A stretch of DNA of 64,000 nt, from assembly GCA_903844635.1 (NCBI GenBank), contig CAIMUF010000074.1:124001-188000 (forward strand). The letters are read 5' to 3'. The notes below the pieces were generated by a model that was given only the letters and a program-made list of their open reading frames with translations, did not search any database and had not been told where the DNA came from. The position numbers and the translations under genes were made by a program. Positions 1 through 64,000 of the stretch are shown here, one piece after another. The stretch is from an uncultured Sulfuricurvum sp. (lineage in GTDB: Bacteria > Campylobacterota > Campylobacteria > Campylobacterales > Sulfurimonadaceae). How positions within the stretch are numbered: the first letter of the stretch is position 1; every line of letters starts with the position of its first letter.

Positions 1-85
1 TGATGAGTTTGAATTTTATTCCCATGAAGCTGGCTCGGTTTATCAAACGATAGCTCAAAAAGGAAAGTTGTTATGGAGCGCTTGA
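1..85 (+). CDS. MNT-type nucleotidyltransferase, C-terminal end only
   Basis: An open frame enters from the left edge and ends at TGA 83-85, giving about 27 codons with the tail IAQKGKLLW. This tail resembles the end of small MNT (minimal nucleotidyltransferase) proteins. The last 13 bases overlap the start of the HEPN gene at 73, the usual arrangement of MNT/HEPN toxin-antitoxin pairs, where the MNT protein AMPylates and silences the HEPN RNase. The catalytic GSxxxG motif lies outside the window, so the family call rests on the tail, the overlap and the neighbour. Confidence 0.6.
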   Translation, partial: DEFEFYSHEAGSVYQTIAQKGKLLWSA

Positions 86-474
86 AGCAGTTTGTGATTT
101 TTTATCGCAAAGCAAGAACAGATTTGGCCATGGCACGGTTGGCGCAAGCAAACCCGTCAGATGAAATAGATAATGAAGCTATTTTATTTCATTTGCAACA
201 AGCAGTCGAAAAGTTCTTAAAATCACTTTTATCTTTTCATGGAGTCGCTACTGAAAAAACGCATGACATCGAAGCGATTGCTAAAAAGGGAAAAGCGAGT
301 CAAATAGAACTTCCTTTGTATATAGAAGAGTTGTATGATTTGTCTGAGTATGCCGTTGAAGGTCGATATGGGCAGATTCACGATGATATTGAAAATATCG
401 ATATTTATTTTGAGAGAATAGAGTCTCTTAAATGTTTTGTCGAAGAAATACACAATCAATCCCAAGGAGGATGA
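73..474 (+). CDS. HEPN domain protein (putative RNase toxin of an MNT/HEPN pair)
   Basis: This 133-residue all-helical protein has the HEPN layout: an N-terminal helix with a KAR-D pattern, a central HLQQAVEKFLKSLL helix and a C-terminal R-x4-H motif (R98-YGQI-H103). R-x4-6-H is the metal-independent RNase site of HEPN toxins. In HepT-type toxins a Tyr usually lies two residues after the His and is the site of AMPylation; here residues 104-105 are both Asp, so this one is not a classic HepT. The start codon overlaps the upstream nucleotidyltransferase frame by 13 bases, implying translational coupling. The stop at 472-474 is directly followed by the next gene's ATG, whose ribosome binding site lies inside this gene. 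Confidence 0.8.
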   Translation: MERLKQFVIFYRKARTDLAMARLAQANPSDEIDNEAILFHLQQAVEKFLKSLLSFHGVATEKTHDIEAIAKKGKASQIELPLYIEELYDLSEYAVEGRYGQIHDDIENIDIYFERIESLKCFVEEIHNQSQGG

Positions 475-475
475 A

Positions 476-3400
476 ATGAAATCTTTTAAATTATTACTAC
501 GGCTATTTGCCGTTTTTGGGTTGTTGATGGTGTTTGCCGTGTCGGGATGGGGGGCAAGGCCGAGCATAAGCGATCAGTCTTTTGACGTGTCATTGAACTC
601 TTCAGGGGGTACCATTATTGGGACAGTTATCGCTACGAATTCACCAACATCTTTCAGTATTACTGGTGGTAACACGGGTAGTTTGTTTGTGATTAGTAAT
701 TCTGGACAGCTAAGTGTGGCGTCAGGTAAGACATTAAGTACAGCTACTTCCTATGATTTGACTGTGCAAGCTACAAATAGTGATGGATCGAGGAATGCAA
801 CAGTGACTGTTATAGTTATAGCTCCTATTGAAACATGCCCCGGAAATGTTATTCCGAATTTAAATGGAGCTACTACAACAGCTACTGATTCGGAAAACGG
901 AACTATTGTATCGGATAGAACATACTACTATTATTTTACTCCGGCGGTAGCAGGAACTTTGGACGTAAATTCAAGTATGACAGGAAATGATAAAAATGAT
1001 CTTTATGTCCTGGCTGGATGTACTGGAAGTACTTTGGGTAGTAGTACTAGTAACTCTTATAATAAATCTTTAACTGGTATCAACGTTAGTGCAAATCAAA
1101 CTATTATTATTAAGTACGTAAGTAGCAGTGGTTCAGATCGTGATTATACGCTTAATTTTAAATTTACGGTCGCAGCTCAAACACCGCCTACGATTAGTGT
1201 CCCAAATTTAACAGCTACTAGCGGGACAGCTTTTAATGCAACGCTTGTTACCTATGTGACACTTACTAATGGAGATCCTCTTATTGCTCCTTATTATACG
1301 CTGACAGGAACGCTGCCTGCCGGTTTGACTTTTAACAGCACTACGGGCGTTATTAGTGGGACACCAACGATACAGGGTATATCGAATCTTAGTGTGGCGG
1401 TAACTGATAATGATGGTATCTCAACTGCTGCTCCATTTTCGATTACGGTTGCAGATGCTCCATTAGCGAGCGGTAATATTAGAGAATTTACAAAGCGTCC
1501 TATTAATGGACAAATAGATACCAATATTCGTGGAAATTTATTGATGATTGGTAACCAATTACTGTGTCAAAATAGTGCTAATGGTGGAACGTGTACAGAA
1601 CCAGTGGCTACGGCTACAAATAATAGTATCGATCAATACTTTGCCAATGTTGATACCACAACAACGACTTCTGGAATTGTTAATTCGTCTATGATGAGAC
1701 TTGATTTGCTTCCAGGTGATAATATTATATGGGCACGGCTCTATTGGTCAGCTCGTTTGAATAATCCGACTACGGCAACAAAAATAGCTGCGGAAAAAAT
1801 TAAATTTCGAACTCCAGCGGCAAATACATATACAGAAATTCCAGCACAAGTATTTGATAATTATCCATCAAATGATCCATTTGATTATGGTGCATCTGCA
1901 GATGTTCTTGATTTGGTTAAGGCAGGTGGAGCAGGACAATATTACGGTGCGAATATACAAGCATCAACAGGAAGTAACCAATTTGCATCTTGGATGTTGT
2001 TGGTAGTGGTTGAAAATCAAACATCCCGTACTCTCAATAATATTTCTATCTATGATGGATTTCAAGTTGTTTATGATGATGGCGCAGGAGGTTATCCTAC
2101 TTCTGCTAGCGTAACGGCAACAGGATTTTTGACACCTAAAGCTGGTCCTGTTACATCAAATTTGTTTCTTTATACTGGAGAAAGCGAATCAGGTATTTTT
2201 GATGGAGCAACAATTACTAATAAGGGTGGGACTCCTACGGATTTATTGGATGCAAAAAATTCAGCAATAGATTTAATGAATGGGTCGTTTAGTACGAATG
2301 GTGTTTATCGGTCTGCCAGTCGAATTTCTGATCCTACGTTAGCGAGTCCAAATTGGCAAAATTTGATTGGAACTGATATTGATAAATTAACGGTAACCAA
2401 TATAGAGAATTCTCAAACTAGTACAAATATAGTAGTAAGATCGACTGACGTGGGTGCTGGTGCAGATAAGTACAGTCTAAATATGTTTGCTTTTGAAACA
2501 GCTTTGTATGAGCCACAGTTGTGTTATGATTACAGTCTAAAGCAAGACGGACGCTTTTTGAATATTGATCGTATTAGTAGTCCTCTTCCTCGTATTAATC
2601 AAGGAATTAGCAGTTCTCCGATTGAATTATTGGTTTATTTACGTAACAAAGAAGCTGATATTATTGCGCAGGGAATTTCGCTCAAGGCAGATGTGAATGC
2701 TTCACGTTTTGATTACACTATGAGCCATCCGATGTATGTTTCCAATCCTAACGGATCGGCATTGATTGATCGAGGTGTCCCTGCCAGCAACGTCCCTGCA
2801 AACTGTACATACAATCTTGCATCTGGAAATGCTCTTAATGATCAGGGATGTGTGGCATATTTTGACCAAAATACTGTACCGACTGGTGATGATATTCGCC
2901 GTATTCGAAAAGGGGATGGTTCATTAGGGAGTCAGGAATATATTTATACGAAATTTATTCTCCAACCCCAGCAGATTAGTAGTGTAGTGCAAGATATTAA
3001 TGAATCGTTGGGATTATCACTCGATTATTACATTACCGTTGGTGGGACTGTTATACCATATACTAACTACACACTGGGAACATCGGGTGTTCCTATTTGT
3101 ACCCCATCTACCGCTTATCTACCGACATGGGGGCTGTTTAACGTAGTGCAGCATGGTCAAGTTCAAAATAATCTTAAGACACAAATAGCACGAAAGCCAT
3201 TTGATGTTGATGTAATTTATGATCAAGTAATATCGACAGGTGTCAATGATACACCTAGCAGTCCGGTCAACACAACGGTTCAAGTAGAGATGATCGACGT
3301 GGATTCCTTTGGAGATATTAATGCATCCTGTGCCAATCCTGATGCTGGCGTTTCAGAACCTATTATTGTTCCGATCACCTTTACTCCAAACCCAGCTCCG

Positions 3401-5419
3401 GCATATCAAACACTGGTTACTCCTCAAGATAGTAGTTATCATAATTTTGCACTTAAAAACGGTGCATATCGTGTATGGTATTTTACCGAGACTAATGGAA
3501 CGTTGATCCAAAATTGGACAGCAACGACAGATCCTAATAGTAAGAATAAAACTGTGACAAAAATTCATGACTTGTTTAATAGTACTAGTCATGGAGATTG
3601 TAATAGTACTAAACCAGTCCCTAATTGTAGTGATCCTACTTCGTCAGATTGTTTTACTTGTATGAAAAATAATTATGGAAAACCACTTTGTTCACGAGAT
3701 AATTTTTCGGTTCGCCCTGAGGCATTTGATATTCGGATTAAAGATTATGATGGAGCAGGGGTAAATAGTGATTTATCACATGATGTATATGGTACAGCAC
3801 CCGATAAAAATGCAACTACAACTCCTGCAACATTACCGAGAATTAATCTTGCGGCTGGATATGATTATAAATACGATATTAATGCAACTGGAACTGAAGC
3901 AAATGTCAGTGGATTAACTGCAGTACCACGATATACTCGATATTTTAATGGCCCAAGATCAGATTATAATATCACTATGATGTGGGATTCTCCTCTGACC
4001 AATGCAGTGTGTAATGATGTTGCGGGGCGTAGTCTTTCATTTTTTATCGCGAATGGAATGAGAGCAGATCAACAAGAACATCTCGATCAAGTGGGTGACT
4101 ATCGCCTCAATATGATCGATACGAGCTGGACAGCGGTAGATCAGGCGGCCCATATACATACTATAAATAATGGATTTGATGCTGGTACTGATTGTCTAGT
4201 TGGCAATAACGATACGGGTACAGTATCACTATATGGATGCGATATTTCAAGTCAGCATATTAATGGTCCTTTACAGTATAAAGATCAAAACATGAACTTT
4301 AAACCTGCACAATTTGGTTTACCTTTTAGTTATAGCTTGGGTAAAACTGTTGCATCAACGATAACTGCAGGAGGACAAGGGTTTGTCTATATGAGTGATC
4401 TTAATAATACGAATGACATGAATATGTCAGTTCGCTCTACTGGACAGATTAGAGCATTAGGTGCAGATGGTGTACTCACGACTAACTTTGTTGGGGGATG
4501 TTTCGCCAAAGATCTTAATGTAACTGCCATGCATGATGCGAATCTTACGTATACAACTCCGTTTGTAACGCGTATGATCAATTCCACGATTGCAAACGTG
4601 CAAACCTATGACTCTTTGGAGGTCGCTCAAGCATCAAATTGGATTGGTACAGTTGATGATACTAATTTTACAAAAGCGGATAATGGTGCACTTGTAAATA
4701 CCATACGGTTCAATTTTGATAGAAATCAAACAACACCGCATGACCCTCAGACGGTGACGTATTCAGATATTAACGTTACCTGTGCTTTAAGTGCAGATTG
4801 TAATCAAAGCTCTATACGTAACAGTACACCTAATACTGCCGTAGGAAGTAGTGCTATGGACTTTAATGTCACTCATACGTATGGCCGTGTGATTGCCAAA
4901 GATCAAAGAGTAATGGGATTAATAGCGTTTGATGGACTTGCACGATATGAAGTGTATAAAACGGACCATATTTTTGGAACCCTATTGACAGTAGATCCGG
5001 ACTATGGTGACTGGTATATTAATACATTACATAACGAGTTAACGTATGGTGATGCCAGTGTAACTGTCGTTGATCCTACTGCAGGATCATCTTTGCCTAA
5101 TGCAACATCCAGTTATGCAGCTGGAATTGAGACGTATAAGTTTAATGCATTTACGGTTCGTCAGGGGTATAAAGCACATATTGATACTGAGGGGTGGTTA
5201 TGGAATGGCGTAGCTGCAGATGTCTATAAAGATCCAGTTAATCCTGTTACGGCAGCTAATGATTGTGATAACCATCCGTGTTTTAACATTACATTTGGAC
5301 GGATAATCGGAAATACAGGTAGTGCGAAAACGGAATCAGAAAATGCTAAAGCCAATAAAAATTCATCGTCTGGAACAGGGTGGCATAGTACTAGCGAATA
5401 TGCTCCGTCTGTTCGATGA
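476..5419 (+). CDS. Large secreted cadherin/Ig-like protein, MshQ/DUF6701-like
   Basis: A 1647-residue exported protein. The start at 476 is chosen over an in-frame ATG at 437 because a perfect AAGGAGG lies at 464-470 and residues 1-27 then form a clean signal peptide ending at GWGA. Residues about 28-110 are cadherin-like, about 115-230 resemble a bacterial pre-peptidase-type beta domain, and about 235-325 match a putative Ig (He_PIG) domain with the signature LPAGLTFNSTTGVISGTP. The long remainder is beta-rich, with scattered Cys pairs and an FSVRPEAFD motif reminiscent of DUF6701, the domain of MSHA pilus protein MshQ. Its stop overlaps the following prepilin gene (ATGA). I infer an exported pilus-associated or adhesive protein; the DUF6701 assignment is from memory of the motif. 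Confidence 0.65.
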   Translation: MKSFKLLLRLFAVFGLLMVFAVSGWGARPSISDQSFDVSLNSSGGTIIGTVIATNSPTSFSITGGNTGSLFVISNSGQLSVASGKTLSTATSYDLTVQATNSDGSRNATVTVIVIAPIETCPGNVIPNLNGATTTATDSENGTIVSDRTYYYYFTPAVAGTLDVNSSMTGNDKNDLYVLAGCTGSTLGSSTSNSYNKSLTGINVSANQTIIIKYVSSSGSDRDYTLNFKFTVAAQTPPTISVPNLTATSGTAFNATLVTYVTLTNGDPLIAPYYTLTGTLPAGLTFNSTTGVISGTPTIQGISNLSVAVTDNDGISTAAPFSITVADAPLASGNIREFTKRPINGQIDTNIRGNLLMIGNQLLCQNSANGGTCTEPVATATNNSIDQYFANVDTTTTTSGIVNSSMMRLDLLPGDNIIWARLYWSARLNNPTTATKIAAEKIKFRTPAANTYTEIPAQVFDNYPSNDPFDYGASADVLDLVKAGGAGQYYGANIQASTGSNQFASWMLLVVVENQTSRTLNNISIYDGFQVVYDDGAGGYPTSASVTATGFLTPKAGPVTSNLFLYTGESESGIFDGATITNKGGTPTDLLDAKNSAIDLMNGSFSTNGVYRSASRISDPTLASPNWQNLIGTDIDKLTVTNIENSQTSTNIVVRSTDVGAGADKYSLNMFAFETALYEPQLCYDYSLKQDGRFLNIDRISSPLPRINQGISSSPIELLVYLRNKEADIIAQGISLKADVNASRFDYTMSHPMYVSNPNGSALIDRGVPASNVPANCTYNLASGNALNDQGCVAYFDQNTVPTGDDIRRIRKGDGSLGSQEYIYTKFILQPQQISSVVQDINESLGLSLDYYITVGGTVIPYTNYTLGTSGVPICTPSTAYLPTWGLFNVVQHGQVQNNLKTQIARKPFDVDVIYDQVISTGVNDTPSSPVNTTVQVEMIDVDSFGDINASCANPDAGVSEPIIVPITFTPNPAPAYQTLVTPQDSSYHNFALKNGAYRVWYFTETNGTLIQNWTATTDPNSKNKTVTKIHDLFNSTSHGDCNSTKPVPNCSDPTSSDCFTCMKNNYGKPLCSRDNFSVRPEAFDIRIKDYDGAGVNSDLSHDVYGTAPDKNATTTPATLPRINLAAGYDYKYDINATGTEANVSGLTAVPRYTRYFNGPRSDYNITMMWDSPLTNAVCNDVAGRSLSFFIANGMRADQQEHLDQVGDYRLNMIDTSWTAVDQAAHIHTINNGFDAGTDCLVGNNDTGTVSLYGCDISSQHINGPLQYKDQNMNFKPAQFGLPFSYSLGKTVASTITAGGQGFVYMSDLNNTNDMNMSVRSTGQIRALGADGVLTTNFVGGCFAKDLNVTAMHDANLTYTTPFVTRMINSTIANVQTYDSLEVAQASNWIGTVDDTNFTKADNGALVNTIRFNFDRNQTTPHDPQTVTYSDINVTCALSADCNQSSIRNSTPNTAVGSSAMDFNVTHTYGRVIAKDQRVMGLIAFDGLARYEVYKTDHIFGTLLTVDPDYGDWYINTLHNELTYGDASVTVVDPTAGSSLPNATSSYAAGIETYKFNAFTVRQGYKAHIDTEGWLWNGVAADVYKDPVNPVTAANDCDNHPCFNITFGRIIGNTGSAKTESENAKANKNSSSGTGWHSTSEYAPSVR

Positions 5420-6126
5420 GATCAGGTATGGTAATGATGCGTAAAGCCATGGCAATGATAGAACTAATATTTGCAATTGTCATTATCGCAATTAGCGTAA
5501 TGACAATTCCTTCGATGATGAATATTGCAGATCAAGCAAGTAAAAGAATTGCTATTGACGATGATGTGATGGCACGCCTAAGCGGTCAGATGATTGACAA
5601 ATTCCAGGCTAGATGGGGGGGTGAATATGTATATGATACAAATGATTCAACACCAACTTATATGTCAACAATAGCGACAATAGCAGATTTAAATTGTTCT
5701 AGAATTGTGGGAACGCAAGCTTTTCGTTCTAACCCTGATTCTACGACTGAGTGCAATCTAACGCAAATCCCTCTTGACATTCCAGCTACCACTGGTGCTG
5801 GAGCTGATGGTAATGTTTCCAAAGGTCTTGAGATGCTAAATGCAGGGACAGAGACACTAAGCGTAACATCATCGACAGGAGAAACTTTTGATATTAATGC
5901 AACCTATAATGTACGATACGTCCCTTCTGCGCTGACAGCTACCGCTGGTAATACTGCGACTACTACATGGCGTCTTGGCTCATCAGGAGCTATTACGCAA
6001 GATATTGATGGCTCATTAACCAATAAAACCCATCTCAAACGAGTAGTAGTACGTTTTTGGAATGATGATTTGGGTGTTGATACCACACTCTCCTTTTTTA
6101 AATCCAATAAAGGTAATAACCAATGA
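5416..6126 (+). CDS. Prepilin-like protein (MshD/MshA-type minor pilin)
   Basis: A 236-residue type IV prepilin-like protein. The leader ends RKA, followed by MAMIELIFAIVIIAIS: cleavage after Ala would give Met+1 and the conserved Glu+5, then the hydrophobic N-terminal helix. Met instead of Phe at +1 and Ala instead of Gly at -1 are unusual but tolerated. The rest is a Thr/Ser/Asn-rich globular domain with two Cys around residues 93-112. The ATG overlaps the preceding stop by 4 bases; a second possible start is the MMRK at 5434. The 3' end overlaps the next prepilin gene (ATGA at 6123), so the block is one translationally coupled operon. It is probably processed by a prepilin peptidase encoded elsewhere. 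Confidence 0.75.
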   Translation: MRSGMVMMRKAMAMIELIFAIVIIAISVMTIPSMMNIADQASKRIAIDDDVMARLSGQMIDKFQARWGGEYVYDTNDSTPTYMSTIATIADLNCSRIVGTQAFRSNPDSTTECNLTQIPLDIPATTGAGADGNVSKGLEMLNAGTETLSVTSSTGETFDINATYNVRYVPSALTATAGNTATTTWRLGSSGAITQDIDGSLTNKTHLKRVVVRFWNDDLGVDTTLSFFKSNKGNNQ

Positions 6127-7067
6127 AAATAAGTTTACGACGCGGTTTTACATTTATTGAACTGCTTTTTGTGATTGTTATTTTAGGAATTGTCGGAGGG
6201 ATAGCCCTTGAGGCTATTCGTCTCTATTATGAGGGAATTTATCGTACTCAAATGTATACCCAGCGTGTCAATGAAGCGGATCATATCCTAGATCAGCTCT
6301 CCAAATATTTTGAGAATGCTATAGATATGTCTATCGTAAATTTAGATCAAGATAAAGCCGATACAGCACTCGATGGAGGAGATTGTGCAGAACCGGGAAT
6401 AGAGGCTGATCAAGCCACTGCACATGATTATACGGTAGCTTTCTTGGGGGTAGATGTGGATAGTTTACGTACTGGGAGTACACCAGGATGGAGTGAACAG
6501 CCTATAATGAATTTTACAGTACCTTTAGCACCTACACTAACGTCAAATGATGCTAATTTTACTGCTGCAGATAACGTGATTAATGTACTCTATCCAGCTT
6601 CTAGTCTTGCAGATTCGGCAATTTATAATCATCAGGGACTTGTAGGTTCGTGCAGTCATTTTAACTGGGATACATCAGGAGGGTTACAGGGATATTATCC
6701 TATTACAGCGTCTACAATTCATACTTTATCTCTGTCAAATCCTGGAGGAGGTGATGATGGAAGCCAAAAATACCTTATTCGTACAGGATATGCTTTTCGG
6801 GTATTAGATACAGGTGATTTTATGATGTATTCTAATTTTAGACCATGGAAGATACCGGCCGAACCTTATACTAGCGGAAAAAAAAGTATATTAGGTAAAG
6901 ATGTTGCAAGTTTTTACGCTGATTTTAATAATACTAATTCTTATGGCGATAGAGGAAGTATATGGCGTTTGAAAGTATGCATGCGGGGATTAGAATCAAA
7001 TCTCTCTACCAGTGACATTGCGGCATCAGCAATATGCCGTGAAAGGAAAGTTCATGTACACTACTAA
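6123..7067 (+). CDS. Prepilin-like protein (MshO-type minor pseudopilin)
   Basis: A 314-residue protein with a textbook class III leader: MKISLRRG, then FTFIELLFVIVILGIVGG, giving Gly-1, Phe+1 and Glu+5 at the prepilin peptidase site. Its length and position before a short pilin without Glu+5 match MshO of MSHA pilus operons or PilW/GspJ-type minor pseudopilins. The mature domain carries four or five Cys residues. The start overlaps the upstream stop (ATGA) and the 3' end overlaps the next gene by 14 bases. I infer a minor pilin that primes pilus assembly together with its neighbours; the specific MshO name is inference. Confidence 0.75.
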   Translation: MKISLRRGFTFIELLFVIVILGIVGGIALEAIRLYYEGIYRTQMYTQRVNEADHILDQLSKYFENAIDMSIVNLDQDKADTALDGGDCAEPGIEADQATAHDYTVAFLGVDVDSLRTGSTPGWSEQPIMNFTVPLAPTLTSNDANFTAADNVINVLYPASSLADSAIYNHQGLVGSCSHFNWDTSGGLQGYYPITASTIHTLSLSNPGGGDDGSQKYLIRTGYAFRVLDTGDFMMYSNFRPWKIPAEPYTSGKKSILGKDVASFYADFNNTNSYGDRGSIWRLKVCMRGLESNLSTSDIAASAICRERKVHVHY

Positions 7068-7512
7068 ACGCGCTGGTTTTGCCATGATATTAGCAATATT
7101 TGTAGTGGTACTTATAGCATTGGGTGGAGTATTGCTCCTTGGTAATGCTTCTATTGGGAGTAAGTCAATAGGTGATAATTACCTCAAGGCGCAAGCTGAG
7201 CTATTGGCAATGAGTGCTACAGAGTATGCAGTGATGAGAGCGCAAGATTTTAATACATCAGGTGCGAATTGTCTTAATCAGCTGAATATCACCGTTCAAG
7301 ATACAGCTGGATCGACTATGTTTGATGCTAATGTTAGTTTTCAGTATTCTTTTAAGGGGCTCGCACCTACAAATGGACAGTGTAATACATTAACAGCATT
7401 GACGGGCAATGATACAATGATGTTAGTTGATGTTACGGTTACAACAACACCAGGGACAAACCTTTCTACTGAGCCGATACGAGTTGTCAAGCGAACGTGG
7501 CAAAAATTATAA
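7054..7512 (+). CDS. MshP/PilX-like minor pilin lacking Glu+5
   Basis: A 152-residue protein. The start at 7054 follows a GAAAGGAAAG ribosome site (7041-7050) inside the end of the previous gene; the longer in-frame start at 7012 has no such site. The leader MYTTKRAG is followed by FAMILAIFVVVLIALGG, so Gly-1 and Phe+1 are present but position +5 is Leu instead of Glu. Loss of Glu+5 is characteristic of GspK/PilX/MshP-type pilins at the pilus tip. The C terminus RVVKRTWQKL resembles the short tail typical of MshP proteins. It is the last gene of the pilus module. Confidence 0.65.
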   Translation: MYTTKRAGFAMILAIFVVVLIALGGVLLLGNASIGSKSIGDNYLKAQAELLAMSATEYAVMRAQDFNTSGANCLNQLNITVQDTAGSTMFDANVSFQYSFKGLAPTNGQCNTLTALTGNDTMMLVDVTVTTTPGTNLSTEPIRVVKRTWQKL

Positions 7513-7540
7513 TTTTTCCATCATTCACCCGAGTGTACTT

Positions 7541-7563
7541 CGTCCGCGAAGGCGGGAATCCAG
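7541..7563. repeat. REP-like GTCATTCCCGC-family repeat, partial copy
   Basis: The 23 bases after the pilus operon read on the minus strand as a GGATTCCCGCCTTCGCGG-type sequence, with CCGC and GCGG arms around a GAAG loop. This matches a palindromic repeat scattered through many bacterial genomes. A related full copy lies at 36747-36772 in this window. The copy lacks the outer GTCAT/ATGAC arms on one side, so it looks degenerate. Confidence 0.5.
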
Positions 7564-7631
7564 CTTTGGCATGCAAATATCTAAACTAGATAACGAATAT
7601 ATTTTTGCGCGTGCTTATAGTGATGTATGCA

Positions 7632-7653
7632 CTCCCAAGCAGGAGCTTGGGAG
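7632..7653. repeat. CTCCCAAGC palindromic repeat
   Basis: A perfect 9-bp inverted repeat, CTCCCAAGC (7632-7640) and GCTTGGGAG (7645-7653), around the loop AGGA. It belongs to the widespread but poorly understood CCCAAGC...GCTTGGG palindrome type seen in many bacterial genomes. It lies between the convergent ends of the pilus operon and the receiver gene, so it could fold in both transcripts and help end them, although no T-run follows. Confidence 0.6.
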
Positions 7654-7684
7654 CGAGGGTAGGGTATGACGAGAGAAGAATGTA

Positions 7685-8062
7685 TTATATAGTAAGTTGT
7701 GCTATTTTAGAAACAACGTCTTTTTCACGGATGGGTTTCATTAGAAAACCGTTTGCTCCGCAATCCAATGCTTCACCTTTTTTAGTCTCATCCGTTGTAA
7801 GAACAATCACTGGAAGTTGACGTAGTGAATCGTCTGCACGGATGACTTTAAGCATCTCGATACCACCCATGACTGGCATGATAATATCAAGTAAAATGAT
7901 GTCGATATCATCTTGTGATTTGAGAATACCGATTGCATCGGCACCATTTTTTGCTTCTATAACTTGTGCTACATTAGGCGATTTCATAAGCATTGATTTT
8001 AACAGTTTTAAGTTGATCAAATCATCATCTACTGCTAAAACTTTGAGTTTTTTTACATCCAT
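7685..8062 (-). CDS. Single-domain CheY-like response regulator
   Basis: A 125-residue receiver with no output domain. The acidic pocket is D12-D13, the phosphorylation site is D59 in LLDIIMP, the switch Thr is in VIVLTTDE and the invariant Lys is in FLMKPI. It is the last gene of a minus-strand operon after PAS, Hpt and hybrid kinase genes (15-base gap to the kinase), so it is the likely terminal phosphoacceptor of that relay. A ribosome site AGGAACC precedes the ATG. Output could be flagellar or through another partner; nothing here decides. Confidence 0.9.
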   Translation of the reverse strand: MDVKKLKVLAVDDDLINLKLLKSMLMKSPNVAQVIEAKNGADAIGILKSQDDIDIILLDIIMPVMGGIEMLKVIRADDSLRQLPVIVLTTDETKKGEALDCGANGFLMKPIREKDVVSKIAQLTI

Positions 8063-8077
8063 TTAGAGGTTCCTGAT

Positions 8078-11000
8078 TTAGATAAATTTTTCAAACACAA
8101 GACGTAATAAGTCTTTATTAACAATATTTTTAATCATCTCATGGACGTACAGCGCATCGTTCTTATCATTATCTACCGATGGATCGACCAGCATAATCAA
8201 AGAAGTGTCACTATTATTTTCACGAATTATATCAGAGAGTTCTTTTAGATTAAGACTCGCTAGCCCTTTATCAAATAATGCAACCTTATATCGTTTGTTT
8301 TGCACATTTGAGTAGAGTTCATCTACATTGTTTACACTTACATAGGTATAGCCCAAATCATCAAGGATACGGCTAAAGAGTTTCATTTCTAGTGGGCTTT
8401 GTTTAGCAATCAAAATATCAGCATCGTATGAAGATTCGTGTATAGTAGGTACTTCATCGAATTTTGATGTTTCTGGGATACTCTCAACTGCAAGAGTTTC
8501 ATCATTATGACTTTCAATCTCGACTTCCTCATTGACAGTTGAAGCAATCTCTAATTCATCATTCATCAGAGTATTTTCAACTAGTACCTCTTCGTCTAGA
8601 GGTTTGGTTTGAATTATATCTTCTCCACCGTTGCTCGCATTACTTTCATTGGTATTGTTATATCCGACAAGCTCATCAGCGGATTTAGGAATAATATTTA
8701 AATCAATAATTTTATGAGAAAGAAAATTATTGAGCAAAGAAATAATATCACTGCGAACCAATGGTTTGGTTGTGTATTCATCCATTCCTGCCGCCATAAA
8801 GCGCTCACGGTCACCTTTTAGTGCATTGGCAGTCAGTGCAACAATCGGAACATGGCGTTGGTCATAGTCCTCTTCGAAGTCCAAAATTTCTTGCGTTGCT
8901 TCCAAACCATCAAGTACAGGCATTTGAATATCCATGAAAATGAGATCGAATTCACCATTTTTACGTTTTTCAAACGCTTCAAGCCCATTGTTTGCAAGAG
9001 TTACGGTTAGTCCTAAATCTTCTAATGTACGTTTGATCAGTTTTTGATTAATAACATTGTCTTCTGCTACTAGAACATTGGCAGCAAAACGGGAATTCTT
9101 TTCATCAAACTTTTTACGTCGTGACGTTTTTTGTTTACGGGTATTGAATGCTTCTGCATCGTACGATTCCAATACGGCACGTATTTTTGAACTGTTTAAT
9201 GGCTCATAAAGAACTTTAAACAAATCAAGACCCATTGAATCGATTTTCTTCATGTAATACGATTTGGTAATTAGAACCGTTTGCTCATTGGCTGAAGCAA
9301 ATGAAATGAGACCATCATCATCCGTGAAATCGTTGTCAACAAAGAGAAGATCATAGTTTACTTGGCGTTCTAATATTCTTAACTCTTCAAGCTCAGTAAA
9401 TGTGGTGTAGCTTACACCAAGATAATCAAGATACTCTTTGAGATAGGTACTTTGCAGTTTTTTCTTTGTTTTGCTTTCATGAATTACTGCGTTGATATTG
9501 GAGAACGAACCTTTGACTGGTTCGTTCAGTGTTTCAATTTCATCAAATGATAGTACGAAGAAGAAGGTTGTTCCCTCTCCTGGTTGACTTTCAAGGTCGA
9601 GTTTTCCACCCATAAGCTCAACAAAACGACTGGAAATGGTAAGACCAAGACCTGTTCCTCCGTATTTGCGGGTAATGGACGTATCTGCTTGACCAAATGC
9701 TTCAAAAATACGAGATTTTTGCTCACTGGTGATACCGATACCACTGTCTTTGACTTGGAAACGAACGCGTGCACGATTAGGTTCTTCTGATTCGATACGG
9801 CGAACATCAACGTTAACTGAACCGCCACTATTGGTAAATTTGACCGCATTACTAAGAAGATTAATAATAACTTCTTTTATTTTGGTCGGGTCTCCTTTGA
9901 GCGGACGTTCAAGACTTGGGTCAATGAAACAACCAAGGTCAATGTGTTTTTCAGAAGCACGAACTGCATACACTTCAACAGCACTTTCAAACTCATCCAT
10001 AGGATTAAAGGCGATGTCTTCAATTTCAAGTTTATTACTTTCAATTTTAGAGAGGTCAAGGATATTATTGATAATTTCAAGAAGATTCTCAGAACTTTTT
10101 TCGATAATATCAATAAACTCTCGTTGTTCATCATGGAGTTCAGTATCTTTGAGAAGTTCCGTAAATCCGACGATACCATTAAGCGGTGTTCGAATTTCAT
10201 GAGACATATTTGCCAAGAACATTGATTTTGCTTCACTGGCTTCTTGTGCAAATTGTTTATCACCAAGTGTCTGTTCGATAATACGTTCTAAGAGGGCATA
10301 GGCTTGTGCTGTACCTGCTGAAGTATCAAGGTTGATGGACTTGCTCAGAGCATCCGCTTCATTATCATGTGTATCTTCGGCAACACGCTTAAGAACGGAT
10401 TCAAGATTTTTAATATTTTTTGCAATCTCATTAGAAAGCAAGTATCCTAATATGCCAAGTAAAACGGATACTAACCACACGGTAATCGTACTAATAAGGA
10501 GTTGAATAGCTTGAGTTTTAATCACACTTGCACGTGTATCCATGCTATCGAGCAGAATTTTTTCAGTTTCACTGATAGCATTGATTTTTTCAGAAAGCAT
10601 AGCAAACCAGATACCTGATTTTGTTTCATACGTTGCACCATCGCCTGTTCGCAAAATAACACCGCGCTCTGCAGTAATGTCTTGAAATAATTCAGTGTTA
10701 TCCTCGGTGAAAAGAGAAGTATTCAATGCGTCTCTTAAGGACTTATTGACAATAGAATCAAAATTTAATGCATCGGCTTTTGCAACAAAACTAAGCCATC
10801 GGTTGAGCTCTTCATCTTCTAATGCAGTTCCGCGTGAGAGAATATAGGTAATATAGTCACGCTCTAAACTGGTGTGCTCATTGGCACGCACTAAAGAAAG
10901 GTAGCTGTTCTCCATAGCGGAAACTTGGTCATCGAGTTGTAGAGCTGCTAGTGAGGAGAGCTCACCAATTAATGCTGTTTGTGATTTTCCATAGACATCA

Positions 11001-11398
11001 TCAAAAATTTCATTAAAATCAGCCGTTTGATTATCGACAGAAGGTTTTGACTGATGTCGTGCTTTTTCCAATGCAGCGATCATGGCGGTAGTTTTAGGTG
11101 AAGTATAGCTTGTATCAAAGGCTTTGATCTTTTGATCAACAATGGCACGTTGAGCTTTTAGAGAAGCTAGCGTTGTAGCGGATGCGTTACCCAAATACAT
11201 CACGGTCATACCGCGTTCGCGGGAAATATTATTAATTAAGTCATTAAGCTGTTTATTCTCTTCGAGGCGTGATTGAAGTGTTTGGGCCGATTGAAAGCTC
11301 AAGTATGATGTATAAACATAATAACTGGCAAGCGAAAACAAAATCAGAATCGGAAGGAGACTGATGAGGCGAAGTCGATTTTTAAGTCCTAAATTCAT
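8078..11398 (-). CDS. Hybrid sensor histidine kinase with NIT-like sensor and three receiver-like domains
   Basis: A 1106-residue membrane kinase. One TM segment (about 12-32), a periplasmic helical region with RERGMTVMYL resembling a nitrate/nitrite-sensing NIT domain, and a second TM (about 300-322) come first. They are followed by a HisKA H-box (NMSHEIRTP, phospho-His H400) and an HATPase with GTGLGL. Then come a receiver-like region lacking the acidic pair (about 640-755), a canonical receiver (about 785-905, VAEDN and FMDIQMP), an acidic Glu/Asp-rich linker and a second degenerate receiver at the C terminus (IAKQS where the acidic pair should be). It lies 11 bases downstream of the Hpt gene. 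The NIT assignment, and so the ligand, is a weak motif-level inference. Confidence 0.85.
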   Translation of the reverse strand: MNLGLKNRLRLISLLPILILFSLASYYVYTSYLSFQSAQTLQSRLEENKQLNDLINNISRERGMTVMYLGNASATTLASLKAQRAIVDQKIKAFDTSYTSPKTTAMIAALEKARHQSKPSVDNQTADFNEIFDDVYGKSQTALIGELSSLAALQLDDQVSAMENSYLSLVRANEHTSLERDYITYILSRGTALEDEELNRWLSFVAKADALNFDSIVNKSLRDALNTSLFTEDNTELFQDITAERGVILRTGDGATYETKSGIWFAMLSEKINAISETEKILLDSMDTRASVIKTQAIQLLISTITVWLVSVLLGILGYLLSNEIAKNIKNLESVLKRVAEDTHDNEADALSKSINLDTSAGTAQAYALLERIIEQTLGDKQFAQEASEAKSMFLANMSHEIRTPLNGIVGFTELLKDTELHDEQREFIDIIEKSSENLLEIINNILDLSKIESNKLEIEDIAFNPMDEFESAVEVYAVRASEKHIDLGCFIDPSLERPLKGDPTKIKEVIINLLSNAVKFTNSGGSVNVDVRRIESEEPNRARVRFQVKDSGIGITSEQKSRIFEAFGQADTSITRKYGGTGLGLTISSRFVELMGGKLDLESQPGEGTTFFFVLSFDEIETLNEPVKGSFSNINAVIHESKTKKKLQSTYLKEYLDYLGVSYTTFTELEELRILERQVNYDLLFVDNDFTDDDGLISFASANEQTVLITKSYYMKKIDSMGLDLFKVLYEPLNSSKIRAVLESYDAEAFNTRKQKTSRRKKFDEKNSRFAANVLVAEDNVINQKLIKRTLEDLGLTVTLANNGLEAFEKRKNGEFDLIFMDIQMPVLDGLEATQEILDFEEDYDQRHVPIVALTANALKGDRERFMAAGMDEYTTKPLVRSDIISLLNNFLSHKIIDLNIIPKSADELVGYNNTNESNASNGGEDIIQTKPLDEEVLVENTLMNDELEIASTVNEEVEIESHNDETLAVESIPETSKFDEVPTIHESSYDADILIAKQSPLEMKLFSRILDDLGYTYVSVNNVDELYSNVQNKRYKVALFDKGLASLNLKELSDIIRENNSDTSLIMLVDPSVDNDKNDALYVHEMIKNIVNKDLLRLVFEKFI

Positions 11399-11409
11399 GG
11401 TTGTTCCTC

Positions 11410-13065
11410 TTAAAGTTGATCGAGATAGTTGTTAAGTCGTGCAGAAGCTTTTTTAGCTTCTTGCGCATCGTTTGTTTTTGACAAAATTGCAAGCTCTTCA
11501 GAAATTTCACTCATACGAAGGTTATCACTAATTCCTTTGAGTTTAGCTGCACTATTTCTCCATGTATGGGTATCAAAAGCAATAATAGCTTGAGTGATTT
11601 GATTGCTGATGAGATTGGCATCCGTTTTATAATCAAAAAGCAACTCATCAAAAAAACTTTTTTCCATTCCTAATTCTCTTGCTGCACTTTGAGAATCGTA
11701 ATGAAATTGAGGTAGTTTTGCTACAGGATTTTCATTGATTTCTTCTTTTATTACCTGAATATCTGTTTCAGGTTCTGATTCAGCGGTGATATTTTCAAGA
11801 TCCAGTAAATCTTTTTTAAATATATTTTCTTTGGGAGGTGATGATTCGAGAAGTTCTTCAGGAGTGGCTATCTCATCTTCATGAACCATAAGTGATTCAT
11901 CATCGTATTGCTTAAGTCCAAAGGAGTAAATGTCTTCAACTGCTTCATTTGTAACAGCAGAAGGTTTTTCGTCTTGAAGAACCGGTGTATTAGCATCGCT
12001 TTGAAGATTCAACGGTTCACTTGTCATGTCCTCTTGAACAATTTCTTTTCCAGAGAGTTTTGAAATGATCTCAAAGTAATATTTGAGATTGGCTTCGATT
12101 TCTGCAAGCTCGGTTGATGCATTAATAATACTAAGTGTTTCAAATGCATCTTCGATTCGAAGATTAGCCGCTACCCCTTTGAGTTTGTGGGACAAAATAT
12201 GGAGGTTGTTAAAATCACTCTTCATGGCTGATTCAAAAAGATCCTCTTTGAAATCAAGCGACTGCTGAATAAAGTCGCCAATAAATTCTTCGATTAGGTC
12301 AACAGGTAACCCCAGTTCATTAGAAGCGACATGAGGATCATAGCTGTAATTATTTTCTACTTTGTGATGGGAAAGAAACTCTTTTTCACTAGGGCTGTAG
12401 CGTGTGCTTTTAGATTTGGCGGGCGATTTTGATATTGATTCTGGTCGTATTGGAATATCAAAGGAATCTTTAAATAAAGGCTTCTGAAAGCTCTCTTCCT
12501 CAGGTGACTTTTCAATGACAATATCTAAATCAGGATAAATATCATCAAGTTCATCAAAAGAAGAAAGGGGAACATCAGGAATATCGAAGACACTTGGTTC
12601 ACTGAGTTGAGTAGGTGTAATATGAGAGTAATCGGGTAAAGAGGATGGCTCACTTTCGTAGCGAGATTCATCTTTATGGGCAACAAACTCATTTTTGTGA
12701 GTTTTTAAAGCAATAATATGCGGTTTAACGTCTTCACCGCTGATGGCTTTAATTTGGGACATCTCAATGTTATAGCCATTTTGAGAAGGGTTTGCACAAA
12801 GATACATTTTACTAACAATAAGTTTACAGCTAAATACTCTTCCATTGGCGTGAACAATAGCGCTAGCAGCATCGGAGTCTGCATGTAGAAGAAAATTAAT
12901 CCAACCGAAATTTTTAAAATTATGAATGTATCCCGGTTCATTGGCAAACAAATCGGCAACGTCCGAGCAAACATTGAGAAGTTCATCCAATGAGGCATAG
13001 TTAAGGAGACGTAAGCCCTCCTCGTCAATACCGATAAACTCTTGTTTGTGATTGTATAGTAACAC
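11410..13065 (-). CDS. PAS-like protein with one intact and one degenerate Hpt domain
   Basis: A 551-residue cytosolic protein. Residues about 1-110 look PAS-like (YNHKQEFIGIDEEGLRLLNY). A low-complexity acidic middle separates two histidine phosphotransfer (Hpt) modules. The first, about 255-345, has LSHKLKGVAANLR with phosphoacceptor H293. The second, about 465-551, has the same surroundings (SAAKLKGISDNLR) but Ala at 507 where the His belongs, so it cannot carry phosphate. It lies between the PAS gene and the hybrid kinase with 11-base gaps on both sides. I infer that it shuttles phosphate between the kinase receiver and the downstream CheY-like protein. Confidence 0.8.
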   Translation of the reverse strand: MLLYNHKQEFIGIDEEGLRLLNYASLDELLNVCSDVADLFANEPGYIHNFKNFGWINFLLHADSDAASAIVHANGRVFSCKLIVSKMYLCANPSQNGYNIEMSQIKAISGEDVKPHIIALKTHKNEFVAHKDESRYESEPSSLPDYSHITPTQLSEPSVFDIPDVPLSSFDELDDIYPDLDIVIEKSPEEESFQKPLFKDSFDIPIRPESISKSPAKSKSTRYSPSEKEFLSHHKVENNYSYDPHVASNELGLPVDLIEEFIGDFIQQSLDFKEDLFESAMKSDFNNLHILSHKLKGVAANLRIEDAFETLSIINASTELAEIEANLKYYFEIISKLSGKEIVQEDMTSEPLNLQSDANTPVLQDEKPSAVTNEAVEDIYSFGLKQYDDESLMVHEDEIATPEELLESSPPKENIFKKDLLDLENITAESEPETDIQVIKEEINENPVAKLPQFHYDSQSAARELGMEKSFFDELLFDYKTDANLISNQITQAIIAFDTHTWRNSAAKLKGISDNLRMSEISEELAILSKTNDAQEAKKASARLNNYLDQL

Positions 13066-13076
13066 GTTTTCTCCCT

Positions 13077-13490
13077 TTAGCTTTCTTGCTCAATCATTTT
13101 TTTATAAATCTCGGCAGTTTCTTCAATATTTTTACGAGATGCAGGTTTTCGAGCGGCCATATATCCTTTGACAATACCATTGTTGTCATATATGGGAGAG
13201 ACTTCGGTGTCTACCCAATAAAATTTACCGTCTTTTCGTAGATTTTTGACTAAACCATGCCAAATCGTTCCGGATTGAATGGTTCTCCATACTTGAGCAA
13301 AAGCAGCTTTTGGCATGTCGGGATGACGAATGATATTGTGGGGTTGACCAATGAGTTCACTTGTAGCGTAACCGGATATTTCACAAAATCGACGATTAGC
13401 AAAAGTAATAACTCCATCTAAGTCCGTTTCACTGACGATGGCACGTCCTTCAAAAAAGTATTCTTCATCGACTGCAACGGGTCTTTCCAT
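13077..13490 (-). CDS. Aer-type PAS domain protein
   Basis: A 137-residue protein that is almost entirely one PAS domain: SETDLDGVITFANRRFCEISGY, then IIRHPDMP, then LRKDGKFYWVDTEVSPIYD. The HPDMP signature is typical of FAD-binding PAS domains of the Aer/CetB energy taxis group. There is no transmembrane or methyl-accepting part, as with CetB of Campylobacter, which works with a separate signalling protein. AAGGAG precedes the ATG. It is the first gene of the Hpt/kinase/receiver operon, so it probably feeds redox information into that relay; flavin binding is inferred from family. Confidence 0.8.
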   Translation of the reverse strand: MERPVAVDEEYFFEGRAIVSETDLDGVITFANRRFCEISGYATSELIGQPHNIIRHPDMPKAAFAQVWRTIQSGTIWHGLVKNLRKDGKFYWVDTEVSPIYDNNGIVKGYMAARKPASRKNIEETAEIYKKMIEQES

Positions 13491-13565
13491 AATTCATCTC
13501 CTTAGCTAAAAAAATACTGATAAATATAATTTAAAGAATATGGCATAAAGAAGGTAAAAGAGTTC

Positions 13566-15371
13566 TTAGTTTGTCTCTGATTGTGATAAATTTTGGATAA
13601 TTTTGGCATCTTTTGTTCCAATTAGTTCATTAAGGGTTTCAAAAGTACCATTTTTGATTGCTTCAAAAGTACCGTAATAGTCCAATAATTTAATAATTTT
13701 AGGGAGAGTTATCCCTTTTTGAGAGAGAAATTTTGATTCTTGATCCTGTTTTAGTTTGGTTTTTTTGTGAAAAGTGATGGCACTTCGGTGTGCTTCGTCA
13801 CGTAAAAGCTGTACGAATTGTAGGCGTTTATCGTAGGGTTCTAATGTGTATGTTTCGTTTTTTGTATGGATACTATCACGAGCAGACCCTTTGGCTCGAT
13901 GTGCTTTGGAATCTAATTTCTCTTTGCTGATAGCGATTACGTCCAAACTCGTTCCGGAAGATTGTAGTAAATCTATGGCAAGTGCACGCAAGGTCGTCCC
14001 GCCGTCAAGTACCCATAAATCAGGTGGTGGATTGGTAGAAAAACTCTCGATTCGGCGAGTGAGCATTTCACGCATTTGTCCGTATTCATCCCGTTCATGT
14101 AAATGGTATTGACGGTAAGAACTTTTTTCAAATACTCCCTCTTGATAGACAACCATTGCTCCTACGGTTGCAACACCTCCTAAATGAGAGTTATCGAAAG
14201 TTTCAATTCGATTGGGGAAATTTTGGAGGGAGAAGAGTTCTTTTAGTGATGCTAATACATCGGTATTGTTGGATTTATGTGTTTTGAGAAGCTCATGGGC
14301 ATTGGTGAGGGCGAGGGTGACAAGCTGTTTTTTGATCCCTTTTTGGGGCGCTTCCAGAAGGGCTTTTTTTTCAAATACAATGCTCAGATGATCTTCAATC
14401 CACCCTTTTTCTTCAAAAGAGTGTGCCGTTAAAATCGGAACAATAATTGGTGGTTTGACCGTTCCATAATAATTAACCAATGCACGCTCATATCCTTCAT
14501 CCAGAGAAAAATCTTCATGTGCCGTGAAAAAGTCATGCGAGCTGGAAGCTACTTTCCCATCGCGTATAAACATCCGTACGATACATCCGCGCTCTTTGAG
14601 CGTCGCAATGGCAAAAATATCATATGCTACATTTCGGGCGAGATCGATGCTCGACGTAACACAGCTTTTTTCGATGCGCTCACGTCTGTCACGCAACTGC
14701 ATTGCCTCTTCAAAACGAAGTTCTTCAGCATAAAATTCCATTTTTTCAGTAAGTTTCGGAAGGAGAAGATTTTTGTTTTGAATCCATGATATTGCGGTAT
14801 CTACCAGGTCTTTATAATAGTGAGCGTCAACCGGAAATTCACAAGGACCAAGGCATTGATGCATTTGATAAAAGAGACAGGCTTTTTTTCCTTTTAAGCA
14901 ACTTTTTTTTTGTACCAAAGGGAGTATCTCGTACAGTGAATCAAGAATATCGCGAGCACCCGTGGAAAATGGACCAAAATAGCGAACATTTTTACCGGTG
15001 ATAATCTTACGTGTAATGTCAAAACGAGGGTAGGTGTCATTTAAATCTACATAAATATAAGGGTAGGTTTTATCATCGCGTAAAAGAACATTGTACCGTG
15101 GGGCGAGTTGTTTGATAAGAGAGTTTTCAAGGATCAGAGCATCGTGCTCGTTTTCAACGACAATGTAGTGGAGAGATACGGTTTCGGAGAGCATTTTTTG
15201 GATGCGCAATGATAAGGTTGATTTGGGCTGGAGTGTTGGAGTAAGGTTAAAATAGCTTTTGACCCGTTTTGATAGGTCTTTTGCTTTGCCAATATAAAGA
15301 ATCCGCCCTTTTGGATCAAGGTACTGGTAAATTCCTGCATTGTGAGGAAGGGAACGTATTATGTCGATCAT
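13566..15371 (-). CDS. uvrC: UvrC, excinuclease ABC subunit C
   Basis: A 601-residue nucleotide excision repair nuclease, normal length for UvrC. The GIY-YIG domain for the 3' incision is at the N terminus (AGIYQYLD...ILYIGKAKDL). A UVR motif (EKMEFYAEELRFEEAMQLRDR) that contacts UvrB follows near residue 210, then the RNase H-like domain for 5' incision (FDNSHLGG, LWVLDGG). The C-terminal helix-hairpin-helix is short (KIIKLLDYYGTFEAIKNG). It starts at a divergent intergenic region shared with the lipoprotein/nadB pair. Confidence 0.97.
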   Translation of the reverse strand: MIDIIRSLPHNAGIYQYLDPKGRILYIGKAKDLSKRVKSYFNLTPTLQPKSTLSLRIQKMLSETVSLHYIVVENEHDALILENSLIKQLAPRYNVLLRDDKTYPYIYVDLNDTYPRFDITRKIITGKNVRYFGPFSTGARDILDSLYEILPLVQKKSCLKGKKACLFYQMHQCLGPCEFPVDAHYYKDLVDTAISWIQNKNLLLPKLTEKMEFYAEELRFEEAMQLRDRRERIEKSCVTSSIDLARNVAYDIFAIATLKERGCIVRMFIRDGKVASSSHDFFTAHEDFSLDEGYERALVNYYGTVKPPIIVPILTAHSFEEKGWIEDHLSIVFEKKALLEAPQKGIKKQLVTLALTNAHELLKTHKSNNTDVLASLKELFSLQNFPNRIETFDNSHLGGVATVGAMVVYQEGVFEKSSYRQYHLHERDEYGQMREMLTRRIESFSTNPPPDLWVLDGGTTLRALAIDLLQSSGTSLDVIAISKEKLDSKAHRAKGSARDSIHTKNETYTLEPYDKRLQFVQLLRDEAHRSAITFHKKTKLKQDQESKFLSQKGITLPKIIKLLDYYGTFEAIKNGTFETLNELIGTKDAKIIQNLSQSETN

Positions 15372-15447
15372 TCAAAACCACTTAATCAATAATTTATAGT
15401 AGCTATTATAACATCCCTCTATATGTTTTAATCTGCTTAGGAATTTA

Positions 15448-15558
15448 ATGAAAACGATACTCTTTTTTTTAGTCATACTTATTTTTAGCGGGTGCGGATA
15501 CAAAGCAGCTCCGTATTATGAAAAATCCTCTTCAGAAGGAAAAAGCGTTGCGTTATGA
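15448..15558 (+). CDS. 36-residue LptM-like lipoprotein
   Basis: A 36-codon gene, ATG 15448 to TGA 15556-15558. The product is a short lipoprotein signal (MKTILFFLVILIFSG) with C16 as the lipidated Cys, followed by GYKAAPYYEKSSSEG. The GCGYKxP pattern right after the lipobox is the hallmark of the YifL/LptM family, small outer membrane lipoproteins that assist LptD disulfide maturation in Enterobacteria. The last 41 bases overlap nadB in another frame. lptD is about 8.6 kb downstream, not adjacent. The lipoprotein reading is strong; the LptM role is inference. Confidence 0.65.
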   Translation: MKTILFFLVILIFSGCGYKAAPYYEKSSSEGKSVAL

Positions 15559-16990
15559 TGTTGTCATCATCGGTGCGGGTGTTGCGGGACTCTACGCAGC
15601 AATTGGACTTCCAAAGCATTTAAAAGTTCTCGTCCTTAGCAAGTCGCATCCGTGGGAATGTAATACTTATTATGCCCAAGGTGGTGTTACGACGGCGTAC
15701 AATGACGCAGATATACCTCTTCATGTCTCAGATACTCTTGAAGCAGGTGCTGGAATGTGTAGCCGTGATGCAGTACAGTTTATGAGTGAGCAATCTCAAA
15801 AAGTGATACATGATTTGATGCAGCGGGGATTTTTATTTGATACCGACACGCATGGAAACCTTCTCTATACCCAAGAAGCTGCCCATTCACGTAATCGTAT
15901 TTTACATGCAGGCGGGGATGCTACGGGACGTTATTTACATCTGTTTTTACTGCAGCAAAATCCTCATCCGATGCTCTCAAATGCAACGGTAACGGATTTG
16001 TTGATGGAAGACGATAAATGCTGCGGTGTGGAAGTATTCAGCGAGGGAAGTAGAAAACTCATTTATGCCAACAACGTCATTATTGCCAGTGGTGGGGTTG
16101 GATCGTTGTATGAGTATCATACGAACTCGCATGCGATCAGTGCAGACATCCATGGCATTTGTCTCGAAAAAGGGATTGCATTGGAATCCATGGAGATGAT
16201 GCAGTTTCATCCGACTGTTTTTGTTTCGGGATCGGGTGCTCGTAAGCTTTTACTAACCGAAGCGCTTCGAGGCGAAGGTGCGTGGATTGTGGATGAAAAC
16301 GGGTATCGCTTTTTGTTCGAATACGATGAGCGTGGCGAAATGGCACCACGAGATATAGTGAGTCGGGCAATATTTGATTACAAACAACGAACGTCCAGTC
16401 CAGTCTATATCTCATGCGCCCATTTCGATAAAGAGTATTTTCAAGGGCGTTTCCCAAATATTTATAAAGCATTGCAGGATTTGGGATATAACCTTCCCTC
16501 GGAACGTGTTCCTATTTCTCCAGCGTTTCATTATTCTATTGGGGGAATTAAGAGTGATTTAGAGGGGCGTGTTCCCAATACTAAAGGGCTGTATGTTATC
16601 GGCGAAGCGGCGTGTACTGGAGTGCATGGAGCCAATCGTCTTGCCAGTAATTCACTTCTCGAGGGACTTGTGTTCGGGAAACGTGTATCGGAAACGATCG
16701 TTGATTCACCGGCGACACCGTGTGTTGGAAAGTTTAGTCTTTCCACTATATCATTAGAGATGGATGAGGATAAAGAGAAAAAAGACAGATTGCGTCGTAT
16801 TATGTGGGATAAGGTATCGATTGTGCGGACGCAAGAAGGGTTGAATGAAGCGTTACGTGTAATTGAAGAGATGTTGAACTCTGAAGTTGGACGATTGTTG
16901 AAATTAAGACTGCTAAGCGCTCGCGCTATTGTTGAATCGGCACTTAAGAGAAATAAATCCATCGGCGTGCATTATATTACTTCTGCTTGA
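15518..16990 (+). CDS. nadB: L-aspartate oxidase NadB
   Basis: A 490-residue flavoprotein that oxidises L-aspartate to iminoaspartate, the first step of de novo NAD synthesis. The Rossmann FAD motif VVIIGAGVAGLYAA is at residues 14-27, and later motifs YAQGGV, HSRNRILHAGGDATGR and GLYVIGEAACTGVHGANRLASNS are diagnostic of NadB rather than SdhA/FrdA. It is shorter than the roughly 540-residue E. coli protein because the C-terminal domain is trimmed. The start at 15518 lies inside the small lipoprotein gene, suggesting coupled translation. The 3' end overlaps the convergent antiporter gene by 19 bases. Confidence 0.93.
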   Translation: MKNPLQKEKALRYDVVIIGAGVAGLYAAIGLPKHLKVLVLSKSHPWECNTYYAQGGVTTAYNDADIPLHVSDTLEAGAGMCSRDAVQFMSEQSQKVIHDLMQRGFLFDTDTHGNLLYTQEAAHSRNRILHAGGDATGRYLHLFLLQQNPHPMLSNATVTDLLMEDDKCCGVEVFSEGSRKLIYANNVIIASGGVGSLYEYHTNSHAISADIHGICLEKGIALESMEMMQFHPTVFVSGSGARKLLLTEALRGEGAWIVDENGYRFLFEYDERGEMAPRDIVSRAIFDYKQRTSSPVYISCAHFDKEYFQGRFPNIYKALQDLGYNLPSERVPISPAFHYSIGGIKSDLEGRVPNTKGLYVIGEAACTGVHGANRLASNSLLEGLVFGKRVSETIVDSPATPCVGKFSLSTISLEMDEDKEKKDRLRRIMWDKVSIVRTQEGLNEALRVIEEMLNSEVGRLLKLRLLSARAIVESALKRNKSIGVHYITSA

Positions 16991-18297
16991 TCGTGTTTCT
17001 CATGGTGATGAGCTGCTATTTTTAATAAAAACGGGACACTAAGATTTAGTATAAAAGCGCTGACTGAAATGAGCAATAAATCGGCACTGGTGATGAGGTG
17101 CATAGAGAGAGCCGCCATTGCAACTAAAAAAGTAACTTCTGCTCGTCCTTGCATGGCTATTCCTATTAATATAGATGAGCGCCAAGGAAGAGTATTGATG
17201 TATCGAGCCGTAAAAGAAGCAGCGATAAATTGGGCAATAAATACAACGCTTGCAAGAATCAATGCTTGCGTCATAATAGTGCCAAGAGCATTAAAACTCT
17301 CGATTTTCATGTGTAAACCAATACTGATAAAGAAAATGGGTGCGAAAAAATAGAGGGTTAAAAAACGAAGCTTTTCCATTGTGCTGTGAAAGACTTCATC
17401 AGTGTTTGTATGCTCAGACGCAAAGTGGTCTTTGTTAATAATTAAACCCATAAAATAGGCACCTAAAGCGATGCTTGTTTCGAAAAATTCAGCGATAAAA
17501 GAGCCTAAAAATGCCAAAAATATCATGATGATAATAGCAACATTTTGTTCTTGTTTTCCCAGAAATTTTCCAGCTCCGGCATGAGAATAAATGGATGCTT
17601 TGGTTTTCGCAAAGATGGTGAGTAAAGTACTCTCTTTTTTGAGAGAAGTTGTCGGATGAAACAAAAAGAATAAATAAGCGATAAGAGCCATAGCTAAACT
17701 AAAAAAGAGAAAATTTGAAACAGGTTTTAGTGTAAGGGATGTGATACTTTGCAGTGAAATTTCAGCAGATGATGCCCCCAATGAGACGAGAATACCACCC
17801 AAAACACCCCATAAAATTAAAGAAATAACGTCATCCGTTAGAGCTGCAGCTACAATGATGGGTTGAAGGCGGTTTTTTGCACTAAAATTGAGAGTATTGA
17901 GTGTTAAAAAAGCGATACCAATGGATGTTGGAGTGAATGCCATCGCAAAAACAATTGATTTTATGGTGTCATTTGAAAGATATAGCTCGGTAAAATAAAG
18001 TGCCGTAAAGGGTAAAATAACACCGGCAACAGCAATTTTCCACCCTTTTTTAATCCCTTCAGTAAAGCTTTTAAGATTCTCTTCTAAACCGAGGTAAAAA
18101 AATAAAAATATAGTTCCGATAAATGCAAAAATTTCGATAGCAGCAGATGCGGGGGAGAGTAGATGAAGATTTACTGCTGCTAGCCCCCCTATGAGATAAA
18201 AGAGAACATCGGCAATTCCCGTTTTTTTCGATGCCCATAAGGAACCTATAATTATAATGAGTAAATAAAGTAAGATAAGGGTGGTAATCATTTCCAT
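16972..18297 (-). CDS. Kef/NapA-type cation:proton antiporter (CPA2)
   Basis: A 441-residue integral membrane protein with about 12 TM segments in the CPA2 fold. The segment GIADVLFYLIGGLAAVNL begins the antiporter core, FTPTSIGIAFL sits in a middle TM, AALTDDVISLILWG carries the paired Asp typical of electrogenic CPA2 ion binding, and GRAEVTFLVA follows near the C terminus. There is no cytosolic TrkA-N/KTN domain, so it resembles NapA-type Na+/H+ antiporters more than KefB/C. The gene is divergent from nhaD, which suggests a local ion/pH homeostasis pair. Its last 19 bases overlap the end of nadB on the other strand. Confidence 0.88.
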   Translation of the reverse strand: MEMITTLILLYLLIIIIGSLWASKKTGIADVLFYLIGGLAAVNLHLLSPASAAIEIFAFIGTIFLFFYLGLEENLKSFTEGIKKGWKIAVAGVILPFTALYFTELYLSNDTIKSIVFAMAFTPTSIGIAFLTLNTLNFSAKNRLQPIIVAAALTDDVISLILWGVLGGILVSLGASSAEISLQSITSLTLKPVSNFLFFSLAMALIAYLFFLFHPTTSLKKESTLLTIFAKTKASIYSHAGAGKFLGKQEQNVAIIIMIFLAFLGSFIAEFFETSIALGAYFMGLIINKDHFASEHTNTDEVFHSTMEKLRFLTLYFFAPIFFISIGLHMKIESFNALGTIMTQALILASVVFIAQFIAASFTARYINTLPWRSSILIGIAMQGRAEVTFLVAMAALSMHLITSADLLLISVSAFILNLSVPFLLKIAAHHHEKHDQAEVI

Positions 18298-18418
18298 CTT
18301 GCACTAACCTTTTTTAAGAAATTGTATCTAATCTATCTAACCTTGCCCTTAATAGCGATATTTCAGCCAATATACTATGATTTGAGAGAAGGTGAAATTT
18401 GGTACATTTACTCTTTTC

Positions 18419-18428
18419 CACTATAGTG
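18419..18428. promoter_or_regulatory. Palindrome between two divergent antiporter genes
   Basis: CACTATAGTG is a perfect 10-bp palindrome in the 197-base gap between the divergent antiporter genes. It lies about 120 bases from the minus-strand start and 66 bases from the plus-strand start. It could be an operator or part of a promoter; short palindromes also arise by chance. Confidence 0.25.
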
Positions 18429-18494
18429 TAAAAGCTTAGTTAACCATATATTGTTCAATATTCAGAGCTTAAAATTGATAAAAAGGATAAAGTT

Positions 18495-19820
18495 ATGACT
18501 ACACCAGTAGCGTTAGACGGCATTGATTTGTCAACGCATCCCTTTGGGTGGATGCTTCTTGCGATTTTTGTTATCGGGTATTATTTCATTGCTAGAGAAG
18601 ACAAATACCATCTTGATAAATCCAAACCGGCCTTGTTTATCGGAACGTTGATGTTTATTCTCATTGGAGGATTTTATGCGTTTTATGGTCTCAATTTTAT
18701 ACCATTCAAAAGAGAAATCACCCATTTAGTCTATGAAATCGCTGAAATCTTCTTTTTCTTATTTGTTGCCATGACGTTTGTCGAAGCGCTTATCGAGAGA
18801 GGAGTCTTTAATGCACTCAAAGGTAAGCTGATCGCCAAAGGTTACAGCTATCGACAACTCTTTTGGATTACCGGATTTTTAGCATTTTTTATCTCACCGA
18901 TTGCTGACAATCTGACGACTGCCCTTATTCTTTCCACCGTTTTAGTGACGATTGAGCAAAAAAATAAAGCTTTTTTAGTTCCCAGTGCGATCAACGTGGT
19001 CGTTGCCGCGAATGCCGGTGGTGCTTGGAGTCCGTTTGGGGATATTACGACTCTCATGGCATGGACAGCCCAAAAAGGGCAATTTACTGATTTTCTTTAT
19101 CTTTTTCCGGCTGCATTTATCGGATGGATGGTTACGGCTTATCTGCTCGTGCACTATGTTCCTGATTTAGATCCGAATAAAGAGGGTGATCCCGAGATTG
19201 CTGAAAAAATTAAGATTCTCAAAGGCGGAAAAGTCATTATCGCTATTGGAATTGCGACGATTGCTATGTCGGTTGTCGCAAAACAGGTGATGCAGTTGCC
19301 ACCAATGTGGGGGATGCTTTTTGGGCTCTCTGTCTTGCAGTTGTACACGTATCGATTGAAGCAGCGACACAAGCAGGATGTCAATATTTTTAAATCCATC
19401 AGTAAAGTTGAAAACAATACCCTTCTTTTCTTTTTTGGTATTTTAGCAGCGGTAGGAGCTTTGTATTTTGCTGGGTTTTTAGGATATATCACACAATTAT
19501 ATGATACATACAATCCGATTTATGTCAATATTGGAATCGGATTCGTATCGGCGATTGTTGATAATGTTCCGGTTATGTCTGCCGTCTTAAAATCAAATCC
19601 GGCTATCGATCATTCCCAATGGATGCTGGTGACGTTAACCGCAGGTGTCGGTGGCTCTCTTATCAGTTTTGGGAGTGCAGCAGGTGTCGGCGTGATGGGT
19701 AAAATGCATGGTATCTATACGTTTTCTTCACACATGAAATTGGCGTGGACGGTTTTAGTTGGATATGTTGTTTCTATAGCAATTTGGTATGTACAATTTA
19801 TTATTTTTGGGATTTATTAA
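18495..19820 (+). CDS. nhaD: NhaD-type Na+/H+ antiporter
   Basis: A 441-residue membrane protein of the ion transporter/NhaD family, with about 11-12 TM segments. Family motifs are FLFVAMTFVEALIERGVF, FFISPIADNLTTALILS, NAGGAWSPFGDITTLMAW and FVSAIVDNVPVMSAV; the Asp residues in IADN and VDNVP are the expected cation-binding positions. It exchanges Na+ or Li+ for H+ across the inner membrane. An AAAAAGGATAAAG ribosome site precedes the ATG. It is divergently transcribed from a CPA2 antiporter, giving two unrelated antiporter families side by side. Confidence 0.92.
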   Translation: MTTPVALDGIDLSTHPFGWMLLAIFVIGYYFIAREDKYHLDKSKPALFIGTLMFILIGGFYAFYGLNFIPFKREITHLVYEIAEIFFFLFVAMTFVEALIERGVFNALKGKLIAKGYSYRQLFWITGFLAFFISPIADNLTTALILSTVLVTIEQKNKAFLVPSAINVVVAANAGGAWSPFGDITTLMAWTAQKGQFTDFLYLFPAAFIGWMVTAYLLVHYVPDLDPNKEGDPEIAEKIKILKGGKVIIAIGIATIAMSVVAKQVMQLPPMWGMLFGLSVLQLYTYRLKQRHKQDVNIFKSISKVENNTLLFFFGILAAVGALYFAGFLGYITQLYDTYNPIYVNIGIGFVSAIVDNVPVMSAVLKSNPAIDHSQWMLVTLTAGVGGSLISFGSAAGVGVMGKMHGIYTFSSHMKLAWTVLVGYVVSIAIWYVQFIIFGIY

Positions 19821-19821
19821 A

Positions 19822-19865
19822 CAAGATTAGAATACTATTGCATACTTAAATTTATTCAAATCTTG
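19822..19865. promoter_or_regulatory. Long inverted repeat ahead of guaA
   Basis: Two 12-base arms, CAAGATTAGAAT (19822-19833) and ATTCAAATCTTG (19854-19865), pair at 11 of 12 positions around a 20-base AT-rich loop containing -10-like hexamers. The element fills the gap between the nhaD stop and the guaA GTG at 19883. It could be a leader hairpin, an operator over the guaA promoter or a weak terminator; there is no U-run. Confidence 0.35.
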
Positions 19866-19882
19866 CACCCAAAGGCTTATTC

Positions 19883-21427
19883 GTGAAAGATGTCAATATT
19901 ATCGTACTCGATTTTGGTTCCCAGTACACTCAGCTTATTGCTCGCCGTTTACGCGAAGACAAAGTTTATTGTGAAGTTCTTCCGTATCACACAAAAATCG
20001 ATGTAATTAAAGCAAAAAATCCAAAAGGTATCATCCTTAGCGGTGGTCCTTCATCGGTTTATAATAAAGATGCTTATACCGTTGATCAAGGTGTTTATGC
20101 TCTTGGTATTCCTGTTTTGGGTATTTGTTATGGGATGCAGCGTATTGCTGTCGACTTTGGCGGTTCAGTGATTCGAAGTGATCATCATGAATACGGTAAA
20201 GCTGAGCTTACAATCGATATGACACAACAGTCACCTTTATTCGCACATTGTGAAGATGAGCGTGCTGTATGGATGAGCCATTCGGATAAAGTGGATGTTC
20301 TCCCTGAAGGCTTTGTTCCTATTGCCTATTCACCAAATTCTCCGTATGCAGCTATCGCTGATGAAGCGCGACAAGTATATGCAATGCAGTATCACCCAGA
20401 AGTGAACCATTCTGAAGAGGGGTATTTGATGCTCCGTAACTTTGCCCGTACCATTTGCGGTATTACGGACAAATGGGATATGGGTCATTTCCTCAAAGAA
20501 CAAATTGTCAAAATTCGTGCGCAAGTGGGTGAGGGGAAAGTCCTTTGTGCTCTTAGCGGCGGTGTTGATTCCTCTGTTGTTGCGGCACTTTTGTACGAAG
20601 CAATCGGTAATCAGTTGATTCCTGTATTTGTTGATAATGGTCTTTTGCGTAAAGGTGAACGTGAATCAGTCGAAAACATCTTTAAAGTTCACCTCAAAGT
20701 TCCTCTCGTAGTTGCTGATGCATCAGAGAATTTTTTGGGCAAGCTCGTAGGGGTTACTGATCCTGAGACGAAGCGTAAAATCATCGGGCATACGTTTATC
20801 GAAGTATTTGAACAAGAAGCTAAAAAACACGATGGCATCAAATTCTTGGCACAGGGTACATTGTATCCGGACGTTATCGAGTCGGTTTCCGTCAATGGCC
20901 CATCTGTGACTATTAAATCGCATCACAACGTTGGCGGTCTTCCTGATTGGATGGATTTTGAGCTTATTGAGCCATTACGTGATTTGTTCAAAGATGAAGT
21001 CCGTAAACTCGGACTTGAGCTTGGACTTCCTGATTATTTGGTTAATCGCCATCCGTTCCCTGGACCTGGTTTGGGTATTCGTATCATGGGTGAAGTCAAC
21101 AAAGACGATTTGTATATCCTTCGCGAAGCCGATGCGATTTTACTTGAAGAGCTAAAAGCGAGCGGATATTACAGCAAAACATGGCAGGCATTTGCAGTAC
21201 TGCTTAATGTCAAAAGTGTTGGAGTTATGGGGGACAACCGTACGTATGATAACACCGTGTGTGTTCGTGTCGTCGAAGCAGTAGATGGTATGACAGCCAC
21301 CTTTGCTCATCTTCCACACACACTGCTAGAGCGTATCAGCCGTCGTATTATCAATGAAGTCAATGGCATCAATCGTGTTGTTTATGATATCAGCTCCAAG
21401 CCTCCTGCTACTATCGAGTGGGAATAA
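19883..21427 (+). CDS. guaA: GMP synthase (glutamine-hydrolysing)
   Basis: A 514-residue enzyme converting XMP to GMP with ATP and glutamine. The class I amidotransferase domain has Cys82 in GICYGMQ and the His171/Glu173 pair in [10 protein letters not shown]. The ATP pyrophosphatase P-loop SGGVDSS begins at residue 225, and the C-terminal dimerisation domain ends in the standard KPPATIEWE. The start is GTG with AAAGG upstream; translation from there begins exactly at [16 protein letters not shown]. hemD follows directly and the pair likely share a transcript. Confidence 0.97.
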
Positions 21428-21438
21428 GGGGTACGCGT

Positions 21439-22086
21439 TTGCGCCCCATCTATCTCATCTCTAAAACTTCATCCCATCAGAAGATGGGAGTCATTCATAT
21501 TCCTATTCTCTCCATCCATTTTTTAACGCCTGATATTGATTTTGATCTCTATGATGGGATTATTGTTACGTCTAAACAAGGGGCTCTTGCGCTTAATCAT
21601 TATTCGGTCAATTGGGAAAAACTTCAGGTTGTCTGTGTAGGTGAATCAACGGCAGAGGGAATGAAGCATCTGGGTGCCGTTCATATTGAAAGTGCAGCTG
21701 GATATGGTGAAACTATTTTTAATGTGCTGCGACAATACAAAGGAAAATGGCTCTACTGTCGTCCTAAAATGATTGCGTCTTCATGGCCGCAACGTGCTCG
21801 TGAAGCTGGTTTGATACTCGATGAGGTGATTATCTATGAGACAACGTGCAATGAAGCCATGGAGAAGAAAGAGCTTAAGGATAATGGCGTGCTGATTTTT
21901 ACCTCTCCATCGAGTATTGAATGTTTTTTGCAAAAATATCTTTTTAAATCTACGCACGACATTGTAGTTATTGGAAAAACGACACAAAATGCTTTGCCAT
22001 TGGGGATTAAGTCAACTCTTAGTGAGACAACAAGCGTAGAATCATGTGTAGAAAAAGCACGAGAATTAAGCTTTTTGAGGTTATAA
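21439..22086 (+). CDS. hemD: Uroporphyrinogen-III synthase HemD
   Basis: A 215-residue enzyme that closes hydroxymethylbilane to uroporphyrinogen III in haem synthesis. The sequence is divergent, as usual for HemD, but keeps the pattern RPIYLIS, IIVTSKQGA, VCVGESTAEGM, LYCRPKMIASSWP, EVIIYET and VLIFTSPSSIECFL. I prefer the TTG start at 21439 because AAGGGG sits 8 bases upstream and the protein then begins at RPIYLIS. A GTG at 21418, overlapping the guaA end, would add seven residues without a ribosome site. Confidence 0.85.
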   Translation: MRPIYLISKTSSHQKMGVIHIPILSIHFLTPDIDFDLYDGIIVTSKQGALALNHYSVNWEKLQVVCVGESTAEGMKHLGAVHIESAAGYGETIFNVLRQYKGKWLYCRPKMIASSWPQRAREAGLILDEVIIYETTCNEAMEKKELKDNGVLIFTSPSSIECFLQKYLFKSTHDIVVIGKTTQNALPLGIKSTLSETTSVESCVEKARELSFLRL

Positions 22087-22091
22087 TTATT

Positions 22092-22287
22092 AACTCTGGG
22101 CGCAGCGAGTAACCGCAATATGAGGGTTCTACATATACAACTAGTCACATCCGTAGACGTTTCGGTGTGTCGGTGGTCTTGTTTGAGCGTGTAAACGTGA
22201 GAGATTGCCGCCGGAAGAAACGCTCGATGTGGCGCAATTACAGCTTTGAAGAACCAAAGCTACTGCGAAACGCCCGCCTGGGCTTTT
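22092..22287 (+). ncRNA. ssrS: 6S RNA
   Basis: This gene-free stretch folds into the 6S RNA layout. Closing stem: GGGCGCAG (22098-22105) with CTGCG (22263-22267) and CGCCC (22271-22275). A large open bubble follows. The distal arm is long: CACATC (22146-22151) with GATGTG (22226-22231), CGTTTC (22158-22163) with GAAACG (22217-22222), CGGTGG (22171-22176) with CCGCCG (22208-22213), then GTTT/AAAC at the tip. The 3' side of the bubble carries a small hairpin GCTTTG/CAAAGC (22243-22260), as in E. coli 6S. A GCCC/GGGC hairpin with TTTT (22272-22287) ends it. 6S RNA mimics an open promoter and sequesters housekeeping RNA polymerase. purD is immediately downstream, and I recall 6S genes next to purine genes in this phylum. 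The ends are approximate. Confidence 0.8.
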
Positions 22288-22307
22288 ACTTTTGATTTGA
22301 CGATAGA

Positions 22308-22367
22308 GGAACGTGTCCCTCCATCTACGCTAGCCGCTTGGGCTACTAAAGCTGACTTCTAACGAAG
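22308..22367. repeat. Dispersed GGAAC-CGCTAGCC element, copy 1
   Basis: The element contains GGAACGTGTCCC (22308-22319), CGCTAGCCGCTTGGGCT (22328-22344) and TAACGAAG (22360-22367). The same three blocks occur in the same order at 33570-33636, with the first two again exactly 20 bases apart. It fills the gap between the 6S RNA and purD. The purD ATG is about 80 bases further on, and the remaining AT-rich sequence could hold its promoter. Confidence 0.6.
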
Positions 22368-22445
22368 CAGATTTAAAATTTACTTTATTTAAAAATCCAT
22401 TGGGGCTTTTAGATGAGAGAATCAACTATTTTTTTGGGGTAATAT

Positions 22446-23714
22446 ATGAATATAATGATAATCGGTAGCGGTGGACGAGAATTTTCGATTGGGAGAGTTT
22501 TAAAGCAAGACCCTGAGGTTACCAATCTCTATTTCACTCCAGGAAATGGCGCAACCACGATGTTGGGTGAAAATGTTGCCATAAAAGATTATGAAGAATT
22601 GGCGCAATTTGCCGTGGACAATGCGATTGATTTAACCATCGTAGGTCCTGAAGGTCCGTTGACCGATGGGGTTGTAGACATTTTCAAAGCACGAGGTTTA
22701 GTCATTTTTGGTCCTTCAAAAGCTGCTGCACAACTCGAGGGTTCAAAAGTTTACATGAAAAACTTTTTGGCTAAATACAATATTCCAACTGCGCGTTACA
22801 TCGAAACGGCTCATATTGGTGATGCGTTTAAATTTATCGAATCTTTGAGTGCTCCAATTGTCGTTAAAGCGGACGGCTTGTGTGCGGGCAAGGGTGTCAT
22901 CATTGCAATGAGTCATGATGAAGCAAAAGTAGCAGTATCGGAAATGTTGAGTGGAAAATCATTCGGAGATGCAGGTTTACGTGTTATTATCGAAGAATTT
23001 TTAGACGGTTATGAGCTCTCAATGTTTGCTTTGTGTGATGGAAAAGACTTTATTCTTCTCCCTGCTGCGCAAGATCATAAACGTCTATTGGATGGCGATG
23101 AAGGTCCAAATACGGGTGGAATGGGAGCTTATGCACCTACCCCGCTTGTGGATGAGATTATTTATGAAAAAGTAAAAGAACGGGTAATCCGTCCAACATT
23201 GTTGGGAATGCAAGAAGAGGGAGCTCCTTTTGAGGGAGTTCTTTTTATTGGCATCATGGTTGTTAATGGTGAGCCTATAACCTTAGAGTTTAATGTTCGT
23301 TTTGGGGATCCTGAGTGTGAGATTCTGATGCCATTGCTCAAAACTCCTGCTCGTGAACTTTTTTATAAAGCGGCAACCAAACAGCTGGATACGCTTAACG
23401 TCGAGTTTCACGATAAATATGCCGTCGGTGTAGTGATGGCAAGTAAAAATTATCCTTTTGACAACTCGGTTCCTGCTGAAATCGTTGTGGATGAGATTCA
23501 TCATGATGAGATTGCTCAAAACACCCATATAGCCTATGCAGGTGTGAGCGAAGAAGACGGAAAACTCTATGCTAATGGCGGACGAGTGTTGGTGTGTGTC
23601 GGTGTGGGTGAGAGTATTAAAGAAGCACGAGACCGTGCCTATATGCTTTGTGGGCAAGTGCATTTTGCGGGTAAAAAACTTCGTACTGATATCGCGTATC
23701 AAGCATTGCGTTAA
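22446..23714 (+). CDS. purD: Phosphoribosylamine-glycine ligase PurD
   Basis: A 422-residue ATP-grasp enzyme forming glycinamide ribonucleotide in purine synthesis, standard length. N-terminal [12 protein letters not shown], the ATP-grasp segment [57 protein letters not shown] and [11 protein letters not shown] are diagnostic. It follows the 6S RNA gene. The stop TAA shares its last A with the ATG of the RDD gene, so the following envelope genes may be cotranscribed. Confidence 0.97.
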
Positions 23715-24163
23715 TGAATAACGAAATCGAAACTCTTATTTCACGAGAAAAGCTCCAGCTTGCAAGTATTCGTTCTCGTGTGGCAGCATTTGGAATTGAT
23801 GAGCTTTTACTTTCGATCATTTTGTTTGTTATTTTGTGGGATTCGATTTCGGCCGCTGCAAGCGTAGAAGCAATGATTGAAGTCATTAACACCTTTATTC
23901 TAGAATACATGATGATCAAAATACTCTATCAAACTTTTTTTACCATGCAGTATGGCGCTACATTGGGAAAAATCGTGATGAAAATACGAATTGTTGAGAT
24001 TAAAACACTTTCAAATCCAGGTTTTTTGAGTGCATTTAATCGGAGTGTTTTTAGAATTGTGAGTGAAATTCTTTTTTATCTGGGTTTTGCTTGGGCCTTT
24101 TTTGATCCTTATCGTAGATCATGGCATGATCTTAGTGCGCGAACTTTGGTTATTGATGCATAA
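23714..24163 (+). CDS. RDD family membrane protein
   Basis: A 149-residue protein with an N-terminal cytosolic segment (REKLQLASIRSRVAAFGIDEL), the Arg-Asp/Asp-type motif characteristic of RDD proteins, then two or three TM segments and the closing block YRRSWHDLSARTLVID. The conserved KIVMKIRIVE lies between TMs. RDD protein function is not firmly established; some affect Na+ tolerance. It is translationally coupled to purD upstream (TAATG) and its end overlaps the lptD start by 8 bases. Confidence 0.85.
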   Translation: MNNEIETLISREKLQLASIRSRVAAFGIDELLLSIILFVILWDSISAAASVEAMIEVINTFILEYMMIKILYQTFFTMQYGATLGKIVMKIRIVEIKTLSNPGFLSAFNRSVFRIVSEILFYLGFAWAFFDPYRRSWHDLSARTLVIDA

Positions 24164-26288
24164 GATCTTGCTGCTTAGCATCGTAAGTGCAAGCATATTG
24201 CTCGGCGGGGAACGCATTGAGATTATTGCTTCTCAAGTGGATGCAAACGGTTCAATTGTCCATTCAACTTCCCATCCCACACTTGTCTATCAAGATCAGA
24301 TTTTAAGCGCTGAAACGATGACTTATGATCGTAACAGCAGTGTCGTAGAAGCTTTTGGCCATGTTAACGCCTTTAAAGCGGGGCAATATCATGCAATCAG
24401 TGACTATTCACGATTAAATTTGAATGAAGATACCCGTTACTCGAAGCCTTATTATGCACTTGATACTGCAACTGGTGTTTGGATGAGTACGGATGAGGCA
24501 ACAGGATGTCAAAATGATATTGACTTAGCCAATGGAATGGTATCGGGCTGCAATTCCGCTGATCCTCTTTGGACAATCCATTTTAGCAGTGCAGATTACA
24601 ACACGGAAAATATGTGGGTTAATATTTACAATGCCTTGCTGTACATCGATGATGTTCCCATTATGTATTTACCGTACTTTGGATACCCAACCGATAAAAC
24701 ACGCCGAAGCGGATTATTGATGCCTTCTTTTGGACTTTCCAGTGCTGAAGGGTTTTATTACCAACAACCTGTTTATTGGGCCCCTAGCAACTGGTTTGAT
24801 GCCGATTTCCGACCTCAGATACGGACATCACGCGGTTCTGGAATCTATACGGATATGCGGTTCGTTGATAGTGCTTCGTCAAAAGGTTCTATCAGGCTTG
24901 GATATTTTAAAGAGCAAGCGGATTACGCCAAAGAATATGATTTGGCGCATGATCAACATTATGGATTTGCCGTTGATTATCGCAATAATGATTTTTTAAA
25001 AAATTGGTTTGGTGTTGATCTGGAAGGTGAGTCAGGGTTGTATGTCAATGGTAAGTGGATGAATGACGTTGATTATCTAAATCTACAGCAAAGTGACCAA
25101 ACGCAAAATGTGACATCCAACCAAGTCTTTTCTCGTATCAATGGATATTACAGCAGTGAAGATAATTATGCAGGAGCTTATTTTAAGCACTACCAATATT
25201 TAAATCCAGAGATCGATAATGCTCAAACGCTTCAAACTTTACCAACGCTTCAATACCACCGATATTTGGAGACTTTTTTTGGTGATCATCTTTTGGCGAG
25301 CGGCGATGCACAGGCGAGTAATTTCTATCGTCCTGATGGTAAGCGAGCAGTTCAGACGGATATTAATATTCCTGTGACATTGCAAACGAGTTTGTTTGAT
25401 GAGTATTTGGATCTAAGCTATACCGCTAATGCAGCGACACGGGCAATCCGATTTTATGGTAATACTTTAACCAATACACCGGATAAGGAAAGTGATTACC
25501 CATCGGGATACTACGCACAGCTTGACCATACACTGTCATTGGGAGCAACATTGGTACGCCCGTATGAAACGATAACTCATGTTATTGCCCCGAATATTAG
25601 TTACACGAAAGCCGGGACACGTCTTTACAGCGGATACTATGAAGATCGACACGGGCAATGCAGTTCTGCCAACTATCCGTGTGAATTTTATACATTAAAT
25701 GAGCCGAAGGACGGTCTTTCATTGGGTCTGAACAATTTTTTGTTTGAAGATGGACAACAATGGCTCGTAGATAGACTGACTCAAACCTTTAGTTATGATG
25801 ATACGGGAAGCTATTATGGAGAGTTGCAAAACGAGTTGGAATGGAAAATTACCAAAGCAATTTCATATTATAATCAAACGTCCTATAATCATGACCGTGA
25901 TCGTGTGACGAAAGAACAAAATACCCTTCGCTATAATGACAGTATCATAAACGGGAGCGTTAGTAATTATTATACGGATCAGCTTGGTAAAATTCCACAG
26001 TACGCATCGTATTGGACTGCTGACTTGGCGTATCAATATAATCGATATACTAAAGTTTTTGGTCAGGTCGCATACGATTATCATGAAGCTTTATTAAAGC
26101 GGAGTGAAATTGGATTTTTATACACACAGCGTTGTTTGGATTTTGGTTTAAAATTTGTTCAAAATCGTAGACCGATTTTGACTAATACAACGGGAAGTAA
26201 TTCGGTGGATGATTCTTATATTTTTATTACTGTTATATTAAAACCATTAGGCGGATCTGAATTTAACTATAAACTTACCAAAAATTAA
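24156..26288 (+). CDS. lptD: LPS-assembly outer membrane protein LptD
   Basis: A 710-residue beta-barrel that inserts lipopolysaccharide into the outer leaflet. The start at 24156 gives a signal peptide MHKILLLSIVSASILLGG; an upstream in-frame ATG at 24063 lies within the RDD gene and adds a shadow translation. An OstA-type N-terminal domain follows (YDRNSSVVEAFGHVNAFKAGQ, about 45-70), then the LptD barrel with VPIMYLPYFGYPTDKTRRSGLLMPSFG. It is about 70 residues shorter than E. coli LptD. A few Cys are present, compatible with disulfide control. MCE/MlaD follows after 10 bases, so this is an envelope operon. Confidence 0.9.
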   Translation: MHKILLLSIVSASILLGGERIEIIASQVDANGSIVHSTSHPTLVYQDQILSAETMTYDRNSSVVEAFGHVNAFKAGQYHAISDYSRLNLNEDTRYSKPYYALDTATGVWMSTDEATGCQNDIDLANGMVSGCNSADPLWTIHFSSADYNTENMWVNIYNALLYIDDVPIMYLPYFGYPTDKTRRSGLLMPSFGLSSAEGFYYQQPVYWAPSNWFDADFRPQIRTSRGSGIYTDMRFVDSASSKGSIRLGYFKEQADYAKEYDLAHDQHYGFAVDYRNNDFLKNWFGVDLEGESGLYVNGKWMNDVDYLNLQQSDQTQNVTSNQVFSRINGYYSSEDNYAGAYFKHYQYLNPEIDNAQTLQTLPTLQYHRYLETFFGDHLLASGDAQASNFYRPDGKRAVQTDINIPVTLQTSLFDEYLDLSYTANAATRAIRFYGNTLTNTPDKESDYPSGYYAQLDHTLSLGATLVRPYETITHVIAPNISYTKAGTRLYSGYYEDRHGQCSSANYPCEFYTLNEPKDGLSLGLNNFLFEDGQQWLVDRLTQTFSYDDTGSYYGELQNELEWKITKAISYYNQTSYNHDRDRVTKEQNTLRYNDSIINGSVSNYYTDQLGKIPQYASYWTADLAYQYNRYTKVFGQVAYDYHEALLKRSEIGFLYTQRCLDFGLKFVQNRRPILTNTTGSNSVDDSYIFITVILKPLGGSEFNYKLTKN

Positions 26289-26298
26289 TGAGGGCAAG

Positions 26299-27699
26299 AT
26301 GAAACTAGAAGCAAAAATCGGATTGTTTGTGGCAGTAGCTCTTGGAGCACTTTTGTTGCTATCAACACAAGTAACATCACTCGGAAAATGGGGTCAAAAG
26401 GGTTATCCTGTTGAAGCGTATGTCGAAGATGCTTCGGGAATAGAGAAGCAAACGCATGTGGCAATGAATGGTGTTGTTATTGGTGAAGTGCAAGATATTA
26501 CGATTGAGGGGAAGCGTGTACGGCTAACTTTGATGATTAATGACGGTGTTAAAATTCCGGATGATTCATCGGTTATTGTGGCACAAGAATCGTTACTGGG
26601 GTCCAAGGTTTTGAATATTGTAGTTGGTGATTCTACTTCAAATCTTAAAGCAGGCGGTGGACTAGAACAATCAAAGCGGTATGCTTCGTTCGATCAAACC
26701 AGTGATTCGGTCAATGCCGCGGCTAAAGAGCTTGAATTGCTAATGCATGATTTCCGTTCAACGCTTGACGAAGAGCACCGTAAAGCCATTCAAGATGCCA
26801 TTATCGCATTTAGAGATGTTGGTGTTAACCTTAACGGAGTCGTTATCGACAACCGTGAGGAATTACATGCAGCAATTAGTAATTTTAGAGCCATGAGCGC
26901 AGGATTTACCCAAACTGCTGATACCGTTAATAAAGACCTTCCAGCCATTATGGCTCGTATCGATTCTTTATCAACACGCATGGATAATATTAGCGGTGCA
27001 TTGGAACACACACTTCCAGAAGCAGTGACCAAGTTTGTGGGTATTGAAGACAATGTAAGTACGATTTTAGCTGAAAACCGTGCAGGTTTAAAAACAACCA
27101 TAGACTCCGCCGGTACTTTTTTCAAAAGTGCTGAAATTGCATTTGATAAAGTAGATACGCTTCTCTCTACGTTTACCACAAGCGAACTTCAAGTGGCGAT
27201 TCATACGGACTATATGATGAAAGATGCATACGCTAAAACTTATTTAGGGGTTACGTATCTCCCTAATCCAGAGACCTATTATATGTTGGATTTGGTCAGT
27301 ACGGACGATTATTCACAATACCCTGACTATCAGCCTGGTCCAAATAAAAAAGGTGTGACATTAGTTTCAGCACAGTATGGAAAACGTTTTGACAATACGT
27401 TGTTACGTTTTGGTGCTATTGAGTCAACGGGCGGTATTGGGGTTGATTATTTTATGAATCATGACAAAATTAAATTTTCAGGTGAAGCGTTTGATTGGAA
27501 TGCGGTGAATGATATACGAGGGACGAATCCTCATTTAAAAGCACAGGCGCGCTATCAAATACTAAAGCACATGGAATTGTACGGAGGATGGGATAACTTT
27601 CTTAACTCTGCATCTCAAAATTTCTTTTTTGGGTTAGGTCTTCGTTTTATCGACAACGATCTTAAATATTTATCGGGCGCAAGTTCGTTAGCAAAATAA
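26299..27699 (+). CDS. MCE/MlaD family lipid-transport substrate-binding protein
   Basis: A 466-residue protein anchored by one N-terminal TM (KIGLFVAVALGALLLLST). The MCE domain spans about 38-115 (VEAYVEDASGIEKQTHVAMNGVVIGEVQDI). A long helical region follows (about 140-300), as in MCE proteins that span the periplasm. The C-terminal 150 residues are beta-rich with aromatic repeats (TYYMLDLVSTDDYSQYPDY) and may contact the outer membrane. MCE proteins carry phospholipids between membranes. Its position after lptD fits an envelope role. No MlaE/MlaF genes are in the window, so it may act with components encoded elsewhere. Confidence 0.85.
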   Translation: MKLEAKIGLFVAVALGALLLLSTQVTSLGKWGQKGYPVEAYVEDASGIEKQTHVAMNGVVIGEVQDITIEGKRVRLTLMINDGVKIPDDSSVIVAQESLLGSKVLNIVVGDSTSNLKAGGGLEQSKRYASFDQTSDSVNAAAKELELLMHDFRSTLDEEHRKAIQDAIIAFRDVGVNLNGVVIDNREELHAAISNFRAMSAGFTQTADTVNKDLPAIMARIDSLSTRMDNISGALEHTLPEAVTKFVGIEDNVSTILAENRAGLKTTIDSAGTFFKSAEIAFDKVDTLLSTFTTSELQVAIHTDYMMKDAYAKTYLGVTYLPNPETYYMLDLVSTDDYSQYPDYQPGPNKKGVTLVSAQYGKRFDNTLLRFGAIESTGGIGVDYFMNHDKIKFSGEAFDWNAVNDIRGTNPHLKAQARYQILKHMELYGGWDNFLNSASQNFFFGLGLRFIDNDLKYLSGASSLAK

Positions 27700-27724
27700 A
27701 ACATTTTAATCTTTAAGGAAATAC

Positions 27725-29902
27725 ATGAAATATGATATTACATTAGCACTGACTAACAAAGAAGAGTCGTATGCGCTTAACCAAGTAGCGGCACAAGCCA
27801 ATGGAGCGGTATGGCTCAAATCAGGAAATACCGTTATTTTGGCAACGGTAGTTGTCGATGAGACTGATTTTGTGGATGAAGATTTCCTCCCATTGACGGT
27901 TCAATATTTAGAAAAAAGTTACGCAGCAGGAAAGTTTCCGGGTGGATTTATCAAACGTGAAACCAAACCAAGCGATTTTGAAGCACTTACGTCTCGTATC
28001 GTAGATCGCTCGTTACGCCCTTTATTTCCAAAAGGATTTGCCAACCCGATTCAAATTTCTATTTTGGTTTTGAGCAGCGACAATGAATCCGATTTGCAGG
28101 TATTGGCTCTTAATGCAGCATCAGCAGCGTTATATGTTTCTGATATTGATATTTTTACCTCGGTAAGTGCTGTGCGTATTGGTAAAATTGATGGAGAAAT
28201 TATTGTCAATCCGACTTTATCGCAGTTAAAACAAAGTACCTTAGATTTGTATCTTGCCGGCAGCCGTGATGATATGCTGATGATCGAGATGCAAGCCAAC
28301 GGAAGTGATGAGGTTATGATTCTTGATATGGGCGGTATAGAACCTTTTATTGATCCTGTTCTTACGAATCAAACATTATTAAAGCGTCAAAGCAACGCGA
28401 TGGCAGAAGATGAGCTGATCGAAGTATTGGCGTTAGCACAGGCCGAGCTCAAAACAGCGAATACTGCTTACGAGCACGCCTTTAAACCACTTGCTAAATT
28501 TGCATTTGAATTAAAATACGTTGTGAGTGAAATCGATGCAACGATGTCTGAGTATGTACGTTCGACTCATACGGATGATTTGAAACGCGGTATCGCGGCA
28601 ATGGCAAAAACAGAGCGTTCAAAAGCTCTTCGAACTATCCGTAAAACCATTATGGTTGAAAAGCCGGAGTGGAATGAGCATGAGTTGAAAAAAGCGATAG
28701 AGCAGGTGAAACGCTCGATGGTACGTGCTCAGATCTTGGATGAAAAAGTTCGTGCTGACGGACGTGCTCTGACTGAAGTTCGCCCTATTACGATTGAGAC
28801 TAATATTTTACCAAGTGCTCATGCTTCGGCACTGTTCACTCGCGGACAAACGCAAGCATTGGTGATATTGACCCTTGGCGGTGCTAAAGATGCTCAAATG
28901 TACGAGGGACTTACCGACAGTGGGACACAAAATGATGCCTTTATGGTTCATTACAACTTCCCAGGGTTTAGTGTTGGAGAGCCATCTCCGATAGGAGCGC
29001 CTCGACGTCGTGAACTGGGTCATGGAAATCTTGCTAAACGTGCACTTGAAGGTTCTACTGTACGTAATGGTCAAACGATCCGTTTGGTATCAGAGATTTT
29101 AGAGTCCAATGGTTCATCCTCAATGGCAACCGTATGTGGTGGCTACATGGCACTGCGTGCAGGAGATATCGAAGTGTGTGAGCCTATTGCCGGCGTTGCA
29201 ATGGGTATGGTTCAAGAGGGAGATCGTCACGCTATTTTGAGTGATATTATGGGATTAGAAGACCATGACGGTGATTTGGATTTTAAAGTAACGGGCTCTA
29301 AGTTTGGTATTACAGCAATGCAAATGGACATTAAACTGGGTGGAATAGCATTGGATATTTTACGTGAAGCCCTTTATCAAGCTAAAGAGGCGCGAGCTCA
29401 TATCATTGATATTATGATCGATGCAGAAAAAAGTATTGAACTGAACGAAGGGACATTGCCAAGTACAGAATTGTTCCATATTGACCCAAGTTTTATCGGT
29501 GATATTATTGGACAAGCAGGTAAAACCATTCGTGAGATTATCGAAAAGTTTGACGTGGCTATCGATATCGATAAGAAAAAAGGATCGGTTAAGCTTACAG
29601 GTAAAAATCGTGATGGGATCAAAGGCGCACGCGATCATATCGAAGGTATTGTAAGCGGAATAGAGTCAACCCCTAAAGTCGAATACAAAGTAGGCGATGT
29701 CGTTAACGGAAAAGTGAAAAAAATTGTGGATTTTGGAGCATTTATCGAGCTTCCAGGCGGGATTGACGGCCTTATGCACATCTCCAAAATTTCAGATGAG
29801 CGTGTTGAACGCGTCTGCGACGTGTTTAAAGAGGGGGATGAATTGATGGTAGAAATCGTCGAATTCAAAGGAAATAAGATAGGACTAGGGCGAGCTAAGT
29901 AA
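27725..29902 (+). CDS. pnp: Polynucleotide phosphorylase
   Basis: A 725-residue 3'-5' exoribonuclease, the standard length. Two RNase PH cores (about 1-230 and 320-545, with FTRGQTQALVILTLG and the catalytic MGLEDHDGDLDFKV) are followed by a KH domain (IDPSFIGDIIGQAGKTIREI) and an S1 domain (GDVVNGKVKKIVDFGAFIELPGG). AAGGAAA lies 6 bases before the ATG. A set of three hairpins follows the stop. It degrades mRNA with phosphate, probably with RNase partners encoded elsewhere. Confidence 0.97.
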   Translation: MKYDITLALTNKEESYALNQVAAQANGAVWLKSGNTVILATVVVDETDFVDEDFLPLTVQYLEKSYAAGKFPGGFIKRETKPSDFEALTSRIVDRSLRPLFPKGFANPIQISILVLSSDNESDLQVLALNAASAALYVSDIDIFTSVSAVRIGKIDGEIIVNPTLSQLKQSTLDLYLAGSRDDMLMIEMQANGSDEVMILDMGGIEPFIDPVLTNQTLLKRQSNAMAEDELIEVLALAQAELKTANTAYEHAFKPLAKFAFELKYVVSEIDATMSEYVRSTHTDDLKRGIAAMAKTERSKALRTIRKTIMVEKPEWNEHELKKAIEQVKRSMVRAQILDEKVRADGRALTEVRPITIETNILPSAHASALFTRGQTQALVILTLGGAKDAQMYEGLTDSGTQNDAFMVHYNFPGFSVGEPSPIGAPRRRELGHGNLAKRALEGSTVRNGQTIRLVSEILESNGSSSMATVCGGYMALRAGDIEVCEPIAGVAMGMVQEGDRHAILSDIMGLEDHDGDLDFKVTGSKFGITAMQMDIKLGGIALDILREALYQAKEARAHIIDIMIDAEKSIELNEGTLPSTELFHIDPSFIGDIIGQAGKTIREIIEKFDVAIDIDKKKGSVKLTGKNRDGIKGARDHIEGIVSGIESTPKVEYKVGDVVNGKVKKIVDFGAFIELPGGIDGLMHISKISDERVERVCDVFKEGDELMVEIVEFKGNKIGLGRAK

Positions 29903-29916
29903 TTTTTAATGTTATG

Positions 29917-29999
29917 CACCAAAACGAATGTATCCGTTTTGGTGGCAGGGACAAATGTCCCTTGCATCCCCCTAAAGCTACAAAAAACGATGTTTTTTG
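29917..29999 (+). terminator. Triple hairpin region after pnp
   Basis: Three perfect hairpins in tandem: CACCAAAACG with CGTTTTGGTG (29917-29944), AGGGACA with TGTCCCT (29947-29962), and CAAAAAAC with GTTTTTTG around GAT (29981-29999). The last has U-rich character and could terminate the pnp transcript. The middle one and the following CTAAAGCT resemble parts of the repeat at 22308-22367. Whether this is one terminator or a repeat plus a terminator is unclear. Confidence 0.5.
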
Positions 30000-30062
30000 A
30001 GAATTTTTATAACTCTAAAAATAAAAAACATTCTATTCAGTAACCTTTTAGCTCTTTAGTTT

Positions 30063-30068
30063 TACAAT
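30063..30068 (+). promoter_or_regulatory. Possible -10 box for atpE
   Basis: TACAAT follows a T-rich stretch about 70 bases ahead of the atpE ATG. Campylobacterota sigma70 promoters usually show a good -10 with little -35. It would place the start near 30075 and leave a leader of about 60 bases with GGAG before the ATG. This is a pattern match only. Confidence 0.35.
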
Positions 30069-30136
30069 GCCGTCCACAAAGTGATAAGTAGGGACACTAT
30101 CCGAACAGACTTTGATATTAATTTCGGAGATAACCT

Positions 30137-30514
30137 ATGAAAAAAGTTCTTTTTCTTATGATCGCTCTTGTTGCTGCAGCATTCGGTGCTGATGAAGCAG
30201 TAGCTGTTGTTGAAGCAGCTGTTGATGCTGCACCTGCTGTTGCAGCTGCAACTGGAGACGTTGCTAACCAAACATTGAAAGCGTATTCTATGATCGCTGC
30301 TGGTGTTGGTCTTGGTTTAGCTGCTCTTGGTGGAGCTATCGGTATGGGTAGCACTGCTGCTGCAACTATCGCTGGTACTGCACGTAACCCAGGTCTTGGT
30401 GGAAAATTGATGACAACTATGTTCATCGCTCTTGCTATGATCGAAGCACAAGTTATTTATACACTAGTAATCGCTCTTATCGCGCTTTACGCAAATCCTT
30501 ATTTAGTAGCGTAA
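30137..30514 (+). CDS. atpE: F1F0 ATP synthase subunit c
   Basis: A 125-residue hydrophobic protein forming the rotor ring. The two TM helices are about 48-75 and 90-118, with the polar loop GTARNPG between them and the proton-binding Glu103 in AMIEAQVIY. Residues 1-17 (MKKVLFLMIALVAAAFG) look like a cleavable signal, and 18-46 are an acidic Ala/Val-rich stretch; total length is well above the usual 75-85 residues. Campylobacterota c subunits typically carry such an N-terminal extension, though this one is longer than those I recall. It is a monocistronic unit with a terminator at 30533-30559. No Na+ signature is evident, so H+ coupling is likely. Confidence 0.95.
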   Translation: MKKVLFLMIALVAAAFGADEAVAVVEAAVDAAPAVAAATGDVANQTLKAYSMIAAGVGLGLAALGGAIGMGSTAAATIAGTARNPGLGGKLMTTMFIALAMIEAQVIYTLVIALIALYANPYLVA

Positions 30515-30532
30515 GTTACTCAATAAACCTCA

Positions 30533-30559
30533 GATTAGCTTCGGCTAATCACCTTTTTT
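30533..30559 (+). terminator. Rho-independent terminator of atpE
   Basis: GATTAGC (30533-30539) and GCTAATC (30544-30550) pair perfectly around a TTCG tetraloop and are followed by ACC and six T (30554-30559). It ends 2 bases before the tRNA-Leu gene. Confidence 0.85.
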
Positions 30560-30561
30560 CT

Positions 30562-30645
30562 GCGGACGTGGTGGAATGGTAGACACGCTACCTTGAGGTG
30601 GTAGTGCCAACAGGTGTGGGGGTTCAAATCCCCCCGTCCGCACCA
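30562..30645 (+). tRNA. tRNA-Leu (anticodon GAG)
   Basis: 84 bases including an encoded CCA. The acceptor stem GCGGACG pairs with CGTCCGC, followed by discriminator A. The anticodon stem CTACC/GGTAG encloses TTGAGGT, giving anticodon GAG, which reads CTC and CTT. The long variable arm (TGCCAACAGGTGT region) is the class II feature expected for Leu, and the T arm is GGGGG/CCCCC around TTCAAAT. A T-run follows at 30648-30653. There is no room for a promoter between the atpE terminator and this gene. Confidence 0.97.
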
Positions 30646-30760
30646 ACTTTTTTCTTCAATTACTTTCAAAACTTTTACTTTTTTCTTTATACTCTTATCA
30701 TTTCAATCAAATTTAGACACATAATCATGTATAATCCATCACTTTAGTTGAGGATATTTT

Positions 30761-33586
30761 ATGTTATTGAGTAATCTTGTCGTCTATACAAATGACCATT
30801 TGAGTGTTGACGCGTCATTAGGTGATGCGATTGAACGAATGGAACAAGAACAAGAGAGTCATATCGTATTATTAGACGGCTCCATCGCGATAGGAATTTT
30901 GACCCTTAAAAATATTATAGAGCTATATGCGTCAGGGATACAGCGAGAGAGCAAGGCAATTGAATTTGCTACATATCCTATCATAGCCATTCATAATGAC
31001 CGTCCTCTGGATATGGCAGTTGAAATGATGATCGATTATGAAATACGCCGCATTGTGTTGATTGATGAAAATGATCATTATATCGGTACGCTTACCCAAA
31101 ATGATATTCTTCGCTACTATGAAAACAACCTTCATTCTACTAATGAAATATCTCAGTGTCTTCACGGGCGAAACCGTGCAATAGTGATAAACGATAATGC
31201 TACGATCGAAGAAGCGATTCGTCTCATGAGGCATGAGCATCGCGATGTATTGCTGGTGATGGGTCAGACTAAAACACTTGGAGTTGTGACCGAAAAAGAT
31301 ATATTAGGATTTGTGTATCAAAATCTTCCAAGCAGTGAGTTGATTTCGACGTGTATGCATACGTCCATTATCAGTGCCGGAGCGGATGAGAAGATACTCA
31401 ATGCTATTGAAATGATGAGAGAGAAAAAAATCCATCATTTAGTAGTCTATCGGGAAGAAGACATTTATATTTTGAATGAAAAAGACTTACTTTTAAGTTA
31501 TACCACTTCACTCGAAGTGACGCTTGAAGCTAAGCTTCGTGATGCTCGGGCGACGTATAATCTTCTGGGGATTGCTTTTTGTGAGATAGTTGATTTGGGA
31601 GAAATACAAATTATCAAGTGGCTAAATGCGGAAGCAATGTTGAACTTTCAAGTCAAAATAGATGATAGTGTATCACGCATGCTTGGATCTGAAAATTGGA
31701 ATCGTATCATGGATTCGTTTAGAGTAAATCGAGGTGTTGAACATGAACGAATCGAGGTAAAAGGACGGATCTATGAGCTAACGCTTATGGAAGCTGAAGT
31801 AAATAGCAAATCAATCTTGAAGCTTTTTTTGAATGATATTAGTGATTTGGTACGCCTGAATGAAGAACTTTCTATGTCATTGACGCATACGATAGAGCTG
31901 GAAAAAGAAAAAAGCAAACTTTATTTGGATGTTACATCGGTACTATGTCTGGCATTGGACGGAGAGGGAACGATAGTGCTTCTAAATCCTAAAGGATGTG
32001 AGATACTGGGGGTAACGAAAGAGGAAGCTATTGGAAAAAATTGGTTCAATACCTTTGTGGCGAAGGAAGAAATACTACAAACCAAAACATTTTTTACCGA
32101 CATCATAGAGGGAAAAAAAGAGATAGTAGAATACTATGAAAATTCGGTATGTACAGCCAGTGGTGAAACGCGTATGATTGCATGGCACAATGCACTTCTG
32201 AGAGATTCTAACGGAGTAATTACCGGAACGTTTTCATCCGGTGAAGACATTACAAAAATTCAAGAGTCAGAGAAAGAACTTGATCGAATAGCCCATTATG
32301 ATACGCTCACTGAATTGCCAAATCGTCTGCTTTTGAGTGCAAGACTTGAACATTCTCTACAGCGGGCCCAGCGTGAAAAAACAAAGCTTATTTTGTTGTA
32401 TGTGGATATTGATAATTTTAAAGACATTAATGAATCGTATGGGTACAGTATAGGAGATTTTCTTATTAAACAAGTAGCTTCCAAGCTGGCTGGGTTGATA
32501 CGTCGTGATGATACGATTAGTCGCATTGGCGGAGATGAGTTTGTTTTTCTTCTCGAAAAGATTCAAAAAACGACTGAATGCGAACGTACTTTAGAAAAGA
32601 TAATGGAATTTTTTAAAGCACCGATTGATACGCCTGTCGGGGCACTAAAACTGAGTGTCAGTATTGGAATTTCTCTCTATCCAGACGATGCTGAGAGTGG
32701 CGAAACATTGTTGAAAAATGCTGATATCGCGCTGCATCAAGCAAAAGAGATGGGTAAAAATAATTATTGTTTTTTTACACATGAGATGAGTGTACGGTTG
32801 CTAGAGCGGGTATTAATGGAAAGGGAGCTGCGTCGTGCGATAGAGGAGAAGGAGTTTGTTGTTTACTATCAGCCTCAAGTGGATCTTTTAACGGGAGCTG
32901 TTTGCGGAGCGGAAGCATTGGTACGATGGCAGCACCCAACATTGGGAATCGTTGCCCCAGATGTATTTATTCCTCTTGCAGAGAGCAGTAATCTCATTAT
33001 TCCCATAGGTGAAGACGTGTTGCTGCAATCGTGCAAAGCGGTAAAAAAGTGGAAGGAAGAGGGTCTTTTTCCGGGAAGAATATCCGTCAATGTATCGGGG
33101 AAGCAGTTTAAACTTCCGGATACAGTAGAGACGATTCTTCGAATTATAAATGAGAGTATGCTTGAGCCCCAATACGTTGAATTAGAGATCACGGAAAGCG
33201 TGTTGATGAGCAATCCAATCGTGTTAGGTGAGAAGCTTATTGCCTTAAAAGCGTTAGATATTGAGATCGCGATTGATGATTTTGGTACAGGTTATTCGAG
33301 TTTGAGCTATCTTAAAACATTTCCGATTGATAAGCTTAAAATCGATCAGTCTTTTGTAAGTGGGCTTCCTGAAAATGAGCAAGACAGTGCGATTGTCAAA
33401 GCAATTATTGCTATGGCGGACGTTTTTGGATTTACCACTATTGCTGAGGGTATTGAAGAAGATGCTCAGGCAAAATTTTTAAAAGAGACAGGATGCATGC
33501 AAGGGCAGGGATATATGTACGCCCGCCCGCTTGATGAAAAAGCGTTTCAAATATTTTTAGAACGCCATCGGAACATGTCCCGATAG
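30761..33586 (+). CDS. CBS-PAS-GGDEF-EAL cyclic-di-GMP signalling protein
   Basis: A 941-residue cytosolic protein. It has two CBS pairs (about 1-120 and 130-250), a region of unknown fold (about 265-370), a PAS domain (about 385-505), GGDEF with the intact motif GGDEF at 590-594, and EAL starting with EAL at 718-720 and ITESVLM. Both catalytic signatures are intact, so it could make and degrade cyclic-di-GMP; I cannot tell which dominates. CBS pairs usually bind adenine nucleotides or SAM, suggesting control by energy state. GAGG precedes the ATG. The last six residues and the stop are encoded by a dispersed repeat (copy 2). Confidence 0.92.
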   Translation: MLLSNLVVYTNDHLSVDASLGDAIERMEQEQESHIVLLDGSIAIGILTLKNIIELYASGIQRESKAIEFATYPIIAIHNDRPLDMAVEMMIDYEIRRIVLIDENDHYIGTLTQNDILRYYENNLHSTNEISQCLHGRNRAIVINDNATIEEAIRLMRHEHRDVLLVMGQTKTLGVVTEKDILGFVYQNLPSSELISTCMHTSIISAGADEKILNAIEMMREKKIHHLVVYREEDIYILNEKDLLLSYTTSLEVTLEAKLRDARATYNLLGIAFCEIVDLGEIQIIKWLNAEAMLNFQVKIDDSVSRMLGSENWNRIMDSFRVNRGVEHERIEVKGRIYELTLMEAEVNSKSILKLFLNDISDLVRLNEELSMSLTHTIELEKEKSKLYLDVTSVLCLALDGEGTIVLLNPKGCEILGVTKEEAIGKNWFNTFVAKEEILQTKTFFTDIIEGKKEIVEYYENSVCTASGETRMIAWHNALLRDSNGVITGTFSSGEDITKIQESEKELDRIAHYDTLTELPNRLLLSARLEHSLQRAQREKTKLILLYVDIDNFKDINESYGYSIGDFLIKQVASKLAGLIRRDDTISRIGGDEFVFLLEKIQKTTECERTLEKIMEFFKAPIDTPVGALKLSVSIGISLYPDDAESGETLLKNADIALHQAKEMGKNNYCFFTHEMSVRLLERVLMERELRRAIEEKEFVVYYQPQVDLLTGAVCGAEALVRWQHPTLGIVAPDVFIPLAESSNLIIPIGEDVLLQSCKAVKKWKEEGLFPGRISVNVSGKQFKLPDTVETILRIINESMLEPQYVELEITESVLMSNPIVLGEKLIALKALDIEIAIDDFGTGYSSLSYLKTFPIDKLKIDQSFVSGLPENEQDSAIVKAIIAMADVFGFTTIAEGIEEDAQAKFLKETGCMQGQGYMYARPLDEKAFQIFLERHRNMSR

Positions 33587-33668
33587 CTTCGCTAGCCGCT
33601 TGGGCTCATGTAGCATTAGCGGAAAGCCTAACGAAGTGCAGGCAAACGCTTGCCTCTGTCGAGGCAGA
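33570..33668. repeat. Dispersed GGAAC-CGCTAGCC element, copy 2, with two hairpins
   Basis: GGAACATGTCCC (33570-33581), CGCTAGCCGCTTGGGCT (33590-33606) and TAACGAAG (33629-33636) repeat the blocks at 22308-22367 in the same order. The copy then continues into two hairpins, GGCAA/TTGCC and TGCCTC/GAGGCA. The element begins inside the GGDEF-EAL gene, provides its stop codon and fills the whole gap to the convergent RND gene, so it may also serve as a two-way terminator. Confidence 0.6.
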
Positions 33669-33671
33669 AGT

Positions 33672-36600
33672 TTATAAGATATCTCTCTCATAATGACGAC
33701 GTAGCCATGCATCCAATGGGTACATAATGCGATAAAGTATTGGAACGATGAACAATGCAAGCAGTGTCGAACTGATAAGTCCTCCGATGATGGCAATCGC
33801 CATAGGGGCATTGCTTTCATGACCTGCGCCACCGGCAAGGGCGAGGGGAAGCATGGCAAAGATCATGGCAAATGTGGTCATCAGAATAGGGCGCAGGCGT
33901 TTTTCTCCTGCTTCCAAGAGTGCTTCATTGACCGATTTTCCATTCTTGATCGCGGTATTGGCAAAATCGACGACTAAAATGGCATTTTTACCTACCATCC
34001 CAAGTAACAAAATAATCCCGATCATGACAAAGATACTAAAAGGGTTCCCTGTGAGATACAGAGCAAGGATAACACCCGTAAAACTCAGTGGCATAGCAAC
34101 CATGATGATAAGAGGCTGAATAAGTGATTCATAGAGTGCGGCAAGGATGAGATAGATCAAAATGACTGCCAAGCCTACCGTAAATCCAAATGCCGAAATC
34201 GTCTCTTGCATCCGTTCAATGTCTCCTGTATATCGATAGTGGTATCCTTCACCTAATAGGGCAGGAAGTTTCGAATCGATCATAGTGACGATGGAATCCA
34301 ACGGCGCACCGTCAAGGTTTGAGGTGACTAAAATTTTGCGCTCACGATCAAAGCGGTTGATGGATGCTGTTCCTTGAGTTGTTTCAAGATTAACCAGACC
34401 GTCAAGCGAGATCAATTCACCTGTAGAACTGGGGATTTGTATCTTTTTGAGATCGTCGACGGTTTTGCGGTATTGATCTGCATTTCGAAGTGTTATATCG
34501 AATTGGCGACCTTCCTGCTCAAAATTTGAGATGGCGCTGTCGCTGGAATAGGAGGCATTAATGGCATTGGAAATCGCCTGAGCGGTAATGCCAAGACGTT
34601 GAGCACTTTCTCGATTAATGGTGATACGAACTTCCGGTTTTCCTGGTTCAAAATCGCTGTCATTGTCGGTCGTACCGTTGCTGTCTTTTAACAATTTCAT
34701 CAGTGCGGCTGATTTGGTTTCCAGAACTTTGAGATCCGCCCCCGTGAGGACGACCTGGATTGGGGCATTGCTCTCACCCGTATCGATAGGGGGGACATCT
34801 TCGACACTGATGATGAGATGAGAATAAATTTTGAATGTATCGCGATAGGATGCGATAATAGCTTCAAGCCCTTCGCGTTGTTCAACTGGAAGCAGTTTGG
34901 CATAAATCATCGCTTTGTGGGCTTCTTTCGCCGGATTGTAGCCGATGGTTAAGACGACTGTCTCGATTCGTTTGTCTTTTTGTAACGTGCTTACCAGCGG
35001 TGCCATCTCTTTTTTCATGGCTTCGAGTGATATTCCTACCGGTGCTTTGACCATGACACGCATTTCAGACATGTCTTCCATCGGGACAAAGGTTCCTCCT
35101 ACTTTTCCTGCGAGAGAAAAAGAGAAAAGTAGCACCGCAAGGACAACGATAAGCGTTGTGATTTTGAAACGGAGTAAAAAGGCTAAAAGTTTTCGGTATG
35201 CTTGATCTACTTTTTGAAATATCGGTTCCGTTTTTTCCCAAAAAGCATTTTCTTTACCGCTGAGAAGCCGTGCTCCTAGGGTAGGGATAAACATGATGGC
35301 GACAAAATAGGAGATAAGAACTCCCGATGCTACCGTCATGGCAAACGAGTTAAAGAATTTTCCGACAATTCCTCCCATGAAAGCGACGGGGACAAACACC
35401 GCAAGCAACATCGCCGAAATCGCTAAAACTGAAAAAGCGACCTCTTTTACCCCTTCAAAAGAAGCTTGGAACGGCTCCATCCCTGACTCCATTTTTTTAG
35501 AAATGTTTTCGATGATGACAATCGCATCATCGATAAAGATCCCGATAGCAAGGGTCAAACCAATGAGAGTAAGCCGGTTTAGATCATAGCCCAGTGCATC
35601 TATGAGGGCAAAGGTTCCGATGATCGAGGTTGGAATAGCAAGGGCAGAGATGAGGGTTGCCGTGAGATTACGTAAAAAGAAAAAGACGATGAGCACCGCT
35701 AAAAATGCACCGAAGAGGAGGTCGAATTTTACGTTATCGATATTGACGAGAATTTTATCCGATTGATCTTCGACGAGCTGTAATGTGTGATTTTTAGATG
35801 CCAGTATAACCAGCTCAGGCATCACTTTTTTGACTCCTTTGATCACTTCTAAATCGTTAGCACCTGAAATTTTTTGTATTTCCAGCAGTACACCTTCATG
35901 TCCATTGTACGCGGAGTAGCTTTTCGCATCTTTGAGGCCGTCTTCGACACGGGCAACATCTTCCAGTCGTAATCCCGGAGCAATGAGGAGCTTTTTGAGA
36001 TCATCGATACTTGTGGCATCACTTCGGGTTTTAAGAACCAGTTCATTTTTATCCGAAATAAGTTTTCCACCGCCAGAGCGGACATTTTCACGTGCAATAA
36101 GACGTTGAAGCTCAGCAGAGGAGATGCTGTATTTGTTGAGGAGGTATGGGTCGGTAAAGATACGGATTTCACGATCACGATATCCTACGATCTTAACATT
36201 GGCAACACCTTCAATGCGTTGTAGCTTCGGTTTGATTTTTTCATCGGCTAAACGCATCAAAGCAACGGTATCCCCTGTTTTGGTACTCACAAACAGTTTG
36301 ATAGAAGCAGCACCTGAAACACTTACTTTTTGGACAATAGGAGATTCAATATCACTGTCAAGATTGATGGTTCCTACTTTATCGCGAACATCGTTGGCTG
36401 CTTCTTCGATGTCTTTTGTGAGCTCAAACTGAACGGTAACGACGCTTAATCCTTCATAGCTTGTGGAGATAAGTTTGTCGATTCCATCGATTCCGGAAAC
36501 GGCTTCTTCGATTTTATCGGTGACTTTGGATTCTACAGTTTCAGGATCGGCACCCGGATACGAGGTTTGTATCGTGACAATCGGAAAATCGATATTCGGG

Positions 36601-36704
36601 AAGAGGGCAACGGGCATAGCACGAAAAGAAATAAGCCCAAAAACGATAAAGCTCATCACGAGCATTAATGTCGTTATGGGGCGGTTGATGGCAAATTTAT
36701 ACAT
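33672..36704 (-). CDS. RND-family (HAE1) efflux transporter
   Basis: A 1010-residue inner membrane pump of the AcrB/MdtC/MexF type. TM1 is INRPITTLMLVMSF; two large periplasmic domains and 12 TM segments follow. TM4 carries the proton relay Asp pair in GIFIDDAIVIIENIS. The FPNIDFPIVTIQTSYPGADP segment is an HAE1 hallmark. It works with the MFP and TolC-like proteins encoded upstream on the same strand, forming a tripartite drug or metabolite pump. An AAGGA site precedes the ATG. An 87-base gap with a REP-like repeat separates it from the MFP gene. Confidence 0.93.
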   Translation of the reverse strand: MYKFAINRPITTLMLVMSFIVFGLISFRAMPVALFPNIDFPIVTIQTSYPGADPETVESKVTDKIEEAVSGIDGIDKLISTSYEGLSVVTVQFELTKDIEEAANDVRDKVGTINLDSDIESPIVQKVSVSGAASIKLFVSTKTGDTVALMRLADEKIKPKLQRIEGVANVKIVGYRDREIRIFTDPYLLNKYSISSAELQRLIARENVRSGGGKLISDKNELVLKTRSDATSIDDLKKLLIAPGLRLEDVARVEDGLKDAKSYSAYNGHEGVLLEIQKISGANDLEVIKGVKKVMPELVILASKNHTLQLVEDQSDKILVNIDNVKFDLLFGAFLAVLIVFFFLRNLTATLISALAIPTSIIGTFALIDALGYDLNRLTLIGLTLAIGIFIDDAIVIIENISKKMESGMEPFQASFEGVKEVAFSVLAISAMLLAVFVPVAFMGGIVGKFFNSFAMTVASGVLISYFVAIMFIPTLGARLLSGKENAFWEKTEPIFQKVDQAYRKLLAFLLRFKITTLIVVLAVLLFSFSLAGKVGGTFVPMEDMSEMRVMVKAPVGISLEAMKKEMAPLVSTLQKDKRIETVVLTIGYNPAKEAHKAMIYAKLLPVEQREGLEAIIASYRDTFKIYSHLIISVEDVPPIDTGESNAPIQVVLTGADLKVLETKSAALMKLLKDSNGTTDNDSDFEPGKPEVRITINRESAQRLGITAQAISNAINASYSSDSAISNFEQEGRQFDITLRNADQYRKTVDDLKKIQIPSSTGELISLDGLVNLETTQGTASINRFDRERKILVTSNLDGAPLDSIVTMIDSKLPALLGEGYHYRYTGDIERMQETISAFGFTVGLAVILIYLILAALYESLIQPLIIMVAMPLSFTGVILALYLTGNPFSIFVMIGIILLLGMVGKNAILVVDFANTAIKNGKSVNEALLEAGEKRLRPILMTTFAMIFAMLPLALAGGAGHESNAPMAIAIIGGLISSTLLALFIVPILYRIMYPLDAWLRRHYERDIL

Positions 36705-36746
36705 TTTTATTCCTTGCTAATTCTTCATCTTTAAGAGTTGATACTT

Positions 36747-36772
36747 GTCATACCCGTGAAAACGGGAATGAC
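36747..36772. repeat. GTCATxCCCGT-type REP repeat inside the efflux operon
   Basis: GTCATACCCGT (36747-36757) and ACGGGAATGAC (36762-36772) pair at 10 of 11 positions around a GAAA loop. It is the same family as 7541-7563. It lies between the MFP and RND genes on one transcript, where a stable hairpin could change relative expression or protect upstream mRNA from 3' exonucleases. Confidence 0.6.
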
Positions 36773-36791
36773 GGGATAAAAGTAGATGCTA

Positions 36792-37529
36792 TTAGAGCTG
36801 GTTTCCAATTATATACGCTTCACCAAAAAGCCCTGGAGCGATTTTTGAGGCGAGCACTTCGGCGGTTGCTTTACGAGTTTTTGGATCGATGGTCGGATAG
36901 AGCTTGCTAATACGTCCGTTACGCCATTGGTTTTCTCCGTCAATACGATAGCGAACGGAAGAGCCTTTTTTCACACGGGAGAGATATTTTTCATCGAAAC
37001 GAACCAAGAGTTTGACATCGGGGGAGCTAATGAGTTTAAACAGAGGTCCTCCGCCGACACCATCGCCCAGTTCAATGTTACGTTCGGAAATGACACCGTT
37101 AAACGGAGCACGAAGACGTGTTTTTTCAACAAGGGTGCTTTGGTAGCGTAGCTGTGCTTTGGCTTCCCCGAGTGCTGCGGAGGATTTACGATAGGTGAGG
37201 GTATTTTGATCCATAAGTTCAGCGTCAATCACACTTTCGACTTTTTTGTACCGATCGTAGGTTTGTTTTGCAAACTGCTCTTCGACTTGTGCTTTTTTAA
37301 GACTCTCTTTGGCTAACTCAACGCTTGCGGTAAGATTATCATTGTCTATTTCGAGGAGAATATCCCCTTTTTTGACATAACTTCCGACATCGACACGCAG
37401 TGTTTTGACAACACCGGAAGTAGTGAGTGCCAGATTGGCTTCTTTGGCGGCAACAACATCAAACGTTGCATAAATCTCTTCGCCCATCAAGGAAGTGATA
37501 AGGAGAAAAAAAGAGAACAGATATTTCAT
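36792..37529 (-). CDS. Periplasmic adaptor (membrane fusion protein) of the efflux pump
   Basis: A 245-residue HlyD/AcrA-type adaptor with a signal peptide (MKYLFSFFLLITSLMGEEIYA). The biotinyl-lipoyl halves are about 30-60 (KTLRVDVGSYVKKGDILLEID) and about 135-155 (RAPFNGVISERNIELGDGV), with a short helical hairpin between. It is shorter than AcrA (about 380) because the membrane-proximal domain is missing. Its first 4 bases overlap the end of the TolC gene, so translation is coupled. It connects the RND pump to the outer membrane channel. Confidence 0.88.
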   Translation of the reverse strand: MKYLFSFFLLITSLMGEEIYATFDVVAAKEANLALTTSGVVKTLRVDVGSYVKKGDILLEIDNDNLTASVELAKESLKKAQVEEQFAKQTYDRYKKVESVIDAELMDQNTLTYRKSSAALGEAKAQLRYQSTLVEKTRLRAPFNGVISERNIELGDGVGGGPLFKLISSPDVKLLVRFDEKYLSRVKKGSSVRYRIDGENQWRNGRISKLYPTIDPKTRKATAEVLASKIAPGLFGEAYIIGNQL

Positions 37530-38749
37530 TGTACAAACTCCTTCGGGTCTAATCCCGCATAATAGTAATAGGTTGCATAGGCATAATTGAGAGAACGCTT
37601 AGCACGGCTGAGCTGATTGGTGGAGTTCGTAAGAGAGCAAAGGGCATCGAGGTAGGTGACGTAATCGACAATGCGTGCTTCGTATTTTTGTTTGACCGCT
37701 TCAAAGGTTTTTTGTGAAGCATCAAAAGAGCTTTGAGCTGCGGTTATAAGAGAGTGAGAACGGACAATGTACCGTTGCGCCATTGCGAGGTTTGTTGCTG
37801 ATTCTTTGGACGCGTAGGCGAGGTCATTGGTTTGTGCATTGGATTGGGCGATCAGTGCTTGCTTGGTGGTAGACATGATGTTGAAATCGAGCAAATTGAC
37901 CGTCAGTGAGAGGCTTAGTTTGTTTTGATGACTGACTCTCATGGACGCCATAGGATCATCCACATAATGTGAAAATGTGTATTGATCCGCAAGACTTAGA
38001 GTCGGGAGAAATCCCACATCGCTTTGCTGTGCCTGATAGGTGGTAGCATCACGAGAATAGCGTAGAGATTGCAGAAAATCGAGCTCTTTAACGGGTGTGG
38101 ATTTGGGTTCGATGATGCTGGCAGGGGAAAGTTCGGTAAAAGTGGTATTGGTGATGGTTTCCAAATCAGCTTTTTGACGATCGCTTTGATAGCCTAAATC
38201 TTCGAGCTCATACTCCGCATTGGCAAGTTCTGAACGTATCCGCATCAGGGCATCTTCGCTTGCCAGTCCGGCACTTAGAAATTTTTCAAGACGCTTTAGC
38301 TGTGCTTGGAGCTGATCTCGGGTCAACGAATAGGTATGAATCTCTTCGAGAGTGTTTTGAAGTTCAAAATAACGTTTTATGACGTTAAGCGAAAGCTCCT
38401 TTTTTCCTGCATCGAGGTTGGAATGTGCGGAATTTTTGAGGGATTTAATCTCATCCAATCGATTTTCACGTTTGAACCCATCAAAAAGGACGATTTCTGC
38501 CTTCACTCCTGTGTTATAACTTTGGGCGGCATCAAATCCCCCTTTGTTATCGACATAATCACCTTTTCCAAATCCATCAACACGAGGAAGATAGGAGCTT
38601 TTGGTAGCTTGATAGTTTAAACCAGCTGCATGGGAACGTTGTTCCAGTGCTGTGATTTTTTCATTGCGTTGAGCGGATTCGATGAGGGAAGAGAGTGAGG
38701 TATCGGCATAAAGTGTAAGCGATACCAATAAAAGTAAGGGTAATTTCAT
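37526..38749 (-). CDS. TolC-family outer membrane efflux protein
   Basis: A 407-residue protein with signal peptide MKLPLLLLVSLTLYA. Two long helical repeats of the OEP family follow, each ending in a beta segment (YLPRVDGFGKGDY; FLPTLSLADQYTF), and a C-terminal YATYYYYAGL motif. It forms the trimeric outer membrane duct. It is the first gene of the three-gene operon. A divergent acidic-protein gene shares the 53-base intergenic region, which contains TACAAT and TATACT. Confidence 0.9.
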   Translation of the reverse strand: MKLPLLLLVSLTLYADTSLSSLIESAQRNEKITALEQRSHAAGLNYQATKSSYLPRVDGFGKGDYVDNKGGFDAAQSYNTGVKAEIVLFDGFKRENRLDEIKSLKNSAHSNLDAGKKELSLNVIKRYFELQNTLEEIHTYSLTRDQLQAQLKRLEKFLSAGLASEDALMRIRSELANAEYELEDLGYQSDRQKADLETITNTTFTELSPASIIEPKSTPVKELDFLQSLRYSRDATTYQAQQSDVGFLPTLSLADQYTFSHYVDDPMASMRVSHQNKLSLSLTVNLLDFNIMSTTKQALIAQSNAQTNDLAYASKESATNLAMAQRYIVRSHSLITAAQSSFDASQKTFEAVKQKYEARIVDYVTYLDALCSLTNSTNQLSRAKRSLNYAYATYYYYAGLDPKEFVQ

Positions 38750-38802
38750 TTATTTTTCTTTTCTTTTGCTACAATTGTGACATTATACTACAAGGAACTA
38801 TC

Positions 38803-39156
38803 ATGGCTTATATTACACAACTAAAACATTTGATTCAAACCGAACTTATCCCCGATGTTGAAGATCATATTGACGAACTGTTTGAAGGAATCGCGTCGGC
38901 TAAAGATGCAACCGTGCAAGAGCGTGCAGAACTCGAAGACATGCAAGCGCTTCGTGATGAATACAAAGAGTTGCTCAAAGAGCTCGAAAGCGGTGAGATT
39001 GACGAAGAAGAGGCTGAGCAGCTTTATACGGAACTTACGGCTATGCGTGAGGGCGGTGACGAAGATGAGGATGACCTTGGATACGATGAAGAGGAAGAAG
39101 AGGACGAAGACGATTACGACGAGTTTGATATTGACAAAGAAGATGACCAGTATTAA
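38803..39156 (+). CDS. Small highly acidic protein
   Basis: A 117-residue protein I do not recognise. Residues 1-80 are predicted helical (ITQLKHLIQTELIPDVEDHIDELF; coiled-coil-like DEYKELLKELE). The last 35 residues are almost all Asp, Glu, Gly and Tyr (DEDEDDLGYDEEEEEDEDDY). Such tails occur in DNA mimics and basic-protein chaperones; no function is claimed. The stop overlaps the ATG of the following exonuclease (TAATG), so the two are coupled. AAGGAA lies upstream of the ATG. Confidence 0.75.
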   Translation: MAYITQLKHLIQTELIPDVEDHIDELFEGIASAKDATVQERAELEDMQALRDEYKELLKELESGEIDEEEAEQLYTELTAMREGGDEDEDDLGYDEEEEEDEDDYDEFDIDKEDDQY

Positions 39157-39896
39157 TGGCTAAATACATCATTTTAGACACCGAAACAACAGGTGCCGGA
39201 GAGAATGATCGTGTAATACAGCTTGGCTTTATGGTTTTGGACGGTAAAAACGTTCAGGTTCATAATGACTTATGCTCCAGTCCTGTCCCCATCGGATACG
39301 GCGCGATGGAAGTTCACGGTATCACCCCTGATCAAATCGAAGGGAAGCCGTCGTGCGTTGAAACATCCGCATTTAAGGCATTGGAAGTGTTAAATACTCC
39401 CGATAACGTGATGATTATTCATAATGCACCGTTTGATTTGGGAATGTTGGCAAAAGAAAATTTTACCTCTAAAATGCGTCTGATCGATACTCTGCGTTGT
39501 GCTAAACACCTTTTTGATGAAGAGGAAGCGCATCGGTTACAGTTTTTCCGTTATCGCTTGGAACTGTACAAGCTGGAGCAAGCGGAAGCGGATGCTCTGG
39601 GAATCGTTGTTAAAGCGCACGATGCTATCGGTGATGTATTGGTGCTGAAGCTTTTTCTCACGGAACTTCGCAAAAAACTGACTGAACGTTTCGGTAATGT
39701 AAATCCCATCGATAAGATGGTTGAGCTGACACAAACCCCAGTATTGATTACCCGTCCCTTAAAGTTCGGTAAACACAAGGGAAAAACTCTCAGCGAGATT
39801 GTGATGTCGGATAAAGGGTATCTGTCATGGATGCTCGCCAATATGGAAAATCTTGACGAAGATATGAAGTACAGTATTGCTAAGGTTTTGGAATAA
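39156..39896 (+). CDS. DnaQ-like 3'-5' exonuclease with DUF3820-like C terminus
   Basis: A 246-residue DEDDh exonuclease. ExoI is ILDTETTGA (D8, E10), ExoII is IIHNAPFDLGML, and ExoIII includes KAHDAIGDVLVL with the catalytic His and Asp. After residue 195 the segment RPLKFGKHKGKTLSEI...YLSWMLAN resembles the DUF3820 'quorum-sensing-regulated virulence factor' module found fused to or near such nucleases. It may be a DNA repair or proofreading-type exonuclease, more ExoX-like than the replicative epsilon subunit. It is coupled to the acidic protein gene. Confidence 0.85.
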   Translation: MAKYIILDTETTGAGENDRVIQLGFMVLDGKNVQVHNDLCSSPVPIGYGAMEVHGITPDQIEGKPSCVETSAFKALEVLNTPDNVMIIHNAPFDLGMLAKENFTSKMRLIDTLRCAKHLFDEEEAHRLQFFRYRLELYKLEQAEADALGIVVKAHDAIGDVLVLKLFLTELRKKLTERFGNVNPIDKMVELTQTPVLITRPLKFGKHKGKTLSEIVMSDKGYLSWMLANMENLDEDMKYSIAKVLE

Positions 39897-39899
39897 ACT

Positions 39900-40580
39900 T
39901 TAGCGCAGTACGTAGCTCAAGGGAACGCTGATCCGAACCGATTTGGAAGGTTTTGGAAACTTAGAGGCGGTTTTTTCAATCAGTGTTCGCGCATCTTCAT
40001 CCAATAAATCAAACCCTGAACCCTCTATTATTTTAATATCCTCTACGCTTCCATCAGCTCCCAACGTAAACGCAATCCGGACTTCCCCTTGCATTTTTAA
40101 CTTTTGTGCCATTTTTGGATATTTCAGATTTTGAAGCAATAATCCTCGAATTTCACCTAAATGGGCGTTTAAAAATTCTTTTTCGACATTGACGGGAGGC
40201 GGCGGTGCTGGAGGAGCTTTTGGAGCATCGAGCACTTTTGGCGGTGTAACAGGTGCTGGGGTTGCAACAACAGAAGGAGCTTTTGCAATCGTTTGTACTA
40301 CAGGTATCACGGGACGTGGGACAATAGGTGCCGGCTTGATTGGGGGAGTGAGGGCAGGCTGGATGGGGATATTTTTAGGGACTGGGGCCGGTTCTTGTTG
40401 TTTTGGCGGTAAAGGAGTCGGTATGCTTTGTTTTACGGGTACTGCAAATGAAGAGATATGAATTTTTAGAGGTTCAGGCGGTTTTTTTTGGACATACATC
40501 GAGACGGCAAAGAAAAAAAGTCCAAGCAATACAGCATGAAGTAAAAGCGATATTCCAAGCGGACGGTTGTTTAAAATCAT
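39900..40580 (-). CDS. TonB-type energy transducer
   Basis: A 226-residue protein with one N-terminal TM (LGISLLLHAVLLGLFFFAVS), a long Pro-rich spacer (about 48-130, PPKQQEPAPVPKNIPIQP) and a TonB C-terminal domain (about 135-226, YPKMAQKLKMQGEVRIAFTLGADGSVEDIKIIEGSGF). It transmits proton motive force from ExbB/ExbD to outer membrane receptors. No ExbBD or receptor gene lies nearby. Its stop is 3 bases from the convergent exonuclease gene. Confidence 0.93.
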   Translation of the reverse strand: MILNNRPLGISLLLHAVLLGLFFFAVSMYVQKKPPEPLKIHISSFAVPVKQSIPTPLPPKQQEPAPVPKNIPIQPALTPPIKPAPIVPRPVIPVVQTIAKAPSVVATPAPVTPPKVLDAPKAPPAPPPPVNVEKEFLNAHLGEIRGLLLQNLKYPKMAQKLKMQGEVRIAFTLGADGSVEDIKIIEGSGFDLLDEDARTLIEKTASKFPKPSKSVRISVPLSYVLR

Positions 40581-40628
40581 GGTTGAATTATACCGCTTGG
40601 TGCTTTTGGATACCTTGAGAAGAGTCTT

Positions 40629-40892
40629 TTAGAATGTAGTTTTTGTTGAGGTAGCAATTTCACTCAGGCGATATGCTGCATCGACGTGACCGCTGCGCAT
40701 CGCTTTTTTCCACCATGCCATGGCAGCCTCTATATTTTTTTCAACACCTTCACCGTAAAAATAGATCATTCCAAGGTAAAACTGCGCTTCACTATCACGA
40801 CTATAGGCTCCTAGCGGATAAAGAATCGTGTAGGCTTTCTCATAATCTTCAGCATCGTATGCGGCAATACCATCAGCTAATGGGTCTGTCAT
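40629..40892 (-). CDS. Small Sel1/TPR repeat protein
   Basis: An 87-residue protein made of two Sel1-like helix pairs: YDAEDYEKAYTILYPLGA and AQFYLGMIYFYGEGVEKNIEAAMAWWKKAMRSGHVDAAYRL, the latter a consensus Sel1 repeat. There is no signal peptide, so it is likely cytosolic. Sel1 repeats are protein-binding modules; the partner is unknown. TonB follows on the same strand after 48 bases. Confidence 0.85.
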   Translation of the reverse strand: MTDPLADGIAAYDAEDYEKAYTILYPLGAYSRDSEAQFYLGMIYFYGEGVEKNIEAAMAWWKKAMRSGHVDAAYRLSEIATSTKTTF

Positions 40893-40960
40893 TGATAATC
40901 CTTTAAGTAGTAGTGTTATTATAGCAATACCCCCTATTTTTTACTCTGACAGATTATAAT

Positions 40961-42211
40961 ATGCGGATGAACTATGAAAAATATTCAGGAAAATCGGTAT
41001 TACTGTTAGGTAAAACCCGCTCGCTAAATAGTGTGGAGTTTGAGACGTTGGCGAAACTGCACGCTATGAATGTGGTTAAGAGTTTTGATGAGACGGTGGC
41101 CCTTATCATCGAGGGGAAGATGATGAACCCCTTGGAACTTCAAGAAAGTGCACGGCTTTATGAATCGCATACGCTGCCTATTGTCGATATTGGTGCGATT
41201 GAGAAATGGCTGTGCAGTTCCATTGAGCCCAATCGACTTCTTATGAGTTTAAAACTTTCACGCGACCAAGATAGGCTTGTCAATTTTCTACAAAATCCTT
41301 ATATTACCAATGAACTTTTTTTTAAACTTCTTAAACTTTACGATTGGCAGGGAGAAGGGCTGTTCGATAACGATGAGAACCGCAATGTTACTGCAGCGAT
41401 TATAGGGCGATTTTATCAGGATTTAGAACGTAATCATAATGTTCAGTACGCGATGAGCGGTTTAGCCCATTTAGTCGAAAAATATGGAACTCGCGAGTTA
41501 ATCATCGCTATTTCCGAGCTTTCACCGATTGCAAAAGAGTTGAAAAATCCAAGTGAATCTTCGCTCAAAGGTGTTCTTGATACTATGGCACTGCACAGTG
41601 CTACGCCTGAATCTCTTTTACGATTATTGATTAAAGAGCGAGCCTATTTACTGGTACATCGAGAACCGTTGGCATTGGAACAAGAGCTTCTTGCGCTGAG
41701 GGATGAGACAATTCATAGAAGTTTGGCACAAAATAGGACGTTGTCGCCCGAAGGTGCAGATAGTTTGGAGCAAAAATATCCTGAATTGATTGCCTCATTT
41801 TATCCGTTGGATGAGGTGCGGTTTGAGCGGCTAATGGGAAACTCGGTTGATTTGGCTTCCAATAGTACGCTCACGGTATCGATGCAGGAGAGATTGATGG
41901 AGATGAAAGATGAGGCTGTTCTTTCGGCATTGGCTCAAAATACGGTACTCTCTTTAGTGCACTTAGAGGCTCTTTTTACCCTTAATCGATACACCGTTGA
42001 GCTTGCGTCCAATACGTCGCTTTCTGCGCAACAACTTGAAACGTTGTACCAAAGTGCGAACCCTGAAATCTTAAAAGCGCTAGCCTCGAATACTGCTACC
42101 CCAGTAGAGATACTTTATCAACTCTCCCTTGACCAGCGTTATGAGAGAGGCGTGAAGACTAACCCCTCATTTGGAAAACACATACAAACCACTAACTTAG
42201 GATGGAACTAA
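40961..42211 (+). CDS. Protein with BRCT-like N terminus and C-terminal LRV-like helical repeats
   Basis: A 416-residue protein without a signal or TM. Residues about 5-85 resemble a BRCT domain (GKSVLLLGK..., ALIIEGKMMNP..., PIVDIGAIEKWL, with the Trp expected in the last helix). The C-terminal 170 residues contain repeats of about 24-26 residues of the form SALAQNTxLSxxHLEAL, ELASNTSLSAQQLETL and ALASNTATPVEILYQL, which match the variant leucine-rich (LRV) pattern. The ribosome site is weak; a second ATG at 40967 is possible. The stop overlaps the MoxR gene start. The BRCT call is tentative. It opens a tightly overlapping five-gene operon. Confidence 0.7.
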   Translation: MRMNYEKYSGKSVLLLGKTRSLNSVEFETLAKLHAMNVVKSFDETVALIIEGKMMNPLELQESARLYESHTLPIVDIGAIEKWLCSSIEPNRLLMSLKLSRDQDRLVNFLQNPYITNELFFKLLKLYDWQGEGLFDNDENRNVTAAIIGRFYQDLERNHNVQYAMSGLAHLVEKYGTRELIIAISELSPIAKELKNPSESSLKGVLDTMALHSATPESLLRLLIKERAYLLVHREPLALEQELLALRDETIHRSLAQNRTLSPEGADSLEQKYPELIASFYPLDEVRFERLMGNSVDLASNSTLTVSMQERLMEMKDEAVLSALAQNTVLSLVHLEALFTLNRYTVELASNTSLSAQQLETLYQSANPEILKALASNTATPVEILYQLSLDQRYERGVKTNPSFGKHIQTTNLGWN

Positions 42212-43206
42212 TGCGCGTCAGCGAAACAATAGCAACGATGAGTTCGATGATCGAGTCAAAAATCCCGACGTTTTTATGGGGTCCTCCTGGAATTGGGAAA
42301 TCATCGATTATCAAACAAATCGCACACGATGCAGGGATTGAGTGCATCGATTTGCGCCTTTCTCTAATGGATCCGACTGATCTCAAAGGGATTCCATTTT
42401 ACGACAAAGAACAGCATCAAGCACTGTGGGCTCCGCCGTCGTTTCTACCGCGTGAAGGTTGCGGGATACTGTTTCTCGATGAGCTGAACTCGGCGGCTCC
42501 TGCGGTGCAGGCTTCTGCTTATCAGCTGATTTTGGATCGAAAAGTGGGGGAATATACTCTTCCTGATGGATGGGCGATTGTCGCGGCTGGAAACCGTGAG
42601 GGAGATCGTGGGGTTGTGTATCGTCTCCCATCACCGCTGGCGAACCGTTTTGTCCATGTGGAAATGGAAGTAAGTGTAGAGGATTGGAGAAAGTGGGCAA
42701 TGACGCGTGGCGTAGATGCTAGAATCGTTGCCTACATCGGATTTAAAAACGAGGCTCTTTTTACCTTTGATCCTACCGTAAATGAGCGAAGTTTTGCAAC
42801 ACCTCGCAGTTGGGAAGCGGTTCATAATGTCTTGCAAAGCACGTTGCCCAAAAATCTCCTTTTAGACGCGATTTCGGGTGCAGTAGGAAAAAACAATGCA
42901 GTCGATTTCTTGGGATTTTGTAAAGTAATGAGCTTTTTACCCGATATAGATGCGATTTTGAGCGGAGATTGCTTAGACTATCCGAGTGATATTTCGGCTC
43001 TTTATGCTCTGTCGTCTGCATTGGTCGGGCGGATTTTGAGTGATCAGGATGAGGCAAAAATCGATCATCTTCTCCGTTATACGTTGAAATTGCAAAGCGA
43101 ATTTGCGGTGATGATTGTCCAAGACCTCCAGCGTCAAGGAATCATGATGGATCATATCCCGGCATACGGCGATTGGGTTAATGCGTACGCTTATCTATTA
43201 TGTTAG
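42211..43206 (+). CDS. MoxR-like AAA+ ATPase
   Basis: A 331-residue AAA+ protein of the MoxR/CbbQ group. Walker A is GPPGIGKS (24-31), Walker B ILFLDELN, sensor 1 AAGNRE and the arginine-finger segment SPLANRFVH. The start at 42211 is preferred: it overlaps the upstream stop (TAATG) and AGGA is 9 bases upstream; ATG 42202 would add only three residues. MoxR ATPases partner with VWA proteins to remodel or insert cofactors into complexes. The VWA partner starts 7 bases before this gene ends. The substrate is unknown. Confidence 0.9.
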   Translation: MRVSETIATMSSMIESKIPTFLWGPPGIGKSSIIKQIAHDAGIECIDLRLSLMDPTDLKGIPFYDKEQHQALWAPPSFLPREGCGILFLDELNSAAPAVQASAYQLILDRKVGEYTLPDGWAIVAAGNREGDRGVVYRLPSPLANRFVHVEMEVSVEDWRKWAMTRGVDARIVAYIGFKNEALFTFDPTVNERSFATPRSWEAVHNVLQSTLPKNLLLDAISGAVGKNNAVDFLGFCKVMSFLPDIDAILSGDCLDYPSDISALYALSSALVGRILSDQDEAKIDHLLRYTLKLQSEFAVMIVQDLQRQGIMMDHIPAYGDWVNAYAYLLC

Positions 43207-44285
43207 ATTTTAGCCGAGTCAAATCCAAGCTCCTCGTAGAGCATCCTTATTTCGGAACGTTATCGAGCGGTTTAGAAATCGTAGTCAACGATAATATCGA
43301 GAGCTTCACCCTGCACGGCAACCGTTTCGAGTATCGTGAGGATTTTTTTAACACCCTCAGCGACGAGCAGGTGGCGTTTTCGCTCTCCAATGCTGCGCTT
43401 CACACGGTTCTTTCCCATCCCACCCGCATAGGTAATCGCTCTCCATGGCTATGGTATACGGCGTGCGAACATGCGATTAACAATATGCTTATCGACAACG
43501 ACTTCACCCCTCCCAGCAAAATCACCTATGACCCGCGTTTTCAGGGGCAATATGCCGAAGAGATTTATGAAGAGCTTTTAGACACCATTACCCGTGAAGA
43601 TTTAAACGATAAAGATAATGATTCCAGACGAAATGATGAGAGTCTTGATCAAAAACTCCAATCCGCGCAAACTGAACAATTAGCTCAAAATGCGCTTGAA
43701 AAAGCTGAGAATATGGGAAGTTTACCGGAAGGGCTGGAGAGATTGATACCAATGATCTCTAAAGGAGTTGTTGACTGGAGAAGTGAATTAAGAGATGTTA
43801 TTGGCGGATATTATGTCAGTGATTATGCGATGATGCCCCCTTCTAAAAAACTTCTTTATGCGGGAATTTATCTCCCCAGTGCCACGTCGCGCCATTTGGA
43901 ACTTGTCATTGCGATTGACAGTTCAGGTTCGGTGGATGCGGTCGTATTGGCGCAGTTTATTGCTGAAATCGAGTTGATTTGTGAACTTTTTGGCTCGTAC
44001 AGTATTGAGTTACTGGTGTGTGATGACAGGGTCCGTTCGCATCAGCGTTTTACCAATGGTGAGAGTATCGAGTATTCATTAGAAGGAGGAGGGGGAACCG
44101 ATTTTACCCCTGTGTTTGAGTTCATTGAAATGCAATTAACACCACCAAAGATGTTGCTTTATTTTACCGATTTGGACGGGAAATTTCCTTTTGATGAACC
44201 TTTTTATGATACGCTTTGGATTGCACCGCACTTAGCAGAGGTTCCGTTTGGACGTGTGGTTGTTATGAAAGGAAATTTACTATGA
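43200..44285 (+). CDS. VWA-like DUF2201 protein with degenerate metallopeptidase-like domain
   Basis: A 361-residue cytosolic protein. The N-terminal domain (about 5-130) matches the putative metallopeptidase part of DUF2201 proteins, but the expected HExxH reads NAALH (64-68), so it is probably not a peptidase. The C-terminal VWA-like domain has an intact MIDAS: D240-S-S242-G-S244, T300 in GGGGTDFTP, and D324 in YFTDLDG. It pairs with the preceding MoxR ATPase, as in other MoxR-VWA modules. It overlaps both neighbours (7 and 4 bases), implying coupled translation. Confidence 0.85.
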   Translation: MLDFSRVKSKLLVEHPYFGTLSSGLEIVVNDNIESFTLHGNRFEYREDFFNTLSDEQVAFSLSNAALHTVLSHPTRIGNRSPWLWYTACEHAINNMLIDNDFTPPSKITYDPRFQGQYAEEIYEELLDTITREDLNDKDNDSRRNDESLDQKLQSAQTEQLAQNALEKAENMGSLPEGLERLIPMISKGVVDWRSELRDVIGGYYVSDYAMMPPSKKLLYAGIYLPSATSRHLELVIAIDSSGSVDAVVLAQFIAEIELICELFGSYSIELLVCDDRVRSHQRFTNGESIEYSLEGGGGTDFTPVFEFIEMQLTPPKMLLYFTDLDGKFPFDEPFYDTLWIAPHLAEVPFGRVVVMKGNLL

Positions 44286-45010
44286 ACCGTGTCCCTCAAA
44301 TACTTTTACTTTACTGGGTGATTAAAATAGCTTCCACGACGCTGGGTGAAACCGGTGCGGATATGTTTTCGATGACCTACAATATGGGCTATGGCAGTAC
44401 TATTGCATTATTTATGGGATTGTTTATCCTTTTTCTATCCATTAAACTGAGTATGAAACGATATGAACCTGTACTGTATTGGTTGACGTTTACTTCGACA
44501 GCAATAGCGGGTACTGCGATTTCGGATTACATCGACCGAACATTGGGATTTGGATATACCATGGGCACAATCATGCTGGTAGGCTTATTGCTTTTAATCC
44601 TGTGGGTATGGAAAGTGCGAGAAAAAAGTATCAATGTTGAGCAGATAACCAATACAACGTCTGAAATTTATTATTGGTTGGCATTTTTGATCGCAAATAC
44701 GTTAGGCACAGCGGCAGGTGATTTTTTAGCGGATGAACTTGGATTGGGATTTGCTCAGAGTGCTCTAATTATTACTGGCGTATTGATGGCTATTGCATTA
44801 ATGCATTTTTATACCAAGGTATCGGGAGTTTTGTTATTTTGGTTGGCATTTGTATTGACGCGCCCTTTTGGAGCAACGTTCGGTGATTTACTGACAAAAA
44901 CTCATGAGCACGGAGGGCTTGATTTAGGAACCGTTGGCTCATCGTTATTTTTTTCCATCATTCTGGTAATAGCAGTTATAAAAGAGGTAAGGATTGAGAA
45001 AAATAGATGA
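44282..45010 (+). CDS. Four-repeat integral membrane protein (COG4705-like)
   Basis: A 242-residue protein with about eight TM segments built from four repeats. Each repeat has a helix containing a G-x4-D signature followed by a Gly-rich turn: LGETGADMFSMTYNMGYG, AGTAISDYIDRTLGFGYT, LGTAAGDFLADELGLGFA and FGATFGDLLTKTHEHGG. This matches the uncharacterised COG4705 family. The start at 44282 follows AAAGGAAA and overlaps the VWA stop (ATGA). Repeated in-membrane Asp residues suggest ion or small-molecule transport, but the function is unknown. Confidence 0.8.
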   Translation: MNRVPQILLLYWVIKIASTTLGETGADMFSMTYNMGYGSTIALFMGLFILFLSIKLSMKRYEPVLYWLTFTSTAIAGTAISDYIDRTLGFGYTMGTIMLVGLLLLILWVWKVREKSINVEQITNTTSEIYYWLAFLIANTLGTAAGDFLADELGLGFAQSALIITGVLMAIALMHFYTKVSGVLLFWLAFVLTRPFGATFGDLLTKTHEHGGLDLGTVGSSLFFSIILVIAVIKEVRIEKNR

Positions 45011-46257
45011 TTGAAACAGCTCTAAAAATTTTAGAAACCTCCAACCTCTTCATCACCGGTGGAGCAGGTTCGGGGAAAACGACTTTGACCCGTGCAATTA
45101 TCGAGGACGTTAAAAAAAGAAGTTTGAAAGTAGCCTGTTTAGCTTCGACGGGAATGGCGGCGACGTTGATTGAGGGGCAGACGCTTCACAGTTTTTTTGA
45201 TTTAGGTATTGCGAATTCTCAAGAAGAACTGGAGCGTAACGGCAAGCTCGATGCGGCAAAAAAAATCATTAAACTCGTAGGAAGCATGGACGTTATCATC
45301 ATCGATGAAATCTCGATGGTGAGTGCGCCGTTGCTGGATATGATACGGCTTCGTCTGCTGCAAGCTGATTTTAAAGGCAAGCTTATCGTGGTCGGGGATT
45401 TTTTGCAGCTTCCTCCGGTAACACGTGGAAATGAACCGATTTATTTTGCGTTTGAGTCTCCGAGCTGGGAACGGTTTTCGTTTGAAACTCTTCATTTGGA
45501 AGGATCGTTTCGTACCCATGAAGAAGAATTTTTAACCTTATTAGAAAGTGTTCGTCATGCGTCAATCGATGAAAATTCAGTCGATGCACTGGATGCTCTG
45601 GTGCGACCGTTAAACGAAGATAAAAGTACTATCACATTGCTGTACGGAAAAAATATCAGTGCCCAAAATCACAACCGCGCACAACTGGAACATCTAAACG
45701 GAGATTCTATAGCGCTGTCTACGTACGTCACGATTCACGATAAAAAAATGCAAGATCGTGACGTAGAGCGGTTTATGAGTGAAAGCCGTTTGGAGAGCGT
45801 GATGCTCCTTAAACTCGGAGCTCCTATCCTTTTTACCCGCAACTCGTGGAACTACTACAATGGAGAACGTGGGCGTATTCTCTCCATCGAAGAAGAGTGT
45901 GTTTGGGTCAAAAAAGAGGACGGAAAAAGTGTGAAAGTGGATCGGGTAGAGACGGTAAAGTCAAGATGGATAGAAAAAGGGAAATCTCTTAATGAGGAGA
46001 AGCTCATTACTCTGAGTCAGTTTCCGATTACTCTCGCATTTGCTATCACCATTCATAAATCGCAGGGGATGTCTTTAGCCGATTACGTCATAGAGACCAA
46101 TGAGATCTTTGCCCCATCGCAGTTTTACGTGGCACTTTCTCGCTCGGTATCGGCGCATCGAGTGACATTGACCAAACCCAATCGCTCATGGGAAAAACTG
46201 TGTTTTGTTCATCCTAAAGCGCAAAGATTCCATTATTCAAAGAATAAAATCTCTTAA
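45007..46257 (+). CDS. PIF1/RecD-like superfamily 1 DNA helicase
   Basis: A 416-residue helicase. Walker A is GGAGSGKTTL near the N terminus, followed by ASTGMAATLIEGQTLHSFF (motif Ia), IIIDEISMVSA (motif II), VGDFLQLPPV (motif III), and TIHKSQGMSL with YVALSRS (motifs V and VI). PIF1-family enzymes unwind 5'-3' and act on forked or G-quadruplex DNA. It is smaller than eukaryotic Pif1. The ATG overlaps the membrane gene's stop (ATGA). It is the last gene of the five-gene operon; its relation to the MoxR-VWA proteins is unclear. Confidence 0.9.
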   Translation: MIETALKILETSNLFITGGAGSGKTTLTRAIIEDVKKRSLKVACLASTGMAATLIEGQTLHSFFDLGIANSQEELERNGKLDAAKKIIKLVGSMDVIIIDEISMVSAPLLDMIRLRLLQADFKGKLIVVGDFLQLPPVTRGNEPIYFAFESPSWERFSFETLHLEGSFRTHEEEFLTLLESVRHASIDENSVDALDALVRPLNEDKSTITLLYGKNISAQNHNRAQLEHLNGDSIALSTYVTIHDKKMQDRDVERFMSESRLESVMLLKLGAPILFTRNSWNYYNGERGRILSIEEECVWVKKEDGKSVKVDRVETVKSRWIEKGKSLNEEKLITLSQFPITLAFAITIHKSQGMSLADYVIETNEIFAPSQFYVALSRSVSAHRVTLTKPNRSWEKLCFVHPKAQRFHYSKNKIS

Positions 46258-46977
46258 TCAGCGCATATCAAATAGGAGGGAGCCGTTTGCATCACGAACC
46301 TCCCATTTTTCACCATTTCGAGAAATTTTGAAACTTTTTGGAAGAACATTAACCCATAGTTTTTCTTGCTCCATCAATTCGGGTGAGCATAGTTTACGTG
46401 TCGTTGCCGGAAAACCGATGGTGATTTGATTACCTTTGATGGTATACGAGGTGGTGTACTGATTGCAGCCTGTGTCTCCAAACATTTTCCCATCCGCTTG
46501 GATTTGCATACTGATCGGTGTTTGAAGTGTGATAACAGCCTGTTTCCCATTATTGAGATGATTAATGTGATAGAGTCCCTCTTTGAGAGTGTTTGAGAGG
46601 GCTTTTAACTCAATAAGCGATTCTCCTTTTCCTCCCAGTAAGAGTAATTTTTTACCGTCATTTTCGTAAATTTTAGCGTTTATCAAACTATTTTTGAATG
46701 CGGTTGAATTCTCCATATCCGGACATGCCATCATCGTAGACATCATCTTATCCGATACGCTCAGGGTATTGTCCTGTGTTGCGTAGCTCCCAATAAACTG
46801 GTTGCATCCATCGTTTCCGCTTATTTTTCCTTTATCAAAACGAACGGTTGCCTTCGATGTTGTGGACATCCATTCACCATCCAAAGCAGTTTTAGGGACG
46901 TTCGTTCCATACTCTGTTGTTGCACAGCCACTTAGTAGAAGCATAACCGCAAGGATGGAATAAAACAGTATTTTCAT
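46258..46977 (-). CDS. Lipoprotein with two META (HslJ-like) domains
   Basis: A 239-residue lipoprotein. The start at 46977 gives MKILFYSILAVMLLLSGC with a clean lipobox (C18) and AAAGGAC upstream; the 100 residues upstream in the same frame are not supported. Two META domains follow in tandem: one about 30-125 (ISGNDGCNQFIGSY) and one about 130-239 (MFGDTGCNQYTTSY). HslJ, a heat-inducible outer membrane META protein of E. coli, has one. Tandem duplication is visible. Function in the family is linked to stress and novobiocin tolerance. The gene is divergent from the 47095 gene. Confidence 0.85.
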   Translation of the reverse strand: MKILFYSILAVMLLLSGCATTEYGTNVPKTALDGEWMSTTSKATVRFDKGKISGNDGCNQFIGSYATQDNTLSVSDKMMSTMMACPDMENSTAFKNSLINAKIYENDGKKLLLLGGKGESLIELKALSNTLKEGLYHINHLNNGKQAVITLQTPISMQIQADGKMFGDTGCNQYTTSYTIKGNQITIGFPATTRKLCSPELMEQEKLWVNVLPKSFKISRNGEKWEVRDANGSLLFDMR

Positions 46978-47094
46978 TAAAGTCCTTTTGTTGTTCATTT
47001 CATTGTATGATTTTATCATAACGTAGCCAACGCGGTGCTCCTTAAGAAACCTTTGGTTACTATTTGTCAAACTACATGTTTTTTGGAGTACACA

Positions 47095-47493
47095 ATGAGT
47101 GGTGAATGGATGATTATTTTCGTGGGTATTATCGCTGTTTGTATGGTATTTATTACTGCAGTGATTGTCGTGATCGGATTGCAAACTCTTAAAACGATGA
47201 AACGCGTGAATGAATTTATAGGACTTGCCCAAAACGAGATTAGCTTTCTCTCGACCAAAGTCGCATTGACACTGCATGAGCTCAATGAGTTAATCGCTCA
47301 TTTCAAAGAAGAAACGCGCGCATTGAGTGATAAATCAAAACTCTCGCTGCATGAATTGCACGATTTAATCTCATATTTGCATGATGAAACCAAAAGTCTT
47401 GCACTCAAAGCTTCCAACGGTATTGCTAAAGTGACGATTGGTTCACTTGCCATTGGGGCATTGTCTCAAATGTTAAAAAAGAAATCCAATTAA
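47095..47493 (+). CDS. Membrane-anchored DUF948-like protein with tandem helical repeat
   Basis: A 132-residue protein with one N-terminal TM (WMIIFVGIIAVCMVFITAVIVVIG) and a long cytosolic helix. The helix contains two similar units of about 25 residues: LTLHELNELIAHFKEET and LSLHELHDLISYLHDET. The start at 47095 has GGAG upstream; the longer frame starting at 47035 does not. It ends with a short hydrophobic GIAKVTIGSLAIGAL stretch. The architecture is DUF948-like. The following YtxH-like gene is 16 bases downstream, suggesting a small envelope stress pair. Confidence 0.7.
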   Translation: MSGEWMIIFVGIIAVCMVFITAVIVVIGLQTLKTMKRVNEFIGLAQNEISFLSTKVALTLHELNELIAHFKEETRALSDKSKLSLHELHDLISYLHDETKSLALKASNGIAKVTIGSLAIGALSQMLKKKSN

Positions 47494-47509
47494 ATCCAAG
47501 GAGAATATC

Positions 47510-47818
47510 ATGAATCAAAATAACACCCTTACTCTTTTACTCGGAGCCGTACTAGGCGGAGTTGCAACGTACTATGCCATCAAGCATCAAGATGATATCA
47601 TCGATAAAATTCATGAACTTGAAGAGAATTTAAACATCGATCATAATGAGTTGATTAACAATGCAAAAGGGAAACTCGATCAGTTGACCAGTAATTTACA
47701 GTCCACTATCGGACGTTATACTCACAGTGATGATACAGCTGAAAAAGCGGATGAAATCGCAGCTATTACCGAAGAGTTAAATCGTCTTCGTGCAGAAGTT
47801 CAAGCCTTAAAGGCTTAA
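47510..47818 (+). CDS. YtxH-like small membrane protein
   Basis: A 102-residue protein with an N-terminal TM (LLLGAVLGGVATYYAIKH) with the Gly-rich turn typical of YtxH, followed by a helical, coiled-coil-prone tail ending in EELNRLRAEVQALKA. An AAGGAG site precedes the ATG. It is likely cotranscribed with the 47095 gene. Its stop TAA and the stop of the convergent AI-2E gene share the palindrome TTAA at 47815-47818. Confidence 0.7.
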   Translation: MNQNNTLTLLLGAVLGGVATYYAIKHQDDIIDKIHELEENLNIDHNELINNAKGKLDQLTSNLQSTIGRYTHSDDTAEKADEIAAITEELNRLRAEVQALKA

Positions 47819-48876
47819 TGCACCACATGGTTACGTCGTAACATTCTCAAAAGTGTTACGGCAAACGCGACAATCGCAGGTCCCAAAATAAATCCCCAAA
47901 AACCGAATGTTGTCAGCCCTGCTAAAATAGCGAAGAAAATCAAAAAATCATTGATGGCTTTACGACCATGGCTTAATAGATGATTTAATTGCTGCAAGAT
48001 AATAAGCCGTACGATGTTGTCGATAAAAAATGAGAGCATTGCCCACGAATAGATAAAAATAATTAATGCATTAACGCTATGTCCGCCAAAAAACTCATTG
48101 AGCGCAATGGGTATCCATATTAAGGCAGTTCCGACAATAGGAATAACTGAGGTTACCGCAATCATGAGACCCAGAAGCAATGGGTCATATCCATCAAAAA
48201 AACTGATAAAAATTCCAAAAGCCAACCCTTGCGCAATCGCAACACCGATAAGAGTATAAAATCCTGTGGATGTCGTCGCAATCATGTCCAATAAAAATTC
48301 TGAACGAATGGAACGTTTAAGGGGAATGATGGGGGTGATGGCGAGAGTGAGATCTCGTCGGTACCATGAGAGAAAAAAGAAAAAGATGACAATCATAATC
48401 ATATCACCCAATGCACTCATAATGCTAAGTACACCATTGCCGAAACCGGTAACGGCAGCAGTAACGATTTTTTCTTGATTTTCAATCACTTTTTCGCTGA
48501 GCACTGCAAGAGGTTTTTTAAGCCAGCTTACTGAATCAGGTGCGAGAGCGAGAAGATGAATCCCTTGTTTGTAAAAGGTTTCTCCTATGGCATAAAGTTC
48601 CGTGGGATGGGCAATAATATAGTATACGAAAAAAAGAATCGGAACAAAAAGAACGGTGATTAAGAAAAAGGTCATAGCGCTGGCAGTGAGAAGAGGGGCT
48701 AAAGCAGTTGTTCTTGGATATTTTTTGAGTTTGGTTTCAAACAGTATGTGTAAAGGGGTAAAGGCGGTTACGAGCAATAGAGCCACAAAAAAGCTTTTTA
48801 AAAAAGGAAAAAAAAGCCAAACAAACAACCCCAGTGCAATTAATATCATGGCTTTTACAAAAGTGTTGCGCTGCAT
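47815..48876 (-). CDS. AI-2E family (PerM/TqsA) transporter
   Basis: A 353-residue membrane protein of the AI-2 exporter-like superfamily with about eight TM segments. FFPFLKSFFVALLLVTAFTPLH is typical of the N terminus, and the conserved block LLGLMIAVTSVIPIVGTALIWIP is the PerM/TqsA signature. The family includes AI-2 and Na+/H+-type transporters, so the substrate is not fixed. The stop shares TTAA with the convergent gene. Confidence 0.9.
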   Translation of the reverse strand: MQRNTFVKAMILIALGLFVWLFFPFLKSFFVALLLVTAFTPLHILFETKLKKYPRTTALAPLLTASAMTFFLITVLFVPILFFVYYIIAHPTELYAIGETFYKQGIHLLALAPDSVSWLKKPLAVLSEKVIENQEKIVTAAVTGFGNGVLSIMSALGDMIMIVIFFFFLSWYRRDLTLAITPIIPLKRSIRSEFLLDMIATTSTGFYTLIGVAIAQGLAFGIFISFFDGYDPLLLGLMIAVTSVIPIVGTALIWIPIALNEFFGGHSVNALIIFIYSWAMLSFFIDNIVRLIILQQLNHLLSHGRKAINDFLIFFAILAGLTTFGFWGFILGPAIVAFAVTLLRMLRRNHVVH

Positions 48877-48913
48877 ATTGACTTCCTACTATTGAGTGCT
48901 CTTATTTTACCAT

Positions 48914-50125
48914 TTAATGTTGAGTATTGGTAATAATGGAAAAGCAATGAAATCCGTTGTCGTAATAATAGACAAGAGAAAATCCATGCTTGTTTATGAT
49001 TTTACTGACAATGTTAAGCCCTAATCCAAATCCTTGCGTTGTGCGAGAATGTTCTTGACGTGTAAAAGGTGTTAATAGATATTCAAACTCTTTTTTCAAG
49101 GGTTCTCCATGATTAAAAACACGGATGCAATTCATCGTTATTTCAAGGGTAATGGGGAGTTGATCGGTATATTTTAGAGCATTATCAAGGAGATTTTTCA
49201 AAGCAAGGGCAAGATATTTTAAATCACCGGTGAGTGAAAAATTGGTTTTTATTTCAATTGTTATTGCTGATTCGTCAACGAGCTGGAGTTTGGAAAGAGC
49301 TTCTAAAACGAGTGTTTCAGCACTGAATGTTTGAGTATCTATGGTATCGGTTGCTTGAAGTTTTTCGATTTCTAAGAGTTCTTGTGTCAGTTGATCGAGC
49401 TCTACAAAAGAACGTTTGATCATTTCTTTGGCGCTTGAGGATGGAATTTGTTCCAATGCAAAAAGTCCTCGAGAGATTGGGGTACGAAGCTCATGTCCTA
49501 CGTCACGAAGCAACTCTTCGCGTGAGAGGATTAGATTTTCAATGGTGCGTGCCATCTCATTGTAGGTATGTGCAACTTCTCCTATCTCATCATGAGAGTC
49601 GATATGACTGCGGTTTTGGTAGTCTCCGGTAGCAAATTTACGCATACTGGATGCGATGGAGCGCAATGGCGAAAGCATTCGCAGGATGATGAAGAAAATA
49701 ATAGCCAATACGGCGATATCCAAAGCAACGAGAGAACCAACTATCCATCCATCTTTTTTTGCCTCGCCAAGTGTCGTATCGCGAAGATACAATTCCTCAT
49801 CGATATAGCGGATATGCAGGATGTAATCGCCACTTTGCTCCTCGAAGATTTCAAATAAACCAAAGGTATGCGGCTGTTGCATGATATAGCGCTTGGGAGT
49901 GCTGGGAGACGTTTTGGTCAGGTTTAATGTTTTGAGTTTTCCCTCCAGTTCGTTACCTGAAGTAATCGCCATCCATGCAAATATTTTACGCCCATCAAGA
50001 AGATATTTTTGTAGTACAAGAGCTTCGTATTTTTGGGTATTTATGGTGTCGATTTGATAGCCAATGCCTATCATCAGGGTCAAACTGATTAGAAATAATG
50101 ACGTTATTTTCGTAAATATGGACAT
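48914..50125 (-). CDS. Sensor histidine kinase of the SHP cytochrome operon
   Basis: A 403-residue membrane kinase. TM1 (about 8-25), a short periplasmic loop, TM2 (about 133-155), HAMP (about 150-205), an H-box with H211 in DVGHELRTP and a HATPase (NLLDNALKYTD, GFGLGLNI). It is separated from its response regulator by 3 bases and lies at the end of an operon with SHP, diheme cytochromes and a Spy-like protein. That context suggests it senses redox state, a gas or an envelope stress tied to the cytochromes; the ligand is inferred from context only. Confidence 0.9.
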   Translation of the reverse strand: MSIFTKITSLFLISLTLMIGIGYQIDTINTQKYEALVLQKYLLDGRKIFAWMAITSGNELEGKLKTLNLTKTSPSTPKRYIMQQPHTFGLFEIFEEQSGDYILHIRYIDEELYLRDTTLGEAKKDGWIVGSLVALDIAVLAIIFFIILRMLSPLRSIASSMRKFATGDYQNRSHIDSHDEIGEVAHTYNEMARTIENLILSREELLRDVGHELRTPISRGLFALEQIPSSSAKEMIKRSFVELDQLTQELLEIEKLQATDTIDTQTFSAETLVLEALSKLQLVDESAITIEIKTNFSLTGDLKYLALALKNLLDNALKYTDQLPITLEITMNCIRVFNHGEPLKKEFEYLLTPFTRQEHSRTTQGFGLGLNIVSKIINKHGFSLVYYYDNGFHCFSIITNTQH

Positions 50126-50128
50126 GAA

Positions 50129-50800
50129 TTACCCTGTGAATTTGTAGCCGATACCCCACACCGACTTTATGTAAAGGGGCTCTTTGGCATCGTCACCGAT
50201 TTTTTGACGGAGATTACTGATGTGCATGTCGATCGTGCGGTGTTTAATCTCTTCATCCAGTCCAAGCGTATGGATGATTTGATCACGCGATAGATTTTTA
50301 CCGCGATTTTTGACCAAGAGGAGAAAAATATCAAACTCAATTCGTGTTAAATCGATTCCATATCCGTCCATTGTGAGGGATTTATTGGATTCATCAATCG
50401 TAAAGTCCGATACGGTAAACGTATTTTTATGACCGTAACGACGCAGCACGGCTTCGAGACGAAGTACGAGTTCTCGCGGTTCATAGGGCTTATCCAGATA
50501 ATCATCGGCACCAAGATCATAGCCGTAAATTTTGTTGCCAAGATCGGTGCGGGCAGAAGAGATAATAATGGGAATATCGAGCTGTTGTTTGATCGTTTTG
50601 GCGACATCGAATCCATCCATTTCGGGAAGCATAAGATCGAGAACGACGATATCAAACGGTTCTTTACGCACCAATAGTGCATCAAGTGCCAACTTGGGAT
50701 TACTGTACCCGAAGGTGGTAAATCCAAACGGCTCGAGATACGTGATGATCAGCTCTTGCAGCGCTATGTCATCTTCGATGAGAAGGACTTTTTTACTCAA
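50129..50800 (-). CDS. OmpR-family response regulator of the SHP cytochrome operon
   Basis: A 223-residue regulator. The receiver has the acidic pair E9-D10-D11 and phospho-acceptor D55 in VVLDLMLPEMDG, and the C-terminal winged helix ends KSVWGIGYKFTG. OmpR-type regulators bind direct repeats with about 10-11 bp spacing; a tandem 11-bp repeat lies at 53328-53349 ahead of the operon. Its start overlaps the end of the Spy-like gene by 8 bases, and the kinase gene starts 3 bases later. Confidence 0.93.
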   Translation of the reverse strand: MSKKVLLIEDDIALQELIITYLEPFGFTTFGYSNPKLALDALLVRKEPFDIVVLDLMLPEMDGFDVAKTIKQQLDIPIIISSARTDLGNKIYGYDLGADDYLDKPYEPRELVLRLEAVLRRYGHKNTFTVSDFTIDESNKSLTMDGYGIDLTRIEFDIFLLLVKNRGKNLSRDQIIHTLGLDEEIKHRTIDMHISNLRQKIGDDAKEPLYIKSVWGIGYKFTG

Positions 50801-51179
50801 TTTCCCACTCCTGCATATGGCGGATGAATTTTTGTTTTTGCGGTGGAGTTAAAATCTTATGAAGGTTTTCAAGCAGCCGTGTTTGAATACCTACTGAGAT
50901 TGTCTGCATCTCCATGCTTTTAGCACGAAATGTTTTTTCATCAAAGGTAGGATTGAGAAATAGGGCATTAAGCTCTTGCTGTGTTTTAGCGTTTTGTTTG
51001 TGATAGAGGCGCGATGAACTTTGATACTCTCGCATGGTTTCTTCAATCGCTTGATATTGTTGCTTCGTCAGCTGTAAATCATGCAAGTCCATGGGGAAAC
51101 GGTGGTGATCATCCTCCATTTTGGACGAATCAGCCCATACGAAACATAACAATGAAATGAACAGTATAAATGACTTCAT
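50793..51179 (-). CDS. Spy/CpxP-like periplasmic protein
   Basis: A 128-residue exported protein (signal MKSFILFISLLCFVWA). The mature part is helical with two LTxxQ-type motifs, LTKQQYQAIEE and LTPPQKQKF, characteristic of the Spy/CpxP family. Spy is an ATP-independent chaperone; CpxP inhibits its sensor kinase CpxA. Placement directly before a response regulator and kinase is the same layout, so this could be an accessory regulator of the kinase. That role is inference. Confidence 0.75.
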   Translation of the reverse strand: MKSFILFISLLCFVWADSSKMEDDHHRFPMDLHDLQLTKQQYQAIEETMREYQSSSRLYHKQNAKTQQELNALFLNPTFDEKTFRAKSMEMQTISVGIQTRLLENLHKILTPPQKQKFIRHMQEWEIE

Positions 51180-51182
51180 TAT

Positions 51183-52298
51183 TTATCCTTTTATCGTAAT
51201 GTGCTTGATCGCATTGTCTTCTATGGTTCCCTGCTCAACATCACTATGACACGCTTTACAGTTGGCACGGCTTTTAATACGATCGTTTTTAAACACTTCG
51301 ATTGGAATGTGCCGATGCGTACGTTTCCAAAATGGCGTTTGTGTTATTGCTATGATATCGCGATTTTGGAGTGTTTGCATCATTTTAACCGACATCTCTT
51401 GTTTTGAGTTTTCAGCAGAATGGGCAAGGAGATACTCTAAAATGGAACGAGTATCAGCAGGCTCGAGCGAAGCATCGTCCCCAAAGTGATTGGAAAGCTC
51501 CCCCATCAGTTTCGTCCACGACTGTTTAGGCAAGAGTGTGGGCGGATAGAGTGTGTGGCACGAAGCGCATTCGTTGACAAACAAAGGAAGCTCTTTTTTG
51601 TAGTCCATTTTTGGTGTGTGGGAAGCAATTAAGGGATTGTTGGAGACACTGAGTGCATAGATCAAAATCCCGATACTTCCTCCGATACCGATGATGGCAA
51701 CGATTTTTTGCAACACAGACAGAGTCGCGCTTTCTCCCTCAATATTCTTATGACCGTCAATAATAGAGGTCAAGGTACGATCCGAAGCGTGTAAAAATCG
51801 ATCGGTCATCACCCCGCCTATATGTGCTGCGATCAATACCCATAGGACATTGACGAAAAATTCATGAATCTCTTTAAAAAGATCCATTTCACTAAATGCA
51901 CCCGTGTGCAAAAAAGCAAGGATTCCCCGATTTTCTTGAATCCCGTAGGCGAGAAATCCGCTGATAATTGCTAATGCCACAGTTGCGAGCATTGCGATCA
52001 TGATGTAGCTTGCTGCCGGATTGTGCCCGACATACGTTCGTGAGGGGTTAAAAATCCCCAATAAATACGTTTTTAATGCACTGATACTGAAATTAAAATC
52101 GTTAAAACGGGAATATTTCGGTCCCATTAGTCCCCATATCAGACGAAAAAGGAGAAGTCCTGCTAAGGCACTACTGATCGCAACATGAATACTGAGCCAA
52201 CGATCTTCGTTCGTGCTGATCCATGCTCCTAAAATCATTGCTACAAATAGCCAGTGAAATAGTCGCGTTGGAAGCGTCCAGACATAAACTCGTTTCAT
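51183..52298 (-). CDS. Cytochrome b561-type protein fused to a diheme cytochrome c (DHC) domain
   Basis: A 371-residue fusion. Residues 1-180 form a four-helix cytochrome b561/Ni-hydrogenase-type b domain (TRLFHWLFVAMILGAW; FFVNVLWVLIAAHIGGVMTDRF) with TM His residues for two b haems. After another TM (about 197-218), the C-terminal part is a DHC domain with CASCH and CKACH and the signature LLPKQSWTKLMGELSNHFG. That segment is paralogous to the next gene product. It probably takes quinol electrons and passes them outward to the separate DHC and SHP proteins. In known SHP clusters the b and DHC parts are usually separate; the fusion is notable. Confidence 0.85.
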   Translation of the reverse strand: MKRVYVWTLPTRLFHWLFVAMILGAWISTNEDRWLSIHVAISSALAGLLLFRLIWGLMGPKYSRFNDFNFSISALKTYLLGIFNPSRTYVGHNPAASYIMIAMLATVALAIISGFLAYGIQENRGILAFLHTGAFSEMDLFKEIHEFFVNVLWVLIAAHIGGVMTDRFLHASDRTLTSIIDGHKNIEGESATLSVLQKIVAIIGIGGSIGILIYALSVSNNPLIASHTPKMDYKKELPLFVNECASCHTLYPPTLLPKQSWTKLMGELSNHFGDDASLEPADTRSILEYLLAHSAENSKQEMSVKMMQTLQNRDIIAITQTPFWKRTHRHIPIEVFKNDRIKSRANCKACHSDVEQGTIEDNAIKHITIKG

Positions 52299-52314
52299 AA
52301 TAATCTCCTAGTGG

Positions 52315-52842
52315 TTATTCCCAGCGTCCATAGTTGGGAATATGTATTTCGCGTTCACGGTAACTTCCAGTTTCGGCTTTAGTATGACAGGCAGTACAGT
52401 TAGCGATGCTTTTGACTTCAGGCTGTGTGATCATTTTTTGAGTGATTTCACGGTGTTCTTTAACAAAATGAGGTGTTTGAGAAATACGAAGGGCAACAGC
52501 ACCTTTCATATCTGTAATGCGGTCATTTTTGGAAGCATACGTCATCAAATAGTTTTGAATCGTTTTTGTATCGGCGGCATCCATGGTGGCATCTGTACCG
52601 AAATGGTTATCAAGACCTTTCATCGTTTTATCCCATGAACGTTTAGGTAAAAAGCCGGCTTGATACGCCATGTGACATGCCCCGCACTCTTTTTTATACA
52701 AAGCAGCCGAAGCTTGATCTTGTTTGCTTAGCGGTTTACTGTAAGCTGGGCGTGCATGTTCCATCTCGTCATCATCGGCATACAAATAAACTCCACCGAC
52801 GAACAAAGCGGCAGCAAGAGAGATATTTAAAAATATTTTCAT
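52315..52842 (-). CDS. Periplasmic diheme cytochrome c (DHC)
   Basis: A 175-residue exported protein (signal about 1-22). Two haem-attachment motifs, C53-GAC-H57 and C149-TAC-H153, and the DHC signature LPKRSWDKTMKGLDNHFG. DHC is the natural electron donor to SHP in Rhodobacter and Shewanella. Spacing to neighbours is 11 and 16 bases. It is paralogous to the C-terminal domain of the cytochrome b fusion. Confidence 0.88.
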   Translation of the reverse strand: MKIFLNISLAAALFVGGVYLYADDDEMEHARPAYSKPLSKQDQASAALYKKECGACHMAYQAGFLPKRSWDKTMKGLDNHFGTDATMDAADTKTIQNYLMTYASKNDRITDMKGAVALRISQTPHFVKEHREITQKMITQPEVKSIANCTACHTKAETGSYREREIHIPNYGRWE

Positions 52843-52853
52843 AATAGATCCTT

Positions 52854-53261
52854 TTAATTTTTAATGATATAGGTGAGTACATCACCTTTTTCTTGGGCAG
52901 TTCCCTCTCGAGCATAAACATCCACAAAATTACGTTTGAGCCATTTTGTAACCTCTTTTACACTGGTGAGGCGTTGAGGATTGGCTTTAGGTGAGAGTGG
53001 TTCGATTACTTTTCCTGTAAGCGAATTCTTGCCGTAATTACTGAGATTGGTCGTATGGCACGATGTACAGGAGATCGGTTTGCCTTGTTTGCCTGTATGG
53101 GTTGAGGTGAAAATTTCTTTTCCTCTGGCAGCATCAAATCCTGCAAACGATTTATTCTCAGTTTTAGCCACGCTTGAGAGTTCATTCATGTATTGAACAA
53201 CTTCGGTTGATGCTCCCATGAGAGACATAGAACCTATAAGTAAGATAGTCAGGTATTTCAT
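52854..53261 (-). CDS. SHP-type monohaem cytochrome c (sphaeroides haem protein family)
   Basis: A 135-residue exported protein (signal MKYLTILLIGSMSLMGA). One haem motif C65-TSC-H69. The surroundings GKEIF, TGKVIEPLSPKANPQRLT and KWLKRN match SHP of Rhodobacter sphaeroides, in which an Asn is the sixth, displaceable haem ligand; N111 in KRNF is the equivalent. The Cys pair that forms a disulfide after that Asn in R. sphaeroides SHP is absent here. SHP binds O2 and NO, but its role is unsettled. It is the first gene of the six-gene operon. Confidence 0.8.
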   Translation of the reverse strand: MKYLTILLIGSMSLMGASTEVVQYMNELSSVAKTENKSFAGFDAARGKEIFTSTHTGKQGKPISCTSCHTTNLSNYGKNSLTGKVIEPLSPKANPQRLTSVKEVTKWLKRNFVDVYAREGTAQEKGDVLTYIIKN

Positions 53262-53327
53262 ACCGTCCTCCTTGGTTTTAGATACTGTAATGATAAAGGA
53301 AAGGTGTGAATATGTGCAGGAGAGTCT

Positions 53328-53349
53328 CTTGACAGTTTCTTGACAATTT
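53328..53349. promoter_or_regulatory. Tandem 11-bp direct repeat, candidate response-regulator site
   Basis: CTTGACAGTTT (53328-53338) is followed at once by CTTGACAATTT (53339-53349), identical at 10 of 11 positions with a one-helical-turn period. It lies between the SHP operon (starting 53261, minus strand) and the P-type ATPase gene (53422, plus strand). Such direct repeats are the usual targets of OmpR-family regulators, and the operon encodes one. TTGACA also equals a sigma70 -35 box; both readings could apply. Confidence 0.5.
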
Positions 53350-53421
53350 CATGTAAGTGCTTTAACAACAAAATTAAAGAATCACACAATACAATAGAGG
53401 AATTAGAAAAGAGAAATCATA

Positions 53422-55923
53422 ATGAGCAAAAAAATGGATATTAGTGGCTTAAGTACTACCCAGGCAAGAGAACGACTGATTCAGTATGGTCGTAATATGC
53501 TTCCTGACGGTGAGCCAAAAACACTTCTATCGCTTATTTTTAAAGTCGTACGTGAGCCGATGTTTTTGATGCTTTTGGGTGCTGGATTTATTTATTTGGC
53601 TCTTGGTGATCGTGCTGAAGCTGCATTTTTACTGGCTTTTGTTTTTGTAGTTATCGGTATTACGTTGGTGCAGGAACACAAAACACAGAGGGCATTGGAG
53701 TCATTACGCGATCTTTCTGCACCCCGTGCGTTAGTACTTCGAGACGACAAAGAGTTGCGTATCCCAAGCCAAGAAGTGGTTCCAGGTGATGTGATGGTAC
53801 TGCATGAAGGTGATCGTATCGCGGCGGATGCACAGCTTGTAAGTGGACAGTTATCGGTGGATGAGTCGCTGCTTACGGGCGAATCCGTGAGTGTGGATAA
53901 AACAGCAGGTTCCGAAGATTTTTCATCACTGTTTGCAAGTACGGTAGTGACGAAGGGCTTTGGACTCGCGATTGTACAAACAACAGGAATTGAAACGGCA
54001 GTGGGGCATATCGGACAAGCCCTGGCTCTCACAGAAGAAACTCCTTCTGGGCTTCAAGATGCCTCGCGGACTTTTGTTCGTACGTTAACGATGCTTGCCA
54101 TTGGTTTGGCCTTGCTGCTTGTATTGTTGAATTGGTTATGGAATAATCAGTCAATATTGAAAAGTATTCTCTCGGGAATTGCCCTTTCAATGGCAATTTT
54201 ACCCGAAGAAATTCCTGTAATCCTCACAGTTTTTTTGGCACTTGGCGCGTGGCGAATCAGTAAAATAAATGTACTGACACGCAATGTTACGGCTGTTGAG
54301 GCATTAGGTGCTATCACGATACTGGCGGTCGATAAAACAGGGACGTTGACCCAAAATCGTATGGAAGTCGCTGAACTCTCTGTCAACAATCTAGCCTTCT
54401 CTGCCGCAGAAGAGCGTGAATTGCCTGAGATGTTTCATACTTTGGTCGAATTTACCATGTTGGCCACACCAGTGGATCCCTTTGATCCCATGGAAAAAGC
54501 CATTCAGTTATTCGGCAAAACGCATTTAAGCGGTACGGAACATATCCATGATGATCGTACCTTAGAGTTTCAGTATGAGCTTTCACCTGATATTCTGGCA
54601 ATGACGCATGTCTATTCTGACGAAAAACCGTCGTTATATTTGCTGGCGGCCAAGGGAGCACCTGAAGCTGTTGCCGATCTGTGTCATCTGAGTCAATCGG
54701 AACTTCACACTATGCACCGCCAAGTGGAACAGATGGCAAAGCGCGGGCTTCGAGTATTGGGTGTTGCCAGAGGTGCGTGGCAAGCGCCAAAAGACAATTG
54801 TGATTGGCCTGCAAGCCAGCATGAATTTGATTTTACCTTTTTGGGGCTCATAGGCTTTATGGATCCTCCGAGACCGGAAGTACCTGCGGCAATTGCTCAA
54901 TGTCGCAGTGCAGGTATTCGTGTCCTTATGATTACAGGTGACCATCCCCAAACGGCCCGTTCAATAGCGAAACAAGTAGGTTTATCTGAAAACGCTGAAG
55001 TAATATTGGGTGATGAGATTGCCATTTTGAATGATGCTGATCTATTCCATCGCCTTGAGAAAATGGATGTTTGTGCACGTATGAGACCTGAGCAAAAACT
55101 GCGTCTCGTGCGTGTACTCCAAGAGGGAGGGAATGTAGTAGCAATGACGGGTGACGGAGTCAATGATGCTCCTGCGCTCAAAGCGGCGGATGTTGGTATC
55201 GCTATGGGGGAGCGCGGTACAGATGTTGCCAGAGAATCGGCAGCGCTTGTATTGCTGGATGACAGTTTTGAGAGTATTGTGGCGGCGATTGCTCAGGGAA
55301 GACGTATCTATGATAACATTACCAAAGCAACACGCTTTGTTTTTGCTGTTCACGTACCCATTATCGCTTTGATGCTTGTCCCCGCATTGATGCAGTGGCC
55401 GGATATATTGCAACCGATTCACATCGTTTTACTGGAGCTTTTAATCGATCCTACCTGTGCGATTGTCTTCGAAGCTGAATCTGCGTCACTCAATGTCATG
55501 AATCGTCCGCCGCGCAATGCTTCATCCAACCCTTTTTCTCTCAAAAATTTGAGTTATGCCGTGCGACAAGGGCTTGGTATCACTCTCATATTACTAGTGG
55601 GATATGCACTGTTAAGAGAGTGTGGATGGGGTGAAGCTGATCTTCGACTCAGTATCTTTATGGCGTTGATCCCTATATTGTTTCTCTTAGTCTTGGCAAA
55701 TCGTGATTCAGGATTTATGTCTAAAAGCAATCCATGGATACTGACCATGTTCGGCGGAGTGAGTCTGATACTTGCAGCGGTGATATTTGTACCCTTTTTA
55801 CGTGAAATGCTGAGGTTCGCACCTCTAACGACTACCTCCTTTATTGCAGCTGCAATGATGCTGATTCTTAGTTGGATATGGCTGAAAGTCTTGCAAAGAA
55901 GTCATCAAAAAGCTTTTGAGTAA
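53422..55923 (+). CDS. P-type cation-transporting ATPase (P2-like)
   Basis: An 833-residue P-type ATPase, about 8-10 TM. The actuator TGES is at 152-155, the phosphorylated Asp is D304 in DKTGTLTQNRM, and the hinge TGDGVND is at 576-582. TM4 reads MAILPEEIPVILTVFLA, with PEEIP as in Ca2+/Mn2+-type P2 pumps rather than the CPC of Cu+ pumps. There is no N-terminal metal-binding domain. Substrate is probably Ca2+ or another divalent cation. A divergent regulatory region with a direct repeat separates it from the SHP operon. Confidence 0.93.
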   Translation: MSKKMDISGLSTTQARERLIQYGRNMLPDGEPKTLLSLIFKVVREPMFLMLLGAGFIYLALGDRAEAAFLLAFVFVVIGITLVQEHKTQRALESLRDLSAPRALVLRDDKELRIPSQEVVPGDVMVLHEGDRIAADAQLVSGQLSVDESLLTGESVSVDKTAGSEDFSSLFASTVVTKGFGLAIVQTTGIETAVGHIGQALALTEETPSGLQDASRTFVRTLTMLAIGLALLLVLLNWLWNNQSILKSILSGIALSMAILPEEIPVILTVFLALGAWRISKINVLTRNVTAVEALGAITILAVDKTGTLTQNRMEVAELSVNNLAFSAAEERELPEMFHTLVEFTMLATPVDPFDPMEKAIQLFGKTHLSGTEHIHDDRTLEFQYELSPDILAMTHVYSDEKPSLYLLAAKGAPEAVADLCHLSQSELHTMHRQVEQMAKRGLRVLGVARGAWQAPKDNCDWPASQHEFDFTFLGLIGFMDPPRPEVPAAIAQCRSAGIRVLMITGDHPQTARSIAKQVGLSENAEVILGDEIAILNDADLFHRLEKMDVCARMRPEQKLRLVRVLQEGGNVVAMTGDGVNDAPALKAADVGIAMGERGTDVARESAALVLLDDSFESIVAAIAQGRRIYDNITKATRFVFAVHVPIIALMLVPALMQWPDILQPIHIVLLELLIDPTCAIVFEAESASLNVMNRPPRNASSNPFSLKNLSYAVRQGLGITLILLVGYALLRECGWGEADLRLSIFMALIPILFLLVLANRDSGFMSKSNPWILTMFGGVSLILAAVIFVPFLREMLRFAPLTTTSFIAAAMMLILSWIWLKVLQRSHQKAFE

Positions 55924-56004
55924 AATGTTTCTGCTCTTTGTTGGAAGATTATTGAGGTATAGTTCGATTTAGAAAAGAAAATTAGTTCAAGAAGGAATAT
56001 TCTT

Positions 56005-56718
56005 ATGACCCCCATAATCGCCATGCTTATCCCTGCAATTGTTGCCTCCTTTGGAGGTGTTTTAGCTATTTTTTGGAACCCATCCCACAATGCCCGCAGT
56101 TTGATCCAACACTTTGCCGCAGGTGTCGTACTTGCGGCTTTAGCGGTCGAAGTTTTACCGGAACTAGGACGTGAACACGCACCTGCATGGATTTTGATCG
56201 GTTCCTTTGCCGTGGGTGGCATACTCATGTATCTCATGAAATTGTGGAGTATCAGTCTTGAGAGCCAAGAGAGTAATTCGGGCAGTAATGCTTTTAACTA
56301 CGGCTTGATCGCGGCAACGTTTATTGATGTGGCAGTAGATGGCTTTATCATTGGTGCCGGTTTTGCTGCCGGTGGTAATACTGGTTTGGTTTTAGCTTTG
56401 GGCTTATCGGTGGAACTGCTCTTTTTAGGATTAGCTTTGGTTTCTGATACGATCAAAGGATGGCGCGTTTTGGTCATGACCCTTTTATTGGCGGGTGTGG
56501 TTTTGACGTGTACGCTGTTAGGAAATTATCTATTGGCAGGTGCTTCTACGAGTGTTATTAGTGCGATATTGGCTTTTGGTGTGGCAGCGTTGCTGTATCT
56601 GGTAACGGATGAATTGCTGATCGAAGCACACGTCGTAGAAGAAAAACCATCCTCTACGCTTTGGTTGTTTGCAGGGTTCTTAGTGTTTTGGAGCATTCAA
56701 CTCTTTAGTGTTGCGTAA
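56005..56718 (+). CDS. ZIP-like metal transporter family protein
   Basis: A 237-residue membrane protein with about eight TM segments. The region QHFAAGVVLAALAVEVLPEL and the paired motifs FIDVAVDGFIIGAGFAAG and VELLFLGLALVSD correspond to ZIP TM4 and TM5, but the His residues usual there are replaced, keeping Asp and Glu. ZIP proteins import Zn2+, Mn2+ or Fe2+; the substrate is open. AAGAAGG precedes the ATG. It follows the P-type ATPase by 81 bases, a plausible cation-handling pair. Its end overlaps the convergent ABC gene by 14 bases. Confidence 0.75.
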   Translation: MTPIIAMLIPAIVASFGGVLAIFWNPSHNARSLIQHFAAGVVLAALAVEVLPELGREHAPAWILIGSFAVGGILMYLMKLWSISLESQESNSGSNAFNYGLIAATFIDVAVDGFIIGAGFAAGGNTGLVLALGLSVELLFLGLALVSDTIKGWRVLVMTLLLAGVVLTCTLLGNYLLAGASTSVISAILAFGVAALLYLVTDELLIEAHVVEEKPSSTLWLFAGFLVFWSIQLFSVA

Positions 56719-58483
56719 CGTTTCCTTGATGATGGACGAAAAGGCGAAAGCTTCCATCTTGTTTCTCTAAATCTTCCCGACTTCCCTCTTCGAGAATTTT
56801 CCCATTTTCGAGGACATAAATATAATCAGCCCTTGTCACGGTACTGAGACGATGGGCGATGATGATGACCGTTTTTTCTTTTAAAAATTCTTGCAGTGCT
56901 TCAAACAATGCGCTCTCCGTATGGACATCCAGTGCTGAGGTAGATTCATCGAAGATAACGACTTTAGGATTGGCTAAAACCATCCGTGCGATGGAGAGAC
57001 GCTGACGCTGACCGCCTGAGAGACGGATACCGAATTTCCCGACTTGCGTTTCTAAACCCAACGGCAAATCGCCGACAAACTGAGAAAGTTGCGCGATGGA
57101 GAGCGCCTTGTAAATCTCTTCATCGTTTATTTCATCGCCCATAGTCAGATTAAAACGCAGTGTCTCATTAAACATCAATGGTTGTTGAAGAACCACAAAG
57201 ACTTCATCACGAATAGCAGGGAAACCGATCTCTTCAACAGGAATGTCGTTGTAAAGAATGGTTCCTGAGGTCGGAGGATAGAAACCGACTAACAGCTGTG
57301 AAAGGGTACTTTTCCCGCTTCCGCTCGCACCGATGATAGCGACTTTTGAGCCTGATTGGATGTGTAGATTGAGCCCTTTGAGTACGGGCTCATTTTCATC
57401 GTATCCGAACACCAAATCGCGCGTTTGAATCGATAACACTTTGGAGTTCCCCAATGCTTTTTTGGCACTTTGAGATACGGGTTCTGTGGGAAGTGAGAGC
57501 AGTTCATTGAGTCGCAAAAGGGCATTTTTGGCATTCGCATGGGCGTATTGAAGGGATAAAAGCTCTTGTACGGGAGTCATCATGAACCACAAATAGCCAA
57601 AAATTCCGAACATCAATCCGATCGAGAGATCCGAATACAATACCATGACCAATCCCATAGCCCGAAAAATCTCAAACCCGCTTAAAAAAAGAGTATACGA
57701 ATATTTTTCTCCAAACAGTGCTTTTATCCCATAGGCTGCAGCACTTTGTTTGAGTGACTTGGATTGGCTTATCGCACTGTCAACGAAGCGTTCTTCTTTA
57801 TTACTGGCGCGGATTTGTCCGAACAGATCACACATTTGGGTGAGAGTATCGGAGAGCTCACCGATGGTTCGGTTTTGCTCTTTTTTGAGCTTTCCGACTG
57901 CCGCAGAAATCTTACGGGTAACGATCATCACCATCGGTTGAAAGATCAAGATCAAAATACCAAAAAGAGGATTGATCCAGATAAGAACAACGGCTACTCC
58001 GATAAGTGTCGTTATTGAGACGATAAATTTAGAAAGAGCGCTTCCCAAAAACTGCTCGATGGTATCGATGTCGGTGATGAGGTGGGTAATAACTTTGCCA
58101 CTTCCCAGACGCTCATACGCACTCATGGATACATGTTTGAGATGTTGCAACGCTTGAACACGGATTGCGAAACTTAGCTCTTGGGAGAGAACGATAAAAA
58201 AGCGTTGAGAGATGACGCTGAGAAGAAAAAAGAGAAATCGTAATCCAATCGTCACCGCTAAAACAATACCGATATAAAGCAGTGGCTCATGTAACGAGGT
58301 AAACATATCGATGGCTTCAGTAACGACCCCTCCTTTTTTGAGAAGCACTTCATCGACCATAAGAGGGATAAGCAAGGGGACAGGAATAGAGATGAGGGTT
58401 GCAAGTATGGCGATAAGATTTCCCCACACCAACTGGCGTTTGTAGCGTAACATCATTTCAAAAAGAGTTTTAAAAGTAAGCAT
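56705..58483 (-). CDS. ABC exporter (ABCB/MsbA type, fused TM and ATPase)
   Basis: A 592-residue half-transporter. Residues about 1-310 are a six-helix exporter TM domain, and about 345-590 the ATPase with Walker A GASGSGKS, signature LSGGQRQRLS, Walker B VVIFDESTSALD and the switch His in IAHRLSTV. An upstream ATG at 58522 gives 605 residues; I prefer 58483 because -10-like boxes (TATAAT at 58490-58495, TATACT at 58507-58512, minus strand) fall within the extension. Neither start has a clear ribosome site, so the leader may be very short. Substrate (lipid, peptide or drug) is unknown. Confidence 0.85.
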   Translation of the reverse strand: MLTFKTLFEMMLRYKRQLVWGNLIAILATLISIPVPLLIPLMVDEVLLKKGGVVTEAIDMFTSLHEPLLYIGIVLAVTIGLRFLFFLLSVISQRFFIVLSQELSFAIRVQALQHLKHVSMSAYERLGSGKVITHLITDIDTIEQFLGSALSKFIVSITTLIGVAVVLIWINPLFGILILIFQPMVMIVTRKISAAVGKLKKEQNRTIGELSDTLTQMCDLFGQIRASNKEERFVDSAISQSKSLKQSAAAYGIKALFGEKYSYTLFLSGFEIFRAMGLVMVLYSDLSIGLMFGIFGYLWFMMTPVQELLSLQYAHANAKNALLRLNELLSLPTEPVSQSAKKALGNSKVLSIQTRDLVFGYDENEPVLKGLNLHIQSGSKVAIIGASGSGKSTLSQLLVGFYPPTSGTILYNDIPVEEIGFPAIRDEVFVVLQQPLMFNETLRFNLTMGDEINDEEIYKALSIAQLSQFVGDLPLGLETQVGKFGIRLSGGQRQRLSIARMVLANPKVVIFDESTSALDVHTESALFEALQEFLKEKTVIIIAHRLSTVTRADYIYVLENGKILEEGSREDLEKQDGSFRLFVHHQGNVTQH

Positions 58484-58508
58484 AAAGGGATTATATCGAT
58501 TTTTCAAG

Positions 58509-58514
58509 TATAAT
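58509..58514 (+). promoter_or_regulatory. TATAAT -10 box for the 58545 ORF
   Basis: TATAAT lies about 30 bases ahead of the ATG at 58545 and overlaps -10-like sequences on the minus strand for the ABC gene, so this is a compact bidirectional promoter. A perfect -10 without a clear -35 fits Campylobacterota sigma70 promoters. Confidence 0.4.
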
Positions 58515-58544
58515 TCCGCCATAAAAAGTTCATCAGAGGAAAAT

Positions 58545-58898
58545 ATGGCAAAAGGGTTTGGGGGGCGTTATTTTTCGCTTCAAGCGATTACTGCCACTGT
58601 CAATGCCGTTACTTTACATCGCAATGGCGTGCGCACCCGCAACTGCCATACCCGCCGTTTTTCCCATGCTGATGATGCTATCGATGAATCTCCTCCGGAT
58701 GAGCTTGATTTTCTCCTAGAAGCGATTGAACCCTTTACCCCTAGGGTTTCCCGTTGTCAATGCCACTGTAACTGTTTTTTTCGCCGCCGAACGGCGCGTA
58801 CTCTCCACCTTTCTACGCTGCTCCCAAAACTCCGTTTTTTATTTCGCTATTTTCACACCGACTCTTCGCCACCGTTACCTCTGTTTATTTTACTTTAA
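58545..58898 (+). CDS. Orphan hypothetical protein, unusual composition
   Basis: A 117-codon frame with a good AGAGGAAA ribosome site and an upstream TATAAT. I recognise no family. The N-terminal half (KGFGGRYFSLQAITATVNAV, then SPPDELDFLLEAIEPF) is plausible protein; the C-terminal half is rich in Cys, Arg and His (RCQCHCNCFFRRR) and reads like frame-shifted or non-coding sequence. The other frames are also partly open but broken by stops. It may be a decayed or frame-shifted gene or a genuine orphan. A repeat at 58900-58965 begins right at its stop. Confidence 0.35.
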   Translation: MAKGFGGRYFSLQAITATVNAVTLHRNGVRTRNCHTRRFSHADDAIDESPPDELDFLLEAIEPFTPRVSRCQCHCNCFFRRRTARTLHLSTLLPKLRFLFRYFHTDSSPPLPLFILL

Positions 58899-58899
58899 A

Positions 58900-58965
58900 T
58901 TCCCGTTCGCCCTGAGCCTGTCGAAGGGTGATTTCATGGTTCGACAAGCTCACCACGAACGGGAA
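58900..58965. repeat. CCCGTTCG...CGAACGGG long inverted repeat
   Basis: The outer arms TTCCCGTTCG (58900-58909) and CGAACGGGAA (58956-58965) are perfect complements. Inside, GAGCCTGTCGAA and TTCGACAAGCTC pair at 11 of 12 positions. It matches the TTCGACAGGCTCAGG-type repeat scattered in many bacterial genomes. It occupies the metE leader, ending 28 bases before the ATG. Confidence 0.7.
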
Positions 58966-58993
58966 AAAACAATTATAAAAATAAGGAAAAATT

Positions 58994-61222
58994 ATGAACC
59001 AAACAGCAGTGCTCGGATTTCCCCGAATCGGTGAAAAAAGAGAGTTAAAAACAGCCTTAGAAAACTATTGGAAAGGGAATACTTCCCTAAATGAACTAAC
59101 TGATGTCGCGTCTGAGCTTCGTCTCAAACATTGGAATCTTCAACGCAATGCAGGTATTAAAACCGTTGCCGTTAATGATTTTAGTTTCTATGATAACACA
59201 TTGGATTTGATGGTTGCATTGGGGGCTCAACCTGAACGCTTCCGTGATATAGCGGATGAAACACAGCATTATTTTACGATGGCACGTGGCGATGAAACGC
59301 ATACCGCGATGGAGATGACCAAATGGTTTAACACCAATTACCATACCATTGTTCCTGAACTGCATAAAACATTTGAATTTGGTGCGATAAATGCCAAAAA
59401 AATCCTTGGTGAATTTAAAGAAGCAAAAGACAATGGATTTCAAGGTTCAATTCAACTCATCGGACCGATTACCTTTTTGGGGCTTAGCCGATGCGACAAG
59501 GAGGTTACTCTTGCTTTATTTGATCCACTATTAGGACAATACAATAAGCTTCTAGGTGCAATAATTGCCTTGGATAAAAACGTTGAAATCGTGATGCATG
59601 AACCCTCTTTAAGCATTGGCATAGACACTCAAGTTCTTTCATTACTAAAAATTGCGTACGAGCGTTTGGGTACTCTCTCGCAAAATTTAAGTGTTGCGAC
59701 TTATTTTGAACACTCATGTGAAGCAACGGCGGTTCTCGTGCATACTCCTATCAAAGGATTGGTTCTCGATTTTGTTCATGGAGTAAAAAACAGTGACTCT
59801 CTTGAATCACTAGGAAAAAGTGATAAGCACGTAACGATTGGAATTATTGACGGGCGAAATGTATGGAAAAACAATCTTCAGCAATCACTCAAAACCTTGG
59901 AATACATTGAGACGTATATTCCCAAAGAGAGATTAACGATTGGCGTATCGTGTTCATTACTTCACGTCCCTTATAGTCTCAAGCATGAAGAGAATCTGGA
60001 CACCAATGTCAAAGAATTGTTGGCATTTGCACAGGAGAAATTAGACGAACTATCACTTCTTGGCAAAGCGTTTTTTTCTCATGAAACAATACCCTTTCCG
60101 TCGCATCCAAAAGCCGCAGTGGATGAAGCGGTTCAAAATCGTTTAGGTGCTTTGAATCCTAATGACTTTAAGCGATCGCATCCTTTTTCAGTGCGACAAA
60201 TGTCCGCGCGGGATACGTTTGATCTTCCGCCATTGCCGACAACCACAATCGGATCATTTCCCCAAACTGCCGAAGTTCGCAAAGTACGTCAAGAGTTTAA
60301 AAAAGGGCTTATATCCAAAGAGACGTATGAAGAGACGATGAAAAAAATGATTGCTTCATGCGTTGCATTTCAAGAGTCAATTGACTTGGATGTTTTGGTG
60401 CATGGCGAGTTTGAGCGTAACGATATGGTGGAATATTTTGGAGAACAGCTTAATGGATTCGCCTTTAGTCAAAATGGATGGGTTCAAAGCTACGGAAGCC
60501 GATGCGTTAAACCACCCTTACTTTATGGTGATGTAAGCCGACCGCATCCTATGACACTGAATTGGAGTCTCTATGCCCAAAGCCTTACAGATCGTCCGAT
60601 GAAAGGGATGCTCACCGGGCCTGTAACGATTTTAAACTGGAGTTTCGTTCGTGATGATCAGCCTCGCAGTGTCACTGCAATGCAAATTGCACTGGCTATT
60701 CGTGATGAGGTAAATGATTTGCAACGAGCCGGTATTACGATGATCCAAGTAGATGAAGCGGCGTTCAAAGAGGGATATCCGTTGCGCCGTGAAAACCGAA
60801 GTGCGTATGAAAAATGGGCACTGGAGAGTTTCTTACTCAGTACCGCAGTAGCAGACAAAGAGACCCAAATCCACACTCACATGTGTTACAGTGAGTTTAC
60901 CGACATTATCAAAACCATCGAAGCGATGGATGCTGATGTTATTTCCATCGAAACTTCACGCAGCGGTAACCGGCTCTTGCAGATTTTTAAAGAAACAGGT
61001 TATACCCAAGAAGTGGGACCAGGGGTCTATGATATCCACTCGCCGCGTATTCCAAGTGTAGAGGAAATGGAGCAACAAATTTATCTACTACTTGAAGTGC
61101 TTCCTTCATCACAGCTTTGGATTAACCCCGATTGCGGTCTGAAAACCCGTGGATGGAGTGAAACCGAAGCAGCTTTGAGAAATATGGTGGAGGCGACGAA
61201 GGCGGTAAGAGAAACTTTATAA
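58994..61222 (+). CDS. metE: Cobalamin-independent methionine synthase MetE
   Basis: A 742-residue enzyme transferring a methyl from 5-methyltetrahydropteroyltriglutamate to homocysteine. The N-terminal domain starts VLGFPRIGEKRELK, and the catalytic C-terminal domain has TTTIGSFPQT, the zinc ligands His and Cys in HTHMCYSEF and Cys in PDCGLKTRGW. Length is standard. AAGGAAAAA precedes the ATG. No cobalamin or SAM riboswitch is evident in the 95-base leader, which holds a dispersed inverted repeat instead. A hairpin at 61272-61294 probably terminates it. Confidence 0.96.
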   Translation: MNQTAVLGFPRIGEKRELKTALENYWKGNTSLNELTDVASELRLKHWNLQRNAGIKTVAVNDFSFYDNTLDLMVALGAQPERFRDIADETQHYFTMARGDETHTAMEMTKWFNTNYHTIVPELHKTFEFGAINAKKILGEFKEAKDNGFQGSIQLIGPITFLGLSRCDKEVTLALFDPLLGQYNKLLGAIIALDKNVEIVMHEPSLSIGIDTQVLSLLKIAYERLGTLSQNLSVATYFEHSCEATAVLVHTPIKGLVLDFVHGVKNSDSLESLGKSDKHVTIGIIDGRNVWKNNLQQSLKTLEYIETYIPKERLTIGVSCSLLHVPYSLKHEENLDTNVKELLAFAQEKLDELSLLGKAFFSHETIPFPSHPKAAVDEAVQNRLGALNPNDFKRSHPFSVRQMSARDTFDLPPLPTTTIGSFPQTAEVRKVRQEFKKGLISKETYEETMKKMIASCVAFQESIDLDVLVHGEFERNDMVEYFGEQLNGFAFSQNGWVQSYGSRCVKPPLLYGDVSRPHPMTLNWSLYAQSLTDRPMKGMLTGPVTILNWSFVRDDQPRSVTAMQIALAIRDEVNDLQRAGITMIQVDEAAFKEGYPLRRENRSAYEKWALESFLLSTAVADKETQIHTHMCYSEFTDIIKTIEAMDADVISIETSRSGNRLLQIFKETGYTQEVGPGVYDIHSPRIPSVEEMEQQIYLLLEVLPSSQLWINPDCGLKTRGWSETEAALRNMVEATKAVRETL

Positions 61223-61225
61223 ATT

Positions 61226-61310
61226 GTCATCCTCCTCGGATTTGTCCCAAATCTAAGCTGGATTTACCCCGAAGGGGGCACAATGCCCCCTTTTGCGGGA
61301 ATGAGAAACT
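61226..61310. repeat. REP-like sequence after metE containing a hairpin terminator
   Basis: The gap starts with GTCATCCTCC and ends GCGGGAATGAG, outer parts like the GTCATTCCCGC family. Inside, AAGGGGGCA (61272-61280) and TGCCCCCTT (61284-61292) form a perfect 9-bp stem with a CAA loop and end in TTTT, a plausible metE terminator. The T-run is short. Confidence 0.5.
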
Positions 61311-61420
61311 AAATAATAAAAATTATCCTTTAGATTTTTAGGTTAACTTCCTGACGCTCATTTATATTAATCTTCGTGTGTTACAATTTCCCTACTTTAA
61401 AAATAACACAAGGAAATCCT

Positions 61421-62017
61421 ATGCTCGTAACTAAACCCGCTCCAGATTTTACAGCAACAACCGTATTAGCAGATGGCACCATCGTTGATGGATTCAAATT
61501 ATCCGAAAATTTCGGGAAAAAAGGGACAGTATTGTTCTTTTATCCTCTTGACTTTACGTTTGTATGTCCATCAGAGATCATCGCGTTTTCACACCGTATC
61601 GAAGATTTCGAGAGCCGTGGCGTAAACGTTATCGGTGTTTCTGTTGACAGCCAATTTTCACACTTTGCATGGAGAGAAACTCCAATCGAAAAAGGTGGAA
61701 TCGGTCGTGTTAAATTCCCACTTGTTGCAGACTTGAGCAAACAAATTTCAAAAGATTATGATGTTCTTTTCGGTGAGTCAGTAGCTCTTCGTGGTTCATT
61801 TTTGATCGACGCAAAAGGTATCATTCGTCACGCAGTTATCAATGACCTTCCATTGGGACGTAACATCGATGAGATGATCCGTATGGTTGATACGATGCAG
61901 TTTACAGATGAGCATGGCGAAGTTTGTCCTGCTGGTTGGGTAAAAGGTGATGCAGGTATGAAAGCAAGCACTGCCGGTGTTGCTGAGTATCTTGCTGAGC
62001 ACGCTGCGGCACTATAA
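61421..62017 (+). CDS. 2-Cys peroxiredoxin (AhpC/Prx1 type)
   Basis: A 198-residue thiol peroxidase. Peroxidatic Cys49 in PLDFTFVCPSE and resolving Cys169 in HGEVCPAGW. The start at 61421 follows AAGGAAA; a longer frame from 61376 is unsupported. It reduces H2O2 and organic peroxides, with thioredoxin or another reductant. In Campylobacterota this Prx1-type protein is usually the main peroxide-detoxifying enzyme. A strong terminator follows. Confidence 0.95.
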   Translation: MLVTKPAPDFTATTVLADGTIVDGFKLSENFGKKGTVLFFYPLDFTFVCPSEIIAFSHRIEDFESRGVNVIGVSVDSQFSHFAWRETPIEKGGIGRVKFPLVADLSKQISKDYDVLFGESVALRGSFLIDAKGIIRHAVINDLPLGRNIDEMIRMVDTMQFTDEHGEVCPAGWVKGDAGMKASTAGVAEYLAEHAAAL

Positions 62018-62028
62018 TTTGAATGCCG

Positions 62029-62056
62029 AAATCTGCCTCTTTTGAGGCAGATTTTT
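62029..62056 (+). terminator. Rho-independent terminator of the peroxiredoxin gene
   Basis: AAATCTGCCTC (62029-62039) and GAGGCAGATTT (62044-62054) form a perfect 11-bp stem with a TTTT loop, and the T-run continues to 62056. Confidence 0.9.
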
Positions 62057-62203
62057 CTTCTTTTACGACTCGTCTTCTGACAAATCTTTAGCTCCATTTC
62101 TCATTGATATTCTTAATTAACATAGGTTTTTATCTTTGAATATTCTTTAAAGCTTGACTGATGTACCATGAATTTACATACATTAAAACCAAGGAAAAAT
62201 AAA

Positions 62204-62350
62204 ATGCTTGAAACCATTGCTTTTATACTCATTATCCTCTGGGTACTAGGACTAGTCTCGTCGTATACAATAGGGGGATTTATTCATATCCTTATAGTTA
62301 TTGCAGTCGTGGTAATTTTAATCAGAGTTATTCGAGGTCGTCGATTGTAA
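62204..62350 (+). CDS. Lmo0937-family small membrane protein
   Basis: A 48-residue protein with two TM segments (LETIAFILIILWVLGLVSS and FIHILIVIAVVVILIRVI) ending RGRRL. The TIGGFIHIL stretch between them is the signature of the Lmo0937 family, small proteins of unknown function that often respond to envelope stress. AAGGAAAAA sits 5 bases before the ATG at 62204; an in-frame ATG at 62168 lacks a site and would spoil the TM start. Confidence 0.8.
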   Translation: MLETIAFILIILWVLGLVSSYTIGGFIHILIVIAVVVILIRVIRGRRL

Positions 62351-62425
62351 TCCTTCTAAAGGATAGGAAGTTTTTTTTAATTAAAAACTGCTTATCCTTT
62401 CTCTAAAATCACCGAATAGGCAATC

Positions 62426-63175
62426 ATGCAATACTCTTTCTTAGCCTCCTACGCTCTTATCATCTTTGCTCTGTGGTATTCACGACGTGAACATTTCGGG
62501 CTCGAAAAACAGATACTGACCAACTCTATTTTAGCGATGGTTCAGCTGGGATTGCTGGGGTATGCTCTTGTTTATCTTTTTAAAATCTCACACCCATCAC
62601 TTTTATTTTTTGTACTGCTTGGGATGGTGACGTTCGGAGCATATACGGCTAAAAAACGTTCACCGCTAGGAAATCATAGTTTTCGGATTGCTTTTTATAC
62701 ATTGGGCGCATCGTCTGGAATTGTCTTTGCCTCCATGATGGCGTTTGGTGTCATACACATGGTTCCACACGAGATGATTCCCATCGGAGGGATGATTATC
62801 GGCAATGCTCTGAATGTGTACACTCAAAGTATTGAGCGATTTAAAGCAGAAGTCAAAAATACAGTGGAGACCATCGAGGGGATGGTAGCACTAGGAGCAC
62901 CGCTCAAGGATGCGCTTGCGTTTGCTTCTAAAGCCTCCGTCAAAGCCTCAATGATCCCGACGCTCAATATGCTCCAAACCGTCGGCATTATCCATATTCC
63001 AGGAATCACGACAGGAATGCTTCTCGCGGGAGCTAACCCGCTCAAAGCAGTCTCCTATCAGTTAGCCGTAATGTACATGATGGTGGCGGTTTCGTTGCTC
63101 GCTGCAGCGTTTAGTGTGCTTTTTTCCTATAAGCATATTTTTGGGGCAGTATACGGGATGAATACAGTGAAATAG
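62426..63175 (+). CDS. fetB: FetB-type ABC transporter permease (UPF0014)
   Basis: A 249-residue membrane protein of the FetB/YbbM family, with about six or seven TM segments. Diagnostic blocks are MIPIGGMIIGNALNVYTQSIERF, EGMVALGAPLKDAL, and IHIPGITTGMLLAGANPLKAVSYQ. FetB with ATPase FetA exports iron in E. coli; no fetA gene is adjacent here, so the ATPase is elsewhere. Downstream comes a FIST-domain gene. Confidence 0.85.
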   Translation: MQYSFLASYALIIFALWYSRREHFGLEKQILTNSILAMVQLGLLGYALVYLFKISHPSLLFFVLLGMVTFGAYTAKKRSPLGNHSFRIAFYTLGASSGIVFASMMAFGVIHMVPHEMIPIGGMIIGNALNVYTQSIERFKAEVKNTVETIEGMVALGAPLKDALAFASKASVKASMIPTLNMLQTVGIIHIPGITTGMLLAGANPLKAVSYQLAVMYMMVAVSLLAAAFSVLFSYKHIFGAVYGMNTVK

Positions 63176-63242
63176 TATAAGTTTTTTGCATTAAGGATAG
63201 GTGCACTATAATTTATAAATATAGTAGAGGGGAATGTATGGT

Positions 63243-64000
63243 ATGCAGCTGAAAAATCATCGATATACGAATCATGAAGAGCTTGTATTATTTTTAGATA
63301 TTCTATTGTCCCACGAACATAAAGCTATTTTAATTCAACTTTTTAGTGGAGTTTTGGATAAACAGCTTATCCAATCCATCCTCGATAATCTCGCTTTAAA
63401 ACTTCCTGATGCCATGCTTATCGGTGCCACTACGGCAGGTGAGATTATGGACGGGGTGATGAGTTCTTCTGACATTATTCTTTCTTTCTCATTATTTGAA
63501 TCGACAGATATCTCAACGTATTATTTCCCCCAATGCGATTTTGAAAACGGTGTTCGTGCAGCAGAGGAGATACTTACCGATCGTACAAAAGTCTGTATCG
63601 CTTTTAGTGAAGGGCTCACAAGTGATTCAGAGTCATTTTTGGATGGATTTACTTCGGTGCGTAATGATGTGATGGTTGCGGGAGGAAATGCAGGGGATGA
63701 TTTAACCTTTACCGGTACTTATGTAATGCAAGGTTCTCATCTTTATGACGTAGGAATTGTTATTGCGGTATTGGACAGTGATCTTCTAGTTGTTAATAAT
63801 GCTTATTCTCTTTCATGGACGCCTGTAGGTAAATTTATGACAATTACCAAGGCAGAGAAAAATGTTATTTATGAGATAGATAATCGTCCGATTCGAGAGC
63901 TTTATACCCACTATTTGGGTGCTGAAACGGTTGAACATATTCCTGCGAGTGCGATTGAATTTCCACTGATAAAAATCGAAGATAATGTTGCGATTGCACG
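63243..64000 (+). CDS. FIST-domain sensor protein, truncated at window end
   Basis: An open frame from ATG 63243 runs off the right edge (252 codons seen). It reads as a FIST_N domain: LIGATTAGEIMDG, IAFSEGLTSDSESFLDGF, VAGGNAGDDLTFTGTYV, and then the start of FIST_C (TKAEKNVIYEIDNRPIRELY). FIST domains are ligand-sensing modules, possibly for amino acids, fused to kinases, GGDEF or methyl-accepting domains that would lie outside the window. GAGGGG at 63227-63232 favours 63243 over an in-frame ATG at 63234. Confidence 0.85.
   Translation, partial: MQLKNHRYTNHEELVLFLDILLSHEHKAILIQLFSGVLDKQLIQSILDNLALKLPDAMLIGATTAGEIMDGVMSSSDIILSFSLFESTDISTYYFPQCDFENGVRAAEEILTDRTKVCIAFSEGLTSDSESFLDGFTSVRNDVMVAGGNAGDDLTFTGTYVMQGSHLYDVGIVIAVLDSDLLVVNNAYSLSWTPVGKFMTITKAEKNVIYEIDNRPIRELYTHYLGAETVEHIPASAIEFPLIKIEDNVAIA

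Follow-up and report, generated by a model that had tools for sequence, protein, structure and literature searches.

Among c-type haem proteins, SHP alone is described as binding oxygen, and it has no settled role (PMC2909971). In the survey of Meyer et al. 2010 (PMC2909971), SHP operons are described that carry genes for a sensor kinase and a response regulator (SK/RR), a pair considered "likely to regulate SHP". Those operons have the gene set of the locus considered here, including the CytB/mDHC fusion seen in epsilonproteobacteria, but the third of the sensor types is listed there for no species other than C. fetus and A. butzleri. An operator sequence is not named in the accessible portion of that paper (PMC2909971). 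The literature searched yielded no such operator either, which is not proof of absence.

Head-to-tail half-sites are found at the pho box of PhoB, which has a period of about 11 bp, as in the repeat upstream of the SHP operon. The KdpE site is likewise arranged head to tail, with two 6-bp repeats separated by a 5-bp spacer (PMC3264566). However, the PhoB and KdpE systems involve different genes and signals, and the response regulator of the SHP operon lies below the cut-offs for both families (145.1 bits against 296 for PhoB, NCBIfam TIGR02154). Two other OmpR-family regulators come from the same phylum, HP1043 of Helicobacter pylori and PceP of Sulfurospirillum. Unlike the operon regulator, HP1043 is an orphan and has another half-site, TTTAAG-N5-TTTAAG (PMC8345958). 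For PceP, activation of its own operon through a direct repeat has been proposed, but that site, CTATW-N17-CTATW, differs from the SHP repeat (PMC7755780). As a phenomenon, an autoregulating operator of the OmpR type is ordinary.

The CpxPRA system of E. coli and P. aeruginosa shares several features with the SHP operon: the CpxR box is a direct repeat of GT[AC]AA half-sites, a CpxP-like gene lies beside those for the response regulator (RR) and the histidine kinase (HK), and the core of the recognition helix, IDMHISNLR, is identical in E. coli CpxR and the operon regulator. In P. aeruginosa the CpxR half-sites are GTAAA and GTCAA, the same A/C alternative as in the SHP repeat, and cytochrome b561 genes, too, have CpxR sites in front of them (PMC12802237). 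There are also differences. The CpxR consensus is GTAAA-N5-GTAAA, but the SHP repeat reads GT[AC]AA-N6-GT[AC]AA (period 11) and does not conform to it; the N6 spacing falls within the N4-8 range used in PMC12802237. Overall identity between the regulator and CpxR is 36%, and at 124.8 bits against the cut-off of 341 the protein falls short of the CpxR equivalog model (NCBIfam NF008199); the LTXXQ protein matches the CpxP model only weakly (1.2e-5), far below the cut-off. The kinase, moreover, belongs to another family: it passes the ArsS-family model NCBIfam NF038389 (261.8 bits against 250), as do the kinases of four further loci (L064, L066, L068, and L070), and in this it resembles the ArsRS system of H. 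pylori, for whose regulator, ArsR, no clear consensus has been described (PMC11162790).

The window analysed here is a 64-kb stretch (64,000 nucleotides) of DNA from an uncultured Sulfuricurvum sp. It contains a six-gene operon, SHP-DHC-cytb/DHC-LTXXQ-RR-HK, with all genes on the minus strand (Table 1). The first gene is assigned through the Pfam family DUF1924, which we take to be SHP. Genes for SHP, DHC, and cytochrome b thus occur together, as in other SHP operons, and their order agrees with that in PMC2909971. The regulator has the domains of the OmpR/PhoB family (Response_reg, 1.1e-21; Trans_reg_C, 2.3e-20), and its Asp55 and Lys104 are invariant in an alignment with CpxR. The first-pass annotation had reported a tandem 11-bp direct repeat between this operon and a divergent P-type ATPase gene, and the repeat is indeed there: CTTGACAGTTT CTTGACAATTT occupies exactly positions 53328-53349 of the plus strand, where the letters are CTTGACAGTTTCTTGACAATTT. 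In the orientation of the cytochrome operon the repeat reads TGTCAAGAAAC-TGTCAAGAGAC (53345-53324) and starts 84 nt upstream of that operon's first ATG, at 53261.

Table 1. Features at the SHP locus (positions in the window)
Feature	Position	Strand	Basis
Sensor histidine kinase, ArsS family	48914..50125	-	NF038389
OmpR/PhoB-type response regulator, proposed binder	50129..50800	-	Pfam Response_reg, Trans_reg_C
Periplasmic LTXXQ / CpxP-like protein	50793..51179	-	Pfam PF07813/PF13801
Cytochrome b561 fused to DHC domain	51183..52298	-	ORF and Pfam
Soluble dihaem cytochrome c (DHC)	52315..52842	-	ORF and Pfam
SHP-like monohaem cytochrome, first operon gene	52854..53261	-	Pfam DUF1924
TATCAT, putative SHP-operon -10 box, +50 from half-site 1	53290..53295	-	Conserved element and promoter scan
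TTCACA, local TTgAcA element, +35 from half-site 1 (about -27)	53305..53310	-	Conserved element in relatives
Putative operator half-site 2, TGTCAAGAGAC (11-bp period)	53324..53334	-	Conserved in genus loci
Putative operator half-site 1, TGTCAAGAAAC	53335..53345	-	Conserved in 16/16 readable genus loci
ATPase core promoter block AAATTAAAGAATCACACAATACAAT, independent of the repeat	53371..53395	+	Similar block in G005 and G024, which lack the repeat
P-type cation ATPase, divergent neighbour; not supported as target	53422..55923	+	Pfam; orthologue comparison

When the 22-mer is sought with R at the variable base and up to 3 mismatches, the window contains 1 match, and dinucleotide shuffles lead one to expect 0.01. 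A 20-mer with up to 3 mismatches likewise has 1 match in the whole source genome (2.67 Mb). However, uniqueness by itself is a weak argument, because the reversed-pattern control gives 2 genome matches at equal tolerance. The strong evidence is conservation. Among 41 genomes of the genus, 17 have an SHP gene, and upstream DNA is readable at 16 of these loci (the remaining contig begins at SHP). All 16 of these Sulfuricurvum-type loci have the repeat, and it starts at -83 to -85 relative to the SHP start. Between -350 and -100 the loci sort into 8 clusters of unrelated DNA, one of which, with 3 members, is the ATPase neighbourhood; because the repeat is kept in every locus while the DNA beyond it is not, the conserved unit runs from the repeat to the SHP start. 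With 1 mismatch allowed, TGTCAAGAAANTGTCAA is found in 21/41 genus genomes, against 3 matches in 3 genomes for the reversed pattern. The regulator gene is also present in 17/41 genomes, the same ones as SHP apart from two. In G004, which has SHP, the regulator reading is interrupted by a stretch of N, and in G025, which has the regulator and cytochrome b, the contig stops before SHP; both mismatches are thus due to assembly gaps.

Conservation extends beyond the genus; the first-pass annotation had named a lack of it upstream of orthologous operons as grounds for abandoning its proposal. Of 398 genomes sampled from the order, 94 have SHP. Each locus was scored for TGT.AAG occurring twice at period 11 (TGT[AC]AAG-N4-TGT[AC]AAG; maximum 12 letters), with plain mononucleotide shuffles as the shuffle control; 111 loci were examined, and dropping 4 without SHP and 2 without upstream DNA left 105. 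An OmpR-type regulator is encoded in the operon at 83 of these, where the score is 12 in 53 loci, 11 in 23, 10 in 6, and 9 in 1, so that 76/83 reach at least 11 and 82/83 at least 10. The period is specific: at each of periods 8, 9, 10, 12, 13, and 14, at most 2 of the 83 operons score 11 or more. The half-sites are therefore tandem and about one helical turn apart, as at an operator of the OmpR/PhoB type. Since the score was designed after the genus sequences had been seen, the 68 regulator-bearing loci from outside the genus provide a fairer test, and here 61/68 score at least 11 and 67/68 at least 10. A further sample, which overlaps partly with the first, comprises 80 named loci, often from the same species; 66 of them have both the regulator and readable upstream DNA, and 64 of these score at least 10 and 56 at least 11.

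The repeat also goes together with the regulator gene. The 22 loci with no regulator comprise 9 that are uninformative because their contigs are short, 12 on long contigs, and L065. None of the 12 long-contig operons scores 10 or more (1/13 if L065 is counted). A Fisher test of repeat against regulator presence, in which the regulator-less class is restricted to loci with at least 4.5 kb of downstream DNA and L065 is omitted on account of the kinase gene in front of its operon, gives 9e-11, a value that is nominal because the species are related. The same contrast is seen inside a single genus (g39), where G391 has the regulator and a weak repeat and both are missing from the operon in G085 and G099. 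A few loci depart from the rule. L065 scores 11 with no regulator in the local operon, a kinase gene lying just upstream; the nearest regulator elsewhere in that genome (G059) is 46% identical. L276 scores 12, and its local operon also has no regulator. Conversely, the regulator is present but the repeat is absent from the 164 bp of upstream DNA of L299, and absent at the SHP start of L254, where an extra gene is inserted before SHP. L204 has a weak repeat (9/12), with one more change, whose spacing to a -10 box is the usual one.

The repeat is also held in a fixed position relative to the core promoter. The consensus of the 68 non-genus loci scoring at least 11 is TGT[AC]AAGAAANTGT[AC]AAG, followed at fixed offsets by TT.A.A (TTgAcA) at +35, a T-rich segment at +44/45, and a TA-box at +50, where the -10 boxes are TATACT, TATAAT, and similar sequences. 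A conserved position upstream of the core promoter is as expected for an operator of the OmpR/PhoB type. In the window the half-sites are centred on an activator position, at about -62 and -51 relative to the predicted transcription start and upstream of the -35 region. The element at +35 may belong to the core promoter or represent a third, inverted half-site; it could also be a feature of promoters in Campylobacterota. It lies only 9 bp before the -10 box, an unusual spacing for a -35 box.

Taken together, the conservation of the repeat, its co-occurrence with the regulator gene, and the fit of half-site, period, and promoter position make it very probable, as far as DNA comparison can tell, that the repeat serves as operator for the ArsS-family two-component system that the SHP operon itself encodes. 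The part of the first-pass annotation that saw in it an OmpR-type site for the operon's regulator is thus upheld. We infer binding, its dependence on phosphorylation, activation rather than repression, and a signal, in the following way. The ArsS-family kinase would phosphorylate the OmpR-type regulator, with the CpxP-like periplasmic protein probably modulating the kinase. Two regulator molecules would then bind TGTCAAGAAAC-TGTCAAGAGAC head to tail, just upstream of the -35 region, and would recruit RNA polymerase to the SHP promoter. Consequently, the six-gene operon would be activated and its own regulator amplified by autoregulation.

Sites elsewhere in the phylum bear on whether this regulator is the binder. 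The exact pattern occurs at 52 sites in 45/397 phylum genomes, and the reversed-pattern control gives 0. By coordinate comparison and reading of the loci, 35 of the 52 sites belong to SHP operons; the others lie at eptA (4, reversed), an eptA remnant (1), nhaA (3), a cytB-RR-HK operon that lacks SHP (1), a porin gene divergent from SHP (1), and a c-type cytochrome gene (1), and 6 have no assignment. In particular, the repeat precedes the cytB-RR-HK operon of L371 and the nhaA-RR-HK operons of L372 and L373, whose regulators have a like recognition helix. Because such operons also have the repeat, its distribution reflects the type of regulator and not just SHP. The source genome itself offers no regulon for a cross-check, because the SHP site is the only one found there: a search with the full promoter signature gives 1 exact match, the next best has 2 mismatches, and there are 12 matches against 8 in the control. 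The kinases of L372 and L373 have a different sensor region. In an Arcobacter-type cluster (L070:1500-8450) the order is repeat-eptA-PAP2-dgkA-repeat-SHP operon, and in L361, from the SHP-less genome G192, a regulator and a shortened kinase lie behind a c-type cytochrome gene, beside an eptA remnant where the repeat persists.

Other explanations of the repeat can be weighed against these observations. Paralogues of the OmpR family are numerous (up to 72 candidates were scored per genome) and half-sites are alike across the family, so another OmpR-family regulator, or a repressor, might bind a repeat that merely happens to precede the SHP operon. This is quite improbable, given that the repeat is missing from all 12 long-contig operons that lack the regulator gene, L065 apart, and accompanies regulators with a like helix where there is no SHP. 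Within the helix, R-A-I-D occurs mostly with TGTAAA and R-T-I-D with either form of the half-site, a correspondence that is not decisive. A further view, that the perfect TTGACA in each plus-strand unit is an alternative -35 box for the ATPase, repeated by chance or by duplication, is barely credible and was rejected. There is no good -10 box 16-18 nt downstream, and the repeat is conserved at loci that have no ATPase. The first-pass annotation had also named mapped -35 boxes that explain both copies as grounds for abandoning its proposal. The sigma-70-like matches found in a scan of the gap, TGCACA-N17-TATCAT on the minus strand and, as the only one on the plus strand, TTAACA-N17-CACAAT (TTAACA at 53362), use neither copy of the repeat.

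The first-pass annotation had also suggested that the repeat could control both divergent units, and on this point the comparison goes against it. It is conceivable that one regulator dimer governs both the SHP operon and the P-type ATPase. The distance from the repeat to the ATPase start downstream is 73-94 nt, and that to the probable ATPase -10 box about 50-60 bp; the repeat also stays between the two genes in G000, G002, and G008, even though the G002 ATPase is only 84% identical. Because a reversed copy precedes eptA in four Arcobacter-type genomes, reversed sites may work, and orientation may not forbid activation. However, the repeat is about 13 bp further from the ATPase -10 box than in the eptA cases, and those three genomes are the only ones among the 16 genus loci in which the ATPase adjoins the SHP operon. 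An ATPase orthologue is present in 12/41 genus genomes, and the repeat is found upstream of exactly the 3 that adjoin SHP and is absent upstream of the other 9. Furthermore, the ATPases of G005 and G024 (83-84% identical) keep the core promoter without the repeat, in genomes that have neither SHP nor the regulator. With 8 different upstream neighbourhoods among the 16 loci as well, joint control appears unlikely, and regulation of the SHP operon by its own two-component system is the reading that we retain.

Control of SHP operons by their own kinase/regulator pair had previously only been inferred (PMC2909971), and an operator found across the order makes that idea directly testable. It also gives a search string for the regulon, with eptA, nhaA, and cytochrome targets in some genomes, and it provides an ArsS-family system with a DNA code, H. 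pylori ArsR being without a clear consensus (PMC11162790). Family f14 (L362, L364-L367) is unlike the SHP operons in that its LTXXQ-RR-HK cluster lies apart from SHP and the repeat was not found nearby; its helix reads RSIDTHIRNLR, or RSVDTHISNLR in G351, and its kinases, of which two were compared with the ArsS-family model, resemble that family but score below the cut-off. Tentatively, TGT[AC]AAG-N4-TGT[AC]AAG may be the ancestral operator of the ArsR/ArsS lineage in Campylobacterota, the module that governed SHP having later become ArsRS, although we would sooner doubt this than assume it. On such a history, a CpxP-like protein, a regulator, and an ArsS-family kinase would first have governed the SHP cytochrome pathway and, in some genomes, envelope and ion functions (eptA-PAP2-dgkA, nhaA, a porin); in the Helicobacter-type family the module would then have left SHP, changed its helix, and become the acid-response system ArsRS. 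If so, the phylum would have a Cpx-like regulon for envelope and redox stress that can be read directly from the operator.

Two further features lie near these loci. A small membrane protein gene at 56005-56718 looks ZIP-like by eye only, with no Pfam or NCBIfam family above cut-off. It is a recurrent neighbour, located behind the kinase gene in L052, L053, L055, L062, and L064, upstream of SHP in L162 and L166 (73-76% identical), and behind the ATPase in G000, G002, and G008. Finally, G017 has a second, reversed near-match of the repeat (C5:67633-67649, about L064:8434), in the interval that separates the kinase gene's end from the ZIP-like gene.
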